Assembly (NCBI GenBank): GCA_036003045.1
Contig: DASYSS010000042.1
Coordinates: 1-64,000, forward strand
Direction of reading: 5' to 3'
Source: Gemmatimonadaceae bacterium
GTDB lineage: Bacteria > Gemmatimonadota > Gemmatimonadetes > Gemmatimonadales > Gemmatimonadaceae
Length of the DNA: 64,000 nucleotides
Positions 1 through 64,000 of this stretch are shown piece after piece; position 1 is the stretch's first letter; the number at the start of each line of letters is the position of its first letter. Made by a program: the position numbers and the translations under genes. Below the pieces are notes generated by a model. It did not search any database. It saw only the letters and a list, made by a program, of their open reading frames with translations, and was not told the DNA's origin.

Positions 1-2
1 GA

Positions 3-806
3 TCGAAGACGGACATCATCGATGCCCGGAAACTCGGCGAACTGCTTCGCAGCAATTTGCTGCCGACGATTTGGGTGCCGGACCTCGACACGCGCCGGCG
101 GCGACAACTGCTCCGCGGTCGGGCGTTCCTCGTCCGTGAGCAGACCCGGATCAAGAATCGCATTCACGGCCATCTCACCGCCGAGAACCAGCTCTTCTCG
201 CGGAGCGATCTGTATGGCAAGGCGGGTCGCGCATGGCTCGAGGCGGTCGCGCTGTCGCCCGTCTTGGCCGCCGAGACGCAGCGATTATTGCACCTGCACG
301 ATGTGCTGACGAAGGAGATCGCGCGGCTCGACTCTCAGGTGAAGCGCGACGCCCGATCTGATCTGACCGCGCAGCGACTGGCGACGATTCCGGGTGTGGG
401 CGTGTTTGGCGCGTTATTCCTGCACGCCGAGATTGGCCCGATCGATCGATTTCCGTCAAGTCATCAGCTCGCTGCCTACGCGGGGCTGGTGCCGACGACG
501 CGGAGTTCGGGGGGCAAGACGACTCACGGGCCTCTCGCGAAGATGAGCAATCATTGGCTGAAGTGGATTCTCGTGGAGATTGTACAAACGCTCAAGCTGG
601 CGCCTGGGCCGGTCGGGGCGTACTATCGCCATCTGCTGCGAGCGAAGGGCAAGCCGAAAGCGACCAGCGCCGCGGCGCGGAAGCTGTGTGGCTACATCTA
701 TTGGATGTTGAAGGAGCAGTGGACGTACTCGGAGTGGTTGCAGCAACACCTGGACGTCCGAAGACCGGAGGTGCGCCCGACTCAACGTTTGGGAGCGATG
801 GCGTAG
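3..806 (+). mobile_element. IS110-family transposase, 3' part (5' end outside the window)
   Basis: The reading frame is open from the window edge, where it reads KTDIIDARKLGELLR, a conserved IS110 stretch, so the gene starts upstream and lacks here its N-terminal DEDD (RuvC-like) domain. The visible C-terminal Transposase_20 half has the helix-hairpin-helix TIPGVGVFGALF, then RFPSSHQLAAYAGLVP and the GGKTTHGPLAKMSN region around the family's catalytic serine. IS110 enzymes move the element by a site-specific-recombinase-like mechanism without terminal inverted repeats, so the downstream element end cannot be located from this sequence alone. The coding part shows no frameshift or internal stop, so the copy may be intact. 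Confidence 0.9.
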
Positions 807-1164
807 CAGGATCGCGTCATTCACCCGGTAACGCGAATGGGCCACCTCCTTCGAACACACGCTCGTGTCTCCCCGACGTAGAGGCGCTTGAAGACGACTT
901 CGATGCGGAGTTGCTCTCGATCAGACGAGGAGAAGGAGCTGCCGTTTTCTCGATCTGGGTGAACGTCGTTGCGCAAGAAGCGGCCGTGCTCAACGACCGC
1001 GTGGTCGCGCTGTGCTCACGGCATATTGACTTTCAGAGGAACGCTGAAGCTGACAAGCGATCTGCAGCTGTTGCGCGGCCTGCTGCCTCAATCTTATATG
1101 ACTCACTTGCAGCTGGGCCTCGCCGCGTGGCGAGCCACGCAACCCGGACTATGAGAGGAGTACG
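807..1164. other. intergenic region between IS110 transposase and multicopper oxidase
   Basis: This 358-base stretch probably holds the right end and flank of the IS110 element and the leader of the oxidase gene. Short open frames exist on both strands but none resembles a known protein or has a convincing ribosome site. A candidate promoter lies at 1071-1099 and a purine-rich ribosome site (GAGAGGAG) ends about 6 bases before the oxidase ATG. Confidence 0.5.
1071..1099 (+). promoter_or_regulatory. candidate promoter of the multicopper oxidase
   Basis: A TTGCGC box (1071-1076) and a TTATAT box (1094-1099) are separated by 17 bases, about 65 bases before the ATG. The -10 box is good and the -35 box is weak. 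This is pattern recognition only. Confidence 0.3.
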
Positions 1165-3132
1165 ATGACGACGCTGACTGGACAGAAACGGCAGCCGACG
1201 CGCAACCTTCGCCGCGCCGTAACCGTCATCTCTTTGCTCGTCACATGCATCGCAGGCGCACGGACGAGCGTGAGCTCCGCCGCTCCGGAGGTGCGCCCGA
1301 ATCCAAACACCACGAGCGCCGGGATGCTTCACGATGGCGTGTTGACGGTTGCGCTCGAGGCAAAGCCCAGCCTGTGGCGCTTCAGCGGCACTCGTCAGCC
1401 GATGACGGTCGCGGCGTTCTCGGAACAGGGTAAACCACCACTCATGCCCGGACCGTTGCTCCGAGTCCCCGTTGGAACGCAGCTCCGGCTCACGATTCGC
1501 AACTCGCTCGACAAGCCGCTCACCTTCATCGTGCCTGCCGCGGTGCACGGTGCGCCGGACCGCATCACGGCCATGGATTCCGTGATCATCGCGCCCAACA
1601 CGGTCGATACGCTCTCCGCGCCTGCGACGGTGCCGGGCAGCTACGTCTACCGTGGCACGCTGCCCGACGGCGCGAGCAAGATCTCGCATATCGCCGGCGT
1701 GCTCGCCGGCACGATCGTCGTCGACAGCGCCGGCATAACGTCGCATCCAACCGATCGCCTCTTCGTCATCATGGCGACGGAAGATTCCCTATCGTCGGCG
1801 TGCGACGACACGACCTCCGGGGATCGTGCACGCGCGTTGGGTGAATGCCGTGGCCGCCGATTCATGTATACGATCAACGGCACCGAATGGCCGTTGACGG
1901 ACCGGATTCACGCCACGGTCGGCGACTCGCTGCACTGGCGAGTGGTGAACGCGTCCTCGCAGGACCATCCGATGCACCTGCACGGCTTCTACTATCGCGT
2001 CGACGCGCTGTCCGGTCCGCTGATCGATTCGACCAGTCGCCCGGCGCGCGGACAGCTGGTCGTCACGCAGCTGCTCACGGCGCTGGCAAGTATGTCGCTG
2101 ACCTGGTCGCCCGAGCGCCCGGGAAATTGGCTGTTCCACTGTCACTTCGCCCTGCACAACACACCGTACGCGATGATCGCGATGCCCGACGATCCCGACA
2201 TGCGGGACATGGCCGGCCTCGTCATCGGCGCGATCGTCGCGTCGCGACCGGGCGCCGTCGGCGCGGGTCATCCGTCACAGGAGCGACACCTTCGACTCGT
2301 CGCCGAGGAGACCCCGGCCACGGCGGGGACATTGCCGCGCATGTCGTTCGTGCTCGAGGAGAGTGGTCGGCGCGTCGATACGCACACCGACTGGAGCCCG
2401 CAGCTCGACCTCGTTCGCGGCGAGCCGGTCGCGATCACGATCGTGAACCACATGGCCCAGCCGACGAGCGTGCACTGGCATGGCGTGGAGGTCGAAGACA
2501 GCTATGCGGACGGCGCGCCGGGGTTCAGCGGTTCCGGAACGCATCTGGCTCCCGCGATCGCGCCGGGAGACTCATTCGTTGCGCGCTTCACACCGCCGCG
2601 CGCCGGCACGTTCATGTACCATACGCACGTCGACGAGATGCGCGAAGAGCTCGCGGGGCTCGAGGGTGCGCTCATCGTGCACGAGCGGCGCGCCGTCAAC
2701 GATCCGGACGACCACGTTTTTTTTCTCAAGGGACAACAACCACGCGACCGAGAACACCCGCTCGAGATCGACGGGACAACGAACCCCGACACCATCGTGC
2801 TTCACGTCGGGCACGCTGCGCGCTTTCGGTTTCTCAATCTCTCAACCGCCGCCGGAACAGCCGCACCGCTGTTCTGGCTCACCGCGCGACCGGACAGCGT
2901 CGCGGCGATCGCGCGAGACACGATGCTCGTGCGCTGGCAGCCGATCGCCAAGGACGCGTTCGATCTTCCGGCATCGGCCCGCGCGATCCGGATCGCCGAG
3001 CAAATCGTCAGCCTCGGAGAGACCTACGACGCCGAGTATACGCCGACGGCCCCGGGCATCCTTCGCCTCGAGGTGCGGGGCGCCACTGGAAACCACGGGT
3101 TGCTGATTCGCGTTCCAGTACGAGTGGAGTGA
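1165..3132 (+). CDS. secreted multicopper oxidase with permuted copper-site order
   Basis: A 655-residue protein with a basic N-terminus and hydrophobic segment (about residues 18-33), probably a signal peptide. Copper motifs are clear but in unusual order: HPMHLHG (H268-G274) and HCHFALH (325-331, type-1 Cys326) come first, and HWHG (437-440) and HTH (486-488) follow. In ordinary three-domain laccase-like oxidases the HWH/HTH pair is in domain 1 and the HPxHLHG/HCH pair in domain 3. The usual axial Met five residues after the last His of HCHxxxH is Ala here, with Met337 one place later. Such enzymes oxidise phenols or metal ions using O2 in the periplasm; the substrate cannot be read from the sequence. 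The start is supported by GAGAGGAG just upstream. The gene stands alone, convergent with the pectin operon. Confidence 0.85.
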   Translation: MTTLTGQKRQPTRNLRRAVTVISLLVTCIAGARTSVSSAAPEVRPNPNTTSAGMLHDGVLTVALEAKPSLWRFSGTRQPMTVAAFSEQGKPPLMPGPLLRVPVGTQLRLTIRNSLDKPLTFIVPAAVHGAPDRITAMDSVIIAPNTVDTLSAPATVPGSYVYRGTLPDGASKISHIAGVLAGTIVVDSAGITSHPTDRLFVIMATEDSLSSACDDTTSGDRARALGECRGRRFMYTINGTEWPLTDRIHATVGDSLHWRVVNASSQDHPMHLHGFYYRVDALSGPLIDSTSRPARGQLVVTQLLTALASMSLTWSPERPGNWLFHCHFALHNTPYAMIAMPDDPDMRDMAGLVIGAIVASRPGAVGAGHPSQERHLRLVAEETPATAGTLPRMSFVLEESGRRVDTHTDWSPQLDLVRGEPVAITIVNHMAQPTSVHWHGVEVEDSYADGAPGFSGSGTHLAPAIAPGDSFVARFTPPRAGTFMYHTHVDEMREELAGLEGALIVHERRAVNDPDDHVFFLKGQQPRDREHPLEIDGTTNPDTIVLHVGHAARFRFLNLSTAAGTAAPLFWLTARPDSVAAIARDTMLVRWQPIAKDAFDLPASARAIRIAEQIVSLGETYDAEYTPTAPGILRLEVRGATGNHGLLIRVPVRVE

Positions 3133-3169
3133 ACTTACGCGTACAAATCGGGACGCGGACGGCCTGCTG

Positions 3170-5590
3170 CTATCTAGCCGTCTGTCCGATGAGCGGCGTC
3201 CAGCCCGACAGCACCGCGCCCACGGTGTAGCGCGCGGCGTCCGTTTCGCTCAGCACACGACGCGCCTCGCTGTGCACGGCGCCCGGACCCTTCGTTCCAT
3301 ACTCCGCGAAACGTGCCGACGCAGGCTCGTACCACACACGCGTGCCGGTCGAGTCGACCGACGACATCCGATCCCACCCGCGCTCGCCGATGTGGTCGTC
3401 CATCCAGCAGGCTATGAAGGCCACGCTCGCCACGGCGCGCGGGTTGGCGAACGGATGCCACGGCCGGCCGAGCGTCACCGAATTCGGTGACATCGACGGC
3501 CGCTCCTTCTTCAAGCGGCTGCGCAGAAAGAGAAAGCCGTAGGGCTGGCCGAGGTCGGTGCTCGCCGCCGTCACGTATCCGTTGTTCGTCTTGCTCCCGC
3601 GATCGCGCGACACGATGTCGCAGTCGTCGAACACCGCCTGCCCGGCACCAAAGATGAAGTCGACGTGCCCCCACACCTCGCAGCGCGCGAAATAGCTGCG
3701 GCCCGAGTTTGGAAAGAGCGTGTCCTGGAAGCCGGTGATCTTCACGTTCACGAACGTCGCGCGGTCGGAGCCCAGGTCGAGCATCAGCGCGACGGCTTGC
3801 ATGTTCTTGAGCTTCGTTCTGTCGCTATCGGGCTTGGCGACATTGGCCGGATAGTCGAATGCGTTTTCGACCGTGAGGTTTTCGGCGCGGAAATCAGGCG
3901 CCACGACGCGAAGCGTGAAGCTGCCGCGCGTGCCGTACGTGCCGCCACCGGGATTCGGCGTGTCGGCGGCCGCGTCGTACGAGAGGATCGTGCCGTCTCG
4001 GCTTTCCCCGACCAGTGAGACGTAGGGCCGATCAATGGTGAGCTTCTCGTGGTAGCGACCATTCTTCATCAGGATCGCCGCGCGCCCAACGCCGTTCGGT
4101 GGAAGTGCCGTCAGCGCCGCGCCGAGTGTGTGAAAGGTCGGCGTGCCGGTCGAGCTATCGCCGTCCGTCCCTCGAAACTTCGCGTCGACGACGGCCGCGT
4201 AATGCGCCCCCCCCGAGCTGCCGGCCGACGCCATCGCCGGCATCGGGACGAACTTCCCGGTGCACGCATTCGGCGGCGCGTCCGACGGTGTGCCGGTGAG
4301 CTTCACGTCCTCGCCGGCGACCGTGAGGTTCGACGGCCCCGGTCCACGAGTAAGCGTGACGTGTTGGGCGAGCAACGTGATCGCCTTCGGGTCGTCGAAC
4401 ACGACGTTGTTGAACGCGATCTCGAGGCGGCGCGAAGCGTCGTACCCGTCGAGGGTCACCTTCCCGCCGTCGAGCACGCGCACGTCGGCGAGACGGATGT
4501 CGCGGTACTCGGGGATCAGCTTGCCCGTGGTCTCCGGCGACGCCGTGTAGTGCGTGTCCATTAGAATTGGCTCTTTCGTGCGCCGGATGCAAACATCGCG
4601 ATATTCGATATCGCGGACCAACCCACCTCGGCTCGCGTTCGACTTGATGCGCAGTCCGTTGTCCGCGCCCTCGACCGAGAGATCGAATACGCGAATCGCG
4701 CTCGCGCCGCCGTCCGTCTCGCTGCCGATTGACATGCCGTGGCCGCGATAGAAATGGTTGTGCGAGACCGTCATGTGCGTGCTGGCGACCTTCCCCGCCT
4801 TGATCGCCACGTCGTCGTCGCCGGTATTGATGTAGCTGTGGGTGATCGTGACGTTCGTCGCGCTCGTCGGATCGACGCCGTCCGTGTTTCGGGCCCGCGG
4901 ATCGCGCGTGTCGATGCGGATGCCCCACACCGTGAATCCGGACCCGTGGTCGAACACGACGTGGAAGTTGCCCGAGTTCTTGAGCGTGACATCGTACAGC
5001 ACCGCGCCGTCCGATTTCGTGAGCACGATGAGGCGCGGGCAGCTCTGCGACAGATTGCGCACCTTCGCGTCCTGCGCGAGGTCCCACCACGAGACGTTCT
5101 TGCCGAGCAGCTTGGCCCAGCCCCGCCCGTCGATCGTCCCCGGGCCCATGACGCCGACGCCGACGGCGCCGTTTGCCGCGATGAGCGGCTTGCAGCCGTG
5201 ACCCTTCTCGTCCACGGTACCGCAACGGCCGTCGATGTCGTACTCGCGCGGGTCGCGCGAGCCGAAGAGAATGGCATTCGTGTCGACGAGGAGCGTCACA
5301 CCTCGCTGCAGCGTGAGCGGCCCACTGAGAAACGCGCGTTTCGCGCCGGCGGCGCGCAACACGACGGCACGCCCCGCCCCGCAATGGTCGATGGCCGCCT
5401 GAATGCGACGCGTGTCGAGCTTCGACTCGTCGCCGTCGGCGATCGTCGTGTCCGCGACGGGCGACAACTCGGCATTGAGGACAGCGCACGACTCCGGACG
5501 CTTCGGCTCGACGACGTTGCGCGTGTCCTGAGCGCGAGCGGCCGCCGCCGCGACGCAGGCGAGCGCCAGCGCGACGCCCACGCGTCTCAT
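3170..5590 (-). CDS. fused polygalacturonase (GH28) - pectinesterase (CE8), secreted
   Basis: An 806-residue protein with a signal peptide ending near ARAQ. The N-terminal half is a GH28 beta-helix with all hallmark motifs: NTDGVD (about residue 233), GDDDVAIKAG (about 254), GHGMSIGSE (about 281) and RIKS (about 314). The C-terminal half is a CE8 pectin methylesterase with GFQDTLF (about 617), GHVDFIFG (about 639) and LGRPW (about 706), which carry the catalytic Gln/Asp/Asp/Arg set. One polypeptide should therefore remove methyl esters from homogalacturonan and hydrolyse the exposed polygalacturonate. The two catalytic domains are joined by a Ser/Gly/Pro-rich linker. The start is the ATG overlapping the stop of the DUF4861 gene (ATGA); the open frame runs further upstream but without signal-peptide sense. 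Last gene of the pectin operon. Confidence 0.93.
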   Translation of the reverse strand: MRRVGVALALACVAAAAARAQDTRNVVEPKRPESCAVLNAELSPVADTTIADGDESKLDTRRIQAAIDHCGAGRAVVLRAAGAKRAFLSGPLTLQRGVTLLVDTNAILFGSRDPREYDIDGRCGTVDEKGHGCKPLIAANGAVGVGVMGPGTIDGRGWAKLLGKNVSWWDLAQDAKVRNLSQSCPRLIVLTKSDGAVLYDVTLKNSGNFHVVFDHGSGFTVWGIRIDTRDPRARNTDGVDPTSATNVTITHSYINTGDDDVAIKAGKVASTHMTVSHNHFYRGHGMSIGSETDGGASAIRVFDLSVEGADNGLRIKSNASRGGLVRDIEYRDVCIRRTKEPILMDTHYTASPETTGKLIPEYRDIRLADVRVLDGGKVTLDGYDASRRLEIAFNNVVFDDPKAITLLAQHVTLTRGPGPSNLTVAGEDVKLTGTPSDAPPNACTGKFVPMPAMASAGSSGGAHYAAVVDAKFRGTDGDSSTGTPTFHTLGAALTALPPNGVGRAAILMKNGRYHEKLTIDRPYVSLVGESRDGTILSYDAAADTPNPGGGTYGTRGSFTLRVVAPDFRAENLTVENAFDYPANVAKPDSDRTKLKNMQAVALMLDLGSDRATFVNVKITGFQDTLFPNSGRSYFARCEVWGHVDFIFGAGQAVFDDCDIVSRDRGSKTNNGYVTAASTDLGQPYGFLFLRSRLKKERPSMSPNSVTLGRPWHPFANPRAVASVAFIACWMDDHIGERGWDRMSSVDSTGTRVWYEPASARFAEYGTKGPGAVHSEARRVLSETDAARYTVGAVLSGWTPLIGQTAR

Positions 5591-6762
5591 GGCCGTGCCT
5601 CGATCGTGACCGACAACGGCGTGGCGATGCGCTGCGCCTGTTGGTCGAGGTAGTTCCACCAGTCGCGCACGTCGTGGAAGTCGCCGCTCGCCGTCCAACC
5701 GGCGCCGATGTAGTAGCTCATCGCTTCGCCCGACTTCGCGTGCGACACCGCCATGTAGTGGTCGTTCGTCTCCTTCCAGTCGACGACCGCGTCGCGCGGC
5801 AGGAGAATGCCGATGCCGAGATCGCCGTGGCCGCCATTTTTCGGAACGACCGGCCCCCACTCTGCGAGCCACGCCCACGACTTCGCCTTGCTCTCGAACC
5901 CGACGACGCTGGGGCGCTTCACGATGCCCGTCACCCACGGGATGTCGGCCGAGGCGTCGTCCGTCTTGAAGATGCTGACGACGTGGTTGAGGTTGTGCCC
6001 CGCGTCGAGCGAGACACGCTTCGTTTCCGACACACGCAGTCCCGCGGCGTCCCACGGCTGATACTGCAGCTCGAAGATCGCCCGCACCGGCCCCGGCGCG
6101 ATGACGCGCCATCCCTTGAAGTTGAGCGCGCGATACAGCTTATCGCCGCGCCAGATCCCCGTCCCACCGGCGCCGAGCGATTCGCCGACGTCGAAGAAGT
6201 CGGCGCCTTCGCCGTTGTCGTGGTGGTACTCGTCGTGGCCCTTGGCGTACCACTTGTCGACGATCGGATCGCGCACGCGCTTGACCCAAATGTCGACGCC
6301 GCTGCTGTTGAGCGAGTCGACCTTCCAGAGTCCCTGGCCGTAGATGCGAAACGCGATGCGATCGCTCTCCCACGCGACGTCGTCGCGCGGGTCCTCGTGA
6401 ACGGCATAGGCGCGAAGCTTCGGCTGGGCAAATCCCGGCGCCCCGCTCTCGACGATGAACCGCTTCGCTTCGCCCGCCGTGAAGGACCCTTGGAAGATCA
6501 ACTCGTCCACCGTCCCGTCGCCGTCGTTGTCGACGACCTGCGACACGATCTCGTCGCCCGCGCTCGACCGCACGCGCACCGACCCCGGCGCCGCGCTCGG
6601 GATGTGCGAGCGAACGTCGGCCCACCGGATGCCGATCGTCTCGTCGGGGCGGGCGATGGTCAGCGTGTTCTGTACTCTGACCGCGAATCCGGCTCCCTGC
6701 GCGGCGGCAGCGGGAGCGACGGCGACGATTCCGGCGAGCACCAAGCCTAGATGGCGGGTCAT
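5587..6762 (-). CDS. DUF4861 family secreted protein (pectin operon)
   Basis: A 391-residue protein with an N-terminal signal peptide (cleavage likely near AAAAQG). The body resembles DUF4861 proteins, which are found in pectin and rhamnogalacturonan loci of Bacteroidota and relatives; their biochemical role is not established to my knowledge. It is rich in Trp/Tyr/Asp (for example DEYHHDNGEGADFFDVG), consistent with a carbohydrate-active or carbohydrate-binding protein. The ATG overlaps the kduI stop by 4 bases and its own stop overlaps the next start by 4 bases, so translation is coupled on both sides. Its position between kduI and the GH28-CE8 gene argues for a role in pectin breakdown, perhaps on a side chain or oligomer. 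Confidence 0.75.
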   Translation of the reverse strand: MTRHLGLVLAGIVAVAPAAAAQGAGFAVRVQNTLTIARPDETIGIRWADVRSHIPSAAPGSVRVRSSAGDEIVSQVVDNDGDGTVDELIFQGSFTAGEAKRFIVESGAPGFAQPKLRAYAVHEDPRDDVAWESDRIAFRIYGQGLWKVDSLNSSGVDIWVKRVRDPIVDKWYAKGHDEYHHDNGEGADFFDVGESLGAGGTGIWRGDKLYRALNFKGWRVIAPGPVRAIFELQYQPWDAAGLRVSETKRVSLDAGHNLNHVVSIFKTDDASADIPWVTGIVKRPSVVGFESKAKSWAWLAEWGPVVPKNGGHGDLGIGILLPRDAVVDWKETNDHYMAVSHAKSGEAMSYYIGAGWTASGDFHDVRDWWNYLDQQAQRIATPLSVTIEARP

Positions 6763-7583
6763 TTCAGTTCCCTCATGTCGACCGCTTGCATGTCCGAGAA
6801 ATCCTGGTTCTCGCCGCCCATCGCCCAGCAAAACGAGTAGGCCGCGGTGCCGCACCCCGAGTGAATCGACCACGCCGGCGAGAGCGCCACTTCCTCGTTC
6901 CGCACGACCACGTGGCGCGTTTCGCCGGGCTCGCCGAGCAGATGCATGACGACGTCCTTCTCCGGTAGATCGAAGTACAGGTAGACCTCGGTGCGCCGCA
7001 CGTGGCGGTGACTCGGCATCGTGTTCCACACGTTGCCCGTCGCCAACGTCGTTACGCCCATGAGCAGCTGGGCCGTCTGCACGCGACCGGGGTGGATGTA
7101 TTTGGCCAGGCGCCGTCGGTTGGCACCCGCCTCGGTGCCGAGATCCGACGCGTCGGCGTCGGCGCGCGCGATTCGCGCGGACGGGTGCGTCGCGTGCGCC
7201 GGATAGCTGACGAGGTAAAAGCGCGCGGGCCGTTCGGCGCTCGAGCTGCCGAACGACACGTCGCGCGTGCCGCGCCCGAGATAGACCACATCGCGCGGCT
7301 GCATCTCGAAGCTCGTGCCCGCCGCGCGAACGACCCCGGGCCCGCCGATGTTCAGCACGCCCAGCTCTCGGCGTTCCAGAAAGTGCTCGGCCGCGAGCCA
7401 CGCGGGAGGATCCAGCGGGAGCGTTTCACCGAGTGGCACTGCTCCGCCGAGGATCACACGATCGAGATCGACGTGTTTGAGCGTGAGCCGACCCGCGCTG
7501 AACAGCCCGCGCACGAGAAACGCCGCGCGCAGCTCGTCAGCGGAAAGGTGTCTCGCCCGTTGGGCGTCCGGCAGATGATGCAT
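6759..7583 (-). CDS. kduI: 5-keto-4-deoxyuronate isomerase KduI
   Basis: A 274-residue cupin-fold protein of typical KduI length. It converts 5-keto-4-deoxyuronate, formed from unsaturated galacturonate, into 2,5-diketo-3-deoxygluconate in the cytoplasm. Family motifs include MPSHRHVRRTEVYLYF (about residues 188-203), which supplies His/His/Glu metal ligands, and WSIHSGCGT (about 238-246), which supplies the last His. The next step is done by KduD, encoded 15 bases upstream. The stop overlaps the DUF4861 start (ATGA). KduI together with GH105 shows that the operon handles unsaturated uronates as well as saturated galacturonate. Confidence 0.95.
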   Translation of the reverse strand: MHHLPDAQRARHLSADELRAAFLVRGLFSAGRLTLKHVDLDRVILGGAVPLGETLPLDPPAWLAAEHFLERRELGVLNIGGPGVVRAAGTSFEMQPRDVVYLGRGTRDVSFGSSSAERPARFYLVSYPAHATHPSARIARADADASDLGTEAGANRRRLAKYIHPGRVQTAQLLMGVTTLATGNVWNTMPSHRHVRRTEVYLYFDLPEKDVVMHLLGEPGETRHVVVRNEEVALSPAWSIHSGCGTAAYSFCWAMGGENQDFSDMQAVDMRELK

Positions 7584-7598
7584 GGCGGTTTCCGTGCG

Positions 7599-8369
7599 TC
7601 AGCGAGCCATCCAGCCGCCGTCCACCACGAGGACGTGACCGTTGACGTAGTTGGCGGCGTCCGACGCGAGGAACACGACGGCGCCCGCGAGATCGGCCGG
7701 TTCTCCCCACCGCCCCGCGGGTATGCGCGCGTTGATCTGCGCGACGCGCGGCGCGTTCTCGCGAAGCGCCTGTGTGTTGTCGGTGGCGAAATAGCCGGGC
7801 GCGATGGCGTTGACCTGCACGTTGCGCGACGCCCACTCGTTGGCGAGCGCTTTCGTCAGTCCGACGATACCGTGCTTGCTCGCCGCGTACGCCGCGACCG
7901 TGAGCCCGCCGCTGAACGACAGCACGGACGCGATGTTGACGATCTTTCCCCCCCCCGATCCGCGCTCGACCATCCGAGCGCCGAAGCGCTGACTGAGCAG
8001 CCACGCGGCGTCGAGGTTGGTTCGCAGCACGCGGTCCCAATCGTCGATCGGAAACTTCTCGGCGGGGTGCCGCGCGATGTCGCCCGCGTTGTTGACGAGA
8101 ATGTCCACCTCCGCGAGGCGCTCCACTTCATCCGCCATCGCGTTGAGTGCGCGACGGTCGGCGAGGTCGGCGGAGATCGTCCACGCGTGTCGTCCCAACG
8201 AGCGAACGCACTCCGCGGTCTCGCGCGCGCCGTCCGGGCGCGAGCTCGCGCACGCGACGTCGGCGCCGGCCTCGGCCAGCGCGATCGCCAGGCCGCGACC
8301 GAGCCCCCGGCTCGCCCCCGTGACCAGCGCCGTCTTGCCGGCGAGCGAGAACGCGTCGAGAACGCTCAT
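7599..8369 (-). CDS. kduD: 2-dehydro-3-deoxy-D-gluconate 5-dehydrogenase KduD (SDR)
   Basis: A 256-residue classical short-chain dehydrogenase. The NAD(P)-binding TGASRGLG is at residues 17-24, the NNAG motif is near residue 90, and the catalytic YAASK is near residue 160. It ends with the family's typical HVLVVDGGWMAR. Known reaction: 2,5-diketo-3-deoxygluconate to 2-keto-3-deoxygluconate (KDG). The start overlaps the stop of the GH105 gene by 4 bases, and kduI follows 15 bases on. SDRs are promiscuous, but the neighbours make KduD by far the likeliest assignment. Confidence 0.92.
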   Translation of the reverse strand: MSVLDAFSLAGKTALVTGASRGLGRGLAIALAEAGADVACASSRPDGARETAECVRSLGRHAWTISADLADRRALNAMADEVERLAEVDILVNNAGDIARHPAEKFPIDDWDRVLRTNLDAAWLLSQRFGARMVERGSGGGKIVNIASVLSFSGGLTVAAYAASKHGIVGLTKALANEWASRNVQVNAIAPGYFATDNTQALRENAPRVAQINARIPAGRWGEPADLAGAVVFLASDAANYVNGHVLVVDGGWMAR

Positions 8370-9532
8370 CGTCCCAGCTCGATGGCGGCGAGCATGAACG
8401 CGCCGATGCCCTTGTAGTCGTCGGACACGACAGGCTCACTGACGTAGTACTCGTACGTCCCGTCGCGCGGCGGATTGCCGCCGAGTCCAGCGACTTTGCA
8501 GATGCCGCGAATCGAAACGAGTCCGTCGGCGTCCGTGGTCACGAATTGTCGGAGCATGCCGTCAAAGGCGCGCGTGGCGAGCGCGTGGTACTTGGGCGCC
8601 AGGTAGCCCATTCGCGCGCCCTTGGCGAACGAGTACGTGAACATGGCCGACGCGGACTCCTCGAGATAATTGCGCGGGCGGTTCGGCTGACCGAGCACCT
8701 GCCACCAGACTCCGCTCGTGTCTTGCACCCGCGCGACCGCATCGGCGAGTTGCTGCACGATGTGGATGAGTGCCGGCCTGTTGGGATGATTCTTCGGCAT
8801 GTAGTCGAGCACGTCGACTGCCGCCATGAGATACCAACCGACCGCCCGGCCCCAAATGTTCTTCGATCGTCCGGTCGTGGGATCGGCCCACGGTTGCCGA
8901 TGCGCCGAGTCCCAGGCGTGGTAGTAGAGTCCAGTCGACGAATCGCGGAGGTGCCGCGCGACGAGCAGGAATTGGCGCGAGACGTCGGTCATCGCCGCCG
9001 TGTCGGCGTGGCGCTGCGCGTATTGCGCGTAGAAGGGCTCGGCCATGTACAAGCCGTCGAGCCACATCTGCTCGGGGTAGATCTGCTTGTGCCAGAAGCC
9101 GCCGCCGGCGGTTCGCGGCTGGGCAGAGAGCTGCGCGCGCAGCTGGTCGGCGGCACGCTGGTACCGCGGGTCATGGGTCGCGTCCGAGAGCGCGAAGAGA
9201 ACGCGACCCTCGTTGATCTGGTCGAGGTTGAAGTCGGCCTGGCGATACGTCTTGATCGTGCCGTCCGGCATGACGAGAGAGTCGATGCTGCGCTTCACGT
9301 AGTCGGCCAGGCGCGCGTCGCCCGTCTGCGCGGCGAGCCGCTGTGTCGCGAGAAGCACGAGGCCCGCGGTGTAATCCCACCTGTCAAAGACGGCGACCGG
9401 GCTTCGCCGCATGACGGATTGCGCGACGCGCAGCGACCACGCTTGCTGGCCGGCCGGATTCTGCCGCGCCGGGCTCTGCGTCTGCGCCAACGCAGGCAGC
9501 GCGAGCGCGATCACCAGCGCGCGACTGTTCAC
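8366..9532 (-). CDS. GH105 unsaturated rhamnogalacturonyl/galacturonyl hydrolase, exported
   Basis: A 388-residue protein of the YteR/GH105 family. I place the start at the GTG that overlaps the preceding stop (GTGA), because a signal peptide (about residues 4-16, ending near LAQTQ) follows directly. Family motifs are present: FNLDQINEGR, MWLDGLYMAEPF with the catalytic Asp (about residue 157), and NIWGRAVGWYLMA. GH105 enzymes release the 4,5-unsaturated uronate left at the non-reducing end after lyase action. No polysaccharide lyase is in this operon, so the substrate must be made by lyases encoded elsewhere or by other organisms. The product feeds KduI and KduD, encoded next. Confidence 0.92.
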   Translation of the reverse strand: MNSRALVIALALPALAQTQSPARQNPAGQQAWSLRVAQSVMRRSPVAVFDRWDYTAGLVLLATQRLAAQTGDARLADYVKRSIDSLVMPDGTIKTYRQADFNLDQINEGRVLFALSDATHDPRYQRAADQLRAQLSAQPRTAGGGFWHKQIYPEQMWLDGLYMAEPFYAQYAQRHADTAAMTDVSRQFLLVARHLRDSSTGLYYHAWDSAHRQPWADPTTGRSKNIWGRAVGWYLMAAVDVLDYMPKNHPNRPALIHIVQQLADAVARVQDTSGVWWQVLGQPNRPRNYLEESASAMFTYSFAKGARMGYLAPKYHALATRAFDGMLRQFVTTDADGLVSIRGICKVAGLGGNPPRDGTYEYYVSEPVVSDDYKGIGAFMLAAIELGR

Positions 9533-10956
9533 CGCACCGGCGCTCCGTTGATCGTCGTGCCCGCGGTATCGAGTCCGTTCACGTGCTCCAGCACGTTCCC
9601 GTTCTCGACGCCACCGAAGTGGCAGTCGACGACGCGCACCCGTTCGATCGGCGCGTTGGCGAAGCCTCGTAGGTAGAGACCGTACTTGCTCTCGCGGCTC
9701 GTGACGTTCCGCATAGCGATGTCGCGCGCGATCGGTGTGAACGAGCCCTTTGCGCCCTCTTCGTAGGTGAAGTCGATCGAGAGCACGGCGTTGGCCAGCT
9801 GTCCCACCGTGACGTCGCGCATGTAGATGTCGCGAACCACGCCTCCGCGCATCGCGTTGTTCTTGATGCGCAGCACGTTGTCCAGACGCGGGCTGTCCAT
9901 GCGGCAATCGTGGGCGAACACGTTCCAGCACCCGCCCGAGATCTCGCTCCCGATCGTGACGCCGCCGTGACCGTCGCGCATCTCGCAGTTGCGGACGATG
10001 ATGTTCTGGCTCGGTGTCTTCACCCTGCGGCCGTCGGCGTTGCGCCCCGACTTGATCGCGATGCAGTCGTCGCCGGTGTTGAACACGCAGCGCTCGATCA
10101 ACACGTCGCGGCTCGACTCAGGATTGCAGCCGTCGTTGTTCGGCCCGAGGCTGGAGATCTTCACGCCGCGCACCGTGACGTTCTCGCACAACACGGGATT
10201 GATCTCCCACATCGGCGAATTCACGATCGACACGTTCTCGATCAGCACGTTGCGGCAGCGGTACGGCTGGATGAACGGCGGGCGGAGATAGTCGCCCTCG
10301 CCGAACCGGCGTCGCTCGACCGCTTCGCCGCGCTCGGCCATCTCGAGCAGCCGTTGACGCGACGCGTTGTAGTTCGGAGCGCCGCGCGACCAACCGAAGT
10401 CCGCCGATCCCTTCCACGGCCACCAGTGCGCACGATCGGCCTGGCCGTCGAGCGTGCCCTCGCCCGTGATCGCGACGTTCTGCTGATCGAACGCATAGAT
10501 GAACGGCGAATAGTTCATCAGCTCCGTGCCCTCGAACCGCGTCAGCACGGCGGGCAGGTAGCGGCGCGGATCACGGTCGAAGAGCAGCGTCGCGTCGCGC
10601 ACGACGTGCAGCTCGACGTTGCTCCGGAGATGAATCGGCCCCGTCGCGAAGCGCCCCGCCGGCACGACGACGCGTCCACCACCGGCGCTCGTGCAGGCCG
10701 CGATCGCGCGACCGATCGCCTGCGTCGCGTCAGTCCGGCCGTCGCCGACCGCGCCGAAGCGCGTGATGTCGAACTCGCGATCGGGAAACACCGGCGGTTT
10801 GATCCGCGCGAGAATCTCCGGCACGAGCTCCCATCCCCGGTCGGCCGAGGGCCGAGGCGACGGTGTCGGGCTCGCGTTGCAACCCGCCGCGCCGAGTGGC
10901 GTCATCACCGCGGCGCCGGCGCCGAGCGCTCGAAGAAAATCGCGCCTGGTCGTCAT
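9529..10956 (-). CDS. GH28 polygalacturonase, probable Tat-exported lipoprotein
   Basis: A 475-residue glycoside hydrolase. The N-terminus MTTRRDFLRALGAG is a twin-arginine signal, and AAGC at residues 23-26 may be a lipobox. The GH28 active-site motifs are NNDGCNPESS (an NNDG form of NTDG), TGDDCIAIKSG, GHGGVTIGSE and RIKN, all in canonical order. This is the second GH28 in the operon and, unlike the 3' gene, it stands alone without a CE8 domain. The Tat route contrasts with the Sec-type leader of the fused enzyme, so the two may work at different places. The start is 7 bases after the transporter stop; its own stop overlaps the GH105 GTG. Confidence 0.93.
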   Translation of the reverse strand: MTTRRDFLRALGAGAAVMTPLGAAGCNASPTPSPRPSADRGWELVPEILARIKPPVFPDREFDITRFGAVGDGRTDATQAIGRAIAACTSAGGGRVVVPAGRFATGPIHLRSNVELHVVRDATLLFDRDPRRYLPAVLTRFEGTELMNYSPFIYAFDQQNVAITGEGTLDGQADRAHWWPWKGSADFGWSRGAPNYNASRQRLLEMAERGEAVERRRFGEGDYLRPPFIQPYRCRNVLIENVSIVNSPMWEINPVLCENVTVRGVKISSLGPNNDGCNPESSRDVLIERCVFNTGDDCIAIKSGRNADGRRVKTPSQNIIVRNCEMRDGHGGVTIGSEISGGCWNVFAHDCRMDSPRLDNVLRIKNNAMRGGVVRDIYMRDVTVGQLANAVLSIDFTYEEGAKGSFTPIARDIAMRNVTSRESKYGLYLRGFANAPIERVRVVDCHFGGVENGNVLEHVNGLDTAGTTINGAPVR

Positions 10957-10963
10957 GATCGGC

Positions 10964-12340
10964 TCAGTCCCTGTCGGCGGCAGTGTCTTTGTCGAGCGAC
11001 GCGCGCTCGAGCCGCGGCGCGAGAAGATGAATCACGATCAGCGCGGCGACGTACGCCGTGCCGCACACGAAGAAGATCGGCGTGTAGTTGCTGCCGTTGT
11101 GCTGCAGCACCCAGCCCGTGCCGCGCTGGAACAGCGTACCGCCGATCGCGCCGAAGAATCCGCCGATGCCGACCACCGAGCCGACCGCGTACTGCGGGAA
11201 CATGTCGCTCGACAGCGTGAAGATGTTCGCTGACCACCATTGGTGCGCCGCCGCCGCCACGCCGACGATCACGACCGCGACCCACATGTTCGTCGCCGAC
11301 GGCGCGAACATCGTCGGCACGATCACCAGCGCCGCGATGAGCATCGTCGTCTTCCGCCCCGCGTTCACCGACCAGCCGCGCTTGATAAACGCGCCGGAGA
11401 GATATCCGCCGAACACCGAGCCGACGTCGGCGAGCAGATAGATGACGATGAGCGGCATCGCGATCTGCGACAGCTTGATGCCGTATCGCGAGTCGAGAAA
11501 CTTCGGCAGCCAGTATAGATAGAACCACCAGATGGGGTCCGTCATCAGCTTGCCGACGGCGAACGCCCACGTCTGGCGGTGGCGCACCAGCTGTGTCCAC
11601 CGGACGCGCTTCCCCCTCCCCGATTCGACCGGCTCGCTCGAGATGTGCGCCAACTCGGCGGGGCCGCACTTCGGGTGCTCGCGCGGCGGCCGATAGATCA
11701 TGAGCCACGGAATCAGCCACAGGAATCCGAGCGCACCCGTCGCGATGAACGCCGGCCGCCATCCCCAGTTGAGCGCGATCCACGGCACGAGGATCGGCGT
11801 GATGATCGCGCCGACGTTCGACCCCGCGTTGAACACGCCGGTCGCCAGCGCGCGTTCGCGCGACGGGAACCATTCGGCGACCGTCTTGATCGACGCCGGG
11901 AAGTTTCCTGACTCGCCAAGGCCGAGGACGAAGCGAGCGATGCTGAAACCCGATGCCGTCCGCGCGAGCGCCATTCCCATCGCGGATAGACTCCACACCG
12001 TGACCGACCCGGCAAAGCCGCGCCGCGTGCCGAAGCGGTCCATGATGCGCCCGGCGAACAGGAACCCGATCGCGTACGCGATCGTGAACCACGACACGAC
12101 GTCGGCGAACTGCTGCTCGTTCCATCCAAGATCGCGCTGGAGCGTCGGGCCGAGGATGCCGATGACTTGGCGGTCGATGTAGTTGATCGTCGTCGCGAAG
12201 AAGAGCAGCGCGCAGATCGTCCAGCGATACCGTCCCACCTTGGCGAGCGCACCGCTCCCGGCGAGCGCACCCCCGGCGGCACCGGACGCCGTCAGCTCCG
12301 ATTCCGTCGTGTCTCGCCGCGTATCGACTGGGGTCGCCAT
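10964..12340 (-). CDS. exuT: MFS hexuronate transporter (ExuT-like)
   Basis: A 458-residue major facilitator protein with 12 predicted membrane segments. The first reads LFFATTINYIDRQVIGIL, typical of the anion:cation symporter family that includes ExuT; GRIMDRFGTRRG is the loop 2-3 motif. The chosen ATG has a strong ribosome site (GGAGGAGAG) about 5 bases upstream; a longer frame upstream lacks one. It sits in the inner membrane, and in this operon the obvious cargo is galacturonate or short uronates. No outer-membrane channel or SusCD pair is encoded nearby. Substrate assignment rests on context. Confidence 0.85.
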   Translation of the reverse strand: MATPVDTRRDTTESELTASGAAGGALAGSGALAKVGRYRWTICALLFFATTINYIDRQVIGILGPTLQRDLGWNEQQFADVVSWFTIAYAIGFLFAGRIMDRFGTRRGFAGSVTVWSLSAMGMALARTASGFSIARFVLGLGESGNFPASIKTVAEWFPSRERALATGVFNAGSNVGAIITPILVPWIALNWGWRPAFIATGALGFLWLIPWLMIYRPPREHPKCGPAELAHISSEPVESGRGKRVRWTQLVRHRQTWAFAVGKLMTDPIWWFYLYWLPKFLDSRYGIKLSQIAMPLIVIYLLADVGSVFGGYLSGAFIKRGWSVNAGRKTTMLIAALVIVPTMFAPSATNMWVAVVIVGVAAAAHQWWSANIFTLSSDMFPQYAVGSVVGIGGFFGAIGGTLFQRGTGWVLQHNGSNYTPIFFVCGTAYVAALIVIHLLAPRLERASLDKDTAADRD

Positions 12341-12360
12341 CGGTCCTCTCTCCTCCGCCT

Positions 12361-13389
12361 CTAGCGCTTCACTCGGCCGCTCGCGTCGCCGGCCATCAAC
12401 GCTTCGACCTCGGCGACGCCGACACGATTGATGTCGCCGGAGATCGAGTGCTTGAGGCACGACGCCGCGGTCGCGAACTCGAGTGCCTTGCCGTCGTCGC
12501 GATACTGCCGTAATCCATAGATCAGGCCGGCCGCGAACGAGTCGCCGGCGCCGACACGATCCACGATGTCGGCGATGTCGTAATGCCGGCTCCCGAGCAT
12601 CTGCTTCCGGTTGTGCAGCACGGCGCTCCAGCCGTTGTGATCCGCGCTGTGACTTTCCCGCAGCGTGATCGCGAGCTTCTCCAGCTTCGGAAAAGCGGCC
12701 AGCACCTTCTCGGCGAGAGCACGGTATTTCTCGTGCGCCAAGTCGCCGCCCTCGACGTTCACGTCAGCCTCGATGCCGAGCGCGTTCTGACAGTCTTCTT
12801 CGTTCGCCACGCCGATGGTCGCGAAGCTCACGAGCTCGCGCATCACTTCGGGGGCGCGCTTGCCGTACTTCCAGAGGCTCTTCCGGAAGTTGAAGTCGCA
12901 CGAGACGGTAAGGCCGCGCTCTCGCGCCGTCTTGGCCGCCGCGACCGACAACTCGGCCGCCGAAGCGCTGATCGCCGGCGTCACGCCGGTGATGTGGAAC
13001 CAGTCCGCGTCCGCGAAGACCGCGTTCCAATCGAAGTCCGCCGCCCGAGCCGACGCGATGGACGACCCGGCGCGGTCGTACGTGACGCGCGACGGACGTT
13101 GGTTCGTTCCGTTCTCGAGAAAATAGACGCCGAGTCGTTCTCCGGATCGGCGTACGGCCGAAACGTCGACGCCGAACGCGCGGAGCGAGGAGAGGCACGC
13201 ATCGCCGACGTTGTTCGCCGGCACCGCGCTCACGAATCGGGCGTGAATGCCGAATTGCGCGAGCGACGCCGCGACGTTCGCCTCGGCCCCGCCGAACGTC
13301 GCCTCGAGCGTCGGCGACTGGAACAGCCGCTCGAACGCCGGCGATTTGAGTCGCAACATCACCTCGCCGAGCGCGACGACGCAGCTCAC
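12361..13389 (-). CDS. kdgK: 2-keto-3-deoxygluconate kinase KdgK (PfkB family)
   Basis: A 342-residue PfkB-family sugar kinase. The N-terminal [10 protein letters not shown] and [12 protein letters not shown] form the sugar site, and the C-terminal [13 protein letters not shown] carries the catalytic Asp and anion hole. It phosphorylates KDG to KDPG, where the saturated and unsaturated uronate routes of this operon meet. I use the GTG that overlaps the eda stop (GTGA); the open frame extends upstream but inside eda. A 20-base gap containing the transporter ribosome site follows. Confidence 0.93.
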
Positions 13390-14081
13390 GCGAACGCTCC
13401 GGCCGGGGCGACCGCCGCCTGCGCGCGCCCGTGCGCGATGTCCGACGCGCGGCGCGACTCCTCGCGAATGCGGTCGAACTGTTTCGCGGCGATCCAGTCG
13501 GTGGGCGCCATCCACGACCCGCCGCACGCGACGACGCGATCGAACGCGAGATACGCCGCGACGTTCGTGGCGCTGACTCCCCCCGTCGGCATGAAGTTCA
13601 CGCCGACGAACGGCGCCGCGATCGCTTTCAGGTAGCCGAGTCCACCCATCGGTTCGGCGGGAAAGAACTTGAGTGTGGTGAGGCCCAGCTCGAGCGCCGC
13701 CTCCACCTCCGTCGGCGTCGCGATGCCCGGGTACACGGGAAGCCCGAGCGCCTTGCAGTGCTCGACGACTCGCGGATTGAGTCCCGGCGCGACGACGAAT
13801 TGCGCGCCGGCGTCGCGCGCGGCATCGACCTGCGCGGGCGTCAGCACCGTGCCGGCACCGGCGAGTAGATCCGGCGCCTCGGCCGAGATTCGTCGAATCG
13901 CTTCCGCGGCGCGCGGCGTGCGAAACGTGATTTCGGCGCACGTCAGGCCGCCGGTCGAGAGAGCGCGCGCGAGCGGGACGGCGTCGTCGGGATCGTCGAT
14001 CGTGATGACCGGCACGACGCGCGCGGCGCGCAGGCGGTCGGGCATCATTTCGGCTGTCGAGCGCGGGGCGGGAACTGTCAT
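13386..14081 (-). CDS. eda: KDPG/KHG aldolase Eda
   Basis: A 231-residue class I aldolase that splits 2-keto-3-deoxy-6-phosphogluconate into pyruvate and glyceraldehyde-3-phosphate. Typical motifs are CAEITFRT (catalytic Glu and phosphate-site Arg), GAGTVLT, and [12 protein letters not shown] with the Schiff-base Lys, followed by NFMPTGGV. The ATG overlaps the uxaB stop by 4 bases and the stop overlaps the kdgK GTG by 4 bases, so uxaB, eda and kdgK form a coupled block. It completes the pathway from uronate to central metabolism. Confidence 0.95.
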
Positions 14082-15619
14082 GTGAGCGTCACCGATTCCG
14101 TGAGCTGGGCGTCGAGCGCTGAAAGTACCCCGTTCGCGCAGATTCGCATGAGGTGCTCGCCGACCAACTCGACGAAAGCGGGGATCGCGGCCAGATCCGT
14201 GCCCCAGAGCGATTCGTCCGCACACACACGCCGGGCGAGCTCCAGGAACTCGTCCTCGGTACGCGGCGTGAGCGACTGCCAGACGGTGCGGACGCGCTCT
14301 CCCTCGGCATCCGGCGGCACGGCCAGTCCCGCGGACCGTCGCTCGGCTTGCACGTCACCGCGCATGAAGGCGAGAAAGGCCGCGAAACCGAAGGCCAACG
14401 CGGCCGGCGGCCGGCCCGTTCGCGACGCGGCCGCCAGGATCGACGGCACGACGCGGACGCGCATCTTGGTAGTGCCGTGCAGCGTGATGTCGACAAGCGC
14501 GTGGTCGATGTACGCGTTGTCGAACCGCCGTAGCACGTCGCTGGCGAAGGCTTCCGCGCCCGGAGCATCGAGATTTGGCGCGATCTCGTCGAGCATGGCG
14601 CGGCGGAGAAACGCGCCGACCCGACGGTCGCGCACGGCGTCGCGCACGGTCACGAGACCCGCGAGCAGCGCCACCGGCACGACGATCGTGTGTCCCCCGT
14701 TCAGCAGGCGGATCTTTCGCTCACGATACGGCCGAATGTCGGGGGCGACGACGACTCGCGGATCCTCGCCGGGAAACTGGAGCCGCGCGCGCAGGTCGTC
14801 GTCGCCTTCGATCGCGAAGAGCGCGTAGCTCTCGCACGCCGTCAGCATGCCGTCACGATAGCCGTGCACCCGCTCGAACCGGTCGATCTCTGCGCGCGAC
14901 GGCGCGCCCGGAACGATTCGGTCGACGAGCGTGTTGCAGAACACGACCGCCTGATCCATCCAGCCACTGAATCTCGTGCCGAGCCGCCATGAAGCCGCCG
15001 TCTCGCGCACGAGGCGCTCGAGGATGGCACCGTTGTCGTCCACGAGCTCGCACGGGAGAACGACGAGGCCGCGCGACGCGTCGTAGTCAAACGCGCGGGC
15101 GCGCTCCCGGAGAAATCGCGTGAGCTTCGCCGGGAACGAACGAGGCGGATTCGCGTCGGGCGCGTCGGCGGCGTCGAGCGTGAGCCCAACCTCCGTCGTA
15201 TTCGAGATCACGAGCTGGATGTTCGGATCGCGTGCGAGCTTCAGCACGTCGTCCCACTGCGTCCCCGCCGACAGCGCGCGGCTCAGCGACGCGATGATCC
15301 GATTTCGCGGCCGCTCGGGTCCGACGTGAGTGGAACCGCCCTGAATCGCCAGCGTGTACAATCCGTCCTGCGCGTTCAGCACGGCGTCGCGCTTGCTGTC
15401 GGTCGACGCGATCGCGACGATCGATCCCCCGAACCGGCCGGCGCGATTCGCTTCGTCGATGAACCACGCGGCGAACCCGCGCAAAAAAGCGCCGGTCCCG
15501 AACTGCACGACGCGCTCGGGCAGATCGAGCGCTCCCGGCGGCGGTGCTTCCACGTCGACGCGGTCCGCCATGAACGGCGACGCCACGAGCTCGCGTGAAA
15601 GCCTCGGCGGTGCGTTCAT
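14078..15619 (-). CDS. uxaB: tagaturonate reductase UxaB (mannitol dehydrogenase family)
   Basis: A 513-residue polyol-dehydrogenase-family protein. Segments such as [48 protein letters not shown] and [10 protein letters not shown] match UxaB better than UxuB. It reduces tagaturonate (from galacturonate via UxaC) to altronate with NADH. The start lies directly against the uxaA stop with no gap; the stop overlaps the eda start. A fructuronate reductase activity is the main alternative, but no uxuA is present and uxaA is adjacent. Confidence 0.92.
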
Positions 15620-17179
15620 CTAGAGCGTGACTCCATCCTTCCAGATCGCGATCTCGCGATAGTCGTTCGTCTCGTTCTTCGCGAGGCGAGATCCCGACGC
15701 CACATCGAGCACGAACGCGAAGAGCTCGTCATCGAGCTGCGCTGCGCTCGTCGCCCCGCCGAGCAAACGCCCGGCGTCGAAATCGATCCAATGCGGTTTG
15801 CGCTGCGCGATGTCGCTGTTCGACGAGACTTTGATCGTCGGCACGGGAAAACCCAGCGGCGTACCACGCCCCGTCGTGAACAGGAGGAGCGTCGCGCCGC
15901 TCACCACCATCGCCGTCGACGAAACCGCGTCGTTGCCCGGCGACTCGAGCAGCGATACGCCGCGCGCGGCCGGCGGCAGCGGGTCGCCGTATCGCAGCAC
16001 GCGCGAGATGGTCCCCCGCCCGCCCTTCTGAATCGCTCCGAGCGATTTCTCCTCGAGCGTTGTGAGCCCGCCCGCCTTGTTTCCCGGCGACGGATTCTCG
16101 TAGATCGGCTGGCCGTGGCGAACAAAATAGCTCTTAAAGTCGTTGATCATCGCCACGATGTCATTGAAAACCAATGCGCTCTCGGCGCGATTCATGAGCA
16201 GTTGCTCGGCGCCGAACATCTCCGGCACTTCCGTGAGAATCACGCCGCCGCCGAGCGACGTGAGCCGGTCGGCCAGCCTACCGAGCAACGGATTGGCGCT
16301 GATCCCGCTGAATCCGTCCGAGCCGCCGCACTTGTGTCCGAGCACGAGATCGCTCGCCGGACAATCGACACGCTTGTCGGCGGCCATGCGCTCGACGAGC
16401 TTCGCGACGGCGCCCGTGCCTTCCTCCAATTCGTCGATCACGTCCTGCGTGTTGAAGAACGCGAGGCGGCTGCGGTCGACGTCGCCGGCGAGGTGGAGCA
16501 GCGCGTTGAGCTGGTTGTTCTCGCAGCCCAACCCGAGAACGAGCACGCCGCCGGCATTGGGATGACGCATCAAGCCGGCGAGCACGTGTTGGGTGTGCGA
16601 GAGGTCGTCGCCGAGCTGGCTGCATCCATATGGATGCGCGAATGCGTGCACGCCGTCCAATGTGCCGGAGAACCGCTCCGCAGCCTGCCGCGCGATCCGC
16701 TCGGCCGCGTGGTTGACGCAGCCGACGGTGTTGAGCACCCACAGTTCGTTGCGAGTGCCGACCTTGCCGTTCGGCCGCCGATAGCCGTTGAACGTGGGCA
16801 TGGCCGTGGGTTGACTCGATGGCGCTAGAGACGGCGCATACTGATAGTCGACGACGCCGGAGAGAGCAGTTCTCAGATTGTGTGAGTGCACCCAATCGCC
16901 GGCGGCGATCGCCTCGGTCGCGACGCCGATCGGAACGCCGAACTTCACGACGGAATCGCCGGCGCGGATGGCCTCGAGCGCGATCTTGTGTCCCGGCGCG
17001 ATCTCCGCGCGCGATACGACGCTCGAATCGTCGACGGTCACGCGTTCACCCGCGACGACCGGCCGCAGCGCGACCGCGACGTTGTCTTGGGCGCCGATTC
17101 GCACCACGGCCGGCGCACCGTTCGACGCCGCGGCGAGAGTCGCGCCCGAAGTCTGCGCGCGCTCGGTGCCGATCGTCAT
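15620..17179 (-). CDS. uxaA: altronate dehydratase UxaA
   Basis: A 519-residue UxaA/GarD-family protein. The N-terminal SAF domain (about residues 25-105) is followed by the large dehydratase domain with GYRRPNGKVGTRN, NTVGCVNHA, FAHPYGCSQLGDD, LGLGCENNQ and GHKCGGSDGFSG, containing the Cys/His residues expected for a metal centre. It converts altronate to KDG. I start at the ATG 5 bases after the uxaC stop; the open frame reaches far upstream only because it shadows uxaC. The length fits the family (E. coli about 495). Confidence 0.93.
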   Translation of the reverse strand: MTIGTERAQTSGATLAAASNGAPAVVRIGAQDNVAVALRPVVAGERVTVDDSSVVSRAEIAPGHKIALEAIRAGDSVVKFGVPIGVATEAIAAGDWVHSHNLRTALSGVVDYQYAPSLAPSSQPTAMPTFNGYRRPNGKVGTRNELWVLNTVGCVNHAAERIARQAAERFSGTLDGVHAFAHPYGCSQLGDDLSHTQHVLAGLMRHPNAGGVLVLGLGCENNQLNALLHLAGDVDRSRLAFFNTQDVIDELEEGTGAVAKLVERMAADKRVDCPASDLVLGHKCGGSDGFSGISANPLLGRLADRLTSLGGGVILTEVPEMFGAEQLLMNRAESALVFNDIVAMINDFKSYFVRHGQPIYENPSPGNKAGGLTTLEEKSLGAIQKGGRGTISRVLRYGDPLPPAARGVSLLESPGNDAVSSTAMVVSGATLLLFTTGRGTPLGFPVPTIKVSSNSDIAQRKPHWIDFDAGRLLGGATSAAQLDDELFAFVLDVASGSRLAKNETNDYREIAIWKDGVTL

Positions 17180-17184
17180 CGCGA

Positions 17185-18651
17185 CTAAGTCCTCGCAGCC
17201 GCGAGCGGGCGTTCGGCGGCCGGTTGCACGGCGGGTGCGACTCGATACGTCTCGCGCGCGAGATCGTAGGCGAGCGCTCGCGCCATCACGTGCGCGTCGT
17301 CGACCTCCACGATGTGCCGCACCACGAGCCCCGCGAGGAAGTTCGCGTCCACGCGCCGAGAAAGATCGTGTCGCGCGGGAATCGAGCAGAAGGCGCGAGT
17401 GTCGTCGTTGAAGCCGGCGGTGTTGTAGATCCCGGCCGTCTCGGTGACTTGTTGCCGATACCGCGTCATGCCCTCGATCGAGTCGTGGAACCACCATGGC
17501 GGACCGAGGCGAAGCGCCGGGTACTGTCCGGCGAGCGGCGCGAGCTCGCGTGCGTACGCCGACTCGTCCAGCGTGAACAAGACCATCGAGAATCGCTCGT
17601 CGTTGCCGTACGCATTCAGCAACTCGGCGAGATTGCGCGTGTATTCGGTGGCCACGGGGATGTCGGCGCCGCGGTCCGCGCCGAATCGGTCGAACACCTG
17701 ACGATTGTGGTCGCGGAGCGCGCCGGGGTGGAGCTGCATGACCAACCCGTCGTCGACCGACATACGCGCCATCTCCATCAGCATGTGCGCCTCGAAGCGC
17801 CGCTGATCCGCCGGCGTCGCTTCGCCGCGAAGCGCTCGCACGAAGATCGCCGACACATCCTGGTCGGACATCCGCGACGCGAACGGCTCGACCACTGCGT
17901 GGTCCGTCGCGGTCGCGCCAAGCGACTTGAACACCCCGCGCCGCTTCTCGAGTGCGTCGACGAACGACGCGTAGTTCGGGATCGCCCCTCCACTCGCTTG
18001 ACCGAGGCACTCGAGCTCCGACGCCCACTCTGGGGCGGCGATCCGAAACACCGCATCCGGCCGGAAGGTCGGAATCACGCGACCGCGCCACCCCGAGGCG
18101 CGGATCGCGCGATGGTGCACGAGCGAGTCGCTCGCCGCGTCCGTCGTCGCCAGTATCTCGATGTTGAAGCGCTCGAACAGCCGGCGCGGCCGGAACTCGG
18201 GCGACGCGAGACGCTCGGCGATTTGATCGTAGACATACTGCGCCGATTCGGCGTCGAACCGCACCTTCACGCCGAACACTTCGTGCAACTCGTGGTCGAG
18301 CCAGAGCCCCGTCGGCGTTCCGTGAAAGAGGTGCGCGTGGTCGCCGAACGTCTGCCAAATGCGCCGCGGATCGGTCTCCACCACGGTCCCATCGCGCGCC
18401 GGAATGCCGAGCGACTCCATCGGAACGCCGCGCGAGTACAACATCCGGACGATGTAGTGATCCGGGATCACGATGAGCGACGCCGGCTCGGGGAACGCGG
18501 TATCGTTCGCCAAGATCGCCGGATCGACGTGGCCGTGGGGGCAAATCAGCGGGAGGTCGCGCGTTTCCTCGTAGAGCGCCCGCGCCGCGTGCCGAATTTC
18601 CGGGTCGGAATCGAAGAACCGGTCGGCGTGCAGAACCAGCGGCCGATGCAT
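17185..18651 (-). CDS. uxaC: uronate isomerase UxaC
   Basis: A 488-residue amidohydrolase-superfamily isomerase converting galacturonate to tagaturonate (and glucuronate to fructuronate). The LICPHGHVDP motif carries the metal-binding HxH. The N-terminus MHRPLVLHADRFFDSDP matches the start I recall for alphaproteobacterial-type UxaC, so I prefer this ATG over in-frame ATGs at 18663 and 18705, which also lack ribosome sites. It is the first gene of the 12-gene operon; the 207-base gap upstream separates it from the divergent ROK regulator and contains a TTGTTC/GAACAA palindrome. Confidence 0.93.
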   Translation of the reverse strand: MHRPLVLHADRFFDSDPEIRHAARALYEETRDLPLICPHGHVDPAILANDTAFPEPASLIVIPDHYIVRMLYSRGVPMESLGIPARDGTVVETDPRRIWQTFGDHAHLFHGTPTGLWLDHELHEVFGVKVRFDAESAQYVYDQIAERLASPEFRPRRLFERFNIEILATTDAASDSLVHHRAIRASGWRGRVIPTFRPDAVFRIAAPEWASELECLGQASGGAIPNYASFVDALEKRRGVFKSLGATATDHAVVEPFASRMSDQDVSAIFVRALRGEATPADQRRFEAHMLMEMARMSVDDGLVMQLHPGALRDHNRQVFDRFGADRGADIPVATEYTRNLAELLNAYGNDERFSMVLFTLDESAYARELAPLAGQYPALRLGPPWWFHDSIEGMTRYRQQVTETAGIYNTAGFNDDTRAFCSIPARHDLSRRVDANFLAGLVVRHIVEVDDAHVMARALAYDLARETYRVAPAVQPAAERPLAAART

Positions 18652-18707
18652 CCCGCGCCTCATGGTTCGCTTGTCCGTCGGGTGGGAGACTTGAAGCGGC
18701 GCCACAT

Positions 18708-18726
18708 TTGTTCAAATTACGAACAA
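18708..18726. promoter_or_regulatory. candidate operator of the pectin operon
   Basis: A perfect inverted repeat TTGTTC-N7-GAACAA lies in the divergent gap, about 57 bases before the uxaC start and 133 bases before the ROK gene. Palindromes of this AT-rich kind are bound by ROK repressors such as XylR. Binding by the adjacent regulator is an inference from position and symmetry. Confidence 0.45.
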
Positions 18727-18858
18727 TATCGGCGGACCGTTAGTGCCGGCCCCTGACCGATCCAAATTTCGCCCCGAACCAGGGCTGCCGGGACGGACGG
18801 CTGTTTCTACCATTCCATCCCCAGCGCCCTGCACCGTCGAATCGCCCCATCGCCCATC

Positions 18859-20079
18859 GTGCGGAAGATCAATACTCGCAGCTTCGTTCGAGCAACTCGG
18901 TCGACTCCCCGCGAGATCAACCGGCAAATCGTGCTGAACCTCGTCCGCGAGCACCAGCCGATCTCGCGGGCGGAGCTCGCCCGGCGTATGCACGTGGGAC
19001 GAGGGATGGTGACATCACTGATAAGTGAGCTGCTCGACGACGGGTCCATCTACGAAGGCTCCACTGTGGACGCCCCCCGCGGGCGGAAACCCATGATGCT
19101 CTACGTCCGCACGCGCGACCGCCTGGTAGTCGCCGTGGACGTTCGATTCAGCCGAACCTTCCTCCAATTGGCCGACTTCAGCGGCGAGGCCATCGCCGCC
19201 GACTCCTTCGATACGATCGTCGACCCCAAAGGCCTGACCGCCAACCTCACCAAGCGCATCGGTCGCCTCCTGAAATCGCACCGGGCCGCGGGGAAATGCA
19301 ACGGCATCGGCCTCGTCGTCCCGGGCATGGTCGATCACTCCACCGGGCGAGTGCTCAATGCCCCGCAGCTCGGCTGGCGTGACGTGGATATTCGCGACGA
19401 ATTGGCCGACGCGACGGGCCTCGCGGTCCACATCGAAAACGCACCGATCGCCTGCGCGCTCGCCCAGATGTGGCTGGGCCAGCGCGGCGGAGATGCCCCG
19501 CGCGATTTCGCGTACGTCACCGTGTCGGACGGCGTCGGAGCTGGAATCGTGATGAACGGCGAAGTGGTTCGAGGCCACAACAACACCGCCGGCGAGTTCG
19601 GACACGTCGCCGTTGATCCGCTCGGACCAAAATGCCTCTGCGGCGCCCGCGGCTGCCTCGAGGCCTACACCTCCAACCTCGCCACCCTCTCCCGCTACCT
19701 CGGCCACGAGTTCTCGCCGACGGAAAGCCGGCGGATGCTCCAGGAGTCGGGGCTCACCATCGACGACGTGATCTCACGCGCACGTTCGGGAGAGCGACGA
19801 GCAATCAACGCACTCGAGGAGACCGCTCGGCACTTGGGCGGCGGACTCTCGGTAATCATCAACACGCTCAACCCGGCGCAGATCTTCGTCGGCGGTGAAA
19901 TCACCGAGGCGTGGGAGCAGCTCGAACCGGTGATGACGAGCGTCATCCGCGAACGCGCGCTGACAGCGCTTGCCGCGGAGACTCCACTGGTGCCGGAACC
20001 GGCGAGCAGCTTCCCGAGGCTCAGAGGTGCGACAGCGCTGGTGGCGGCCCCCTTGTTCGCAGCGCCGCAGGTCGCATAG
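18859..20079 (+). CDS. ROK-family transcriptional regulator of the uronate operon
   Basis: A 406-residue protein with an N-terminal winged HTH (about residues 18-75, including ISRAELARRMHVGRGMVTSLISELL) and a C-terminal ROK sugar-kinase-like domain. Visible ROK hallmarks are DGVGAGIVMNGEVVRG, the EFGH zinc His, and CLCGARGCLEAY supplying zinc cysteines. Start codon is GTG. It is divergent from uxaC, so it most likely represses the pectin operon and responds to a pathway sugar acid; effector identity is unknown. The last 59 bases overlap the 3' end of the convergent HhH gene. Confidence 0.88.
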   Translation: MRKINTRSFVRATRSTPREINRQIVLNLVREHQPISRAELARRMHVGRGMVTSLISELLDDGSIYEGSTVDAPRGRKPMMLYVRTRDRLVVAVDVRFSRTFLQLADFSGEAIAADSFDTIVDPKGLTANLTKRIGRLLKSHRAAGKCNGIGLVVPGMVDHSTGRVLNAPQLGWRDVDIRDELADATGLAVHIENAPIACALAQMWLGQRGGDAPRDFAYVTVSDGVGAGIVMNGEVVRGHNNTAGEFGHVAVDPLGPKCLCGARGCLEAYTSNLATLSRYLGHEFSPTESRRMLQESGLTIDDVISRARSGERRAINALEETARHLGGGLSVIINTLNPAQIFVGGEITEAWEQLEPVMTSVIRERALTALAAETPLVPEPASSFPRLRGATALVAAPLFAAPQVA

Positions 20080-20677
20080 CGCCCCCTCGTTTCGGTTTGC
20101 GCGGACGCCCCCGGATGGCGCTGTCGTTCGCGGCCCCCTGCGAGTAGACGCCGGAGAACGTCACGAGCGAATCGAGTTGCCGCGCGAAGCTCGGCCCCAC
20201 ACCGATCACCCGTCTCAGCCCGTCGAGGTTGAGGAAGGGGCCGCGCTTCATGCGATCCGCGGCAATTCGTTTCGCCATCGTCGGCGAAACGCCCGGCAAC
20301 GAATCGATTTGCGACGCGGTGGCCACGTCGAGATCGAGCTTTCCATTTATGTAGCCAGGTCCGGTGCGCGGCTCGCCGCGCTTTCGTCGCGACGGCTTAC
20401 CCTGTCCCGTATCCGCAGCCGACGAGGCCGAATCGGCTGGCCAGGTTTGGGAGCGCGCTTTTGGGCGATGGCCGCGACCGCCGGGAGCTCGTGATCGCTC
20501 GGCCGATCGACCGGCGTTTGCTGCAGAGTCTGCCGACGCCATCTGCCGGTCGAGAGCGGCCTGTTCATTGCGAGGCACGTCGCCGCGCGACGCGGCCCGT
20601 GACACGCGTACAGCGGCTCCAAGCACAGCGACCGCGCCGAGGAATACGAGGGCTTTTTGATCTGGGCGAAGTGACAT
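20021..20677 (-). CDS. membrane-anchored ComEA-like helix-hairpin-helix protein
   Basis: A 218-residue protein with one N-terminal membrane segment (about residues 9-25), a low-complexity Ser/Ala/Arg-rich linker, and a C-terminal double helix-hairpin-helix with DLDVATASQIDSLPGVSPTMAKRI, followed by a conserved-looking second hairpin (GLRRVIGVGPSFARQL). ComEA proteins bind DNA at the outer face of the inner membrane during uptake, but no other competence gene is adjacent, so the role is open. The 3' end overlaps the ROK gene by 59 bases; the basic tail after about residue 190 lies in that overlap. Confidence 0.75.
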   Translation of the reverse strand: MSLRPDQKALVFLGAVAVLGAAVRVSRAASRGDVPRNEQAALDRQMASADSAANAGRSAERSRAPGGRGHRPKARSQTWPADSASSAADTGQGKPSRRKRGEPRTGPGYINGKLDLDVATASQIDSLPGVSPTMAKRIAADRMKRGPFLNLDGLRRVIGVGPSFARQLDSLVTFSGVYSQGAANDSAIRGRPRKPKRGGAMRPAALRTRGPPPALSHL

Positions 20678-20957
20678 GGGGCAAAGCTACCGATGTCATT
20701 CGCGTCCAGCGTCACCGAATCCTTGCAACGAGAATCCTTTGAATTCGCGTCGGGTTTGGGTTCACAGAAAGAGTCGTCCCTGCAGTGAGCGGAAACGACG
20801 CGTCCGCCAAAGCGGCGGTGGCCGAGTTGCTGCGTGAATTCAATTCTCCCATCGCGCGTGCTGGGGCGTACCCGAGCCGGGTAAAAATCGCGTAAGCTAG
20901 CTAACACCCTGGGTTTTGGCCCGTTATCGTTCCACGAATCTTCGACCGGAATCGCAC

Positions 20958-22649
20958 ATGAAGTCGTCACGTGTCACGTCGCTGTTTTTCCTGTTTGCGG
21001 TCGCCTGCGGCGCGCCCAGTACTGTCGCGACGCGTCCCACCCCCACCCCGACGCCGCCTCCGACCGCCGCGCCGACCGCGCCCGCGGCCACACAGCCGAC
21101 GAGCATTCCGCCGGTCACGCTCGCCGAACCGCCGCGCAACTGGCAGCTACTCGACGAAGGCATCGACCACATTCCGGGCATCAGCTCCGAGCGCGCCATG
21201 AACGAGCTGCTCGCGGGCAAAGCGCCGAAGAAGCGGGTGCTCGTCGCGATCATCGACAATGGGATCGACACGGCGCACGCGGACCTACGAGCGAACCTCT
21301 GGATCAACCCGAAGGAGACGCCGCACAACGACGTCGACGACGACCACAACGGATTCGTCGACGACATCCACGGCTGGAATTTCATCGGCGGCAAAGACGG
21401 CCAGGACGTGCACTTCGACACGTTCGAGGTGACGCGCGAGTACGCCCGTTGTCATGGCGGCGCGGCCGCGAGCGGCTCGGCCCCGATCACCGACGCGGCG
21501 CGCTGCGCCGAGATCACGGCGGCGTTCGAGAAACAGCGCAACACGATCCAGAGCTCGGTGGCGAACTACAAGGGTGCACTCGACGTTCTGCACCAGATCA
21601 CGCCGATGCTCAAGCAAGCAGTAGCGCCGAACACCCTCAGCGTCGCGAACGTGAAGGCCTTGTCGGCCACGAGCCAGCAACTCTCGCAGGCGAAGCAGAT
21701 CTACCTGCAGCTCGCCGGCGAAGGAGCGACGGAAACCGTGCTCAGCGACGGCCTCAAATCGCTCGAGGGACAGCTGAAGAACGGCCTCAACCCGGATTTC
21801 AATCCGCGCACGGTCGTCGGCGACAACTATACGGACTGGCATCAGCACACGTACGGCAACTCTGACGTGATGGGCCAAGACGCGAAGCACGGGACGCACG
21901 TTGCCGGAATCATCGGCGCCGTCCGGGGCAACGGCATCGGCGTCGACGGCATCGCCCCGTCAGTCACGTTTATGATGGTCCGCACCGTGCCGGACGGCGA
22001 CGAGCGCGACAAGGACGTCGCGAACGCGATCCGCTACGCTGTCGACAACGGCGCGCAGATCATCAGCATGAGCTTCGGAAAGGCGTTCTCTCCCTACAAA
22101 GCCGCCGTCGACGAAGCGGTAAAGTACGCCGACGCGCACGGCGTCCTCATGGTGCACGCCGCGGGCAACGACGGCGAGGATCTCGGCAAGTCGAAGAACT
22201 TCCCGACCCCGACGTATTTGGACGGCGGACACCCGACCCTCTGGATCGAGGTGGGCGCGTCATCGTGGAAGGGCGGCGAGAATTTGCCGGCGACCTTCTC
22301 GAACTACGGCCAGCAGCAGGTCGATCTGTTCGCGCCGGGCGTGGACATTCTCTCGACCGTGCCCGGGAACGAGTACGAGCGCGACAGCGGCACGAGCATG
22401 GCCGCCCCCGTCGTCACCGGCGTCGCCGCGCTCGTGATGAGCTACTACCCGAATCTCTCGGCGGGCGACATCCGAAAAATCATCCTCGCCTCGACGGCGA
22501 AATTTCAGTCCCAGGTCGTCAAACGCCCGGGCGACGAATCCAAGGACATGGTCCCCTTCGGCACTCTCTCCGTCACCGGCGGAATCGTGAATGCCTACAA
22601 CGCGCTGCGGATGGCAGAGGACGTGAGTAACGGGAAGGCAAAGCCATAG
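20958..22649 (+). CDS. S8 (subtilisin-like) serine protease, probable lipoprotein
   Basis: A 563-residue protease. The chosen ATG gives a short leader with possible lipobox AVAC (Cys17), then a Pro/Thr-rich linker (about 25-50). The catalytic triad is visible: Asp100 in IIDNGID, His311 in KHGTHVAG and Ser480 in SGTSMAAP. The Asp-His distance is about 211 residues, versus some 30 in subtilisin, because of an insert (about 135-300) rich in Gln/Ala helices. It likely acts on the cell surface or in the periplasm. An upstream in-frame ATG (20916) would bury the leader. No prodomain of usual type is seen. Confidence 0.9.
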   Translation: MKSSRVTSLFFLFAVACGAPSTVATRPTPTPTPPPTAAPTAPAATQPTSIPPVTLAEPPRNWQLLDEGIDHIPGISSERAMNELLAGKAPKKRVLVAIIDNGIDTAHADLRANLWINPKETPHNDVDDDHNGFVDDIHGWNFIGGKDGQDVHFDTFEVTREYARCHGGAAASGSAPITDAARCAEITAAFEKQRNTIQSSVANYKGALDVLHQITPMLKQAVAPNTLSVANVKALSATSQQLSQAKQIYLQLAGEGATETVLSDGLKSLEGQLKNGLNPDFNPRTVVGDNYTDWHQHTYGNSDVMGQDAKHGTHVAGIIGAVRGNGIGVDGIAPSVTFMMVRTVPDGDERDKDVANAIRYAVDNGAQIISMSFGKAFSPYKAAVDEAVKYADAHGVLMVHAAGNDGEDLGKSKNFPTPTYLDGGHPTLWIEVGASSWKGGENLPATFSNYGQQQVDLFAPGVDILSTVPGNEYERDSGTSMAAPVVTGVAALVMSYYPNLSAGDIRKIILASTAKFQSQVVKRPGDESKDMVPFGTLSVTGGIVNAYNALRMAEDVSNGKAKP

Positions 22650-22732
22650 AACTGCCGGGGACCGGTCACCGGTATCCGGGACTGACAGCTGTCAGCTTAC
22701 GGAGACCGGTAACCGGAACCGGCGACCGCTTC
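22650..22732. repeat. intergenic ACCGGT repeats with a central palindrome
   Basis: Between two convergent genes lie ACCGGTCACCGGTATCCGG (22661-22679) and a related ACCGGTAACCGG (from 22705), flanking the perfect palindrome CTGACAGCTGTCAG (22682-22695). It may work as a two-way transcription end or be a dispersed intergenic repeat. There is no T-run, so a standard intrinsic terminator is not shown. Confidence 0.5.
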
Positions 22733-23746
22733 TCACTTCACCAACGCCACCGCCACGTCGCCCACCGCCTGCAGGCTCTTCGCCGACACTTTGTCGAACG
22801 TGTCCTGCATCGTGTGGTGATAGTTGGGATTCGACTGCGTGAACGCGTCGTGACCGGCGGGTAGCGGGCCGTACTGAATGTCGAGCACGTCGATCACACG
22901 CAGCCCCTTGTTGAGCAACGGCACGTGGTCGTCGGTGATCTGTTGGCCGACCTGGCTGATGAAGTACTTCGAGTAGCCCAGGTCCGACGCGGTCTGCCAC
23001 ACTCGGCTCACGACCTCCGGCGCGCGCTGCACCGAGTTGGCCTCCTGGTAGAGCTGCAGATCGGCGTCGCCGATCATGTCCCAGAGCACGCCGAAGAGCG
23101 GCTTGTAGTTCGGCGACGGGAGATGGCTCGCGAAGTACTGCGATCCGAAGAGCGCGTCCGGGTAGTTGCCCCCGCTGTCGGAGTCGAACGCGCCCCAATC
23201 TTCGCCGTCGACGAACAGCAGATCCACGCCGACCGACGGCGGCGTTTTCTTGAAGACGTCGCCAAGCGCCATGAACAATCCGACGCCGGACGCGCCGTCG
23301 TTTGCGCCGAGGATCGGGCGCGCTTTGTTGCCGAAGTTCGGGTCGTCGTCGGCCTTGGGACGCGTGTCCCAATGCGTCACGTAGAGCACGCGCTGCGTCG
23401 CCGCCGGATTGAAACGCGCGAAGATGTTCTGAAGCGGCAGCTTGGTGCCGTCCGCCGTCGTCTGCGTCCAACGCTGCACGGTCACGCTGTCCGTACGCTG
23501 CTTCATCTGCGCGACGATCCACGCGGCCGCGGAGTCGTGCGCCGGGGTGCCGGGGGTGCGCGGCCCGAACGCGAGGTGCGCCTTCACGTAGCCCAGCGCG
23601 GCCTGGCCGTCGAACGCCGTCTTCGCGCCGCCTCCACCGAAGCGGTCGCACCCACTCAATACGAGAATGGAGGCACAGAGAAGGCTGAGCATTCGCACGG
23701 AAAGGTCTCGTCCGGTAATAGACTGTACGTTAGTGGAATTGGTCAT
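22733..23746 (-). CDS. M28-family zinc peptidase / glutaminyl-cyclase-like lipoprotein
   Basis: A 337-residue protein with lipobox LSGC (Cys33). Metal-site motifs of the M28 fold are all present: THWDTRP (His/Asp), NDGASGVG (bridging Asp), FVDGEDWG (catalytic and ligand Glu/Asp), LWDMIGDADL and YHHTMQDT (last His). The spacing, and the DSDSGGNYPDALFGSQYFA segment, resemble the glutaminyl cyclase branch, so it may be an aminopeptidase or a cyclase. A downstream ATG at 23692 would give a shorter leader (MLSLLCASILVLSGC) and is a real alternative start. The start lies 9 bases after the sprA stop, so the two are likely co-transcribed. Confidence 0.85.
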   Translation of the reverse strand: MTNSTNVQSITGRDLSVRMLSLLCASILVLSGCDRFGGGGAKTAFDGQAALGYVKAHLAFGPRTPGTPAHDSAAAWIVAQMKQRTDSVTVQRWTQTTADGTKLPLQNIFARFNPAATQRVLYVTHWDTRPKADDDPNFGNKARPILGANDGASGVGLFMALGDVFKKTPPSVGVDLLFVDGEDWGAFDSDSGGNYPDALFGSQYFASHLPSPNYKPLFGVLWDMIGDADLQLYQEANSVQRAPEVVSRVWQTASDLGYSKYFISQVGQQITDDHVPLLNKGLRVIDVLDIQYGPLPAGHDAFTQSNPNYHHTMQDTFDKVSAKSLQAVGDVAVALVK

Positions 23747-23755
23747 TTCAGCGAT

Positions 23756-26700
23756 CTACTTGGCGGCGCCGAAGAACTGGAACTGTAGCACCGTGGACAG
23801 CACGGTCTGCGCGAAGCGCCGATTGAGGTTGTTGTCGAACGTCACGATGTGCGACGCCTGGAGCGTGAACACCAGACCGTCCTGCAGGTTCGTGTCCGCG
23901 GCCAGGTTGAACGACTGCCGTCCGTTGTCCGCCAAGCGGCTCTGGAACGCGCCTGTCGAGTCGAGCACGAAGGTCCGGTTGTGAGATTGCTGAAAGCCGA
24001 AGTGGGTCCTGAGATCGCTGCGTAGGCCGAGGCCGAGGCTCTCGGGGACGTGGAACGACCGTCCGGCGTCGATCGTGAGCTCGTTGCCGCGCGTGCGCGC
24101 CAGGCTGCCGGGCAGGCTGTCCAACCGCGTCGTAAGACTGTACCGCGCACTGGTGCTCAAGGATCCGCGTCCCGCCCAGATGACCGATCCGCCAAACGGA
24201 TACGTCTCGGCGTGGCTGCGACGAATCTCCGGGGAATCGCCGGGGTCGAGCCCTGGCAGCGACACGGATGCCGTCGTGCGCAGATAGCCGGCGCTCGCGT
24301 CGATCGCGCTGAACGGTCCTCCTGGGGCCGGACGAAATCCCCAGCGCAGCGTGACGTCCGGGAAGCGGGTCTGCGTTCCGTTCGCCTGCGCCTGGAGCTG
24401 CGCCGAGTCGGGGCGCGCAATCCAGTTGGCGGTCGTGATGTGCTGAAAGCGCGCGTCGATCGCCGCGCCGCCCAAGAGACGGACGGAGCTCGCGGCGTTC
24501 CAGGTCCCGGTCTGTCCCGCGGCGGTCGCCGCGGCACCGTTCACGTAGCGGAACGACGACGGTCCTCCCAGCGCCAGCTCGAACGGCAGCGGCGGCGCTT
24601 TCGCCGACGCGTCGACGTCGCCCAGCAGGCTCCGCGTGAACGAAACGTCGATGGGTGTGAAGGACGTACCCATGCGGCGTATGAGACTCGAGTCGCGCGC
24701 GTAAGCCGCGAAGGCGCGCGTGACATCGATCGTCGTTCCGACTCCGATCGTTTGGGCGGCGGTCATGCGACGCGGGAGTGACCGATCGAGCGCCGCGAGC
24801 GAATCGTGCGTCGCGAGCACGCTGTCCACACCGATCACGCCCGGCAGCGTCGCGAACGACCGGACGTTTGGATCGCGCAGCATGTCGTACTGCGTCGACA
24901 GATCCGCGCGCGGCCGGAACCAGGACGAGAACGTCGGCGTGAACGACGCGCTGCTGGCCATCGACCGCTCGCGCTCGAACCCCGGCCCGACGACGATCGG
25001 CGGCAGCTGATTCGACTCGCCGGTCGTGTCGCGGTAATCGCGGAAGTCGCGGAGCGATTGAATCTCCCAGCGAAGCGCGGTTCCGCCCGTGGGTTGAAAC
25101 GCCAACGCCCCGGCATTGCGCCAGAGACGCGTCGACGCCGTGCTCACGCTGGGATCGTCCGCGACGCTTCCTGTCGGATTGAGAAACGACACTCGGCGGT
25201 CGTTGCCGCGCACGAACCCGGTGCTCACGCGAAATTCGGTCGGATTCCAGCGGAAGGCGGCCGCCCGAAGGGCAGAGACTGGCCCCGCCTGGAGAAAACC
25301 GGGCAGCGCGGCGAGCGCGCCGTCGAAGAAGCCGGGCAGCGTCGCTGTCTGCGGCATGCCTCCCGCGACGAGATAGTCGACGCCTACCGCGAGCGTGTTC
25401 TGATTTCCGTCCTGGAACTCGGTTCGGTCCACGCCTGTCGTGTACGACGAATTGAGCGCCAGGTTGTCGATCACCGGTCCGAGCGGCCCGCCCATCGGCG
25501 TCGATCGCCGCGCCGTGAGACTGTACGTCGTGAGGTCGTTGCGCGGCTTGCGCAGCCCCGAAATTCCCTTTCCCGAGATGTCGGTTTGCTCGAGGTACAG
25601 CGGATCCTCGGCCAATGAGAGTTTGCTAATCGTCAGCGGCAGCGCCACGCCGGCTCCAGCCGGAAGCAGCTTCTCCAAACGGAGCGTCGCCCGCACGTCG
25701 ATGTTGCGCTCCGTCTCGAACGAAGGCTGTTCTCCCAGCTGCCGGAAGTTCGGATCGCGATTGCTGAGCATGGCCTGAAAATCGGCGAAGTCGCCCATGT
25801 TGAGACGCGCGGTCATCGACGCGGCGGTGCCGCCCGTGTTGAGCTGCTGGTCCAATCGCACGTCGTCGACCCAGAGCTCGAGCGTGTCCGTCGGGTTGAT
25901 CGGCGCCGAGCCCGCGCCGCCGGCCGCCGCCACGCGCACAATGCCGACGGCCACCTCCTGCACGGCGCTCAGATTCGGCGCCGTCACGGCCGGATCGATC
26001 GTGTAGACGATGTACCCGTCCTCGCACGCCGCGAAACGGCGCGACACGATGCCCATCGGGAGCGGCGACGCAGCGATGATCGCCGAGTCGGCGCCGGTGC
26101 ATGCGATCGAGGACGTGGTTCCGGAGAGGTACGCGGCCTGAATCCTCTTCCGCAGGTCGATGAACTTGCCGAGCTGGATCGCGAAGTCGGTCCACGCCGC
26201 GGCGGTCCTCCCATCGTTCGCCGGCGCGCGATACATGTAGAAGTTGTTCTCGTCTCGCCCGACCTTGATGTACATCTGGAGCTCGCCGCTCTGCCCCCAA
26301 CCGTGCCCGACGCCACGCCCCCAGACGTTGAGCCGTTGAAACGCCATGAAGTATTGCGGCCCCGCCGGGAATCGGAAAAACGCCTCGGCGCGATGATAGA
26401 GCGGCAGGTTGCCCGTCTGGATTCGGAGCGAGGCTTCGTTGGTTGTCGTGAGCGTGCCCTGAAACTGCGCGCCCTTCTGCGCGGCTTCGTTCACGACGCC
26501 CGGGGGCGGTTGATACGCGACGGCGGCGCTCGAATCGGTCGTGCCGATCGACGACGTGATCACGAAGCCGCCGTCCTGGTGCGTGCCGGCGATTCCAGCG
26601 AGCGTCTGGTTGCTCCGGTCGAGCCAACGCGCGCCGACGACCTGCAATTCGGCGATCGGCAGTTGCACCGGCACTTCGGCGTCCCCCTGGCCCTGCGCCG

Positions 26701-29700
26701 ACACGATCGTGAGGCGCAGCGCGCGCAGCTTGCGCCGGTTGACGTCGTTGAGCGAGTCCGTCGGCGTCTTGAACGGAACGCGCACGAGAACCCAATTGCG
26801 CGTCCGCGGCTGCGGTTGCCCTCGAACGAACAGCGTGTCGGTGAACTTTCCTCCCACGCGCGTGATCGCGGTCGGCGAGGTCAGGTCGACGACGTACCGC
26901 AGGATCCGCTCGCTCTCTCGCTGCGCGTTCGAGAAGTTGAGCGCGTTGTCCATGTCGATGTCGTCTTCGTCGAGCTTGTTGTTCGCCACCGTGCAGTTGG
27001 TGCGGGGATCGCCGATGACGTCGAGCGCGCCGGGGGCGGCCCGGCAGACGCGGACGTTCGTCGACCGATGAGCCCCCGTCGCGTCGATCGCGACGATCGT
27101 GTCGGCGATGTCCCCCGGGAGACCCGTGTCGTTGATCGCGGCGTTGAACGACCGCGAGAACGCGTCGCGCTCCGTCGCCGGAATCGGGTTGTCGAAGCCG
27201 ACGAGATGCTTCGCGCTGAACGTCGTGTCGCTCCCGGCGATCTTCATCGTGTCGGGCGCGAAGCGCAGAGCGTTCTCGGAGACGTCGCCAAAGTCGAGGA
27301 TCAGCGTCGGGTTCGACGCACGCGCGAATCCAGTCGTGTCGAGCAGCGTCCAGAACTGGAGAAACTCACCGCGCGTCAGGTCGAGCCCGGCGGGGCTGAG
27401 GACGGTTTGTATGCTCCGGAACCGCCGCGACGCCACCGCGGCCGCGCTGTTGTCGGTCCATTTGTAGCTCCGCGATTGAATGTCGTACCGGCCGACCTGG
27501 TCGAGCGGAAGCAACGTGAGCCAAAGCACCGGTTCCGTGAAGCGAATTCCCGAGCCGACGAACGTGAGCCGCGGATCGATCGCGCTGTCCGTGAACGCGA
27601 GGCGTCGTCCGCCCGGGCTCTGAACGTTCGTCTGCCAGACCAGCGTCGCCGCGTGTGATGGATCGAAGAACGAGCCGCCGAACGGCGCCGCGAGCGAGTG
27701 TCCGTACGCCGGCAGGCTGCTGTAGAGCCATGCCTGGTCGGCCAGGGCGATCGTGGTCCCGCCGTTGGCGTCGAACGTCTCGATGTACGCCGTGCCCTGG
27801 TTGCGCGCCAAGAACTGCGGGTTGCTGTGCGCGACTTCGGCGCTGAACGAGAAGTGGGACACGGCCTTCGATTCACCGAACGGAAGACGGCTCGCCAGAC
27901 TCGTGAGCCCCGGCAGATCCCAATTGAATCGCCCGGTAACGCCGGTCGTGAGCGTCGAGTTGCCCTGCAGTCCCAACTCCGGCCGGTTGAACGACGTACT
28001 CTGCGATTGATTGATCGCCAAGAAGTCGAGGGTCCCGTGTGAAACGGGGAGCTCGGACATGAAACCGGCGAGCGTCGTCGGCGCCGCACCGAATGAAACG
28101 TTCTCCTCATAACGCACGTCCACGTGCCGCTGCGCGGAGAGCACGGTGTCGGCGCGCATGAACTCGATCCGCCCGAGGTCGTAGTCGACGCGGTAGTCGA
28201 GGTCGCGCACGAGTTGGCGGCCGTCCATCACGACTTGCTCGGAGCCGGGACGAATCGAGCCCGCGCCGATCAGGATCGCGCCTCCCTGCTCCGTGCTCTC
28301 CGTCTCGTAGCGAACGCTCATGCGATACAACGACGCCGGATGCTGCGGCGAATAGATGTATTCGCCCGGTATCGTGTAGATGTCGTCGTTGGTCGGATTT
28401 CCCGGCACCACAAGACCACCGGAGTCGCGCGCACTGAACGGGTGGAGCGACGGAAACACGAGGAAGTAGTCGTGGATCGCGTAGGCGACGTCGAGCGACT
28501 GGCCGTTGCGGATGTCCGCCGCGCCGCCGCCCAGGTTGAAGATTGCATCGCTCCGCCGAGGCCAGATTCGGTTCTCGGCGTCGAATTCGGCCGGATTCGC
28601 CGTTTGGGCGAGACCGAACATCTGGAGAAACGTCGCGTCCGAGCCGGCGATCGGATGCTCAAGTCGGCCGCTTCCCGTCACGATCCGCATCTTGGCCGTC
28701 TCGCGCGCGAGGTTGCTTCCGGCGAATCGATAGACGGAGCGGATCTCGTTGCGGAACGCGGCCGAGGTGGGGCCGACCGTCGGATCCATGACGAGGTTGG
28801 CCACTTGGTCGCGGCCCGGCACAAACTGCAGGTCGGGCGTTCCCCCGGTCGTCGTCCAGACGGTGTCGCGGCCGTTGATTTTCACGTTGTACGCGACGAC
28901 GAGTCGCTCGTTGGACTCATTCAGCGGCCGCACGAGCGCGAACCAGAGCAGCGACCGGTCGATGACGTAGTCCACGCCTTCGCGCAAAAGGTCGTAGACG
29001 GCGGTGCCGTTCGTCTGCCCGCCTCGCACTCGAAAACGGGGGCCGCCCGGATTCTGCGGCTGCGTGCCGAACTGGAGGCGATAGATGCGGACGAGCGTAG
29101 GACGCAACGTGTCCGGCAACGCGCGGCGCAGCGCGTCGATCTGCGACCGATTCAGGATGTCGATGTTCGGCAACGCCCCCGCCCGGCTGCCGCCGAGGAG
29201 CGCGGGGTCGATCGTGAAGAAGAAGCGGAGCCGCTCGATCTGGTAGTCGTCGATGTCGCGCGCGTTCGCCTGCTGCGCCCTGCTGCCGATCGTGAATTGG
29301 CGCGTCTGGCCGACGTTTCCTTTCTGTTGCGCGAAGATCGACTGGAAGCGGAGCGGCCCGAACTGATTCGTGATCTGAAGGCCATAGTTTCCCGTCGGCA
29401 GGTTGGCCGAGAGAAACCGCGACGGGGGCGGCGTGAAGGTCACGTTGCCCACGTCGACCCGCTGCCACTTCGACCCGGGGGTGCCCTCGTAGTACAGCGA
29501 CAGCGAGTTGGACGCGTCGAACTCCCGCTGCATGTCGTAGTCGATGTTCACATGCCAGCGGTCGGCCACGACGCCCGAGCTCTTGATGGCCACGGTCGGC
29601 TGGAGCGACCAGGGCAAAAAGCCGGCGTTGCAGCCGGAAACCGCGCTCGTCTGGATGGCCTCGAGGTTCGTACAGACGAGGTTGCGGTCCCGCTCCTTCT

Positions 29701-29923
29701 TGCCCTCGACCCGCAGATTCAGCTCGAGTGGCAACTCGAGGCCGGGGATGGTCGTCGTTCCAGGCACGGGCGCGCGCGGCCGACGGATTGTGTCGGTGTC
29801 GGCGGGCGGCCGAGCGGGAAGGACGGGTGTGGGCGGCGTCTGCGATCTCGCCGGCGGACCCCAGGCGAGTCCAACGGCGAGCGCGATCAGGACAGCTCGC
29901 GTCGCGGAAAACAGGGGTCGCAC
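23756..29923 (-). CDS. sprA: SprA-like giant outer-membrane protein (type IX secretion translocon family)
   Basis: A 2,055-residue protein with a signal peptide (about residues 2-27) and no internal repeats obvious by eye. N-terminal segments such as VDVGNVTFTPPPSRFLSANLPTGNYGLQ and FGPLRFQSIFAQQKG closely follow the pattern of SprA/Sov proteins, the very large beta-barrel that forms the type IX secretion channel in Bacteroidota. The whole chain alternates short beta-like stretches and ends LQFQFFGAAK, with a terminal aromatic pattern typical of barrels. It is somewhat shorter than Flavobacterium SprA (about 2,400). GTG at 29923 or TTG at 29926 are both possible starts. No PorK/L/M/N/T/V genes are next to it. 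Whether it secretes proteins here or has another role is open. Confidence 0.8.
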   Translation of the reverse strand: MRPLFSATRAVLIALAVGLAWGPPARSQTPPTPVLPARPPADTDTIRRPRAPVPGTTTIPGLELPLELNLRVEGKKERDRNLVCTNLEAIQTSAVSGCNAGFLPWSLQPTVAIKSSGVVADRWHVNIDYDMQREFDASNSLSLYYEGTPGSKWQRVDVGNVTFTPPPSRFLSANLPTGNYGLQITNQFGPLRFQSIFAQQKGNVGQTRQFTIGSRAQQANARDIDDYQIERLRFFFTIDPALLGGSRAGALPNIDILNRSQIDALRRALPDTLRPTLVRIYRLQFGTQPQNPGGPRFRVRGGQTNGTAVYDLLREGVDYVIDRSLLWFALVRPLNESNERLVVAYNVKINGRDTVWTTTGGTPDLQFVPGRDQVANLVMDPTVGPTSAAFRNEIRSVYRFAGSNLARETAKMRIVTGSGRLEHPIAGSDATFLQMFGLAQTANPAEFDAENRIWPRRSDAIFNLGGGAADIRNGQSLDVAYAIHDYFLVFPSLHPFSARDSGGLVVPGNPTNDDIYTIPGEYIYSPQHPASLYRMSVRYETESTEQGGAILIGAGSIRPGSEQVVMDGRQLVRDLDYRVDYDLGRIEFMRADTVLSAQRHVDVRYEENVSFGAAPTTLAGFMSELPVSHGTLDFLAINQSQSTSFNRPELGLQGNSTLTTGVTGRFNWDLPGLTSLASRLPFGESKAVSHFSFSAEVAHSNPQFLARNQGTAYIETFDANGGTTIALADQAWLYSSLPAYGHSLAAPFGGSFFDPSHAATLVWQTNVQSPGGRRLAFTDSAIDPRLTFVGSGIRFTEPVLWLTLLPLDQVGRYDIQSRSYKWTDNSAAAVASRRFRSIQTVLSPAGLDLTRGEFLQFWTLLDTTGFARASNPTLILDFGDVSENALRFAPDTMKIAGSDTTFSAKHLVGFDNPIPATERDAFSRSFNAAINDTGLPGDIADTIVAIDATGAHRSTNVRVCRAAPGALDVIGDPRTNCTVANNKLDEDDIDMDNALNFSNAQRESERILRYVVDLTSPTAITRVGGKFTDTLFVRGQPQPRTRNWVLVRVPFKTPTDSLNDVNRRKLRALRLTIVSAQGQGDAEVPVQLPIAELQVVGARWLDRSNQTLAGIAGTHQDGGFVITSSIGTTDSSAAVAYQPPPGVVNEAAQKGAQFQGTLTTTNEASLRIQTGNLPLYHRAEAFFRFPAGPQYFMAFQRLNVWGRGVGHGWGQSGELQMYIKVGRDENNFYMYRAPANDGRTAAAWTDFAIQLGKFIDLRKRIQAAYLSGTTSSIACTGADSAIIAASPLPMGIVSRRFAACEDGYIVYTIDPAVTAPNLSAVQEVAVGIVRVAAAGGAGSAPINPTDTLELWVDDVRLDQQLNTGGTAASMTARLNMGDFADFQAMLSNRDPNFRQLGEQPSFETERNIDVRATLRLEKLLPAGAGVALPLTISKLSLAEDPLYLEQTDISGKGISGLRKPRNDLTTYSLTARRSTPMGGPLGPVIDNLALNSSYTTGVDRTEFQDGNQNTLAVGVDYLVAGGMPQTATLPGFFDGALAALPGFLQAGPVSALRAAAFRWNPTEFRVSTGFVRGNDRRVSFLNPTGSVADDPSVSTASTRLWRNAGALAFQPTGGTALRWEIQSLRDFRDYRDTTGESNQLPPIVVGPGFERERSMASSASFTPTFSSWFRPRADLSTQYDMLRDPNVRSFATLPGVIGVDSVLATHDSLAALDRSLPRRMTAAQTIGVGTTIDVTRAFAAYARDSSLIRRMGTSFTPIDVSFTRSLLGDVDASAKAPPLPFELALGGPSSFRYVNGAAATAAGQTGTWNAASSVRLLGGAAIDARFQHITTANWIARPDSAQLQAQANGTQTRFPDVTLRWGFRPAPGGPFSAIDASAGYLRTTASVSLPGLDPGDSPEIRRSHAETYPFGGSVIWAGRGSLSTSARYSLTTRLDSLPGSLARTRGNELTIDAGRSFHVPESLGLGLRSDLRTHFGFQQSHNRTFVLDSTGAFQSRLADNGRQSFNLAADTNLQDGLVFTLQASHIVTFDNNLNRRFAQTVLSTVLQFQFFGAAK

Positions 29924-30133
29924 CAAACCCTAACGGAGGGGTAAGAACCCGCCGACGGCTCGTGTCGTGGACCTGCTCCGTTCGCTCTCGGGACGCGGGG
30001 GGTCGCGTCTCGAGGGAGCCTTGAATTCGAGCTGGCGGTGGGTGGAATATACAGGCCAGCCACGGCCGTACAACCCTGTGGAGTACTTGAAGTTCCGCAG
30101 CAGACGACCGATCGCGACCCGCCCATTGAACAC

Positions 30134-32008
30134 GTGAAGAAAATCAGCCGCTACGTCCTGAAGGAACACGTCGGGCCGTTCTTTTTCGCCCTCTCGGCGC
30201 TCACGTCGTTCATGCTGCTCCAGTTCATCGCGCGAAAGTTCGGTGACCTGGTCGGACGCGGACTCTCGTGGCAGGTGATCGTCGAGTTCTTCATCCTGTC
30301 GATCCCGCTCACGGTCGCGCTCACGCTGCCCATGTCGGTGCTGGTGGCGGTGCTCTTCGCGTTCAGCCGGCTGGCGTCGGAAAACGAGATCACGGCGCTC
30401 AAGGCCAGCGGCGTGTCGACACGCTCGCTCATGTGGCCCGTGTTGGCCATGTCGACTGTCCTCGCGCTCTTCATGCTCTGGTTCAACGACCAGGTCCTCT
30501 CGAGCGCGAATCACGAGTTGGCGACACTCCAGCTGGCGATCCTCCGTACGAAACCCAGCTTCGCGCTCAAGGAGCAGGTCATCAATCCGATCAAGGAAGG
30601 GCAGCTCTACCTGCGCGCCGGGTACATCGACCGCGACCAGTCGGGGCGCATGCGCGACATCACGATCTACGATGTCTACGACCCGACCAAGCGTAAGACG
30701 ATCTTCGCCGACCACGGCACGCTGTCGTTCGCCAGCAACAAGACCGATCTGATTCTGCACCTCTACGACGGCATGATGATGTCCGCGCCGTCGAATCAGC
30801 CCGGACAGCTCAACCGCATCTACTACAGGCAGGACGAGATGCGCGTGAAAGACGTGGCCAACGTGTTCAAGACGATCGACGCCGACACGACCTCGAAGGG
30901 CGACCGCGAGATGTCGGTGTGCGAGATGCAGGCGGAGTACGAGAAGCGCAACATCGCGCTGCAAAACGCCTACAGCGACAGCCTCCTCGCGTTCTGGCGG
31001 GTCATGAAGGAGCGCGGCGACACGACCACGGCGCCCATGCGCAAGCCCATTCCAAAGGCGGGCGGGATCGGTGCGCTGTACTGCAACTTCATCACGAACA
31101 AGCTGCACATCGGAAACCTGCTCGAGCCCAAGCGGGCCGAGGCTGCCGAGCTGGGGATGTTCCTCCGGCGTCAGGGTCAGGACACGACCCACCATCGCGA
31201 CACGACGAAGCAGCGGCCCGACACGTCGAAGAAACCGCTCGACACGGCGAAGAGCGCCACCAAGCCGCTCGTGAAGTCGGATTCGGTATTGGTGATGCTC
31301 AACGGCGTGTTCAAGAAGGTTTTGCGAACCCAGATCCCGGCCGGCGCGTTCATTCCGGAGACCGCCGCGGCACATCCGACGCTTCCGGTGAACGGAAAGA
31401 CGCCCGCCCCCCGCGCTCAGCCGGTGCCGCCCAACATTCGACCCATCGGCGCGGCGCCGGCGGTCATGCCTTCCGCCAAGCCGTCCGCTGTTCCGTCGCC
31501 GCCGCCCGTCTCGCCCAACCCGGCGAGGGGCGTCGCCGCGCCGCCGTCGGCAGGCGCGGCGACCGGAGCCGATCTCAAGACGCTCATCGCGAGCGAGACC
31601 GCCGACGCCAAGATCCGCCTCGACGACGCGCGGCATTGGCGAAACCGCTACGCAATCGAGATTCAGAAGAAATTTTCGCTCGCCGCGGCGTGCGTCGTTC
31701 TCGTGCTGGTCGGTGCGCCGATCTCGCTGCGCTTTCCGCGCGGCGGCGTGGGACTCGTGCTCATCGCGAGCTTCCTGATCTTCTCCGTCTACTACGTCGG
31801 CCTCAACGCCGGCGAGGCGCTCGCCAACCACAACCTGCTGTCGCCGTTCTGGGCGATGTGGGCCGGCAACGTCGTCTTCGCGATCGTCGGAATCCTGCTC
31901 ATCACGAGAATGGGGCACGAGACGGCGACGGCGCGCGGCGGGAACTTCGGGGAGATGGTGGACTCGCTGCGCTTCTGGTGGGAGCAGCGGCGCAAGGGAG
32001 ACGCCTGA
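30134..32008 (+). CDS. lptF: LptF-like LPS export permease with long periplasmic insert
   Basis: A 624-residue YjgP/YjgQ permease; typical LptF has about 360-400 residues. N-terminal membrane helices (about 10-130) include the family's LTLPMSVLVAVLFAFSRLASENEITALKASG. The C-terminal helices (from about 520) include FSLAAACVVLVLVGAPISLRFPRGG. The middle is the periplasmic jellyroll domain plus some 200 extra residues, ending in an Ala/Pro-rich stretch (about 415-480). The start is a GTG (VKKISRYVLKEHVGP) chosen by family alignment; a longer frame upstream is unlikely. Two bases separate it from lptG. With LptG it forms the inner-membrane part of the LPS transporter, powered by LptB, which is not encoded here. 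Confidence 0.88.
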   Translation: MKKISRYVLKEHVGPFFFALSALTSFMLLQFIARKFGDLVGRGLSWQVIVEFFILSIPLTVALTLPMSVLVAVLFAFSRLASENEITALKASGVSTRSLMWPVLAMSTVLALFMLWFNDQVLSSANHELATLQLAILRTKPSFALKEQVINPIKEGQLYLRAGYIDRDQSGRMRDITIYDVYDPTKRKTIFADHGTLSFASNKTDLILHLYDGMMMSAPSNQPGQLNRIYYRQDEMRVKDVANVFKTIDADTTSKGDREMSVCEMQAEYEKRNIALQNAYSDSLLAFWRVMKERGDTTTAPMRKPIPKAGGIGALYCNFITNKLHIGNLLEPKRAEAAELGMFLRRQGQDTTHHRDTTKQRPDTSKKPLDTAKSATKPLVKSDSVLVMLNGVFKKVLRTQIPAGAFIPETAAAHPTLPVNGKTPAPRAQPVPPNIRPIGAAPAVMPSAKPSAVPSPPPVSPNPARGVAAPPSAGAATGADLKTLIASETADAKIRLDDARHWRNRYAIEIQKKFSLAAACVVLVLVGAPISLRFPRGGVGLVLIASFLIFSVYYVGLNAGEALANHNLLSPFWAMWAGNVVFAIVGILLITRMGHETATARGGNFGEMVDSLRFWWEQRRKGDA

Positions 32009-32010
32009 CC

Positions 32011-33096
32011 GTGCGCCTCTTTCGGCCGCTCGACCGCTACGTCTTCGTCGAGTTCTGGCGAATCTTCTCGATCACGGCGCTCGGATTTCCCTTCCTGCTC
32101 GTGATCATGGACCTGACCGATCATGTCCAGAGCTACCTCGACCGGCGGATTCCGGCCGGGGACATCGCGCTCAGCTATCTGTTCTGGATTCCTGATTCGA
32201 TGTTCCTCGTGCTGCCGGCGGCGGTGTTGTTCGCGACCGTCTTCTCGATCGGCGCGTTCACTCGCCATTCCGAGGTGACCGCGGCAAAGGCGTCCGGGAT
32301 CAGCTTTCACCGCCTCGTCGTTCCGATTCTCTTCGGCGCGATGTTCGCCTCGATCCTCGACCTGGGGCTCGGCGAGGTCGTGCCGATCACGAACCAGCGG
32401 CGCAGCCGGCTCCTTCAGGAAGACAAGGCGCAGGTCGGCACGAGCCGCTTCAACTTCGCGTTCGCCAGCGACTACGGCCGGGTTTACAAGGCGTACGAGC
32501 TCCGCACCGACTCGGGGCAGATCCGCCAGTTGCAGATCGAGCGAAAGGGCCAAGGGCCCACATATCCGACGTACGTGCTGACGGCGGATTCCGCCTCGTT
32601 CGACGCCCGCCGCGACGGGTGGACGCTGCGCCATGGACATCTCCAAGTGGTGAGCGACCGCGAGTCCAACTTCGCCGTCTCGTTCGCGTCGGCGCGTGAC
32701 GCCCACTTCAGGGAGCATCCGAGCGACATGATGGCGAAACCGCGCGAAGCGCAGGATATGCGCTACGCGGAGCTCACCCGGTTCATCACGGCGCTCGAGC
32801 GCTCGGGCGGTGACGCCAACGTGCTGCGGGTGGAACGCGCTCTCAAGATCGCGATCCCGGCGACGTGCATCATCATCGCGTTGTTCGGCGCGCCGCTCGC
32901 GACGAGCACGCAGCGCGGCGGCTCGGCCTATGGCATTGCCATCAGCCTTGCCACGACGATGATCTTTCTCCTCATGATCCAGCTGACGCGCGCGATCGGC
33001 GCGAAGGGCGTGATCCCGCCCGACCTCGCGGCATGGATTCCCGGCGCGATGTTCGGCATCGTCGGGCTGTTTCTGCTCGTCCGGGTACGGACTTGA
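32011..33096 (+). CDS. lptG: LptG-like LPS export permease
   Basis: A 361-residue YjgP/YjgQ permease of normal length. MRLFRPLDRYVFVEFWRIF leads into the first helix, VFSIGAFTRHSEVTAAKASGIS is the coupling region contacting LptB, and three C-terminal helices start with IPATCIIIALFGAPLATSTQRGG. Start codon GTG, with GGGAG about 10 bases upstream inside lptF. It pairs with the LptF-like protein. The last codons overlap the mlaE TTG start (TTGA). Confidence 0.9.
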   Translation: MRLFRPLDRYVFVEFWRIFSITALGFPFLLVIMDLTDHVQSYLDRRIPAGDIALSYLFWIPDSMFLVLPAAVLFATVFSIGAFTRHSEVTAAKASGISFHRLVVPILFGAMFASILDLGLGEVVPITNQRRSRLLQEDKAQVGTSRFNFAFASDYGRVYKAYELRTDSGQIRQLQIERKGQGPTYPTYVLTADSASFDARRDGWTLRHGHLQVVSDRESNFAVSFASARDAHFREHPSDMMAKPREAQDMRYAELTRFITALERSGGDANVLRVERALKIAIPATCIIIALFGAPLATSTQRGGSAYGIAISLATTMIFLLMIQLTRAIGAKGVIPPDLAAWIPGAMFGIVGLFLLVRVRT

Positions 33097-33947
33097 CGGG
33101 ACCCCGCCCGTCGCACGCAATCACAAAAGAGACACAGGCCTACCCGGTCGTTCAACGCACGTCGATCCGGTTCTTCCGGCGCGTCACGCGCTACTGGATC
33201 AACGTGTTTCGCGACGTCGGCCAACGCACGTATTTCCTGCGCGACATCGCGCGCGGCTTCGGCGACCCGGCCACGTACGTCCCCGAGACGATCCGCCAGA
33301 TGAAGAACATCGGCGTCGACTCGGTGCCGCTCACCGTGATCGTCGCCGCATTCATCGGCGGGGTCATCGCCATTCAAACGCGGTATCAGCTCTTTCCGGG
33401 CGTCGAGCTGTCGATCATCGGACTCGCCAGCCGGCTCATGATCGTGCTCGAGCTGGGACCGCTGCTTACGGGACTCGTGCTCACCGGCCGCGTCGGCGGG
33501 CGCATGACCGCCGAGATCGGAACGATGCGCGTCACCGAACAGATCGACGCGCTGGAGACGCTCGCCTACGATCCTGTCGCCTTCCTGATCGTGCCGCGCC
33601 TGCTGGCCGCCATCGTCATGCTGCCGACGCTGGTCGTGCTGGCGGACGCCGTGGGGCTGGGCAGCGCCTACGTGGTTTCGGTCCATGTTACCGATGTTAC
33701 CGCCGCGGACTTCATTACCGGGTTGCGACTCGGCTTCGGAACGTTCCAGGTGGTCTACAGCCTGCTCAAAGCGACTATGTTCGGGGCCGCGATCGCTTTG
33801 GTCTGCTCCTATGAGGGTTACATTTCCGAGGCCGGTGCCGAGGGCGTCGGGCGGTCGACGGCGCGCGCGGTCGTCATCACGTCGGTGACGATTCTCGTGC
33901 TCGATGCACTCACGGCGGGCGTGCTGGCTCCCTTCCTCCAGACATGA
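33093..33947 (+). CDS. mlaE: MlaE-family lipid ABC transporter permease
   Basis: A 284-residue permease with 5-6 membrane segments and the family motifs VPLTVIVAAFIGGVIAIQ, ELGPLLTGLVLTGRVGG and MTAEIGTMRVTEQIDALE. It moves phospholipids between the membranes as part of the Mla complex. No ATG fits the N-terminus; a TTG overlapping the lptG stop (TTGA) is the best start and implies translational coupling. The substrate-binding MlaD follows with an ATGA overlap. The ATPase gene mlaF, usually adjacent, is missing here. Confidence 0.9.
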   Translation: MTGPRPSHAITKETQAYPVVQRTSIRFFRRVTRYWINVFRDVGQRTYFLRDIARGFGDPATYVPETIRQMKNIGVDSVPLTVIVAAFIGGVIAIQTRYQLFPGVELSIIGLASRLMIVLELGPLLTGLVLTGRVGGRMTAEIGTMRVTEQIDALETLAYDPVAFLIVPRLLAAIVMLPTLVVLADAVGLGSAYVVSVHVTDVTAADFITGLRLGFGTFQVVYSLLKATMFGAAIALVCSYEGYISEAGAEGVGRSTARAVVITSVTILVLDALTAGVLAPFLQT

Positions 33948-34861
33948 AGCGTCGCGACGAAGTCACCGTCGGCATTCTCATCACGGTCGCGGTCATCGTC
34001 CTGATCCTCGGGTCGCTCTGGCTGGCGCGTGGTGGCTTGCGGTCGGGCTATCCGCTCTACACGCGCTTCGCCTGGGGGCAGAACCTCAAGCAGGGACAGC
34101 CGGTGCTGCTCGCCGGCGTGAACGTCGGGTACGTCGGCGACGTGACGCTCCGCCGGGACGGCTACCTCGACGTCATGCTGCGGATCGACGACCAGTATTC
34201 GGTCCCCAAAGGGTCGAACGCCGTCGTGAAGCCGGTCGGCATCTTCGGCGACGTGGCGATCGCGCTCACGCCGCCGGTGCCGCTCACGTCGGCGTCGTAC
34301 GCGTCGGGCGACACCGTGCCCCCGGGTCCGCCGGCGGCCGACTTCAATCAGATCCTGACGCGGATGGACACGATCGGGCAGACGATCTCTCTGCTCACGC
34401 GCTCGCTCCAGACGCAGGTGATCGAAGCCGGCACGCTCAAAGACGTGCACAAGGTGATTTTGTCGGCCGCGGCGCTCTCCGCGCAGTTCCAGGAGATTGC
34501 CGCTCAGCAGAACAAGAATTTTACGGCGACGCTCGAGACGTTCCGTGGTACGGCGGGCCATTTCGACAGCGCGCTCGTCCGAGCCAGCGGCGCCATCGAC
34601 TCGGCGAGAATTGCCTCGGCGATCGCGAACGTGCAGGCGTCGACGCAGAACCTGCAACGGATCTCGTCGCAGCTCGACACGGCGACGACTCAGCTGCGCG
34701 TGTTCGCCGACAAGATGGAAAAGGGCAACGGCTCGCTGCAGAAGTTGATGACCGATACGACGCTGTATTCCAACAGCGTGCATCTGCTCGCCCAGATCGA
34801 TTCGCTCGTCGCCGACTTCAAGAAGAACCCCAAGAAGTACATCAACTTGAAGATCTTCTAA
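33944..34861 (+). CDS. mlaD: MlaD-type MCE-domain lipid-binding protein
   Basis: A 305-residue protein with one N-terminal membrane anchor (about 8-28) and an MCE domain (about 35-115) containing GQNLKQGQPVLLAGVNVGYVGDV and the VPKGSNAVVKPVGIFGD strand pair. A long helical C-terminal region (about 130-300, rich in Gln/Ala/Ser) follows, longer than in E. coli MlaD. The hexameric MCE ring forms a lipid channel in the periplasm. Its start overlaps mlaE by 4 bases. Its stop touches the stop of the convergent permease gene with no gap. Confidence 0.88.
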   Translation: MKRRDEVTVGILITVAVIVLILGSLWLARGGLRSGYPLYTRFAWGQNLKQGQPVLLAGVNVGYVGDVTLRRDGYLDVMLRIDDQYSVPKGSNAVVKPVGIFGDVAIALTPPVPLTSASYASGDTVPPGPPAADFNQILTRMDTIGQTISLLTRSLQTQVIEAGTLKDVHKVILSAAALSAQFQEIAAQQNKNFTATLETFRGTAGHFDSALVRASGAIDSARIASAIANVQASTQNLQRISSQLDTATTQLRVFADKMEKGNGSLQKLMTDTTLYSNSVHLLAQIDSLVADFKKNPKKYINLKIF

Positions 34862-36271
34862 TCAGTCTCCCGGCGACGGCGCGCGCGATGATTCGAGCGC
34901 GGCGCGCGGCGTCCGACCCACCGTCGCGTAGTACACGGGAATGCCGAGCAGAATGACGCCGAACACCGAAAGCGTCGGCCACCGGCTGCTCGGATCGATC
35001 AGCGCGTTGGCGAGCAGGTAGATCGTCGCCAGCACGAAGAGGATCGGCGCCACGGGATAGAGCGGCGCTCGGAACGCCGGCTTGTATCCCGCTCGGCGGC
35101 GGAACGCGAAGATCGACGCCACACCCAGAGCATAAAAGGGCAAAATCGCCGTGACGAACGTGTCGGCGAGTTGTTCAAAGGTGCGCATCAGCACAAAGAT
35201 GATGCCGAGCACTGCCGCGAGAGTGATCGCGACGTAGGGCGTTTCGTAGCGCGGATGCACGGCGGCGATCTTCCGAAAGAGCAGCCGGTCCGCGGCCATG
35301 GCGAAGAACACACGCGGATTCGTGAGGATCGAACCGTTGAGCGTGCCGAGCGTGGACAGCATCACCAGGATCGAGACCAGAACCGCGCCCGCCGGCCCGA
35401 CCACCTTCGTTGCGACATCGGCCGCAACGAGCTTCGATTGCCGAATGTCGCCAACCGGCATGACGCTCAGGTACGCGATGTTCGCGAGCAGATACACGAC
35501 GACGACCGCGCACGTGCCGAGAATCAACGCTCTCGGAAGGTTTTTCTCCGGATCCTTCACCTCTCCGGAGATGAAGGCGAGGTCGGCCCAGCCGTCGTAC
35601 GCCCAGAGAACGGATACGAGCGCCAAGCCGAATGGCGCGATCGAAAAGCTCCCGGCTGGAAGCGCAGGTGTGAAATGCCCGCCGTACTTGGGCAGCCCGA
35701 TCGCGATGGCCGCCACAACGATGAACAACAAACCGAAATACTTCGCGACCGTCGTGATGTTCTGAAGCAGCGAACCCCACCGGACGCCGACATAGTTGAG
35801 CGCGGCGATGACGGCGATCGCAGCCGCGGCGACGTAATGAACCCAACTATCGTAGGGCGGCTTGGTCGGCTCGTAGCCCAATACCTTCAGTAGATACTCG
35901 GCGAACGTCGTTGCGATCGCGCCGAGCGCCGCGGCGCGAATGATCGCCAGCTCGGCCCAACCGAAGAGGAAGGCGGGCAGGCGTCCCCAGGCGTTGCGAA
36001 TGAAGACGAAGATGCCGCCCGTCTCGGGAAACGACCCGGCGACCTCGGCCAGCGTGAGCGCGCCGCACAGCGCGACGACACCGCCCGCGATCCAAACCCC
36101 AAAGAGCGGAACCGGACCAGGCAGGCGGTTCGTAACGCTGGCCGGCGTGCGGAAGATGCCGGAGCCGATCGTGATGCCGATGACGACGGCGATCGCGCTC
36201 CACAGACCAAGCCGCCGTGGCAGTTCTGTGGGGGCGAGCGTAGCGGAAGATCGGGGAGAGACGTCGGCCAT
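34862..36271 (-). CDS. APC-superfamily amino acid permease
   Basis: A 469-residue inner-membrane transporter with about 12 helices. The first helix has IAVVIGITIGSGIFRTPA, the substrate-carboxylate loop of APC carriers, and the ETGGIFVFIRNAWG motif follows in helix 3. It resembles LAT/YfnA-type exchangers; the amino acid transported cannot be told. I chose the ATG at MADVSPRSS because the earlier in-frame part has Arg/Ser-rich, non-conserved character. It is divergent from the cytochrome c lipoprotein and ends directly against mlaD. Confidence 0.87.
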   Translation of the reverse strand: MADVSPRSSATLAPTELPRRLGLWSAIAVVIGITIGSGIFRTPASVTNRLPGPVPLFGVWIAGGVVALCGALTLAEVAGSFPETGGIFVFIRNAWGRLPAFLFGWAELAIIRAAALGAIATTFAEYLLKVLGYEPTKPPYDSWVHYVAAAAIAVIAALNYVGVRWGSLLQNITTVAKYFGLLFIVVAAIAIGLPKYGGHFTPALPAGSFSIAPFGLALVSVLWAYDGWADLAFISGEVKDPEKNLPRALILGTCAVVVVYLLANIAYLSVMPVGDIRQSKLVAADVATKVVGPAGAVLVSILVMLSTLGTLNGSILTNPRVFFAMAADRLLFRKIAAVHPRYETPYVAITLAAVLGIIFVLMRTFEQLADTFVTAILPFYALGVASIFAFRRRAGYKPAFRAPLYPVAPILFVLATIYLLANALIDPSSRWPTLSVFGVILLGIPVYYATVGRTPRAALESSRAPSPGD

Positions 36272-36441
36272 TCCATATGGTAGCTCCAGTGAAGCGCCCG
36301 GGCGAGGCGACGAAGACAAGCGGGTCCATCGGCATGACGAATGCAACGGACTTGGGCGCCCTATGGGCGCGAGACGACGATTCCTTCACCGGTGGATCGA
36401 TTCCGCCCGCGCGGGGAACCCAACACGAAATTGAGGAACAC

Positions 36442-36978
36442 ATGAAAACCCGGAACGGCAGTCGCAGCTCCGCACGTCTCGATGGACGCACGGTCGCCGT
36501 GGTTGGACTCTTTGCCGCGCTCGCCGTAGCGTGCGGCGGTGGAGAGAAGAAGGCTGGAGGCGAATCGGCCGCTGCGGCGCCGGGCGGCGCCGGTGCGACG
36601 GCCGCGGCAGCCGCGCCGGGCGGTGCGGCTGCCGCGCTTCCGACGCCGATGCCCGGTGTTGCTCCGGCCGGTGCGACGCCCGCGATGCTGGCCGAAGGCG
36701 ACAGCATCTTCCACGGGCTCAAGGCGGGTGGACTTTGTCAGACGTGTCACGGCCCGGACGCCGCGGGAACGCCGCTCGCACCGCCGCTGGCCAACAAACA
36801 GCAGTGGCTCACGGGAGACGGGAGCTACGACTTCATTCAGAAGCGCGTGACGACCGGCATGCCCCAACCGACGCCGCCGTATTCCAGTCCGATGCTGCCG
36901 TTCGGCGGAGCGCAGCTCACGCCGGATCAGGTCAAGTCCGTCTCCGCCTACGTCTACTCGATCAGTCACAAGAGCTGA
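36442..36978 (+). CDS. class I cytochrome c lipoprotein
   Basis: A 178-residue protein. The ATG is preceded by GAGGAA. The leader ends at lipobox AVAC, then an Ala/Gly/Pro-rich tether (about 40-85) leads to a single cytochrome c domain with CQTCHG heme motif and a C-terminal Met-containing stretch (PMLPFGG) suited to the sixth ligand. It would carry electrons on the periplasmic side, probably to a terminal oxidase; ctaA and ctaB lie just downstream. A strong hairpin follows the gene. Confidence 0.88.
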   Translation: MKTRNGSRSSARLDGRTVAVVGLFAALAVACGGGEKKAGGESAAAAPGGAGATAAAAAPGGAAAALPTPMPGVAPAGATPAMLAEGDSIFHGLKAGGLCQTCHGPDAAGTPLAPPLANKQQWLTGDGSYDFIQKRVTTGMPQPTPPYSSPMLPFGGAQLTPDQVKSVSAYVYSISHKS

Positions 36979-37000
36979 GCGAGAAATCCACGCAGGGCCC

Positions 37001-37044
37001 GCGCGCCGACGCTCCACGAGAGCGTTCGGCGCGCTAGCTTTTAT
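37001..37044 (+). terminator. rho-independent terminator of the cytochrome c gene
   Basis: A GC-rich stem (37001-37014 with 37020-37034, one bulged T, 5-base loop CACGA) is followed by TAGCTTTTA. It sits 22 bases after the cytochrome stop and before the ctaA unit. Confidence 0.6.
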
Positions 37045-37076
37045 GGCCGTAGTTCCTCTCGACATCTCTCGCCCGC

Positions 37077-37346
37077 ATGGTCAATCGTTTCGCCGACGGC
37101 CTGTTCTGGATCGCCGTCGCGTGTTGTGCCGTCGCCCAATCGGCGATCGTTCGCTCTTCGCTCGTCTCTCCGGCGCAGGCTCCCTCCCCGAGCTCCGATG
37201 AACCCGCGTCTCTGGCGCGGCGCGCCCTCGAGGTGTGTTGGGCCGCCGTGCCAGGCATCGCGCTCGCATTTCTTTTCGTCGCCACATGGCACGCCATGCA
37301 TGGCCAAGGTGCCACGGCGGTCGTTGATTCGATGACCTCGCGATGA
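37077..37346 (+). CDS. small two-helix membrane protein coupled to ctaA
   Basis: An 89-residue protein with two hydrophobic segments (about 8-25 and 53-73) separated by a Ser/Pro-rich loop. I do not recognise a family. Its stop overlaps the ctaA ATG by 4 bases (ATGA) and ctaA in turn overlaps ctaB, so it is almost certainly translated as part of that unit. The second helix ends VATWHAMHGQG, with two His that could in principle contact heme or copper. A role in heme A synthesis or oxidase assembly is suggested by context only. Confidence 0.65.
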   Translation: MVNRFADGLFWIAVACCAVAQSAIVRSSLVSPAQAPSPSSDEPASLARRALEVCWAAVPGIALAFLFVATWHAMHGQGATAVVDSMTSR

Positions 37347-38332
37347 AGGCGGTCCGTCGGCTCTCGCTCCTCGCGCTCGTCACGGCGTGCCTGCACCTCG
37401 TGTTCGGCGCCATCGTGCGCATCTCCGGGTCGGGCATGGGATGCGGCAACAACTGGCCGAAGTGTTACGGTTACTGGTTCCCGCCGTTCAGCAGGCCGGA
37501 TCTCGTCGTCGAAGTCACGCACCGATACCTCGCGTCGATTCTCGTCGCGAGCGTCACGCTCATGGTGCTCGCCGCGCTGCGCGCTCGCCATGAGGCCGGC
37601 GTCGGCGGGCGTGGCGGCGTTTTGCGCTCGTCGGCCGGCGCGCTCGGTGCCGTGCTTTTCGCGGCCGCCCTCGGCGGCGTGACGGTGAAATTCGGCAACG
37701 CGCCGTGGGCCACGGTCGCGCATTGGCTCGTCGCGATGACGGTGCTCGCCCTCGTCGCGACCACAGCGGTGCGCAGCGGCGCGCTCGGGGGTCTGAGCGC
37801 GCGGCGACAACGAGGGACCTCTCGCGCCGCCAGGTCGGGACGCGCCGCGGCGATTCTCGCGCTGTTCGCCGTGGCCCTCGGCGGGTTGACCGCGAAGGTG
37901 CCCGGCGCCGCGGTCGCGTGCACGTCGGTTCCGCTGTGCGGACGCAACGCCGCGGTCGAAGCCACGGCGGTGGGCGTGCAGATGACCCACCGCACGATTG
38001 CGGTGCTTTTGCTGCTCCATCTGATCGGCGTCGTCGCCATGCTTCGCCGTCGCCGGAGCGAGGAAGCGCCGATCGTCGTACGGACGGCCGGCATCGCGCT
38101 CGGCATGGTCGTGTTTCAGCTCGCGCTCGCGTCGAGCATGATCCTGCTCAAGCTGCCCGCGGTGCTCCGGTCGCTCCACGAAGCGACCGGCGTCGGCATC
38201 TGGCTGAGTTGTTTTCTGCTGGCGTATCTCGCGCGCCGAACCGCGCCGCAGGCCACGGCGGCCGCCGTTGCGATCGACGCCGCACCGCGCTTCGGCGGGC
38301 AAGCGCCGCCCGTACCGGCAACCGAGCAATGA
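37343..38332 (+). CDS. ctaA: heme A synthase CtaA (COX15 family)
   Basis: A 329-residue membrane protein with about eight helices. RISGSGMGCGNNWPKC and EVTHRYLAS mark the N-terminal heme-binding half; GVQMTHRTIAV and LHEATGVGIW mark the C-terminal half, which repeats the His-pair pattern. It oxidises the heme O methyl group to make heme A for aa3/caa3-type oxidases. A CTSVPLCG cysteine pair lies in the second half. It overlaps both neighbours by ATGA. Confidence 0.92.
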   Translation: MKAVRRLSLLALVTACLHLVFGAIVRISGSGMGCGNNWPKCYGYWFPPFSRPDLVVEVTHRYLASILVASVTLMVLAALRARHEAGVGGRGGVLRSSAGALGAVLFAAALGGVTVKFGNAPWATVAHWLVAMTVLALVATTAVRSGALGGLSARRQRGTSRAARSGRAAAILALFAVALGGLTAKVPGAAVACTSVPLCGRNAAVEATAVGVQMTHRTIAVLLLLHLIGVVAMLRRRRSEEAPIVVRTAGIALGMVVFQLALASSMILLKLPAVLRSLHEATGVGIWLSCFLLAYLARRTAPQATAAAVAIDAAPRFGGQAPPVPATEQ

Positions 38333-39246
38333 CCGACGCCGTCGCCATCACCGGCACCCGCTCGATCTGGCGTGACCTCGTCGCTCTCACGAAGCCGAGG
38401 ATCATCTCGCTGCTGCTCGTGACGACGATCGCGCCCATGTTCGTCGCCGGACGACCGGCGTGGACGCTCGTGCTCGCGGTCTTCGCCGGCGGATACCTGA
38501 TGGCGGGCGGCGCGAACGCGGTGAACATGTACATCGATCGCGACATCGACGATCGCATGGCGCGCACGCGTTTGCGTCCGATCCCGAGCGGACGGATGCA
38601 TCCGAAGCAGGTGCTGGCGTTCGGCGTGCTGCTCTCCACCGCGGCGACCTGGCTGCTCGCCGCGGCGGCGAACGTTCTCACGGCGGCGCTCGCGCTCGCG
38701 GGATTTTATTTCTACGTCTTCATCTACACGCGCTGGCTCAAGCGAAGCACGCCGCAGAACATCGTCATCGGCGGAGCCGCGGGCGCGTTTCCCCCGCTCG
38801 TCGGTTGGGCCGCGGTGACGAATCGGATCGACCTGCTGGCGGTGTACCTGTTCCTGATCGTGTTCTACTGGACGCCGCCGCACTTCTGGGCCCTGGCGCT
38901 GCTCAAACAGCGCGACTACGATCGCGCCCACGTGCCGATGGCGCCGCTCGTCTGGGGCGAACGCGAGACGAAACGGCAGATGCTGTGGTACACCGTCGTC
39001 CTGCTGCCGCTCACCCTGCTCCCCGTGGCGTTCGGCGCGCTCGGCGTCGTTTATCTGGCGTGCGCCGTCGTGCTCGGTGCGAAGTTCGTGACCGAAGTGC
39101 TGCGCGTGATGCGGGCGACCGAATGGAGCGCCCCGGCGTGGCGGCTCTATAAGTATTCTCTACTCTACCTCGCCCTGCTCTTCGCGGCGATGGTCCTCGA
39201 TCGCTTCGTTCCGCTCGGAATTTGGATGTCGCCCGCGGCGGTCTGA
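38329..39246 (+). CDS. ctaB: protoheme IX farnesyltransferase CtaB (heme O synthase)
   Basis: A 305-residue UbiA-family prenyltransferase. ALTKPRI near the N-terminus, NMYIDRDIDDRMARTRLRP (the Asp-rich prenyl-diphosphate site, about residues 65-83) and FYWTPPHFWALAL with KQRDYDRAHVPM are diagnostic. It attaches farnesyl to heme B to give heme O, the substrate of CtaA. Start ATG overlaps the ctaA stop. The last 82 bases are overlapped by the convergent lipoprotein gene. Confidence 0.94.
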   Translation: MTDAVAITGTRSIWRDLVALTKPRIISLLLVTTIAPMFVAGRPAWTLVLAVFAGGYLMAGGANAVNMYIDRDIDDRMARTRLRPIPSGRMHPKQVLAFGVLLSTAATWLLAAAANVLTAALALAGFYFYVFIYTRWLKRSTPQNIVIGGAAGAFPPLVGWAAVTNRIDLLAVYLFLIVFYWTPPHFWALALLKQRDYDRAHVPMAPLVWGERETKRQMLWYTVVLLPLTLLPVAFGALGVVYLACAVVLGAKFVTEVLRVMRATEWSAPAWRLYKYSLLYLALLFAAMVLDRFVPLGIWMSPAAV

Positions 39247-40070
39247 AGCCCGACCGTCTCCCCGCCCTCCCCGCCCCGGCCGATGTTCAAGTTCGTCGTG
39301 TGCTGGCCGGTGATTTCGATTTTCCGTTCGATCGGCTTCTCCAGGTCGGGGCGCCACACCATGAGCGTGTAGCTTCCCGGCGGTACTGAATCGAGCGAGA
39401 ATCGTCCGCGTTCGTCCGTCACCGCGAAGTACGGCTGGTCGAAAACGGCGATCGTGGCGCGCGTCCACGGATGAAGCGCGCAAGTGACGTCGACGAGGCC
39501 GACGCGCTTCGTGAGCCGCTCGCTGGCGACGACCTGGCCCGTGTTGAAGAAGGGCATCGTGACGTTGTTGTCGACCGGTTTCCCCTTGAAGACGAAGCGG
39601 TGGAGCGCCGCGTCGTCGTTGTACACGTTGACCGTCGATCCGACGGTCGTCGCGACGATGCTCGGATCGAGGCCGCAATCCTCGCTAGCCAGGTCGGCGC
39701 GCTTCTCGATCGGGAGCGCTTTGCCCGAGTCGAGACCGGCGAGCCAGACGAGCGCCGCTCTCGAATGCGGCGCCGTCTTCGTCCCCGTTTCGCACTCGTG
39801 CAGCGAATCCTCGATCGTCGGAAGCGCGGACGAGTCGACCATTCCGATCAGCGTGCCGGACACAGGTAGAGCCGCCGGACGATAGCGAGTCGCGGAGAGC
39901 TCGAAGCCCGTGGGGTCGCTCGAGGCCATCGCGACGCGCTCCGCGTGGCTTGCGGAAGGGCGCGAGTCCTTCGAACAGGCCCCGATGGTGAGGATCGCCC
40001 CACAAATCGACCAGAGCGCGACACCGCGTCGCAGGCGCGGGAGAAGCTCTCGAACCATTGGATGAGTCAT
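39165..40070 (-). CDS. lipoprotein with cupredoxin-like and carboxypeptidase-regulatory-like domains
   Basis: A 301-residue protein with lipobox IGAC (about Cys32 from this ATG; a second ATG lies 4 codons on). The middle (about 140-215) looks like a plastocyanin-type fold, GSTVNVYNDDAALHRFVF to CALHPW, keeping one His, the Cys and a second His of a type-1 copper site, but no clear axial Met. It is followed by a short beta domain (TDERGRFSLDSVPPGSYTLMVWRP) of the carboxypeptidase-regulatory type. Similar proteins are often labelled methylamine-utilisation-like. Its place beside ctaAB hints at copper or respiratory function. The 3' 82 bases overlap ctaB. Confidence 0.7.
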   Translation of the reverse strand: MTHPMVRELLPRLRRGVALWSICGAILTIGACSKDSRPSASHAERVAMASSDPTGFELSATRYRPAALPVSGTLIGMVDSSALPTIEDSLHECETGTKTAPHSRAALVWLAGLDSGKALPIEKRADLASEDCGLDPSIVATTVGSTVNVYNDDAALHRFVFKGKPVDNNVTMPFFNTGQVVASERLTKRVGLVDVTCALHPWTRATIAVFDQPYFAVTDERGRFSLDSVPPGSYTLMVWRPDLEKPIERKIEITGQHTTNLNIGRGGEGGETVGLQTAAGDIQIPSGTKRSRTIAAKSRAR

Positions 40071-40144
40071 CGAAAACGGCGTTCCCGCCGGTACCCAAAG
40101 GTTCGACGCAACGAGTGGACCGCTCACAACCTACGGGCCGCCGT

Positions 40145-41323
40145 TCAGACGATTAACAATTCCCGCTGATAGTCGCGCGGCGTCACAACGGCCTCGCCCG
40201 GCACGATGTACACGTTGACCTCGCTTCGCATCCCGATCTTGCCCGGGATGTAAACGCCGGGCTCGATCGAAAACCCGATCCCCGGAACCAACAAGCGCTC
40301 TTCCCTGGTTTCGAGGTTGTCGAGGTGCGGACCGGACCCATGCAGGTCGCGCGGGTCAATCGAGTGTCCGGTCCGGTGCGTGAAATAGTCGCCGAACCCG
40401 CGCGATTGGATCACCTTTCTCGCGGCGTCGTCGACCTCGGCGCCACGCGTCGGCACGTTGGCCTTGGCGCGCTCGCGCACCAGCAAGATCGCCGCGTCGC
40501 GCGCGTCGCGCACCGCGTTCCAGATGTCCACGGCCTCGGTCGTCGGCTTTCCGACGGAAGCCATCCAGGTCTGGTCCGCGTAGACGCCGCCGTCCTCCTT
40601 GGCCCAGAGATCGATGAGCAGGATCTCGCCCGGGCGAATCGCGCGCGGCGCGTCCACCGACGGCTCGTAGTGCGGATTCGCCGCGTTCGCGCCCGCCGAA
40701 ACGTTCGGACCGTGGTCGGTCCAGAGACCGGCCCGACGAAATTCGTCTTGGATCCAGCCCATGAGCTCGTGCTCAGCGAGAGGCTCGGCGGTGCGCGCGC
40801 GTTCGCCGGCGAACGCCATCGCTTTACGCGCGATGCCCGCGATCACCTCCGCCGCCCGCTCGTGCGAAGCGATGTTGTCCACGCTCCACGCGGCGTAGAA
40901 GCGCGTCACCAGCTCGCCGGACGATACGACAGTCGCTCCCGACGCACGCACCATCTCGATCACGCCCGCGGGCACGCGGTCGAGGTACGGAACCGCGTCG
41001 CCGGCGGAATACTCCATGGCCACGCGCTTGCCGCCGACGTATTTCGAGAGCAGCGCTTCGAGGCTACGCCACGACGCGTACGTCTCTCGCTGCCATTCGG
41101 CCGGCCAACGGTGCCACGGCCCGCCTTCGATCGCGTGGATGAAAGCGACGGGAAGGCCCCGCGCGGGTACGAAGGCGAACGCGCGACGCGTCGTCATCCC
41201 CTCGAGCCCCATGAGCTGCGCGGCGATCGGATTCAACCCGCGGAAATCGTAGAGCAGCCACCCGTCGAGGGTCGCGTCGATCAGGGCGCGCTGCAGCTCG
41301 AACAACGTGTCGGTCGTGAGCAT
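40145..41323 (-). CDS. M24-family metallopeptidase (Xaa-Pro aminopeptidase-like)
   Basis: A 392-residue protein with an N-terminal creatinase-like domain (about 1-150) and a C-terminal pita-bread peptidase domain. Metal ligands are visible: Asp in LLIDLWA, Asp in GVYADQTW, His in HRTGHSID, Glu in FSIEPGVY and Glu in GMRSEVN. It is cytoplasmic, with no leader. Likely a proline dipeptidase or aminopeptidase; the exact substrate is not readable. It begins 3 bases after the V4R-like gene, so the two form an operon. Confidence 0.9.
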   Translation of the reverse strand: MLTTDTLFELQRALIDATLDGWLLYDFRGLNPIAAQLMGLEGMTTRRAFAFVPARGLPVAFIHAIEGGPWHRWPAEWQRETYASWRSLEALLSKYVGGKRVAMEYSAGDAVPYLDRVPAGVIEMVRASGATVVSSGELVTRFYAAWSVDNIASHERAAEVIAGIARKAMAFAGERARTAEPLAEHELMGWIQDEFRRAGLWTDHGPNVSAGANAANPHYEPSVDAPRAIRPGEILLIDLWAKEDGGVYADQTWMASVGKPTTEAVDIWNAVRDARDAAILLVRERAKANVPTRGAEVDDAARKVIQSRGFGDYFTHRTGHSIDPRDLHGSGPHLDNLETREERLLVPGIGFSIEPGVYIPGKIGMRSEVNVYIVPGEAVVTPRDYQRELLIV

Positions 41324-41326
41324 CCG

Positions 41327-41965
41327 CTATTCGAGCCCCGCGGTTCGATCGATCGCGCGCCAATCCGCGCGCCACTCGCACGTTCCCTCGCCGCGAGCGG
41401 CGCACCGGACGTGCTCCACCGCGCCGATGCTGCCGATCAGCCGCTGGAGCAGCTCGCGAAGCGACGACTCGTAGTACGTGCACCCGACGCTGCCCGGCGC
41501 GGTACCCAGTGTGATCGGGCGCGGCACGTCGACCATGAGAAAGCTGCCGACCCGCCGCACGTTGCCGCCGAGGTACCGGGCCGCGATTTTTTTCGCGTAG
41601 CGGAAGGCCAGCGGTCTCGCGACCGCCGCGGGAAGGATCCGCATCATACTCCGATTGAGCGTCGAGATCGTTTGATAGGACTGTCGAGCCGTATAGCGGC
41701 CCGCGGCGCGAAACACCGCTTCGGCGTCGGGGCGACGGCCGATCAGTTTCGCGAGTCCGATGACTTCGTCGGAGCCGGTGCGCTGTCCTTTTCGCACCGC
41801 CTCGGTGTGCCGTTTGATCTGGGTGTAGACCGTGTCGCTCAAACCGAAGCGCTTGTTGCGAAGCTCGTCGACATATTCGGTGTCGAGAATATCGATCGGT
41901 GTGTCGACGTTTCGGACCGCTTCCAAAAGACTCAATGGGAACAGAGCATCAACTGTGGCGAGCAT
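41327..41965 (-). CDS. V4R-like domain protein of unknown function
   Basis: A 212-residue protein without leader or membrane segment. The C-terminal part (about 150-200), GCTYYESSLRELLQRLIG followed by VRCAARGEGTCEWRA, has the pattern of 4-vinyl reductase (V4R) small-molecule-binding domains, including a cysteine pair near the end. V4R domains bind hydrocarbons or porphyrins and often sense ligands. The N-terminal half is not recognised. Co-transcribed with the M24 peptidase; divergent from the DUF92 gene with a 78-base gap. Confidence 0.65.
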   Translation of the reverse strand: MLATVDALFPLSLLEAVRNVDTPIDILDTEYVDELRNKRFGLSDTVYTQIKRHTEAVRKGQRTGSDEVIGLAKLIGRRPDAEAVFRAAGRYTARQSYQTISTLNRSMMRILPAAVARPLAFRYAKKIAARYLGGNVRRVGSFLMVDVPRPITLGTAPGSVGCTYYESSLRELLQRLIGSIGAVEHVRCAARGEGTCEWRADWRAIDRTAGLE

Positions 41966-42043
41966 GAGCCTCGTTGTCGGTCGAAAAGCGGGGTTGAAAA
42001 GCGAAAGTAGCCGCGCGTCGTTGACCCTTCAAGACGCTCGCTG

Positions 42044-42847
42044 ATGGCCGCGCGCGCCGCAATCGGATTGATGGTGGCCGCGATCATCGCGACCCTTGCG
42101 CGAGCGACTCGGTCACTCTCCCGAAGCGGCGCCGTCACCGCCACCGGACTGGGGGCGATCACCACGGCCGCCGGCTATCCCTGGGCCATCCTTCTCATCG
42201 CCTACTTCGCCGCCTCCACCTTGTTGTCACGATTTGGCGCAGCCGAGAAAGAGCGATTGACCGGCTCCATCGTGGCAAAGGGCAGCCAGCGAGACGCGAG
42301 ACAGGTGCTTGCCAACGGCGGCGTGTTCGGGGTCGCGGTGCTGGGAATGCTCATTCAGCCCGGCGTCTGGTGGACGGCGCTGGCGGCGGGCGCGCTCGCC
42401 GCGTCCGCGGCCGACACCTGGGCGACCGAGATCGGGACGCGGTTTGGCGGCGTACCACGGTCGATCCTGTCCGGGCGCCCCGTCCCGGTGGGAACATCCG
42501 GCGGGGTTACGGTGATTGGAAGTCTGGGCGCGCTGGCGGGGGCGGCTTTCGTGGCCGTCGTGGCGACGGCCGTCGGGTGGACACGCCTCACAGCCGTGTC
42601 CGCGTTCGCGGGCGGCGTCGTCGGCGCGCTGACCGATTCGCTGATCGGTGCGACCGTGCAGACTCGTCGGTGGTGCGACGCGTGCGGTGTGGCGACGGAG
42701 CGTGTTCGGCACGACTGCGGCTCGCCGACGCGGGTCGCGGGCGGCATCGCCGGGTTCGACAACGACACGGTGAATCTCTTCAGCGGAATCCTGGGCGGCG
42801 CGGCCGCGACGGCTCTGTTCATGGCGATCTTTACGAATTCCAGATGA
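42044..42847 (+). CDS. DUF92/TMEM19-family membrane protein (VTE6-like)
   Basis: A 267-residue integral membrane protein with about six helices. The family motif AASAADTWATEIG (about 124-136) and GTSGGVTVIGSLGALAG are clear; a CDACG...DCG cysteine cluster lies near residue 208. Plant VTE6 of this family phosphorylates phytyl phosphate to phytyl diphosphate, so a polyprenyl-phosphate kinase role is possible. The stop overlaps the start of the FAD oxidoreductase (ATGA), placing it first in the six-gene set to 47.05 kb. Confidence 0.82.
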   Translation: MAARAAIGLMVAAIIATLARATRSLSRSGAVTATGLGAITTAAGYPWAILLIAYFAASTLLSRFGAAEKERLTGSIVAKGSQRDARQVLANGGVFGVAVLGMLIQPGVWWTALAAGALAASAADTWATEIGTRFGGVPRSILSGRPVPVGTSGGVTVIGSLGALAGAAFVAVVATAVGWTRLTAVSAFAGGVVGALTDSLIGATVQTRRWCDACGVATERVRHDCGSPTRVAGGIAGFDNDTVNLFSGILGGAAATALFMAIFTNSR

Positions 42848-44049
42848 ACGCAGACGTCCTCGTGGTGGGCGGTGGTCCCGGAGGTTCGTCGCTCGCGGTC
42901 GCCCTGGCGAGGCGCGGGGTAGACGTGTTGCTCGTCGATCGCGCGCGTTTTCCACGGCCGAAGCCGTGCGCCGAATACCTGAGCCCCGAGGCGTCGCGCG
43001 TGCTCGCGTCGATGGGCGCGCTCGAGCGTGTGGAGCGCTCGGGCGCGGCCGCGCTGTCGGGCGTTCGCGTCCGCGCGCCGAACGGCCTCGTGATCGCGGG
43101 CGATTTCGTGGCGCCCCACGGGTTCCGTGCCTACGCCGATCGCGGGCTGTCCGTGCGCCGTGAAGTGCTCGACGAGATCCTCTTCGACTGCGCCCGCAGT
43201 TCGGGAGCGAAGGTCGTCGAGGGAACTCGAATCACCGACCTCGTTCACGATTCCTCGGGACGCATCACGGGCGCGAATCATGGCTCGCGTGAGTCGATCG
43301 GTGCGCGATTCACGGTCGGCGCCGACGGGCTTCGATCGATCGTGGCCCGGCGCCTGGGCCTGTCGAGAACGATGCGGTGGCCGCGTCGCCTCGCGCTCGT
43401 GACGCACTACGCGGGCGTGCGCGACGTCGGTGAGCAGGGTGAGATGCACGTCGAGCGCGACGGCTACGTCGGTATCGCCGACGTCGGGCACGGCGCGACG
43501 ACGGTCGCGCTGGTCGTGCCGGCCGCTCGCGCACGCGAGATCTCCGGCGATCGGACAGCATTTCTTGATTCATGGCTTCGCGCGCATCCTCACCTCGCGT
43601 CGCGCTTTTCCGGCGCCGAGCGGGTGTCGCCGGTAGTCGCGACGGGGCCGTTCGGATCGTACAGCCGGCGCGCCTGGGCTCCCGGTGCCGCGCTGGTCGG
43701 CGACGCCGCCGATTTCTTCGACCCCTTCACCGGCGAAGGCATCTACGCGGCGCTTCACGGCGGCGAGCTGCTGGCCGACGCGCTCGTCGAAGCGCTCGTC
43801 GCGAGAGACGGCGGCGAAGAAGCCCTTCGTGAGTACGACCGGGTGCGCCGCAAGGAGTTCGGCGGCAAGTGGATCGTCGAGCGGGTGATCGGCGCGGTGG
43901 TCGGCTGGCCGCCGCTCATCAACCGCGCCGCCAAGCGACTTTCGGCGAGAAAGGACCTCGCCGACCTTCTCATCGGCGTGACGGGGAATTTTGTGCCGGC
44001 GAGCGAGGTCGTCCGATGGTCGTATGTTTGGAAAGTCTTCGTCGGCTGA
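42844..44049 (+). CDS. FAD-dependent oxidoreductase (geranylgeranyl reductase/aromatic monooxygenase type)
   Basis: A 401-residue flavoprotein. The N-terminal VVGGGPGGSSLAVALARRG binds the FAD ADP part; KPCAEYLSPEA is like the PKPCGE motif of geranylgeranyl reductases and polyketide monooxygenases; ALVGDAADFFDPFTGEGI is the second FAD motif. It has no leader. It may hydroxylate an aromatic or polyketide, or reduce a prenyl chain. A flavin reductase gene starts 6 bases later and a methyltransferase follows, which favours a tailoring oxygenase. DUF92 upstream would favour the prenyl option. Confidence 0.85.
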   Translation: MNADVLVVGGGPGGSSLAVALARRGVDVLLVDRARFPRPKPCAEYLSPEASRVLASMGALERVERSGAAALSGVRVRAPNGLVIAGDFVAPHGFRAYADRGLSVRREVLDEILFDCARSSGAKVVEGTRITDLVHDSSGRITGANHGSRESIGARFTVGADGLRSIVARRLGLSRTMRWPRRLALVTHYAGVRDVGEQGEMHVERDGYVGIADVGHGATTVALVVPAARAREISGDRTAFLDSWLRAHPHLASRFSGAERVSPVVATGPFGSYSRRAWAPGAALVGDAADFFDPFTGEGIYAALHGGELLADALVEALVARDGGEEALREYDRVRRKEFGGKWIVERVIGAVVGWPPLINRAAKRLSARKDLADLLIGVTGNFVPASEVVRWSYVWKVFVG

Positions 44050-44055
44050 AAGGGG

Positions 44056-44532
44056 ATGGATTCGGACACTTTTCGCAGCGTGCTCGGGCGGTTCGCGTCC
44101 GGGGTCACGATTCTCACGGCGTGCGACGCATCGGGCCTCGACCACGGGATGACGGTGAGCGCGTTCAGCTCGCTGAGTCTCGACCCGCCGCTCGTCTTGT
44201 TCTGCGTCGACCACACTGCGTCGATGCACGGCCTGCTCACGAGCGATCCACCGCCGTCGTGCGGGATCAGCATTCTGTCATCGAACCAAGAGGCGTGGTC
44301 GCGCCGGTTCGCCGACGAGACCGAGCAGCGCTTCGATGGGATCGCCTATTCGCGAGGAGAACGAGGGGTCGTCCTCCTCGACGACTCATTGGCTCACCTC
44401 GAGTGCACGATCACGCAACGCATCGACGCCGGCGACCACACGGTGTTCATCGCGCGCCTCGACCGCGCCGAGCCGCGGCACGGTCGTCCGCTGCTCTACT
44501 ACCGCGGTGGATACGCGCAACTCGAGCGATGA
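44056..44532 (+). CDS. flavin reductase-like FMN-binding protein
   Basis: A 158-residue protein of the flavin reductase domain family (HpaC/PheA2 type). FASGVTILTACD, GMTVSAFSSLSLDPPLVLFCVD and FDGIAYSRG are typical, with the C-terminal H of DHTVFIARL. Such proteins supply reduced flavin to two-component oxygenases, though the adjacent FAD enzyme looks like a single-component type. Ribosome site GGGG lies unusually close to the ATG. Position 6 bases after the oxidoreductase indicates one operon. Confidence 0.85.
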   Translation: MDSDTFRSVLGRFASGVTILTACDASGLDHGMTVSAFSSLSLDPPLVLFCVDHTASMHGLLTSDPPPSCGISILSSNQEAWSRRFADETEQRFDGIAYSRGERGVVLLDDSLAHLECTITQRIDAGDHTVFIARLDRAEPRHGRPLLYYRGGYAQLER

Positions 44533-44557
44533 TCGCCGCGACGCGAGATTCGGCTCG

Positions 44558-45256
44558 GTGCTGACGCCCGCCCGCAGGCGCGGCGTCGAGCTCCTCGACG
44601 ACCCGCGCGTCGACCCGGTCGATCGCCACCGCGCGCAGCAAGACATTCGTCGTTCGAACGTTTGGCTGGGGGGACTGCGCGCCGCGCTCGTGGAGCTTCG
44701 CGCCGTCATCGCGCCGCGCGACAACATGGTTTTGCTCGACGTCGGCACCGGACTCGCCGACATCCTCGCCGAAGCGAGCCGCGACGTGCGCAAAGCCGGC
44801 GGGACTCTGACGACGATCGGCGTCGACGGCGCCATCTCTCTGCTGGCCACGGCTCGTGGATCGACCACGGGCGTGGTCTGCGCCGACGCACTCGCGCTTC
44901 CATTTCGCGACGGCAGCGTCGACGTCGCGATGTGCTCGCAGCTGCTCCATCACTTCACCGACGCGGACATCGAGCGCCTGCTCCGCGAGCTGCACCGTGT
45001 GTCGCGGCGCGCGGTCATCGTGTGCGACCTCCGGCGCAGCTGGCTCGCGGCGGCCGGATTCTGGCTCGTGTCGTTTCCTCTCTGTTTTAGTCCCATCACG
45101 CGCCACGACGGCGTCGTGTCGGTGCTGCGCGGCTTCACGGCCGGCGAGTTGCGTCGCCATGTCAGCGCGGCGACCGGCGCGTCGCCGCGCGTGAGACGGC
45201 GGCTCGGATTTCGGCTCACGGCGCGATGGACGCGCAACGAGAAGGCGAGCGCATGA
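44558..45256 (+). CDS. class I SAM-dependent methyltransferase
   Basis: A 232-residue protein. The SAM-binding VLLDVGTGLADIL (about 57-69) and the later DALALPFRDGSVDVAMCSQLLHHF fit a Methyltransf_11 fold. The N-terminus RRRGVELLDDPRVDP resembles methyltransferases I recall next to type III polyketide synthases. The start is a GTG 26 bases after the flavin reductase stop; no in-frame ATG is available in sensible position, so this start is tentative. The stop overlaps the SRPBCC start by 4 bases. Likely O- or C-methylates the pathway product. Confidence 0.8.
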   Translation: MLTPARRRGVELLDDPRVDPVDRHRAQQDIRRSNVWLGGLRAALVELRAVIAPRDNMVLLDVGTGLADILAEASRDVRKAGGTLTTIGVDGAISLLATARGSTTGVVCADALALPFRDGSVDVAMCSQLLHHFTDADIERLLRELHRVSRRAVIVCDLRRSWLAAAGFWLVSFPLCFSPITRHDGVVSVLRGFTAGELRRHVSAATGASPRVRRRLGFRLTARWTRNEKASA

Positions 45257-45819
45257 CGAACGAGCCGCACGACCTCGGCCCGATGCCGACGGACCGCTCA
45301 CTGAAAACCGTGGACGAGCTCGTCGTCAATGCGCCCGCCGCTCGGATCTTCGCGCTCGCCGCCGACGTCGAAGGATGGCCCACGCATCTCCCGCACTACC
45401 GCTATGTTCGCTTCGTCGAACGGCGCGCCGACGGCGGCGGAACGGTCGAGATGTCAGCCAACCGGCCATTCGGGCCACTCGACTGGCCCACATGGTGGAC
45501 ATCCCTGATGTCGGTGCGGACCCCGTCGAGCACGGTTCGAGGGGCGATTCGCTTTCGGCACATTCATGGCGTCACGGCGGGGATGGATGTCGAGTGGACT
45601 TTCGACCCACATGAAGCCGGCACTCGCGTCCGCATCGTACATGTGTGGAACGGGCCCCCGTGGCCGGTGATTGGTGAAATCGCGGCTCACGGAGTGATCG
45701 GCCCGGTGTTCGTGCACGGCATCGCGTCGCGCACTCTTGCCGGGCTTGGGCGAGTGGCAGAACGTAATCGCGACGCCGCGCCCGGCGTCGCTTCTTCGAG
45801 CGAGGTATCGAGTGGCTGA
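45253..45819 (+). CDS. SRPBCC (START/polyketide cyclase-like) protein
   Basis: A 188-residue protein of the SRPBCC hydrophobic-pocket fold: VDELVVNAPAARIFALAADVEGWPTHLPHYRYVRFVERR is the typical opening (shown as overlapping pieces VNAPAARIFALAADV and GWPTHLPHYR). It may shape or cyclise a polyketide, or bind a quinone-like lipid as COQ10 proteins do. Its ATG overlaps the methyltransferase stop, and its last 8 bases overlap the ketosynthase GTG, so the three are coupled. Confidence 0.8.
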   Translation: MTNEPHDLGPMPTDRSLKTVDELVVNAPAARIFALAADVEGWPTHLPHYRYVRFVERRADGGGTVEMSANRPFGPLDWPTWWTSLMSVRTPSSTVRGAIRFRHIHGVTAGMDVEWTFDPHEAGTRVRIVHVWNGPPWPVIGEIAAHGVIGPVFVHGIASRTLAGLGRVAERNRDAAPGVASSSEVSSG

Positions 45820-47053
45820 TCGGCGACGGGTAGCGATCACTGGTATTGGCGCGCTGACGCCGATCGGCATCTCGCGCGACGCTCTCTGGCAAGGGTTGCT
45901 CGCGCGCCGCTCGGCGGTGCGTCCGGTCACGCGTTTCGACGCGTCGATCTACCGAAGCCAGATCGCCGCCGAAATCGATTTTCATGCGACGGATTTCATC
46001 GAGGAACGGAAGGTCAAGCGCCTCGATCGCTTCGGCCAATTCACCGTCGCCTGCTCGCGCCTCGCGATCGAAGACGCCCGCCTCGACATGGCCGTCGAGG
46101 ACCACGAGCGCGTCGGATCGACGATGGGCAGCGCGCTCGGCGGCGTCGGGTTCGCCGAGGAACAGTTCGGCGTGTTTCTCTCGCAGGGGATCAAGAACGT
46201 CGCGGTGACATTGGCAACGAACGTCTTCGCGGGCGCCGCGAGCTGCAACGTCGCCATCGAGTTCGGAGCGCAGGGACCGAACAGCACGAACGCGATGAGC
46301 TGTGCGTCGGGTACGATGGGGATCGGCGAAGGATTCCGGCAGATTCGCGACGACTACGCGGACGTGATGATCTGCGGCGGCGTCGAGGCGCCTCTCAACC
46401 AGTTGTGCTTCGGCGCGTTCGCGCTCATTCGCGCCATGTCGACGCGCAACGACGATCCGAGCCATGCCTCGCGTCCATTCGACCGCGACCGCGATGGGTT
46501 CGTGATGGGCGAGGGAGCGGCGGTGCTCGTGCTCGAGGAGTACGAACGGGCCAAGGCGCGCGGCGCGCACATCTACGCCGAGCTGTGCGGGTACGCCTTC
46601 TGCAACGACGCGCACCACATGACGGCGCCGCGCCCGGACGGCTCGCAAGCCGCGCGCGCGATGCGCGGAGCGCTCAAGGACGCTCACGTCGAGCCGCACG
46701 AGATCCAGTACGTCAACGCGCACGGGAGCAGCACTCCGCTCAACGACCCGACCGAGACGCGGGCGATCCGGAGCGTGTTCGGCGACCACGCACCCAAGCT
46801 GCAAGTGAGCAGCACGAAGGCCTACTACGGACACGCGCTGGGCGCGTCGGGGGCGATGGAGACGGCCATCTGCGCGATGGCCCTCGAGCGCGAGTGGCTG
46901 CCGCCGACGCTCAACCTCGAGGATCCCGACGACGGCTGCGACCTCGACTACATCCCGGCTGTGGGCCGCGACTCGCGGGTCGATTACATGCTCAACAACT
47001 CGTTCGGGTTCGGCGGCATCAACGCCGCCTTGGTGCTGAAACGGGCCGACTGA
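45812..47053 (+). CDS. beta-ketoacyl-ACP synthase (FabF/KAS II type)
   Basis: A 413-residue condensing enzyme with a full active site: Cys164 (SCASG), His304 (NAHGSS), Lys336 and His341 (KAYYGHALG), nearly the same numbering as FabF. It ends NNSFGFGGINAALVL, also canonical. The GTG start at VADRRRVAITGIGALTPIG is set by the family and by GAGG about 8 bases upstream; a longer frame runs back into the SRPBCC gene. No acyl carrier protein, malonyl transferase or fab gene is adjacent. Its partners (SRPBCC, methyltransferase, FAD enzyme) point to secondary metabolism rather than primary fatty-acid synthesis. Confidence 0.9.
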   Translation: MADRRRVAITGIGALTPIGISRDALWQGLLARRSAVRPVTRFDASIYRSQIAAEIDFHATDFIEERKVKRLDRFGQFTVACSRLAIEDARLDMAVEDHERVGSTMGSALGGVGFAEEQFGVFLSQGIKNVAVTLATNVFAGAASCNVAIEFGAQGPNSTNAMSCASGTMGIGEGFRQIRDDYADVMICGGVEAPLNQLCFGAFALIRAMSTRNDDPSHASRPFDRDRDGFVMGEGAAVLVLEEYERAKARGAHIYAELCGYAFCNDAHHMTAPRPDGSQAARAMRGALKDAHVEPHEIQYVNAHGSSTPLNDPTETRAIRSVFGDHAPKLQVSSTKAYYGHALGASGAMETAICAMALEREWLPPTLNLEDPDDGCDLDYIPAVGRDSRVDYMLNNSFGFGGINAALVLKRAD

Positions 47054-47074
47054 GCGGCGGCAAAAAGCCGAGCA

Positions 47075-47083
47075 TGGTATAGT
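47075..47083 (+). promoter_or_regulatory. candidate extended -10 promoter of the aquaporin gene
   Basis: TGGTATAGT fits an extended -10 box (TGnTATAAT), 79 bases before the aquaporin ATG and just after the ketosynthase. A run of ten C residues (47135-47144) lies in the implied leader, 17 bases before the ATG. Confidence 0.4.
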
Positions 47084-47161
47084 TACAGCGCCGCGGCCGG
47101 ACAGACCGCGGCTCACTGTTTTCCGGTACCAATTCCCCCCCCCCAAGCTCGGAACCGATCA

Positions 47162-47857
47162 ATGAGAGACACCTGGCGGCATTTCGTGGCCGAATTCGTC
47201 GGGACGTTCGCGCTCGTGTTCATCGGGGGCGGCACGATCATCACGAGTCCGTTGGTGCAGTCACAGGCGACCGTGTTGAGCGTGGCGCTGGCCCACGGAC
47301 TGATCCTCGCGTTGCTCGTCAGCGCGACGATGAACATCTCCGGCGGACATCTGAACCCCGCCGTCACGACGGGATTCCTCGTGACGAGACGGATCGACCC
47401 GATGATGGCCGTGATTCACTGGATCGCGCAGTTCCTCGGCGCCATCATCGCGGCGTACATGCTGAAGGCGCTCTTTCCCGTGGCCGTCACGAGCGTGACG
47501 CTGCTCGGCGGCCAGCGCATCTCGTCCGACACGACACTGCTGCAAGCGGTCGTGCTCGAGGCGGTCGCGACGTTCTTCCTCGTCTTCGTCGTCTTCGGCA
47601 CCGCGGTCGATCCGCGCGGGCCGAAACTGGGCGGCATGGCGATCGGCCTCACGGTTGCGGCCGACATTTTGGCGATCGGACCGCTCACCGGCGGGTCGAT
47701 GAATCCGGCTCGATCATTTGGTCCCGCCGTGGTGACACACGTCTTCGAGGGGCAGACCGCGTACTGGGTCGGTCCTATCATCGGCGGGATCGTCGCTGCG
47801 CTGTTATACGACCGGCTGTTCCTCCGCGACGGGCCGCCGACGGCGTCCGCAACGTAA
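47162..47857 (+). CDS. aquaporin / MIP-family channel
   Basis: A 231-residue channel with six helices and both NPA boxes: SGGHLNPAVT (about 60-69) and GGSMNPARSFGPA (about 178-190). EFVGTFALVFIGGG opens helix 1. The length and the residues around the second NPA fit AqpZ- or TIP-like water channels more than GlpF, but selectivity is uncertain. It is in the inner membrane and stands alone. A 10-C tract in the leader could vary in length. Confidence 0.92.
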   Translation: MRDTWRHFVAEFVGTFALVFIGGGTIITSPLVQSQATVLSVALAHGLILALLVSATMNISGGHLNPAVTTGFLVTRRIDPMMAVIHWIAQFLGAIIAAYMLKALFPVAVTSVTLLGGQRISSDTTLLQAVVLEAVATFFLVFVVFGTAVDPRGPKLGGMAIGLTVAADILAIGPLTGGSMNPARSFGPAVVTHVFEGQTAYWVGPIIGGIVAALLYDRLFLRDGPPTASAT

Positions 47858-47898
47858 ACGGCGAGCCGCGGGGAGGGCCCGAGTCATATGTTTCAGCC

Positions 47899-48546
47899 AT
47901 GACCGACGCTCCGCTTCCGACGCTGTCGCGCGCGCGCGAGCAGAAGATCGCCGAGCTCTCGCAGCACTTCGCCAATGACGATCTGTCGCTCGATGACCTC
48001 GAGCGACGGATCGAGCAGGTCTACAAGGCGGCCAACGTCTCCGAGCTCGACGCGATCACGTCGGATCTAAGAATGCCACAGCTTCCGGCAGTGGGACGCC
48101 CGGGCTCCGCTCCCCTGCCCGCGCGCGTCGACTACGCGAGCTCCAACTTGCCGGCACCGAGCTCGCGTCTGCTCGCCGTCATGAGCGAGTCGAAGAGGAC
48201 CGGGCGCTGGCTCGTGCCGCCGCGCTTGGACGTCGTATCGCTCATGGCGGACACGAAGATCGACCTGACGCAAGCGGTCATGCCGCCCGGCGGCGCCGAG
48301 TTTCACGTGCGATCGGTGTGGGCCGCGTGCAAGATCATCGTGCCGCCGGAAATGCGCGTGATCAACGAGATGCACGCGATCATGGCGAGCGTGGTGAGCA
48401 AAGCCGATGAGATGGACCCCGAAGGCGCGACGCGCCGCGGTCCGACGCTGCGGCTCACCGGGACGGCGCTGATGGCCGAGGTGAAGGTCGTGGTGCGGCG
48501 AAAGGAAGAGTCGCTCATCGACGACGAAGACGACGAGGACGAGTAA
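47899..48546 (+). CDS. DUF1707/LiaF-like domain protein
   Basis: A 215-residue cytoplasmic-looking protein. The N-terminal 60 residues (REQKIAELSQHFANDDLSLDDLERRIEQVYKA) match the DUF1707/SHOCT-type helical module. The C-terminal part (about 115-200) is a beta-helical LiaF-like domain, VVSLMADTKIDLTQA to LRLTGTALMAEVKVVVRR, found in cell-envelope stress sensors. It ends in an acidic tail. Role unknown; envelope sensing is an inference. No membrane helix is seen, which differs from true LiaF. Confidence 0.75.
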   Translation: MTDAPLPTLSRAREQKIAELSQHFANDDLSLDDLERRIEQVYKAANVSELDAITSDLRMPQLPAVGRPGSAPLPARVDYASSNLPAPSSRLLAVMSESKRTGRWLVPPRLDVVSLMADTKIDLTQAVMPPGGAEFHVRSVWAACKIIVPPEMRVINEMHAIMASVVSKADEMDPEGATRRGPTLRLTGTALMAEVKVVVRRKEESLIDDEDDEDE

Positions 48547-48734
48547 TCGCCGCCTGGCATCCACTCATACGGTGGAGTGCCGGCCACTCTTCGTCCGATC
48601 GCTTGGTGCGTTCGGCTGCGCGCTCGACGTCAGGAACGGATGCCGGACAACCGACATCAGTTTCGGCGTGCCACGACGACAGCCTTTTGATCGGGAAAAT
48701 GTCGTCTCGCAACGACGCGCGCCCGACGCTTTTG

Positions 48735-49277
48735 CTAGGGACCCAGCCTCAGGTACGCATCATCGTACCGCACAATCGAATCCGTGATCACCTTCATCGC
48801 CTCTTCGCTCTTTCCCCACCCCTCGATCTGCACACGCTTTCCCTCGAGATCCTTGTACGTCGAAAAGAAGTACTGCACTTCCGTCAACACGTGCCGCGGA
48901 ATGTCCGCGATGTCGAACATCTCTTCGTAGTACGGATCTCTGAGCGCCACCGCGAGGATCTTGTCGTCCGGTTCGCCGCGGTCGCGCATGCGGAGCACGC
49001 CGAGCGGGCGGACGTCGATCATACAGCCGGGGAAGGTCTGCTCTTTGACCAGCACGAGCACGTCGAGCGGATCGCCGTCTTCGTGCAGCGTGCGCGGAAT
49101 CAGTCCGTAGTCGCCCGGATAGTGGACCGCCGAGTAGAGAACGCGATCCAGCTTGATCGTGCCGGTCTTTTTGTCGAGCTCGTACTTGTTGCGGCTGCCG
49201 AACGGGATCTCGATCACGGCCGTGATTTCTTCCGGCGGGTGCGGGCCCGGCGGAATGTCGTGCCAAAAATGGATCAT
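48735..49277 (-). CDS. ppa: inorganic pyrophosphatase (family I)
   Basis: A 180-residue soluble enzyme of normal family length. GSRNKYELDKKTG, VHYPGDYGLIPRT and the signature DGDPLDVLVLV (about 67-77) with the metal-binding aspartates are all present. It hydrolyses PPi and drives biosynthetic reactions. The ATG overlaps the aldo/keto reductase stop (ATGA); the frame continues upstream only as a shadow of that gene. It ends the hemB-AKR-ppa unit. Confidence 0.95.
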   Translation of the reverse strand: MIHFWHDIPPGPHPPEEITAVIEIPFGSRNKYELDKKTGTIKLDRVLYSAVHYPGDYGLIPRTLHEDGDPLDVLVLVKEQTFPGCMIDVRPLGVLRMRDRGEPDDKILAVALRDPYYEEMFDIADIPRHVLTEVQYFFSTYKDLEGKRVQIEGWGKSEEAMKVITDSIVRYDDAYLRLGP

Positions 49278-50335
49278 GACGCTCGCGTCGCGACGCCCCC
49301 CGCGCCGGCGTCCCGTGTCATCGTCCCCTTGTACGCCATCGGCGGCTCGTCGACGCCGAAGTTGGTTGCCGCGAGCTCGGCGACGCGCTCGAGATCCGCG
49401 GCCGACAAGTCCGGCGCGTCGCTCGCCGCCGCGAATTCCGCGAGTTGCTCGTCGTCGTAGATGTTGGGCAGCGTCGTCACCACCCGCGGCTCGGCGAGCA
49501 GCCATTTGAGCGCGGCTTGGCCGAGCGTCATGCGCGTGGCGAGGAAGTCGAGCGTTTTGACTTTCTTGATGCCGTTGACGAGCCACGACCGCGGGCGATG
49601 GCGACGGTGGTCGTTTTCCGGAAATACGGTGTCCTCGGTGTACTTCCCTTCGAGCATTCCCGACGCGTGCGTCACGCGAATGTTGAAGCAGCAGTTCGGC
49701 GCGTGCGCTTTGGCCGCGTCGATCATCGCCGTGCCCGGATGCTGCTCGAGCACGTTCCAGATCATCTGGATCGTGTCGATGTCCGGCTCTCGCTCGACGA
49801 GATCGACGGCTTCGTACAACCAACCGATCGCCGGACCGAACGCCGCGCCCCATGCGCGAATCTTTCCTTCGCGCTTGAGCTGGCGGAGCGTGTCCCACAG
49901 CTCGCGGTCGAGCACGTGCTCCATCTTCGCGTTGTGCAACTGCAGCACGTCGATGTAGTCGGTCTCGAGACGCTCGAGGCACTTGTCCACGGCGAAGCGC
50001 AGAAACGCCGGATCGGTGCGCATGGGCAGCTCCGACTGTCCTCGACGCGACTTCTGCGCGGCCTCGTCGTAGATGTCGTAGCCGACCTTCGTCGCGATCA
50101 CGACGTCCTGTCGACGGCCGCGGAACGCCTCGGCGATCTGCCGCTCGGCGCGGCCGTTGCCGTACGCGTCGGCGGCGTCGAAGAAGTTCACGCCGTGGTC
50201 ATCGAGCGCGCGGCGCAGCATGCCGACCGCGTCGGCGTCCGTCTTGTCGCCCCACCAGCCGGTGGAGATCGTCCACGTGCCGAATCCAACTTCGCTGACG
50301 CGAATATCGGTTCCGGGAAAAATGCGATGCTTCAT
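49274..50335 (-). CDS. aldo/keto reductase
   Basis: A 353-residue AKR-fold protein. The tetrad is visible: Asp in [10 protein letters not shown], Tyr in the same motif, Lys in IATKVG and His in [18 protein letters not shown] is typical of the class 5/13-like family. It reduces carbonyls with NADPH; the substrate is unknown. It overlaps hemB and ppa by 4 bases at each end, so it is produced in step with heme synthesis and pyrophosphatase. Confidence 0.9.
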
Positions 50336-51321
50336 GTGTGAGCGCCGGAGTTGAGCAGCTTCGCGGCTTCGCGCGCGAAGTACGTGATGATCACGTCCGC
50401 GCCGGCCCGCCGAATGCCGAGGAGCGAGTCCATCATGACACGCTCCCCGTCGATCCAGCCGCGCTGGGCGGCTGCCTGAATCATAGTGTACTCGCCGCTC
50501 ACCTGAAACGCGGCGAGCGGGTAGCCGGTCTCGTGCTTCACGCGGTGGATGATGTCGAGGAACGGCCCGGCGGGCTTCACCATCACCATGTCCGCGCCTT
50601 CTTCGATGTCGAGCCGCACCTCGCGCAGCGCCTCGTCCGAGTTGGCGGAGTCCATCTGGTAGCCGCGCCGGTCGCCGACCTGCGGCGTCGACTCAGCCGC
50701 TTCTCGGAACGGCCCATAAAACGGCCCGGCGAACTTCGCCGCGTAGCTCAGAATCGGCATGTCGGCGAACTCGTTCTCGTCGAGCGCCGATCGGATCGCG
50801 CGCACACGACCGTCCATCATGTCGCTCGGCGCCACGATGTCCGCGCCGGCCCGTGCGTGTGAGACCGCCTCACGCGCCAGCAGCTCCAGTGTCGCATCGT
50901 TGTCGACCACGCCGTCGTGCAGCACGCCGCAGTGGCCGTGCTCGGTGTACTCGCAGAGACACACGTCGGTGATCACGACGAGGTCGGGCACGTCCTTCTT
51001 CAGCGCGCGGACCGCCTGCTGTACGGGCGCCTCATCGTTCCACGCCTCGGAGCCCGTCGCGTCCTTGTGGTCGGGAATTCCGAAGAGAATGACGCCGCCG
51101 ATTCCCGCGCGTGCCGCGATGTGTGCGTCGATCAGCATCTCGTCGATCGAGGTCTGAAAGACCCCCGGCATCGACTCGATCGGACGCCGAACCTTGGTGC
51201 CCGAGCGAACGAAGAGCGGCAACACGAGCTGCGACGGACGCAACGACGTTTCGCGCACGAGGCGCCGAAGGGACTCGGTGCGCCGAAGACGTCGAGGACG
51301 GTAGACCGGAAACTCGGGCAT
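50332..51321 (-). CDS. hemB: delta-aminolevulinic acid dehydratase HemB
   Basis: A 329-residue enzyme that condenses two aminolevulinate molecules to porphobilinogen. The zinc cysteine cluster [12 protein letters not shown] (about 122-133) marks the zinc-dependent class. The two active-site lysines lie in [14 protein letters not shown] and MVMVKPAG. First gene of the hemB-AKR-ppa unit; the 427-base region upstream holds the inverted hairpin elements. HemC and HemD are encoded 1.5-4 kb away. Confidence 0.96.
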
Positions 51322-51407
51322 GGCTCAGAGAAACTAACCCGCCCTTCGACGGCGCGACTTCGCACTGCTCGATGGGCTATCCTCCGCGGACTGCTCGGGG
51401 CGGGACT

Positions 51408-51474
51408 GTCCTCCGCGGACCAGTGCAGTATTGCCGACACTGCCCGGCAATACTTCCTCGGCTCCGCTCCGGAC
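51408..51474 (+). repeat. REP-like palindromic element, copy A
   Basis: The core is a perfect 10-bp stem (51427-51436 with 51445-51454) with the 8-base loop ACACTGCC. It is one of two inverted copies in the 427-base gap (51322-51748) between hemB and the VOC gene; this gap holds no credible coding sequence. Flanks (GTCCTCCGCGGACCAGT and CTCGGCTCCGCTCC) are also shared with copy B. Confidence 0.75.
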
Positions 51475-51630
51475 AGCCCCACCCTCGCTCCCCACCGCCG
51501 CGCGCGCCTGGCATTCGCGCAGTGCCGGTCGCTCCCGCCTGTGCCGACGACTAGCGTCTTCGCCTCGCTGAGCGATCACGTTGGGTCCACTTCTCACGCG
51601 TACGCCGAGGCAGCGACGAGACGGCCCGGG

Positions 51631-51699
51631 GTCTGGAGCGCGAGCCGAGGCAATGCTGCCGGGCAGTGTCGGCAGCATTGCACTGGTCGCGCGGAAGAC
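51631..51699 (-). repeat. REP-like palindromic element, copy B (inverted)
   Basis: The core is a perfect 12-bp stem (51650-51661 with 51670-51681); its loop GGCAGTGT is the exact reverse complement of the copy A loop. Aligned in the same direction, the stems differ at three base pairs and both partners change each time, so pairing is kept. The pair resembles a REP/BIME arrangement. Confidence 0.75.
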
Positions 51700-51748
51700 C
51701 TCGGGCGGCTCAGGCGCGTGCGTCGCGCGAGTCGCGCGGGAGAGACGA

Positions 51749-52156
51749 TCAGAAGGAAGCAAACCCCACGACGTTGCCGCCGGGTTCGCGGACGTAGAAC
51801 TCCGTCGATCCGTAGAACGTCTCGTGCTTCGCCTTCACGACCGGCGCGCCGGCGAGAGCCTGTTCCGCCGCCGAGAGATCGGCGAGCGACGCGACGGTGA
51901 GGAAGAGCGCCACACTGTGGCCGGTGAGCTCCGCGGCTTGCGCCGGGCTGTCGGCGATTACGCTGGCGCGCGTCTGGTACATGATCTCGACGCCATCCTT
52001 CTTCACGCTGGCGAAGACCAGCTTACCGTCCGGCCCAGGCACCTCGTTCGCCTTGGCGAAGCCGAGCTTCGTCGCCCAGAACTCGAGACATGGTTCGACG
52101 GCGTCGACGATCAGAACGGGAGCCAGCGTTTGCATCGTTGGCGAAGCGGCGGTCAT
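51749..52156 (-). CDS. VOC-superfamily (glyoxalase/bleomycin-resistance-like) protein
   Basis: A 135-residue protein of one VOC unit: LAPVLIVDAVEPCLEFWATKLGF is the typical opening beta-alpha module and FYVREPGGNVVGFASF the closing one with the metal-side Glu/Pro-Gly pattern. The substrate is unknown. The open frame could begin at a GTG at 52189, but that codon sits inside the palindrome and upstream of the probable transcription start, so I use the ATG at 52156. Divergent from a PadR regulator with which it shares the operator region; likely controlled by it. Confidence 0.82.
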   Translation of the reverse strand: MTAASPTMQTLAPVLIVDAVEPCLEFWATKLGFAKANEVPGPDGKLVFASVKKDGVEIMYQTRASVIADSPAQAAELTGHSVALFLTVASLADLSAAEQALAGAPVVKAKHETFYGSTEFYVREPGGNVVGFASF

Positions 52157-52186
52157 CATTTGGCACTTGTCCGTTTGGGTTGACGA

Positions 52187-52209
52187 CACTAGTATAAATG
52201 ATACTAGTG
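52187..52209. promoter_or_regulatory. PadR-type operator palindrome
   Basis: A perfect inverted repeat CACTAGTAT-N5-ATACTAGTG lies between the divergent VOC and PadR genes. It covers the -10 box of the VOC promoter. PadR proteins typically bind palindromes of this kind (ATGT/ACAT-like or related) in their own promoter region, so it is probably an autoregulatory operator. Confidence 0.65.
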
Positions 52210-52220
52210 GGCAACGTCAA
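52191..52220 (-). promoter_or_regulatory. promoter of the VOC gene
   Basis: On the minus strand TTGACG (52220-52215) and TATACT (52196-52191) are 18 bases apart. The expected transcription start near 52184 gives a leader of about 27 bases to the ATG at 52156. The palindromic operator overlaps the -10 box and spacer. Confidence 0.55.
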
Positions 52221-52246
52221 GCCCGAGAATCGAAGCCCCGTCTCTC

Positions 52247-52801
52247 ATGCCAAAGAGCCGCGCCGTCACGTTGGCCGATCTCGTGGTTCTCTCGCTGTTG
52301 TGCGAGGGGCCGCGCCATGGCTACGACCTCTGGGCCGAGCTCGAGCGACGGCAGGTCGCGAAATGGGCCAGCATCTCCAAGCCGCAGGTCTACTACTCGC
52401 TGCGCAAACTCGCCGCCGGAAAACACATCGTTTCGGCGCGCGACGACGACGCGGCGCAGGGGCCGGAGCGGCGAGTCTACAAACCGAGCGAGTCGGGGCG
52501 CCGCATGCTCTCCGACGCGTTGGCGCAGGCGCGGTGGTCGACGCAACGGCCGCCGGATCCGTTCCTCACGTGGATGGTGCTCTCGTGGCAAGCACGCCCC
52601 CGGGACTTCACAGCGCAGATCGTGCGGCGGCGAAAGTTCCTCGAGCAGCAATTGGAGGAAGACCGCGCCGCGCTCGATGCGGTCATCGCCGAGACGTCAC
52701 CGACGTCCGACGCCGCGCTCGTCGTGAGACTCGGGATCAAGCAATTCGAGACCGAGCTCGCGTGGCTCGACGACGTCGCGGCTCGCCATCGCCCGGGTTG
52801 A
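52247..52801 (+). CDS. PadR-family transcriptional regulator
   Basis: A 184-residue protein. The N-terminal winged helix (about 8-90) carries LADLVVLSLLCEGPRHGYDLWAELE pieces, and SKPQVYYSLRKLAAGKHI is the recognition helix plus wing start. The C-terminal part is helical (about 110-180), suited to dimerisation as in the long PadR class. The ligand is unknown. It is divergent from the VOC gene and faces the perfect palindrome at 52187-52209; it ends 1 base from the convergent hemC. Confidence 0.9.
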   Translation: MPKSRAVTLADLVVLSLLCEGPRHGYDLWAELERRQVAKWASISKPQVYYSLRKLAAGKHIVSARDDDAAQGPERRVYKPSESGRRMLSDALAQARWSTQRPPDPFLTWMVLSWQARPRDFTAQIVRRRKFLEQQLEEDRAALDAVIAETSPTSDAALVVRLGIKQFETELAWLDDVAARHRPG

Positions 52802-52802
52802 G

Positions 52803-53780
52803 CTACTCGGGCTGAGGCGCCGGCAGATGCTGCGCGCGCCGTAACGAATCGAGGATCTCGTTGCCGCCGCGATGCCGCAGTTCGTTCGCCAGTCGAACGC
52901 CGGTCAACTCCGGCTCGGCCAAGTCGAGCGGCATCTGGCCGCGGACGACGCGGCGGCCGCTCACGTCCGACAGCATCCCCCAGAGAGTTCGCCCGGTCTC
53001 ACTCGCCGCCGACAGCGCGCCGATCGGCACCTGGCAGCCGCCCTCGAGCGCGCCGAGGAACGCGCGTTCGGCACGGGTATCGAGCATCGTTTGGGAATCG
53101 GCGAGCGGCGCGACGACGGCGCGGGTCGCCTCGTCGTCGGCGCGGATCTGAATCGCGATCGCGCCCTGCCCCGCGGCCGGCAGCCAGTCCGGCGCCTCGA
53201 GGAGCGTCGAGATGCGCTGCGACACGCCAAGCCGATGAAGTCCGGCGGCAGCGAGGATCGCCGCGTGCACATGTCCGTCGTCGACTTTCTTGAGACGCGT
53301 CGGCACGTTTCCGCGGAGTTCCACCACTTCGAGATCGTGCCGCCGCGCGAGGAGCTGCGCGCGACGGCGCAGGCTCGACGTGCCGACGCGTGAGCCTGGC
53401 GGCAGATCGTCGAGCGAGTCGACGCCGACGACCGAACTCACGATGAGCGCGTCGCGCGGATCTTCCCGCGGCAACAGCGCGACGATTTCGAGTCCGGGCG
53501 GACTCTCCGTGGGCAGGTCCTTCAGCGAGTGAACGCAGAGTTGGACTTTGCCCTTCGCGAGGTCCAACTCGAGCTCTCGCGTGAAGAGCCCCTTTCCGCC
53601 GATCGCGGCGAGCGGCTCGTCGAGGTGCTTGTCGCCCGACGTTCGATAGGTCTTGAGCTCACTCGCCACGCCGCGCGCCTCGAGGGCGTGTTGCACCTGA
53701 CGCGCCTGGCGGAGCGCGAGCTCCGATGCGCGCGTCGCGATGACGAGCGGTGCGCCGGGCGAGCGACTGGTGCGCGCCAT
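52803..53780 (-). CDS. hemC: porphobilinogen deaminase HemC
   Basis: A 325-residue enzyme making hydroxymethylbilane from four porphobilinogens. Motifs: VIATRASELALRQA, TSGDK, KGLFTREL, HSLKDLPTE, GTSSLRRRAQL and EGGCQVPIGAL, whose Cys (about residue 246) holds the dipyrromethane cofactor. Start ATG shares a base with the stop of the cobA-hemD gene (TGATG). Last gene of the ccm-hem operon. Confidence 0.96.
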   Translation of the reverse strand: MARTSRSPGAPLVIATRASELALRQARQVQHALEARGVASELKTYRTSGDKHLDEPLAAIGGKGLFTRELELDLAKGKVQLCVHSLKDLPTESPPGLEIVALLPREDPRDALIVSSVVGVDSLDDLPPGSRVGTSSLRRRAQLLARRHDLEVVELRGNVPTRLKKVDDGHVHAAILAAAGLHRLGVSQRISTLLEAPDWLPAAGQGAIAIQIRADDEATRAVVAPLADSQTMLDTRAERAFLGALEGGCQVPIGALSAASETGRTLWGMLSDVSGRRVVRGQMPLDLAEPELTGVRLANELRHRGGNEILDSLRRAQHLPAPQPE

Positions 53781-55357
53781 CAGCGGGCGGCGGCCGACGC
53801 GGCGCCCGCGAAATGATCGACGATCGCGTTCACCAGGCCCGGGATCGTGGACTCGCTCGCTTCGACGACGACGTCGAGTCCGGCCGCCCGCGCCGCCTGC
53901 GTCGTCACGGGACCGATCGACGCGGCGGGCGCTTCCCTCGCCACGTCCACGCCGACGGCGTCGACGAAGTTGGTGACGGATGAGGCGGAGGTGAACGTCA
54001 CGAGATCCGCGCCGTCGTTGCGCATCCTCACCGCGAGCTGCTCGGCGCCGCTTCCGTCGAGCACGGAGCGGTAGAGGTCCACACGGTCGACGACGGCGCC
54101 GAGCTCCTGAAGTCCCAGCTGCAGCGTGTCTCTCGCGCCCTCGGCCGTCGCGTAGAGGACACGCGCGCCTTTCACGTCGCGTCGTCCGTGCAGCGCGTCG
54201 AGCAGCGCCTCGGCGACAAAGCGGTCGGGTGCGACATCGACGGCGAGGCCGTGTGAGAGCAGCACATCGGCGGTAGCGGGACCGACGGCGGCGACCTTCG
54301 CTCCAGCCAGGGCGCGGGCATCCAGTCCTGCCGCGCGCAGCTCGGCCCAGAAGAATCGCACCGCGTTCTGGCTCGTGAACGCAATCCACGCGTAGTCTCT
54401 CAGGCGGCCCAGCGCGGCGCGCAACGGTGCCGGATCGAGCGACTCGATGCGCGTCGCCGGCATCTCGATCACCGAAGCGCCGGCCGCGGCGAGCCGTTCG
54501 CTGAGCGACGCCGCCTGCGAGCGCGCCCGCGTGACGACGATTCGTTTGCCGAAGAGCGGGCGCGTGTCGAACCAGGCGATTTCGTCTCGCAGCGCCACCA
54601 CGTCGCCGATGATCGTGATGACGGGCGCGGAGAGCTTTTCGCGAACGGCGGTGTCGTGGAGTGTCCCGAGCGTTGCCACCACGGCTCGTTGGTGCGGGTG
54701 CGTCCCCCACTGCACCATCGCGGCCGGCGTGTCCGCGCTCAGGCCGCCGGCGATGAGCGCTTCGGCGATGCGCGGCAGAGTCTGCACGCCCATGTAGAGC
54801 ACGATCGTGCCGCCGGCACGCGCCAACGCGGCCCAGTCGGTTCCACTGGCATCGCGCGCCGGATCTTCGTGGCCGGTCACGAGCGTCACGGAAGTCGCGA
54901 CGCCGCGGTGCGTCACGGGAATACCCGCGTACGCGGCGGCGGCGATTCCGGCCGTGACGCCAGGAACGATCTCGAACCGAATGTCGGCGGCGGCGAGCGC
55001 TTGTGCTTCCTCTCCACCGCGGCCGAACACGAACGGGTCACCGCCTTTCAACCGCACGACACGCTTTCCCTCGCGCGCGAGGCGCACGAGCAGCGCGTTG
55101 ATCTCGGCTTGGCGACTCGAATCGGCGGCGCCGCCGCGCTTCCCGACGTCGTGCAGTTCGACCGGCTCGTCGCGCTCCACCGCCGACGCGAGCGCGAGGA
55201 GCGCCGGGTTCGCGAGCGCGTCGTACACGATCGCGTCGCACATGACGAGCAACTCGCCGCCGCGAAGCGTGAGCAGTCCCGGATCGCCGGGGCCCGCGCC
55301 GACGAGATAGACGATCCCCGTGTCGCGATCCGGGCGAGCCGACGAAGATCCGGTCAC
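53780..55357 (-). CDS. cobA-hemD: fused uroporphyrinogen-III methyltransferase / uroporphyrinogen-III synthase
   Basis: A 525-residue two-domain protein. The N-terminal SUMT domain (about 14-255) has VYLVGAGPGDPGLLTLRG, LKGGDPFVFGRGGEE and PVTHRGVATS. The C-terminal HemD domain (about 268-520) has GKRIVVTRARSQA, FTSQNAVRFF and VTFTSASSVTNF. HemD closes hydroxymethylbilane to uroporphyrinogen III, and SUMT methylates it towards siroheme or cobalamin. The same fusion is known in Firmicutes and others. It starts 7 bases after ccmD and is coupled to hemC. Confidence 0.94.
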   Translation of the reverse strand: MTGSSSARPDRDTGIVYLVGAGPGDPGLLTLRGGELLVMCDAIVYDALANPALLALASAVERDEPVELHDVGKRGGAADSSRQAEINALLVRLAREGKRVVRLKGGDPFVFGRGGEEAQALAAADIRFEIVPGVTAGIAAAAYAGIPVTHRGVATSVTLVTGHEDPARDASGTDWAALARAGGTIVLYMGVQTLPRIAEALIAGGLSADTPAAMVQWGTHPHQRAVVATLGTLHDTAVREKLSAPVITIIGDVVALRDEIAWFDTRPLFGKRIVVTRARSQAASLSERLAAAGASVIEMPATRIESLDPAPLRAALGRLRDYAWIAFTSQNAVRFFWAELRAAGLDARALAGAKVAAVGPATADVLLSHGLAVDVAPDRFVAEALLDALHGRRDVKGARVLYATAEGARDTLQLGLQELGAVVDRVDLYRSVLDGSGAEQLAVRMRNDGADLVTFTSASSVTNFVDAVGVDVAREAPAASIGPVTTQAARAAGLDVVVEASESTIPGLVNAIVDHFAGAASAAAR

Positions 55358-55364
55358 GGTCCGC

Positions 55365-55511
55365 TCAACCGCGCGCGCCGCGACCGGCGCGCTCGAGGCG
55401 CCGACGTGCGTTCCGCGCGCGAACCGCCAGGCTCGCGAAGTACGCGAGATAGACCGCGCTCACCCACGCGTACGCCGCGTGATACCAGCTCGTGGTCTCG
55501 GGGGTGGTCAT
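55365..55511 (-). CDS. ccmD: CcmD-like small heme-exporter protein
   Basis: A 48-residue open frame too short for routine gene finding. It begins MTTPETTSWYHAAYAW, has one membrane helix (about 15-30, VSAVYLAYFASLAV) and ends in an Arg-rich cytoplasmic tail. This size, topology and position directly after ccmC (ATGA overlap) are those of CcmD, which helps release holo-CcmE from CcmABC. Sequence conservation in CcmD is always low, so the assignment rests mainly on context and topology. Confidence 0.75.
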   Translation of the reverse strand: MTTPETTSWYHAAYAWVSAVYLAYFASLAVRARNARRRLERAGRGARG

Positions 55512-56248
55512 TGGCCGACTCCTTCGGCGTCGTCAGCGGCGGCGCGCAGCGTGGCGAGCCGGTAGCGTGAGACGACGAGCGCGACGCAGAGCAGCAGGAA
55601 CGCGAGCGACGACACGAGGAACGTCGTTTCCATTTCCGGCGAAAGCGGCGGATTCACCAGCGCCTGCGGCTGGAGCATGATCGGCATGGGATGGAGCGTG
55701 CGGAACAGGTAGACGCTGAGATGGATGAACGGAATCAGCAACACGCCGAGGATGGCCAGCACGGCGGAGAATCGCGCGCGCATCGCCGGCGACTCGATCG
55801 CCCCCCGGAGCACGAGATACGCGGCGAAGATGAACCAGAGAAACAGCGTCGACGTGAGGCGCGCGTCCCACGTCCACCAGGTGCCCCAGATCGGCTTGGC
55901 CCACACCGGCCCGACGGTAAGGCCGACCGTGTTGAACAGGATCCCGACTTCCGCCGCGCTCGCAGCCAGGCGATCGGCGCGCTCGTCGTGCAGCCAGAGG
56001 TTGATGACCGAGCCGATGGCGACGAGGCCGTAGGCGAGGTAGCAAGCGATCCAGGCCGGAACGTGCAGATAGTAGATCTTCTGCACCGCGCCTTGCTGCG
56101 CCTCGATGGGCGTGAAGTAGATGGCGCGAACATACGCGCCCATCACGGCGAGGATCGCGACGGCGAATAGCCAGCCGAAGATTCGTTTCGGCGCGGCGTC
56201 CGGCGCGACGCGCGCATCGGCTGGAAGAGTCATGGGGGAAGTCGTCAT
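55508..56248 (-). CDS. ccmC: heme exporter CcmC (cytochrome c biogenesis)
   Basis: A 246-residue membrane protein with six helices. The tryptophan-rich heme motif GTWWTWDARLTSTLFLWF and two periplasmic His (KIYYLHVPAW and RTLHPMP) identify CcmC, which loads heme on CcmE. The N-terminal 20 residues before the first helix are poorly conserved. The ATG overlaps the ccmB stop by 4 bases; the stop overlaps ccmD. Confidence 0.93.
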   Translation of the reverse strand: MTTSPMTLPADARVAPDAAPKRIFGWLFAVAILAVMGAYVRAIYFTPIEAQQGAVQKIYYLHVPAWIACYLAYGLVAIGSVINLWLHDERADRLAASAAEVGILFNTVGLTVGPVWAKPIWGTWWTWDARLTSTLFLWFIFAAYLVLRGAIESPAMRARFSAVLAILGVLLIPFIHLSVYLFRTLHPMPIMLQPQALVNPPLSPEMETTFLVSSLAFLLLCVALVVSRYRLATLRAAADDAEGVGQ

Positions 56249-56940
56249 TCTTCGAGCGTATACGGGAAGGCGATCGTGCAAGCCACGATGAACACCAAGT
56301 CGAACGCGATCAAGAGCCGGAGCCACGGCCACGCTTCGGACAGGGGGCGTCCGGCCATCACCCGCGTCGTCGCCTGCGCGGCATCCATCAAGATCGGTAC
56401 GAAGAACGGCAAGCTCAGCATCGGCAGCAGCAACTCGGCCAGTCGGGTATTGACCGCCATGGCGCTGAAGAGCGTTCCGACGGCGACGATGCCCACCATT
56501 GCCAGCAGTACGATGCCCGCGACCACGGCCAACTGACCGTTGAATCGAAGATTGTAGAACACCGCAAGCGCCGGAATCGCGACCGCTTGAATCGCGCACA
56601 GAAAGAGCAAGTTCCCGACGGCCTTTCCGAGGTACACGGATTCGCGGGCGATCGGCGCGATCAGCAGCGCGTCGATCCCGCGCTCGTGTTCCTCGAGCGA
56701 AAACGCGCGTTGAAGCCCCAGCAGCGCCGAAAACGCCAGCACGACCCAGAGCACGCCGGGCGCGCGATCCTGAGGCGTGACGATCGATTCGTCCCACGTG
56801 AAGTAGAAGATCGAGAGGGCCAGAACGGCGAACACCAACGACGAGAGGAATGCCGTACGGCTGCGGAACTCGATCGCCAGATCCTTGCGAGCGATGAGCA
56901 GCGCCGCGCCGAGGGTCCCCGGCGGAGTGCGGACGCTCAT
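56245..56940 (-). CDS. ccmB: heme exporter permease CcmB
   Basis: A 231-residue permease with about six helices. LIARKDLAIEFRSR opens the protein and FSLEEHERGIDALLIAPI with VYLGKAVGNLLFL follow, as in CcmB. Together with CcmA it forms the ABC part of the cytochrome c maturation system. I use the ATG overlapping the ccmA stop (MSVRTPP) over an ATG 7 codons earlier. Confidence 0.92.
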   Translation of the reverse strand: MSVRTPPGTLGAALLIARKDLAIEFRSRTAFLSSLVFAVLALSIFYFTWDESIVTPQDRAPGVLWVVLAFSALLGLQRAFSLEEHERGIDALLIAPIARESVYLGKAVGNLLFLCAIQAVAIPALAVFYNLRFNGQLAVVAGIVLLAMVGIVAVGTLFSAMAVNTRLAELLLPMLSLPFFVPILMDAAQATTRVMAGRPLSEAWPWLRLLIAFDLVFIVACTIAFPYTLEE

Positions 56941-57698
56941 GCGGTCGCGGGCGCGGACCATTCGACAACCGACGACGCCGCGTTCACGACGAGGTCGCGG
57001 TAGGCGGCGCGATACGTCACGGGGTCGATCTCCGACGCGTCGTCCTCGCGGACGAAGCGCCCGTCGAGCATGATCGCGGCCCGCGACGCCAGCGCGAGCC
57101 CTTCGTCCACGTTGTGCGTGACGAGAACGAGCGCCGCGTTCGACGCGCGGAGCGTCGCGAGCATGTCCGTGAGCGCGGCCGCGCCGGAGGCGTCGAGACC
57201 CGTGTACGGCTCGTCGAGCAGCAAAAGCGCCGGCTGATGGACGATCGACCGCGCGATCGCGACCCGCTGCTGAAGGCCGCGGCTCAGCGCGCGCACCGGC
57301 GTTCGCGCGCGATCGGAGACTCGCATTCGCTCGAGTGCGGCCATCGCCGCGTCGCGCGGCGACTTCAGTCCATACAGCTTCGCCGCGAACTCCACGTTCT
57401 CCAGCGCGGTCAACGCGCGATAGAGCATGCTCTGATGCGAGATGAGCCCGATCGACGCGCGCGACGCCGGGTCGGCGCGCAACGCGTGGCCGAGCACCCG
57501 CACGGTGCCGTTCGTCGGCGCAAGCAGCCCCGCGATCAGCTTGAGGAGCGTCGTCTTCCCCGCCCCATTCGGGCCGAAGAGCGCCAAGCTCTCGCCCGCG
57601 GCCAACGTCAGGTCGATGGCGTCGACCGCGCGTCGGCGACCGAAGTCGCGGCGCAGCGCGGCCGTCTCGACGACAAGCGAGCCGGAGGGTGAGAGCAT
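56937..57698 (-). CDS. ccmA: heme ABC exporter ATP-binding protein CcmA
   Basis: A 253-residue ABC ATPase: Walker A GPNGAGKTTL (about 42-51), signature LSRGLQQRVAIAR, Walker B LLLLDEP and switch His in LVTHN. It powers release of heme-loaded CcmE. First gene of the unit ccmA-B-C-D-cobA/hemD-hemC; divergent from acs with a 99-base gap. CcmE, F, G and H are not in this window. Confidence 0.92.
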   Translation of the reverse strand: MLSPSGSLVVETAALRRDFGRRRAVDAIDLTLAAGESLALFGPNGAGKTTLLKLIAGLLAPTNGTVRVLGHALRADPASRASIGLISHQSMLYRALTALENVEFAAKLYGLKSPRDAAMAALERMRVSDRARTPVRALSRGLQQRVAIARSIVHQPALLLLDEPYTGLDASGAAALTDMLATLRASNAALVLVTHNVDEGLALASRAAIMLDGRFVREDDASEIDPVTYRAAYRDLVVNAASSVVEWSAPATA

Positions 57699-57726
57699 GC
57701 CCTAAGATAAGACAAGTTCGCTCCGC

Positions 57727-57755
57727 TTACCCGCCGCGCCGGGCGTCCGTATTAT
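57727..57755 (+). promoter_or_regulatory. candidate promoter of acs
   Basis: TTACCC (57727-57732) and TATTAT (57750-57755) are 17 bases apart in the ccmA-acs gap, about 42 bases before the acs ATG. The -10 box is good, the -35 box poor. Confidence 0.3.
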
Positions 57756-57797
57756 CACGATTCTCGTCTTGCTTGCCATCGGAGATTCGGGCAGACC

Positions 57798-59768
<1,971 letters not shown>

Positions 59769-59841
59769 ACTCGGTGCATGAATCCGATACACCTTGTGGC
59801 TGAATCCGCTGCCGATCGTCTTGGGCTTAGATTCAACGCAT

Positions 59842-60234
59842 ATGTTCGCCTTCATACGGAACCTGTTTCCGGACCGGATATTCCGGCATAAGCTCGAGCC
59901 CGCGGCTGAACGCCGGCTGGGTTTGGCGCAGGCGCGCGCCGAAGAGGCGATCATTCGTACGCACGTCGACAACGCGCTGATGTTCGTGGATACGCTGGCC
60001 GAGGATATGACCTTCGACCGGGCGATCGACAGCTATATCCGCGAGATGGCGATTCCGGAACCGCTCGCGAGCACGGTCGCGACACGCACGCTGGTGATCC
60101 TCGGGCAGGATCTCGTCCCCTACCGCCGCCGCGCGCTCGAGTCGGCCGACGAAGCCGAAGAACGCCCCCGCCTCCGCCTCAACGACGCGTCTCAAGGCCG
60201 GGCGCCTCAACAGCGGACGATCAAGCGCGCGTAG
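59842..60234 (+). CDS. hypothetical protein, 130 residues
   Basis: No known family recognised. It opens MFAFIRNLFPDRIFRHKLEP and is mainly helical and charged, with no leader or membrane helix, ending in an Arg/Gln-rich tail. I prefer this ATG to one 16 codons earlier, whose extra residues are not supported. It may share a transcript with acs, 74 bases upstream. Confidence 0.55.
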   Translation: MFAFIRNLFPDRIFRHKLEPAAERRLGLAQARAEEAIIRTHVDNALMFVDTLAEDMTFDRAIDSYIREMAIPEPLASTVATRTLVILGQDLVPYRRRALESADEAEERPRLRLNDASQGRAPQQRTIKRA

Positions 60235-60260
60235 TCTCGCTCCGCCCTGACAAAACTGCG

Positions 60261-60303
60261 TCACCGCAGAGCCCGCGGAGAACGCAGAGGTCCGCAGAGG
60301 AAA
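60261..60303 (+). repeat. GCAGAGG-rich intergenic repeat, left arm
   Basis: Positions 60282-60303 are the exact reverse complement of 60448-60469 (22 bases; core GCAGAGGTCCGCAGAGG), and TCACCGCAG at 60261 pairs with CTGCGGTGA at the far end of the right arm. The gap 60235-60499 has no credible gene. Similar CTCTGCGG repeats are dispersed in many GC-rich genomes. Confidence 0.7.
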
Positions 60304-60447
60304 CACAAATTCCCTCGCGCCAAGAGCCGATTTTTTGTCGGAATCTGCGCGCGTGCCGCGATGAGACACTTGGGCGGGACGCGCCAACAGGGTGCCACGG
60401 CGTCCCACAAACAAGCTGACTCTTTGCGGGGGATTAGAGCGATCGGC

Positions 60448-60481
60448 TTTCCTCTGCGGACCTCTGCGTCCCCTGCGGTGA
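60448..60481 (-). repeat. GCAGAGG-rich intergenic repeat, right arm
   Basis: Inverted partner of the element at 60261-60303, separated by about 145 bases and lying just downstream of the VKOR gene stop. It is shorter by some 9 bases in the middle than the left arm. Confidence 0.7.
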
Positions 60482-60499
60482 GCAGTTACAGTTGGATGG

Positions 60500-60940
60500 C
60501 TACGCCGCCGCGTCGGTCGCGTCGCGCACGGCGCGCCATTCGACGATGCACACCCCGCACAGCAGCGCGACGAGGCCGGCGGAGCCGAGGCACCATTCGC
60601 ACCAGGCGTGGATGACGAACGCCTCGAGGGACGTGAGCCACAGCGTGAAGATCACGCCCCACACGGAGAGTACCAGCATCCAGCCGGCGAGAAGGCGCGA
60701 ATTCTCGTGTGCGGGGCGCATTCCCATGATGGCCAGAACGAGCATCAGCGCGTAAAAGCCCGCGCCCCAGGCCGCGACGGGCAATCCGAGCAGCGACGAC
60801 CACTTGCTCGTTTGCACCCGCTCGCACGAACCAACGTTGCAGGCGAGCGTGCCGACGACCCCGTAGTGGTACAGCGAGAGGTAGATGCCCAGGAACAGCC
60901 CGGCGAGGCTGATCACGACCATCCACTGACGTCGCGTCAT
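60500..60940 (-). CDS. vitamin K epoxide reductase (VKOR)-family protein
   Basis: A 146-residue membrane protein with four helices. The loop cysteines ACNVGSCERV (about 36-45), then SKWSSLLGLPVAAWG, and the CxxC motif WCEWC in the last helix pair fit bacterial VKOR, which passes electrons from DsbA to quinone in place of DsbB. Its ATG overlaps the stop of the DsbA-like gene, making a functional pair. Confidence 0.93.
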   Translation of the reverse strand: MTRRQWMVVISLAGLFLGIYLSLYHYGVVGTLACNVGSCERVQTSKWSSLLGLPVAAWGAGFYALMLVLAIMGMRPAHENSRLLAGWMLVLSVWGVIFTLWLTSLEAFVIHAWCEWCLGSAGLVALLCGVCIVEWRAVRDATDAAA

Positions 60941-61758
60941 CCAGGCTTTTTCGCGGACGGAAGCGGAACCGACTTGGCGGTGTCGCCGGCGGGCGGCGGC
61001 GCGGCCGGTGCCTTCGCCAACTCCGTGTTGATCACTTTCGCCATCTGGTCGTACGTGGGCACTCGGTCGATCAGGCTCGACCCGATGACAAACGTCGGCG
61101 TCGAGTTGACCTTGCGGGCGTCGCCGAGCGCCAAGTGCGCCTGAATTTTCGCCTGGTATTTCTTCGAGTCGATGCACTGATCGAACTTCGACGCATCCAG
61201 ACCAAGCTGCCGGCCCGCCTGTTTCATGAACTTGTCGGGATTGTCGGTCACCTCACCGTTCCACTGATCCTGCGTCTGATACAGGTAGTCGTGGAAATCC
61301 CAAAAGCGGCCCTGCTCGTCGGCGCATGCGGCGGCGCGAGACGCCTGCCACGTATTCCGGTGGACGGACAGTGGAAAGTCGATGAACCGCCAGCGAACGA
61401 GGCCGGTGTTCACGAATTTCTTGCGGATGTCCGGCTCGGTGATCGTCGAGAAGTGGCCACACGCCGGACACTCGAAGTCGCCGAACTCCGTCACCTCGAG
61501 CCGCGCCGTGGAGCTGCCCATGACGTACCCCTCCGACTGGACCTTGGGCAACGTCGTATCGACGGGGCTCGCGGCGACGACGTCGTTTGCGCGAGTCGAC
61601 TGGTACGTCAGCCACGCGACGCCACCGATGGCGATCACGGCGACGAGCAAATAGAACGCGCGATTGCTCGTCGACTGTTTGGAGGCCTTTACGGCTCCTT
61701 GTTTTCGTCCTCGTCCGGCGGGGGCGGAGGGGGTGGGGTCCACTCGCTTGCTTGCCAT
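60937..61758 (-). CDS. membrane-anchored DsbA-family thiol oxidoreductase
   Basis: A 273-residue protein with one N-terminal membrane helix (about 33-52) and a periplasmic DsbA-like thioredoxin fold. The active site CPAC is near residues 96-99 in FGDFECPACGHFS, and the cis-Pro loop is NSTPTFVIG. The Ala/Pro-rich tail (about 250-273) is not conserved in the fold. It would oxidise exported thiols and be re-oxidised by the VKOR encoded next. The 5' 70 bases overlap the end of the upstream small gene. Confidence 0.92.
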   Translation of the reverse strand: MASKRVDPTPSAPAGRGRKQGAVKASKQSTSNRAFYLLVAVIAIGGVAWLTYQSTRANDVVAASPVDTTLPKVQSEGYVMGSSTARLEVTEFGDFECPACGHFSTITEPDIRKKFVNTGLVRWRFIDFPLSVHRNTWQASRAAACADEQGRFWDFHDYLYQTQDQWNGEVTDNPDKFMKQAGRQLGLDASKFDQCIDSKKYQAKIQAHLALGDARKVNSTPTFVIGSSLIDRVPTYDQMAKVINTELAKAPAAPPPAGDTAKSVPLPSAKKPG

Positions 61759-62012
61759 GTGCTCTGATCCGTCTCCTGTGCGTCGCGCACGATGCGCCGG
61801 TGTTCGGCGATCTCTGGCGTGTCGTACGTGATGCGTACTTCATAGTGAAAGAGCTCGCTGCGCACGTCGCCGATGAGTCGCATGAGCTCGCCCGCGTCTT
61901 CGAGCAAACGGCCCTGGCGGTCAAGCTCGCGGATGCGCTCAGCCAACGCCCGCAAGAGCGCCTCGAGATTTCGCGCCCGCCCTTCGTCGTAGGTCTGTTC
62001 CTGCTCCGACAT
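61689..62012 (-). CDS. hypothetical helical protein, 107 residues
   Basis: Not recognised. The N-terminal 60 residues are strongly helical with a heptad-like pattern (LEALLRALAERIRELDRQGRLLEDAGE pieces), followed by a beta-like stretch and a Pro-rich, acidic tail (PPPPPPPDEDENKEP). The tail lies in the 70-base overlap with the DsbA-like gene. I start at MSEQEQ rather than 24 codons earlier, since the earlier part is Arg/Ser-rich and unlikely. Confidence 0.55.
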   Translation of the reverse strand: MSEQEQTYDEGRARNLEALLRALAERIRELDRQGRLLEDAGELMRLIGDVRSELFHYEVRITYDTPEIAEHRRIVRDAQETDQSTWQASEWTPPPPPPPDEDENKEP

Positions 62013-62217
62013 GCATCCGCCTGAAGAAAAGCTCCGTCTGTAGCGAAAGATGCCACCGCGCAGACACGAATGGTAGAACGACACACCGTCGCGGCCGCGA
62101 TCCTCGCACGCGGTTTGACCTTCTGACGATCGAAGCGCACGAAAGCGTTACCATTCTACGCGGTGAGGTGTCGTCTGCCCGAGCGCGAGCCCAGCCTCTC
62201 GAGAACGCCCGTTCCGC

Positions 62218-63072
62218 ATGGACGCTGATCTTCTCCGAATTCCAGTCGGTCCAGGCTCCATGCACGTGGAGCGATACGGTCACGGCGGCTCGCCGATCCT
62301 CTTGGTGCACGGCTTCGGCACGTGCTCCTTCCTCTGGCGCGAGGTCGGGCCCGAGCTGGCATCGGCGAATCGCACCGCCTTCGCGGTCGACCTCTTCGGC
62401 TACGGTGAATCCGATCGTCCGTTCGACGCGCAGTTCGGCATCGCCTCACAGTCCGACTATCTCGACCATGCGCTCACCGCGCTCCGGCTCACCAAAGCCA
62501 CCATCGTCGGCGTCGACCTCGGCGGCGCGGTGGCGATGCATCTCGCTTATAGCCGCCCGGAGCGCGTTGAGCGCCTCGTCCTCGTCAATCCGATCGCGTT
62601 CGACGAAGTCCCGGCGGACGACGTCAAAATGTTGCAGCGAAACACGGCGCGGTTCGCCATCCGTGTGTCCCGCGGACTCCTCGGCGCGGCACCGCTCGTT
62701 CGCGAACTGCTCGAGCGCAGCGTTGCCGCCCCGGACAAGATGCCCGACCATCTCGTGGCCCGGTACATGGCGCCGTACGTCGGTCAGGAGGGCCTCAATC
62801 ACCTCCTGTCGCTGGCACGGGCCGTGGACGGCGAAGACATGCTGGACGTCGAGCTCGGACAGCTCGATTGCCCGACCCTGATCGTCTGGGGCGACCAGGA
62901 TCGTTTCCTCAGTCCGAAGATGGCCGACCGGCTCGCGGACACGATCCCCGGAAGCCGCCTCGTGCGTCTCCCCGGCACGGGCCGCCTCGTCCCCGAAGAG
63001 GCGCCGGAGACCTTGGCCAACATGATCTTGGAGTTCGTCGGCGCCGCGGGAACGATTGCCCGGGCCGATTGA
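62218..63072 (+). CDS. alpha/beta hydrolase-fold protein with altered catalytic His
   Basis: A 284-residue alpha/beta hydrolase. LLVHGFGTCSFLW is the oxyanion loop; the nucleophile elbow reads VGVDLGGAVA with Asp100 as in haloalkane dehalogenase-type enzymes, instead of the more common Ser; the acid region is VWGDQDRFLS. The place of the catalytic His (normally GxGHxxxxE) is GTGRLVPEEAPE with Arg256. So the standard triad is incomplete and the protein may be a binding protein or use another residue. No leader is seen. Single gene. Confidence 0.85.
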   Translation: MDADLLRIPVGPGSMHVERYGHGGSPILLVHGFGTCSFLWREVGPELASANRTAFAVDLFGYGESDRPFDAQFGIASQSDYLDHALTALRLTKATIVGVDLGGAVAMHLAYSRPERVERLVLVNPIAFDEVPADDVKMLQRNTARFAIRVSRGLLGAAPLVRELLERSVAAPDKMPDHLVARYMAPYVGQEGLNHLLSLARAVDGEDMLDVELGQLDCPTLIVWGDQDRFLSPKMADRLADTIPGSRLVRLPGTGRLVPEEAPETLANMILEFVGAAGTIARAD

Positions 63073-63224
63073 TTGCACCGCCGGCCGACGGCGCGCGCCA
63101 GACTCGCCCGCGCAGTCGCTGAACGCGCGAAAGCGCGGCGCAACGATTGCTCAGTGGCGCACGTAGCAGAACTGACTCGATTAGCTTTAGCCTTTCCAAG
63201 TCTCTCACACCCCAACCCAGGTAC

Positions 63225-63497
63225 ATGGCCAAACAGAGAAATGGAGCGGTGAGGTCGACGCGCCTCGCGACACCGACGCCGTTCGAGGAAGCGCGCGACG
63301 AGTTGTTCCAGCACATCATGCGTTGCGGCGTAGTGGGATCGGCGCCCGAGGATCAGAGCGACTGGTTCACCGAGACGATGGCCTACATGGCCGACCGATA
63401 TCCCGAGCTCGGCACGAGCCAGATCGACGAGCTGCGCAAGTTGGGTGAGCGGTTCTCCCAGCCGCCCAAGAAGCGCGACGACACCGCAGCCGCCTAG
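63225..63497 (+). CDS. hypothetical protein, 90 residues
   Basis: Not recognised. A small, soluble, charged protein with a helix-rich core (FEEARDELFQHIMRCG and DWFTETMAYMADRYPEL) and a basic N-terminus. The ATG at MAKQRNG is preferred over one 26 codons earlier in the same frame. A good intrinsic terminator follows 17 bases after the stop, which supports it being a real, expressed gene. Confidence 0.65.
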   Translation: MAKQRNGAVRSTRLATPTPFEEARDELFQHIMRCGVVGSAPEDQSDWFTETMAYMADRYPELGTSQIDELRKLGERFSQPPKKRDDTAAA

Positions 63498-63513
63498 ACA
63501 TAGCTGATAGACG

Positions 63514-63540
63514 ACGCCCCCGAGGTTCGGGGGCGTTTTC
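63514..63540 (+). terminator. rho-independent terminator
   Basis: A perfect 10-bp stem (ACGCCCCCGA with TCGGGGGCGT, loop GGT) is followed by TTTC just after the 90-residue protein gene. It faces the convergent partial gene. Confidence 0.75.
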
Positions 63541-63558
63541 GCTCGCCGCTGAGGGCCT

Positions 63559-64000
63559 TTACCGCCAGCGAGGCGGCGAGCGTCGCAGCACGATTCCCAC
63601 TCGCGCGCCGCCACCCAGCCCGACTTCGAGCGCCGGCGTAAACCCGCCGCGTCGCCGGCCCTCGACGTCCACGACGATCGTCAGGTAAGGCGTTCTGAAC
63701 CCGTCGTGCTCGATCGGCGCACTCAAGCCGCCTCCCGCCGAGAACGCGAGTCCGGTCTCGCGGAGTGGGTCGAGCAGGAATCGCGCGACGAGGTCGATGC
63801 GTCCGGTCGTGAAGGAGGACGCATCGCGCCATGTCGTTCCGACTCCGCCGTCGAGGCCGACTCGCACGTATACGCCGGCCGGAAAAACGACGCCCGCGCC
63901 TCCCTGCACCGTCGTTCCGCTTGCGACGATGGCGTCGGCGCGAAGCTCGGGGTAGACCAGCGGCGTCTGCTGCGCCGCCAGGGCGGCGGGAACCGCGACG
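63559..64000 (-). CDS. secreted beta-rich protein, C-terminal part (5' end outside window)
   Basis: The frame is open to the window edge; the visible part (about 146 residues) starts inside a signal peptide (VAVPAALAAQQ), so only a short N-terminal piece is missing. The rest is glycine-rich alternating beta sequence (GGVGTTWRDASSF, DLVARFLLDPLRETGLAFSAGGGL, PALEVGLGGGARVGIVL) like a small outer-membrane barrel. It ends RRSPPRWR, without a terminal Phe. No family recognised. Confidence 0.6.
   Translation of the reverse strand, partial: VAVPAALAAQQTPLVYPELRADAIVASGTTVQGGAGVVFPAGVYVRVGLDGGVGTTWRDASSFTTGRIDLVARFLLDPLRETGLAFSAGGGLSAPIEHDGFRTPYLTIVVDVEGRRRGGFTPALEVGLGGGARVGIVLRRSPPRWR

Follow-up and report, generated by a model that had tools for sequence, protein, structure and literature searches.

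What kind of element are the two inverted hairpins that lie in a gene-free gap upstream of hemB, and by what means have their stems stayed paired while their sequences diverged? The locus lies within a 64,000-nucleotide stretch of a Gemmatimonadaceae bacterium genome, which we refer to as the window. A sequence-only reading of this DNA had described the hairpins as a REP-like pair with compensatory base-pair changes. The pair belongs to a dispersed palindrome family and is probably a gene-less (MITE-like) derivative of units that enclose a small DNA-binding gene.

Structure and position of the hairpin pair

Several features of the sequence-only reading could be confirmed directly in the sequence, including the two perfect inner stems of 10 and 12 bp, the 8-base loops of copies A and B that are reverse complements of each other, and the three stem pairs that differ on both sides (G-C/A-T, A-T/G-C, T-A/C-G). 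The 427-base gap that separates hemB from the next gene, of the Glyoxalase superfamily, was also measured correctly (Table 1). The hairpins themselves had been drawn too short. Each window hairpin is ~85 nt in length, and outside its inner stem lie, in outward order, a small internal loop, a middle stem with a bulged C, a 3x3 internal loop that is conserved, and a variable outer stem.

The 47-nt arms of copies A and B were found to be 85% complementary. When folded as single strands with DNA parameters, the two copies gave z-scores of -4.5 to -6.8 against 200 dinucleotide shuffles, none of which folded as well, and the whole hairpin region also folded better than its shuffles (z -7.95). A 32-base core pattern matched twice in the window compared to 0.00 matches expected. 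The left hairpin is located 78 bp upstream of the hemB start, and the right hairpin starts ~41 bp past the stop codon of the Glyoxalase-superfamily gene.

The spacer of the window copy shares 77% identity across 69 bp with the flank of an L-type hairpin at C57:76147, and this flank in turn matches the copies at C28:19803 and C57:97128, so that a gene-less subfamily exists. It was also noted that a fragment resembling the arm piece outside the left hairpin adjoins the copy on C90.

Table 1. Features of the hairpin pair, its flanks and the gene-bearing units of the family (window positions, unless genome and contig are given).
Feature	Position	Strand	Description
hemB (ALAD), flanking gene	50332..51321	-	PF00490
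5'-arm fragment of another L-type hairpin	51374..51391	+	GGGCTATCCTCCGCGGAC; direct repeat immediately outside the element
Left (L-type) hairpin, copy A	51395..51487	+	Covariance model match (51399-51483, +, 74.3 bits), folds, sequence
L outer stem			GGGGCGGGACTGTCC/GGACAGCCCCACCC
L internal loop and middle stem			3x3 loop TCC/TCC; middle stem GCGGACC/GGcTCCGC, C bulged
L inner stem	51427-51436/51445-51454		10 bp
L loop	51437-51444		ACACTGCC
Spacer of gene-less copy	51488..51611	.	No recognisable HTH_37 gene remnant
Right (R-type) hairpin, copy B	51612..51714	-	Inverted relative to L; covariance model match (51622-51708, -, 100.6 bits), fold
R outer stem			GCCCGAGGTCT/AGACCCCGGGC; then 3x3 loop
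R middle stem			GCGCGACC/GGcTCGCGC, one bulged C
R inner stem	51650-51661/51670-51681		12 bp
R loop	51662-51669		GGCAGTGT
Glyoxalase-superfamily gene, flanking	51749..52189	-	PF00903
Intact gene-bearing units	G000:C90, G002:C9, G005:C6, G005:C39		HTH_37 ORF between inverted hairpins

Distribution of the hairpins within the genus

The hairpins form a dispersed family. The genome-wide search for further copies, which had been proposed as a check, returned many more in the same genome and in the genus. Within its own 5.37-Mb genome the window region matches many places, comprising complete inverted pairs, lone L-type or R-type hairpins, and fused and truncated copies. With a covariance model built from 13 hairpins, five of the six genomes of this genus of soil bacteria gave matches, and the 172 other Gemmatimonadaceae genomes gave none. 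The sixth genus genome (G003) was without hairpins and gave only a weak generic HTH match. A total of 39 distinct hairpins were collected, ~85-110 nt in length (inner stem ~9-15 bp; loop ~6-8 nt), with 1 to ~17 intact copies per genome. They occur singly or as inverted pairs, and single hairpins are common.

It was noted that 36 of 37 hairpins lie outside predicted genes, in loci of which a gene caller assigns 83% to coding sequence. Most sites lie past the 3' end of a gene, often where two genes converge; many hairpins begin 20-80 nt past a stop codon, and their orientation relative to the upstream gene is variable. In the loose sense of the term (dispersed, extragenic and palindromic), they are repetitive extragenic palindromes. 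Of the 39 hairpins, 19 have the tetranucleotide GCTC just beyond their 5' end, compared to ~3 expected from distal windows, which suggests that the units have defined ends.

None of the five congeners carries a hairpin at its hemB locus. At the corresponding site of G001, the hemB/VOC/PadR synteny is kept and a different small gene occupies the gap. Conservation of the pair in relatives, whose absence the sequence-only reading had named as part of its refuting condition, is therefore lacking at this site, yet the family as a whole is dispersed and species-variable, as would be expected of a mobile repeat.

Several rearranged or neighbouring structures were also recorded. At G000:C90:42358-42889, the inner stem of an R-type hairpin is broken by an insert of ~500 bp whose translation, read by eye, resembles a fragment of an ISL3-family transposase. 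At G000:C37:63432-63481, the 5' arm of an L-type and the 3' arm of an R-type hairpin meet at a short word common to both (CGCGGA), and G000:C17:35614-35743 carries an L-R fusion; both look like footprints of deletion between the two palindromes. A second dispersed palindrome (GTCATCCTGAGCGAAGCGAAGGATCTC ... GAGATCC..TCAGGATGAC) adjoins several of the G004 hairpins. A long hairpin at G198:C117:33654-33720, with GGGGGAGATTTTCGGATC as its outer stem and TTGCCAGTATTGGCAA in both arms, lies away from any HTH motif and suggests that another genus has a repeat of a similar kind. The count of TNGCCANNNNTGGCNA in other genera was weakly informative.

Covariation and strand asymmetry

We assessed covariation in an alignment of 13 hairpins that was made without structure, the structure itself being derived from the same 13 sequences. 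Of the 35 pairs, 21 showed double-sided changes (53 cells) and none a change confined to one side, with 88.6% of cells paired. None of 500 shuffles reached any of the five covariation measures, and the signal was lost when the partner was slid by 1-3 columns. The covariation noticed in the window pair is real, but selection as its sole cause is not required. Imperfect palindromes can also come to covary through template-switch correction, so that paired changes need not reflect selection alone. The pairing can be maintained by selection, by hairpin-specific processing, or by such correction.

In the modelled orientation, A.C mismatches exceeded G.T mismatches by 18 to 1 in 13 hairpins and by 41 to 18 in all 39, and the bias was absent or reversed in G004. 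This excess is a weak strand asymmetry. A strand-specific G.T/G.U signal was consequently set aside as an argument, having been strong on 13 hairpins, fallen on 39 and reversed in G004.

The linked HTH_37 gene

We found that four inverted pairs from three species each enclose a single HTH_37 (XRE-type) gene of 80-142 aa. At G004:C26 an ORF remnant lies beside a hairpin, and the hairpins of G004 persist with this mere gene remnant. The hairpins are a genus-specific family of extragenic palindromes with a TIRtron-like layout, in which the HTH_37 gene stands in the transposase's place.

Two of the unit proteins scored 37.2 and 48.1 bits against HTH_37 (PF13744; Pfam gathering cut-off 27), and all 10 tested proteins matched HTH_37, with 0 of 10 matching Y1_Tnp. 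The HTH_37 ORFs are under purifying constraint (dN/dS roughly 0.2-0.6). The protein is predicted to fold into a compact helix bundle of the XRE type (core pLDDT 86-89), to which 2a6c and 2o38 are the nearest structures; the PDB fold search gave no match at E <= 0.001. No recognisable catalytic domain was found in the unit protein. An assignment to the HigA antitoxin of a HigBA module was rejected, since no HigB-type toxin gene is adjacent and the ORF stands alone between the hairpins in the four intact units.

The hairpins are associated with one clade of HTH_37 genes. Of 13 HTH genes in this clade (genus included), 11 have a GGCA/TGCC palindrome no more than 300 bp away, compared to 3/20 and 2/23 for other HTH_37 genes, in a comparison whose clade limit was set by score after the scores were seen and whose loci are partly related. 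Relatives of the linked gene in other genera adjoin one TGCC/GGCA palindrome. The MAG Chersky_446 (G194) possesses two 89%-identical HTH-plus-hairpin units with common boundaries, ~2.5 kb apart if a 127-base overlap of contig ends is read as adjacency. A protein-alignment scan of 84,980 species genomes returned matches in Gemmatimonadaceae/Gemmatimonadetes MAGs only.

The RAYT gene that the sequence-only reading had advised looking for was encountered neither in the same genome nor in the other hairpin-rich genomes (Y1_Tnp, PF01797; 0 matches in G000, G002, G004 and G005), and GTAG was found within 10 nt of either hairpin end in 0 of 39 hairpins. A RAYT/REPtron identity was ruled out on these two grounds. 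The likeness to REPs and BIMEs holds for the extragenic hairpins and their BIME-resembling pairs, and fails for REPs proper, given the missing RAYT and GTAG and the length of the hairpins. A phage or plasmid origin was also rejected: viral contigs yielded neither a hairpin match nor an HTH relative, the element itself matched no phage or plasmid, and the plasmids gave a single weak HTH match, from Nocardia. The defence-system library gave no match.

Proposed explanation and alternatives

We assign a probability of about 0.55 to the reading that the window pair is a gene-less copy of a genus-specific REPtron/TIRtron-like palindrome family with a linked HTH_37 protein and an enzyme acting in trans. 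The complete unit would consist of a hairpin, the small HTH_37 (XRE-type) gene and an inverted hairpin, with single hairpins and gene-less inverted pairs as its dispersed derivatives. The protein may recognise the GGCAnnACTGCC-type palindrome core, for autoregulation and/or for marking of the repeats. Because it has no recognisable catalytic domain, we infer a trans-acting enzyme that would copy or move the units, probably on their folded single-stranded or cruciform form. Points against this reading are the small number of intact gene-bearing units, the lack of a visible target-site duplication, the score-based clade limit behind the palindrome association, the persistence of hairpins in G004 and the fold search with no PDB match at the cut-off. 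More tentatively, the family may represent a class of bacterial palindrome repeats that have a small XRE-type DNA-binding protein as their dedicated partner, in place of an HUH transposase; that protein would bind the palindrome core while host or foreign enzymes spread the units in trans. The hairpin-HTH-hairpin units are short and cloneable, and binding and mobilisation are therefore directly testable in laboratory strains.

An ordinary MITE appears unlikely, even as the best placed of the alternatives. Here the hairpins would be long terminal inverted repeats recognised in trans by a conventional transposase that was lost or left unassembled, and HTH_37 would be passenger cargo in some copies. 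With just four intact units that bear the gene, it could be cargo trapped by flanking hairpins, and the inverted ends, gene-less copies with a common spacer, low copy number and lineage-specific placement agree with this account. However, no transposase lies between matching ends at the loci examined in five genomes (draft assemblies), and no target-site duplication is visible in 8 pairs, read without a close empty site for comparison. The frequency of single hairpins is unlike that of two-ended MITEs, and the HTH clade adjoins palindromes in other genera too.

We consider it somewhat less probable still that the palindromes are binding sites of an HTH_37 autoregulator, with the dispersed hairpins as regulon or nucleoid-type sites that are under selection and not mobile. 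In favour of this are the XRE-type DNA-binding fold of HTH_37, the recurrence of the core words GGCAATACTGCC, GGCAGTACTGCC and TTGCCAATACTGGCAA in several genera, either beside the gene or within the same genomes, and the small number of one-sided changes, as in a duplex dyad. Such an operator would need only ~20 bp, whereas the hairpins extend to 85 nt with a covarying outer stem, and their position mostly 3' of genes, often between convergent genes, and lack of conservation at the hemB locus also argue against it.

A function at the RNA level, in which 3' hairpins stabilise or end transcripts, is improbable. Many hairpins do start 20-80 nt past stop codons, and the A.C excess in one orientation (41 vs 18) would correspond to G.U pairs on the other strand. 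However, the strand bias fails in G004 and the hairpins are not consistently oriented with respect to the upstream gene. An intrinsic terminator and a known RNA family were both rejected as identities, as neither window hairpin has a terminator-like site or its T-run signature and there was no Rfam match.

That the hairpins are attC-like sites of a resident integron integrase is very improbable, since an IntI over cut-off in G000, G004 and G005 and an attC-like architecture (folded hairpin, bulged base, symmetric internal loop) are set against the absence of R boxes (GTTRRRY/RYYYAAC) at all 39 hairpins, the five hairpins of G002 with no IntI over cut-off, and the solitary extragenic copies and inverted pairs. 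In G000, an integron integrase (394 bits, TIGR02249) is located at a contig end, at positions 10193-11200 of G000:C81:28000-39491, and is followed by a GCCTAAC attC-like start; its cassette array was probably lost to the assembly break.

Comparison with known systems

No description of such repeats in Gemmatimonadota, and no paper linking them to HTH_37, was found in the literature searched. The family resembles REP/RAYT REPtrons, REPINs and BIMEs in its extragenic hairpins, singles and inverted pairs, stem bulge and hairpin-flanked resident gene (PMC3116915, PMC8266576). It differs in the lack of a RAYT and a GTAG tag and in numbering a few tens of copies at most; REP hairpins are 20-40 nt and of high copy number, compared to ~85-110 nt here. 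The HTH_37 antitoxin-like proteins HigA3 (6lty) and NE_1354 (2a6c) share the domain family and fold of the unit protein, but here the gene is alone between the hairpins, with no space for a toxin partner.

In TIRtrons, TIRYT genes lie between long TIRs that are in part double palindromes (PMC3733652). The present family shares with them the single small gene between inverted palindromic repeats and the dispersal of the same repeats as singles and dimers, whereas its gene encodes HTH_37 in place of a Y1 HUH transposase. The same genus does contain a TIRtron like those published, at G001:C166:3832-4161, where a Y1 transposase has GGGGTCAGACC-type inverted repeats; these ends are unrelated and unlinked to the window-type hairpins. 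The CGTC-tagged REPs are likewise palindromic repeats that seem to lack a dedicated transposase (PMC3733652), but CGTC was found in only 1 of 39 hairpins here (5' flank), and the present family has a linked DNA-binding gene. This family offers a concrete partner gene for the question of how transposase-less palindromic repeats, such as the CGTC REPs, spread and persist.
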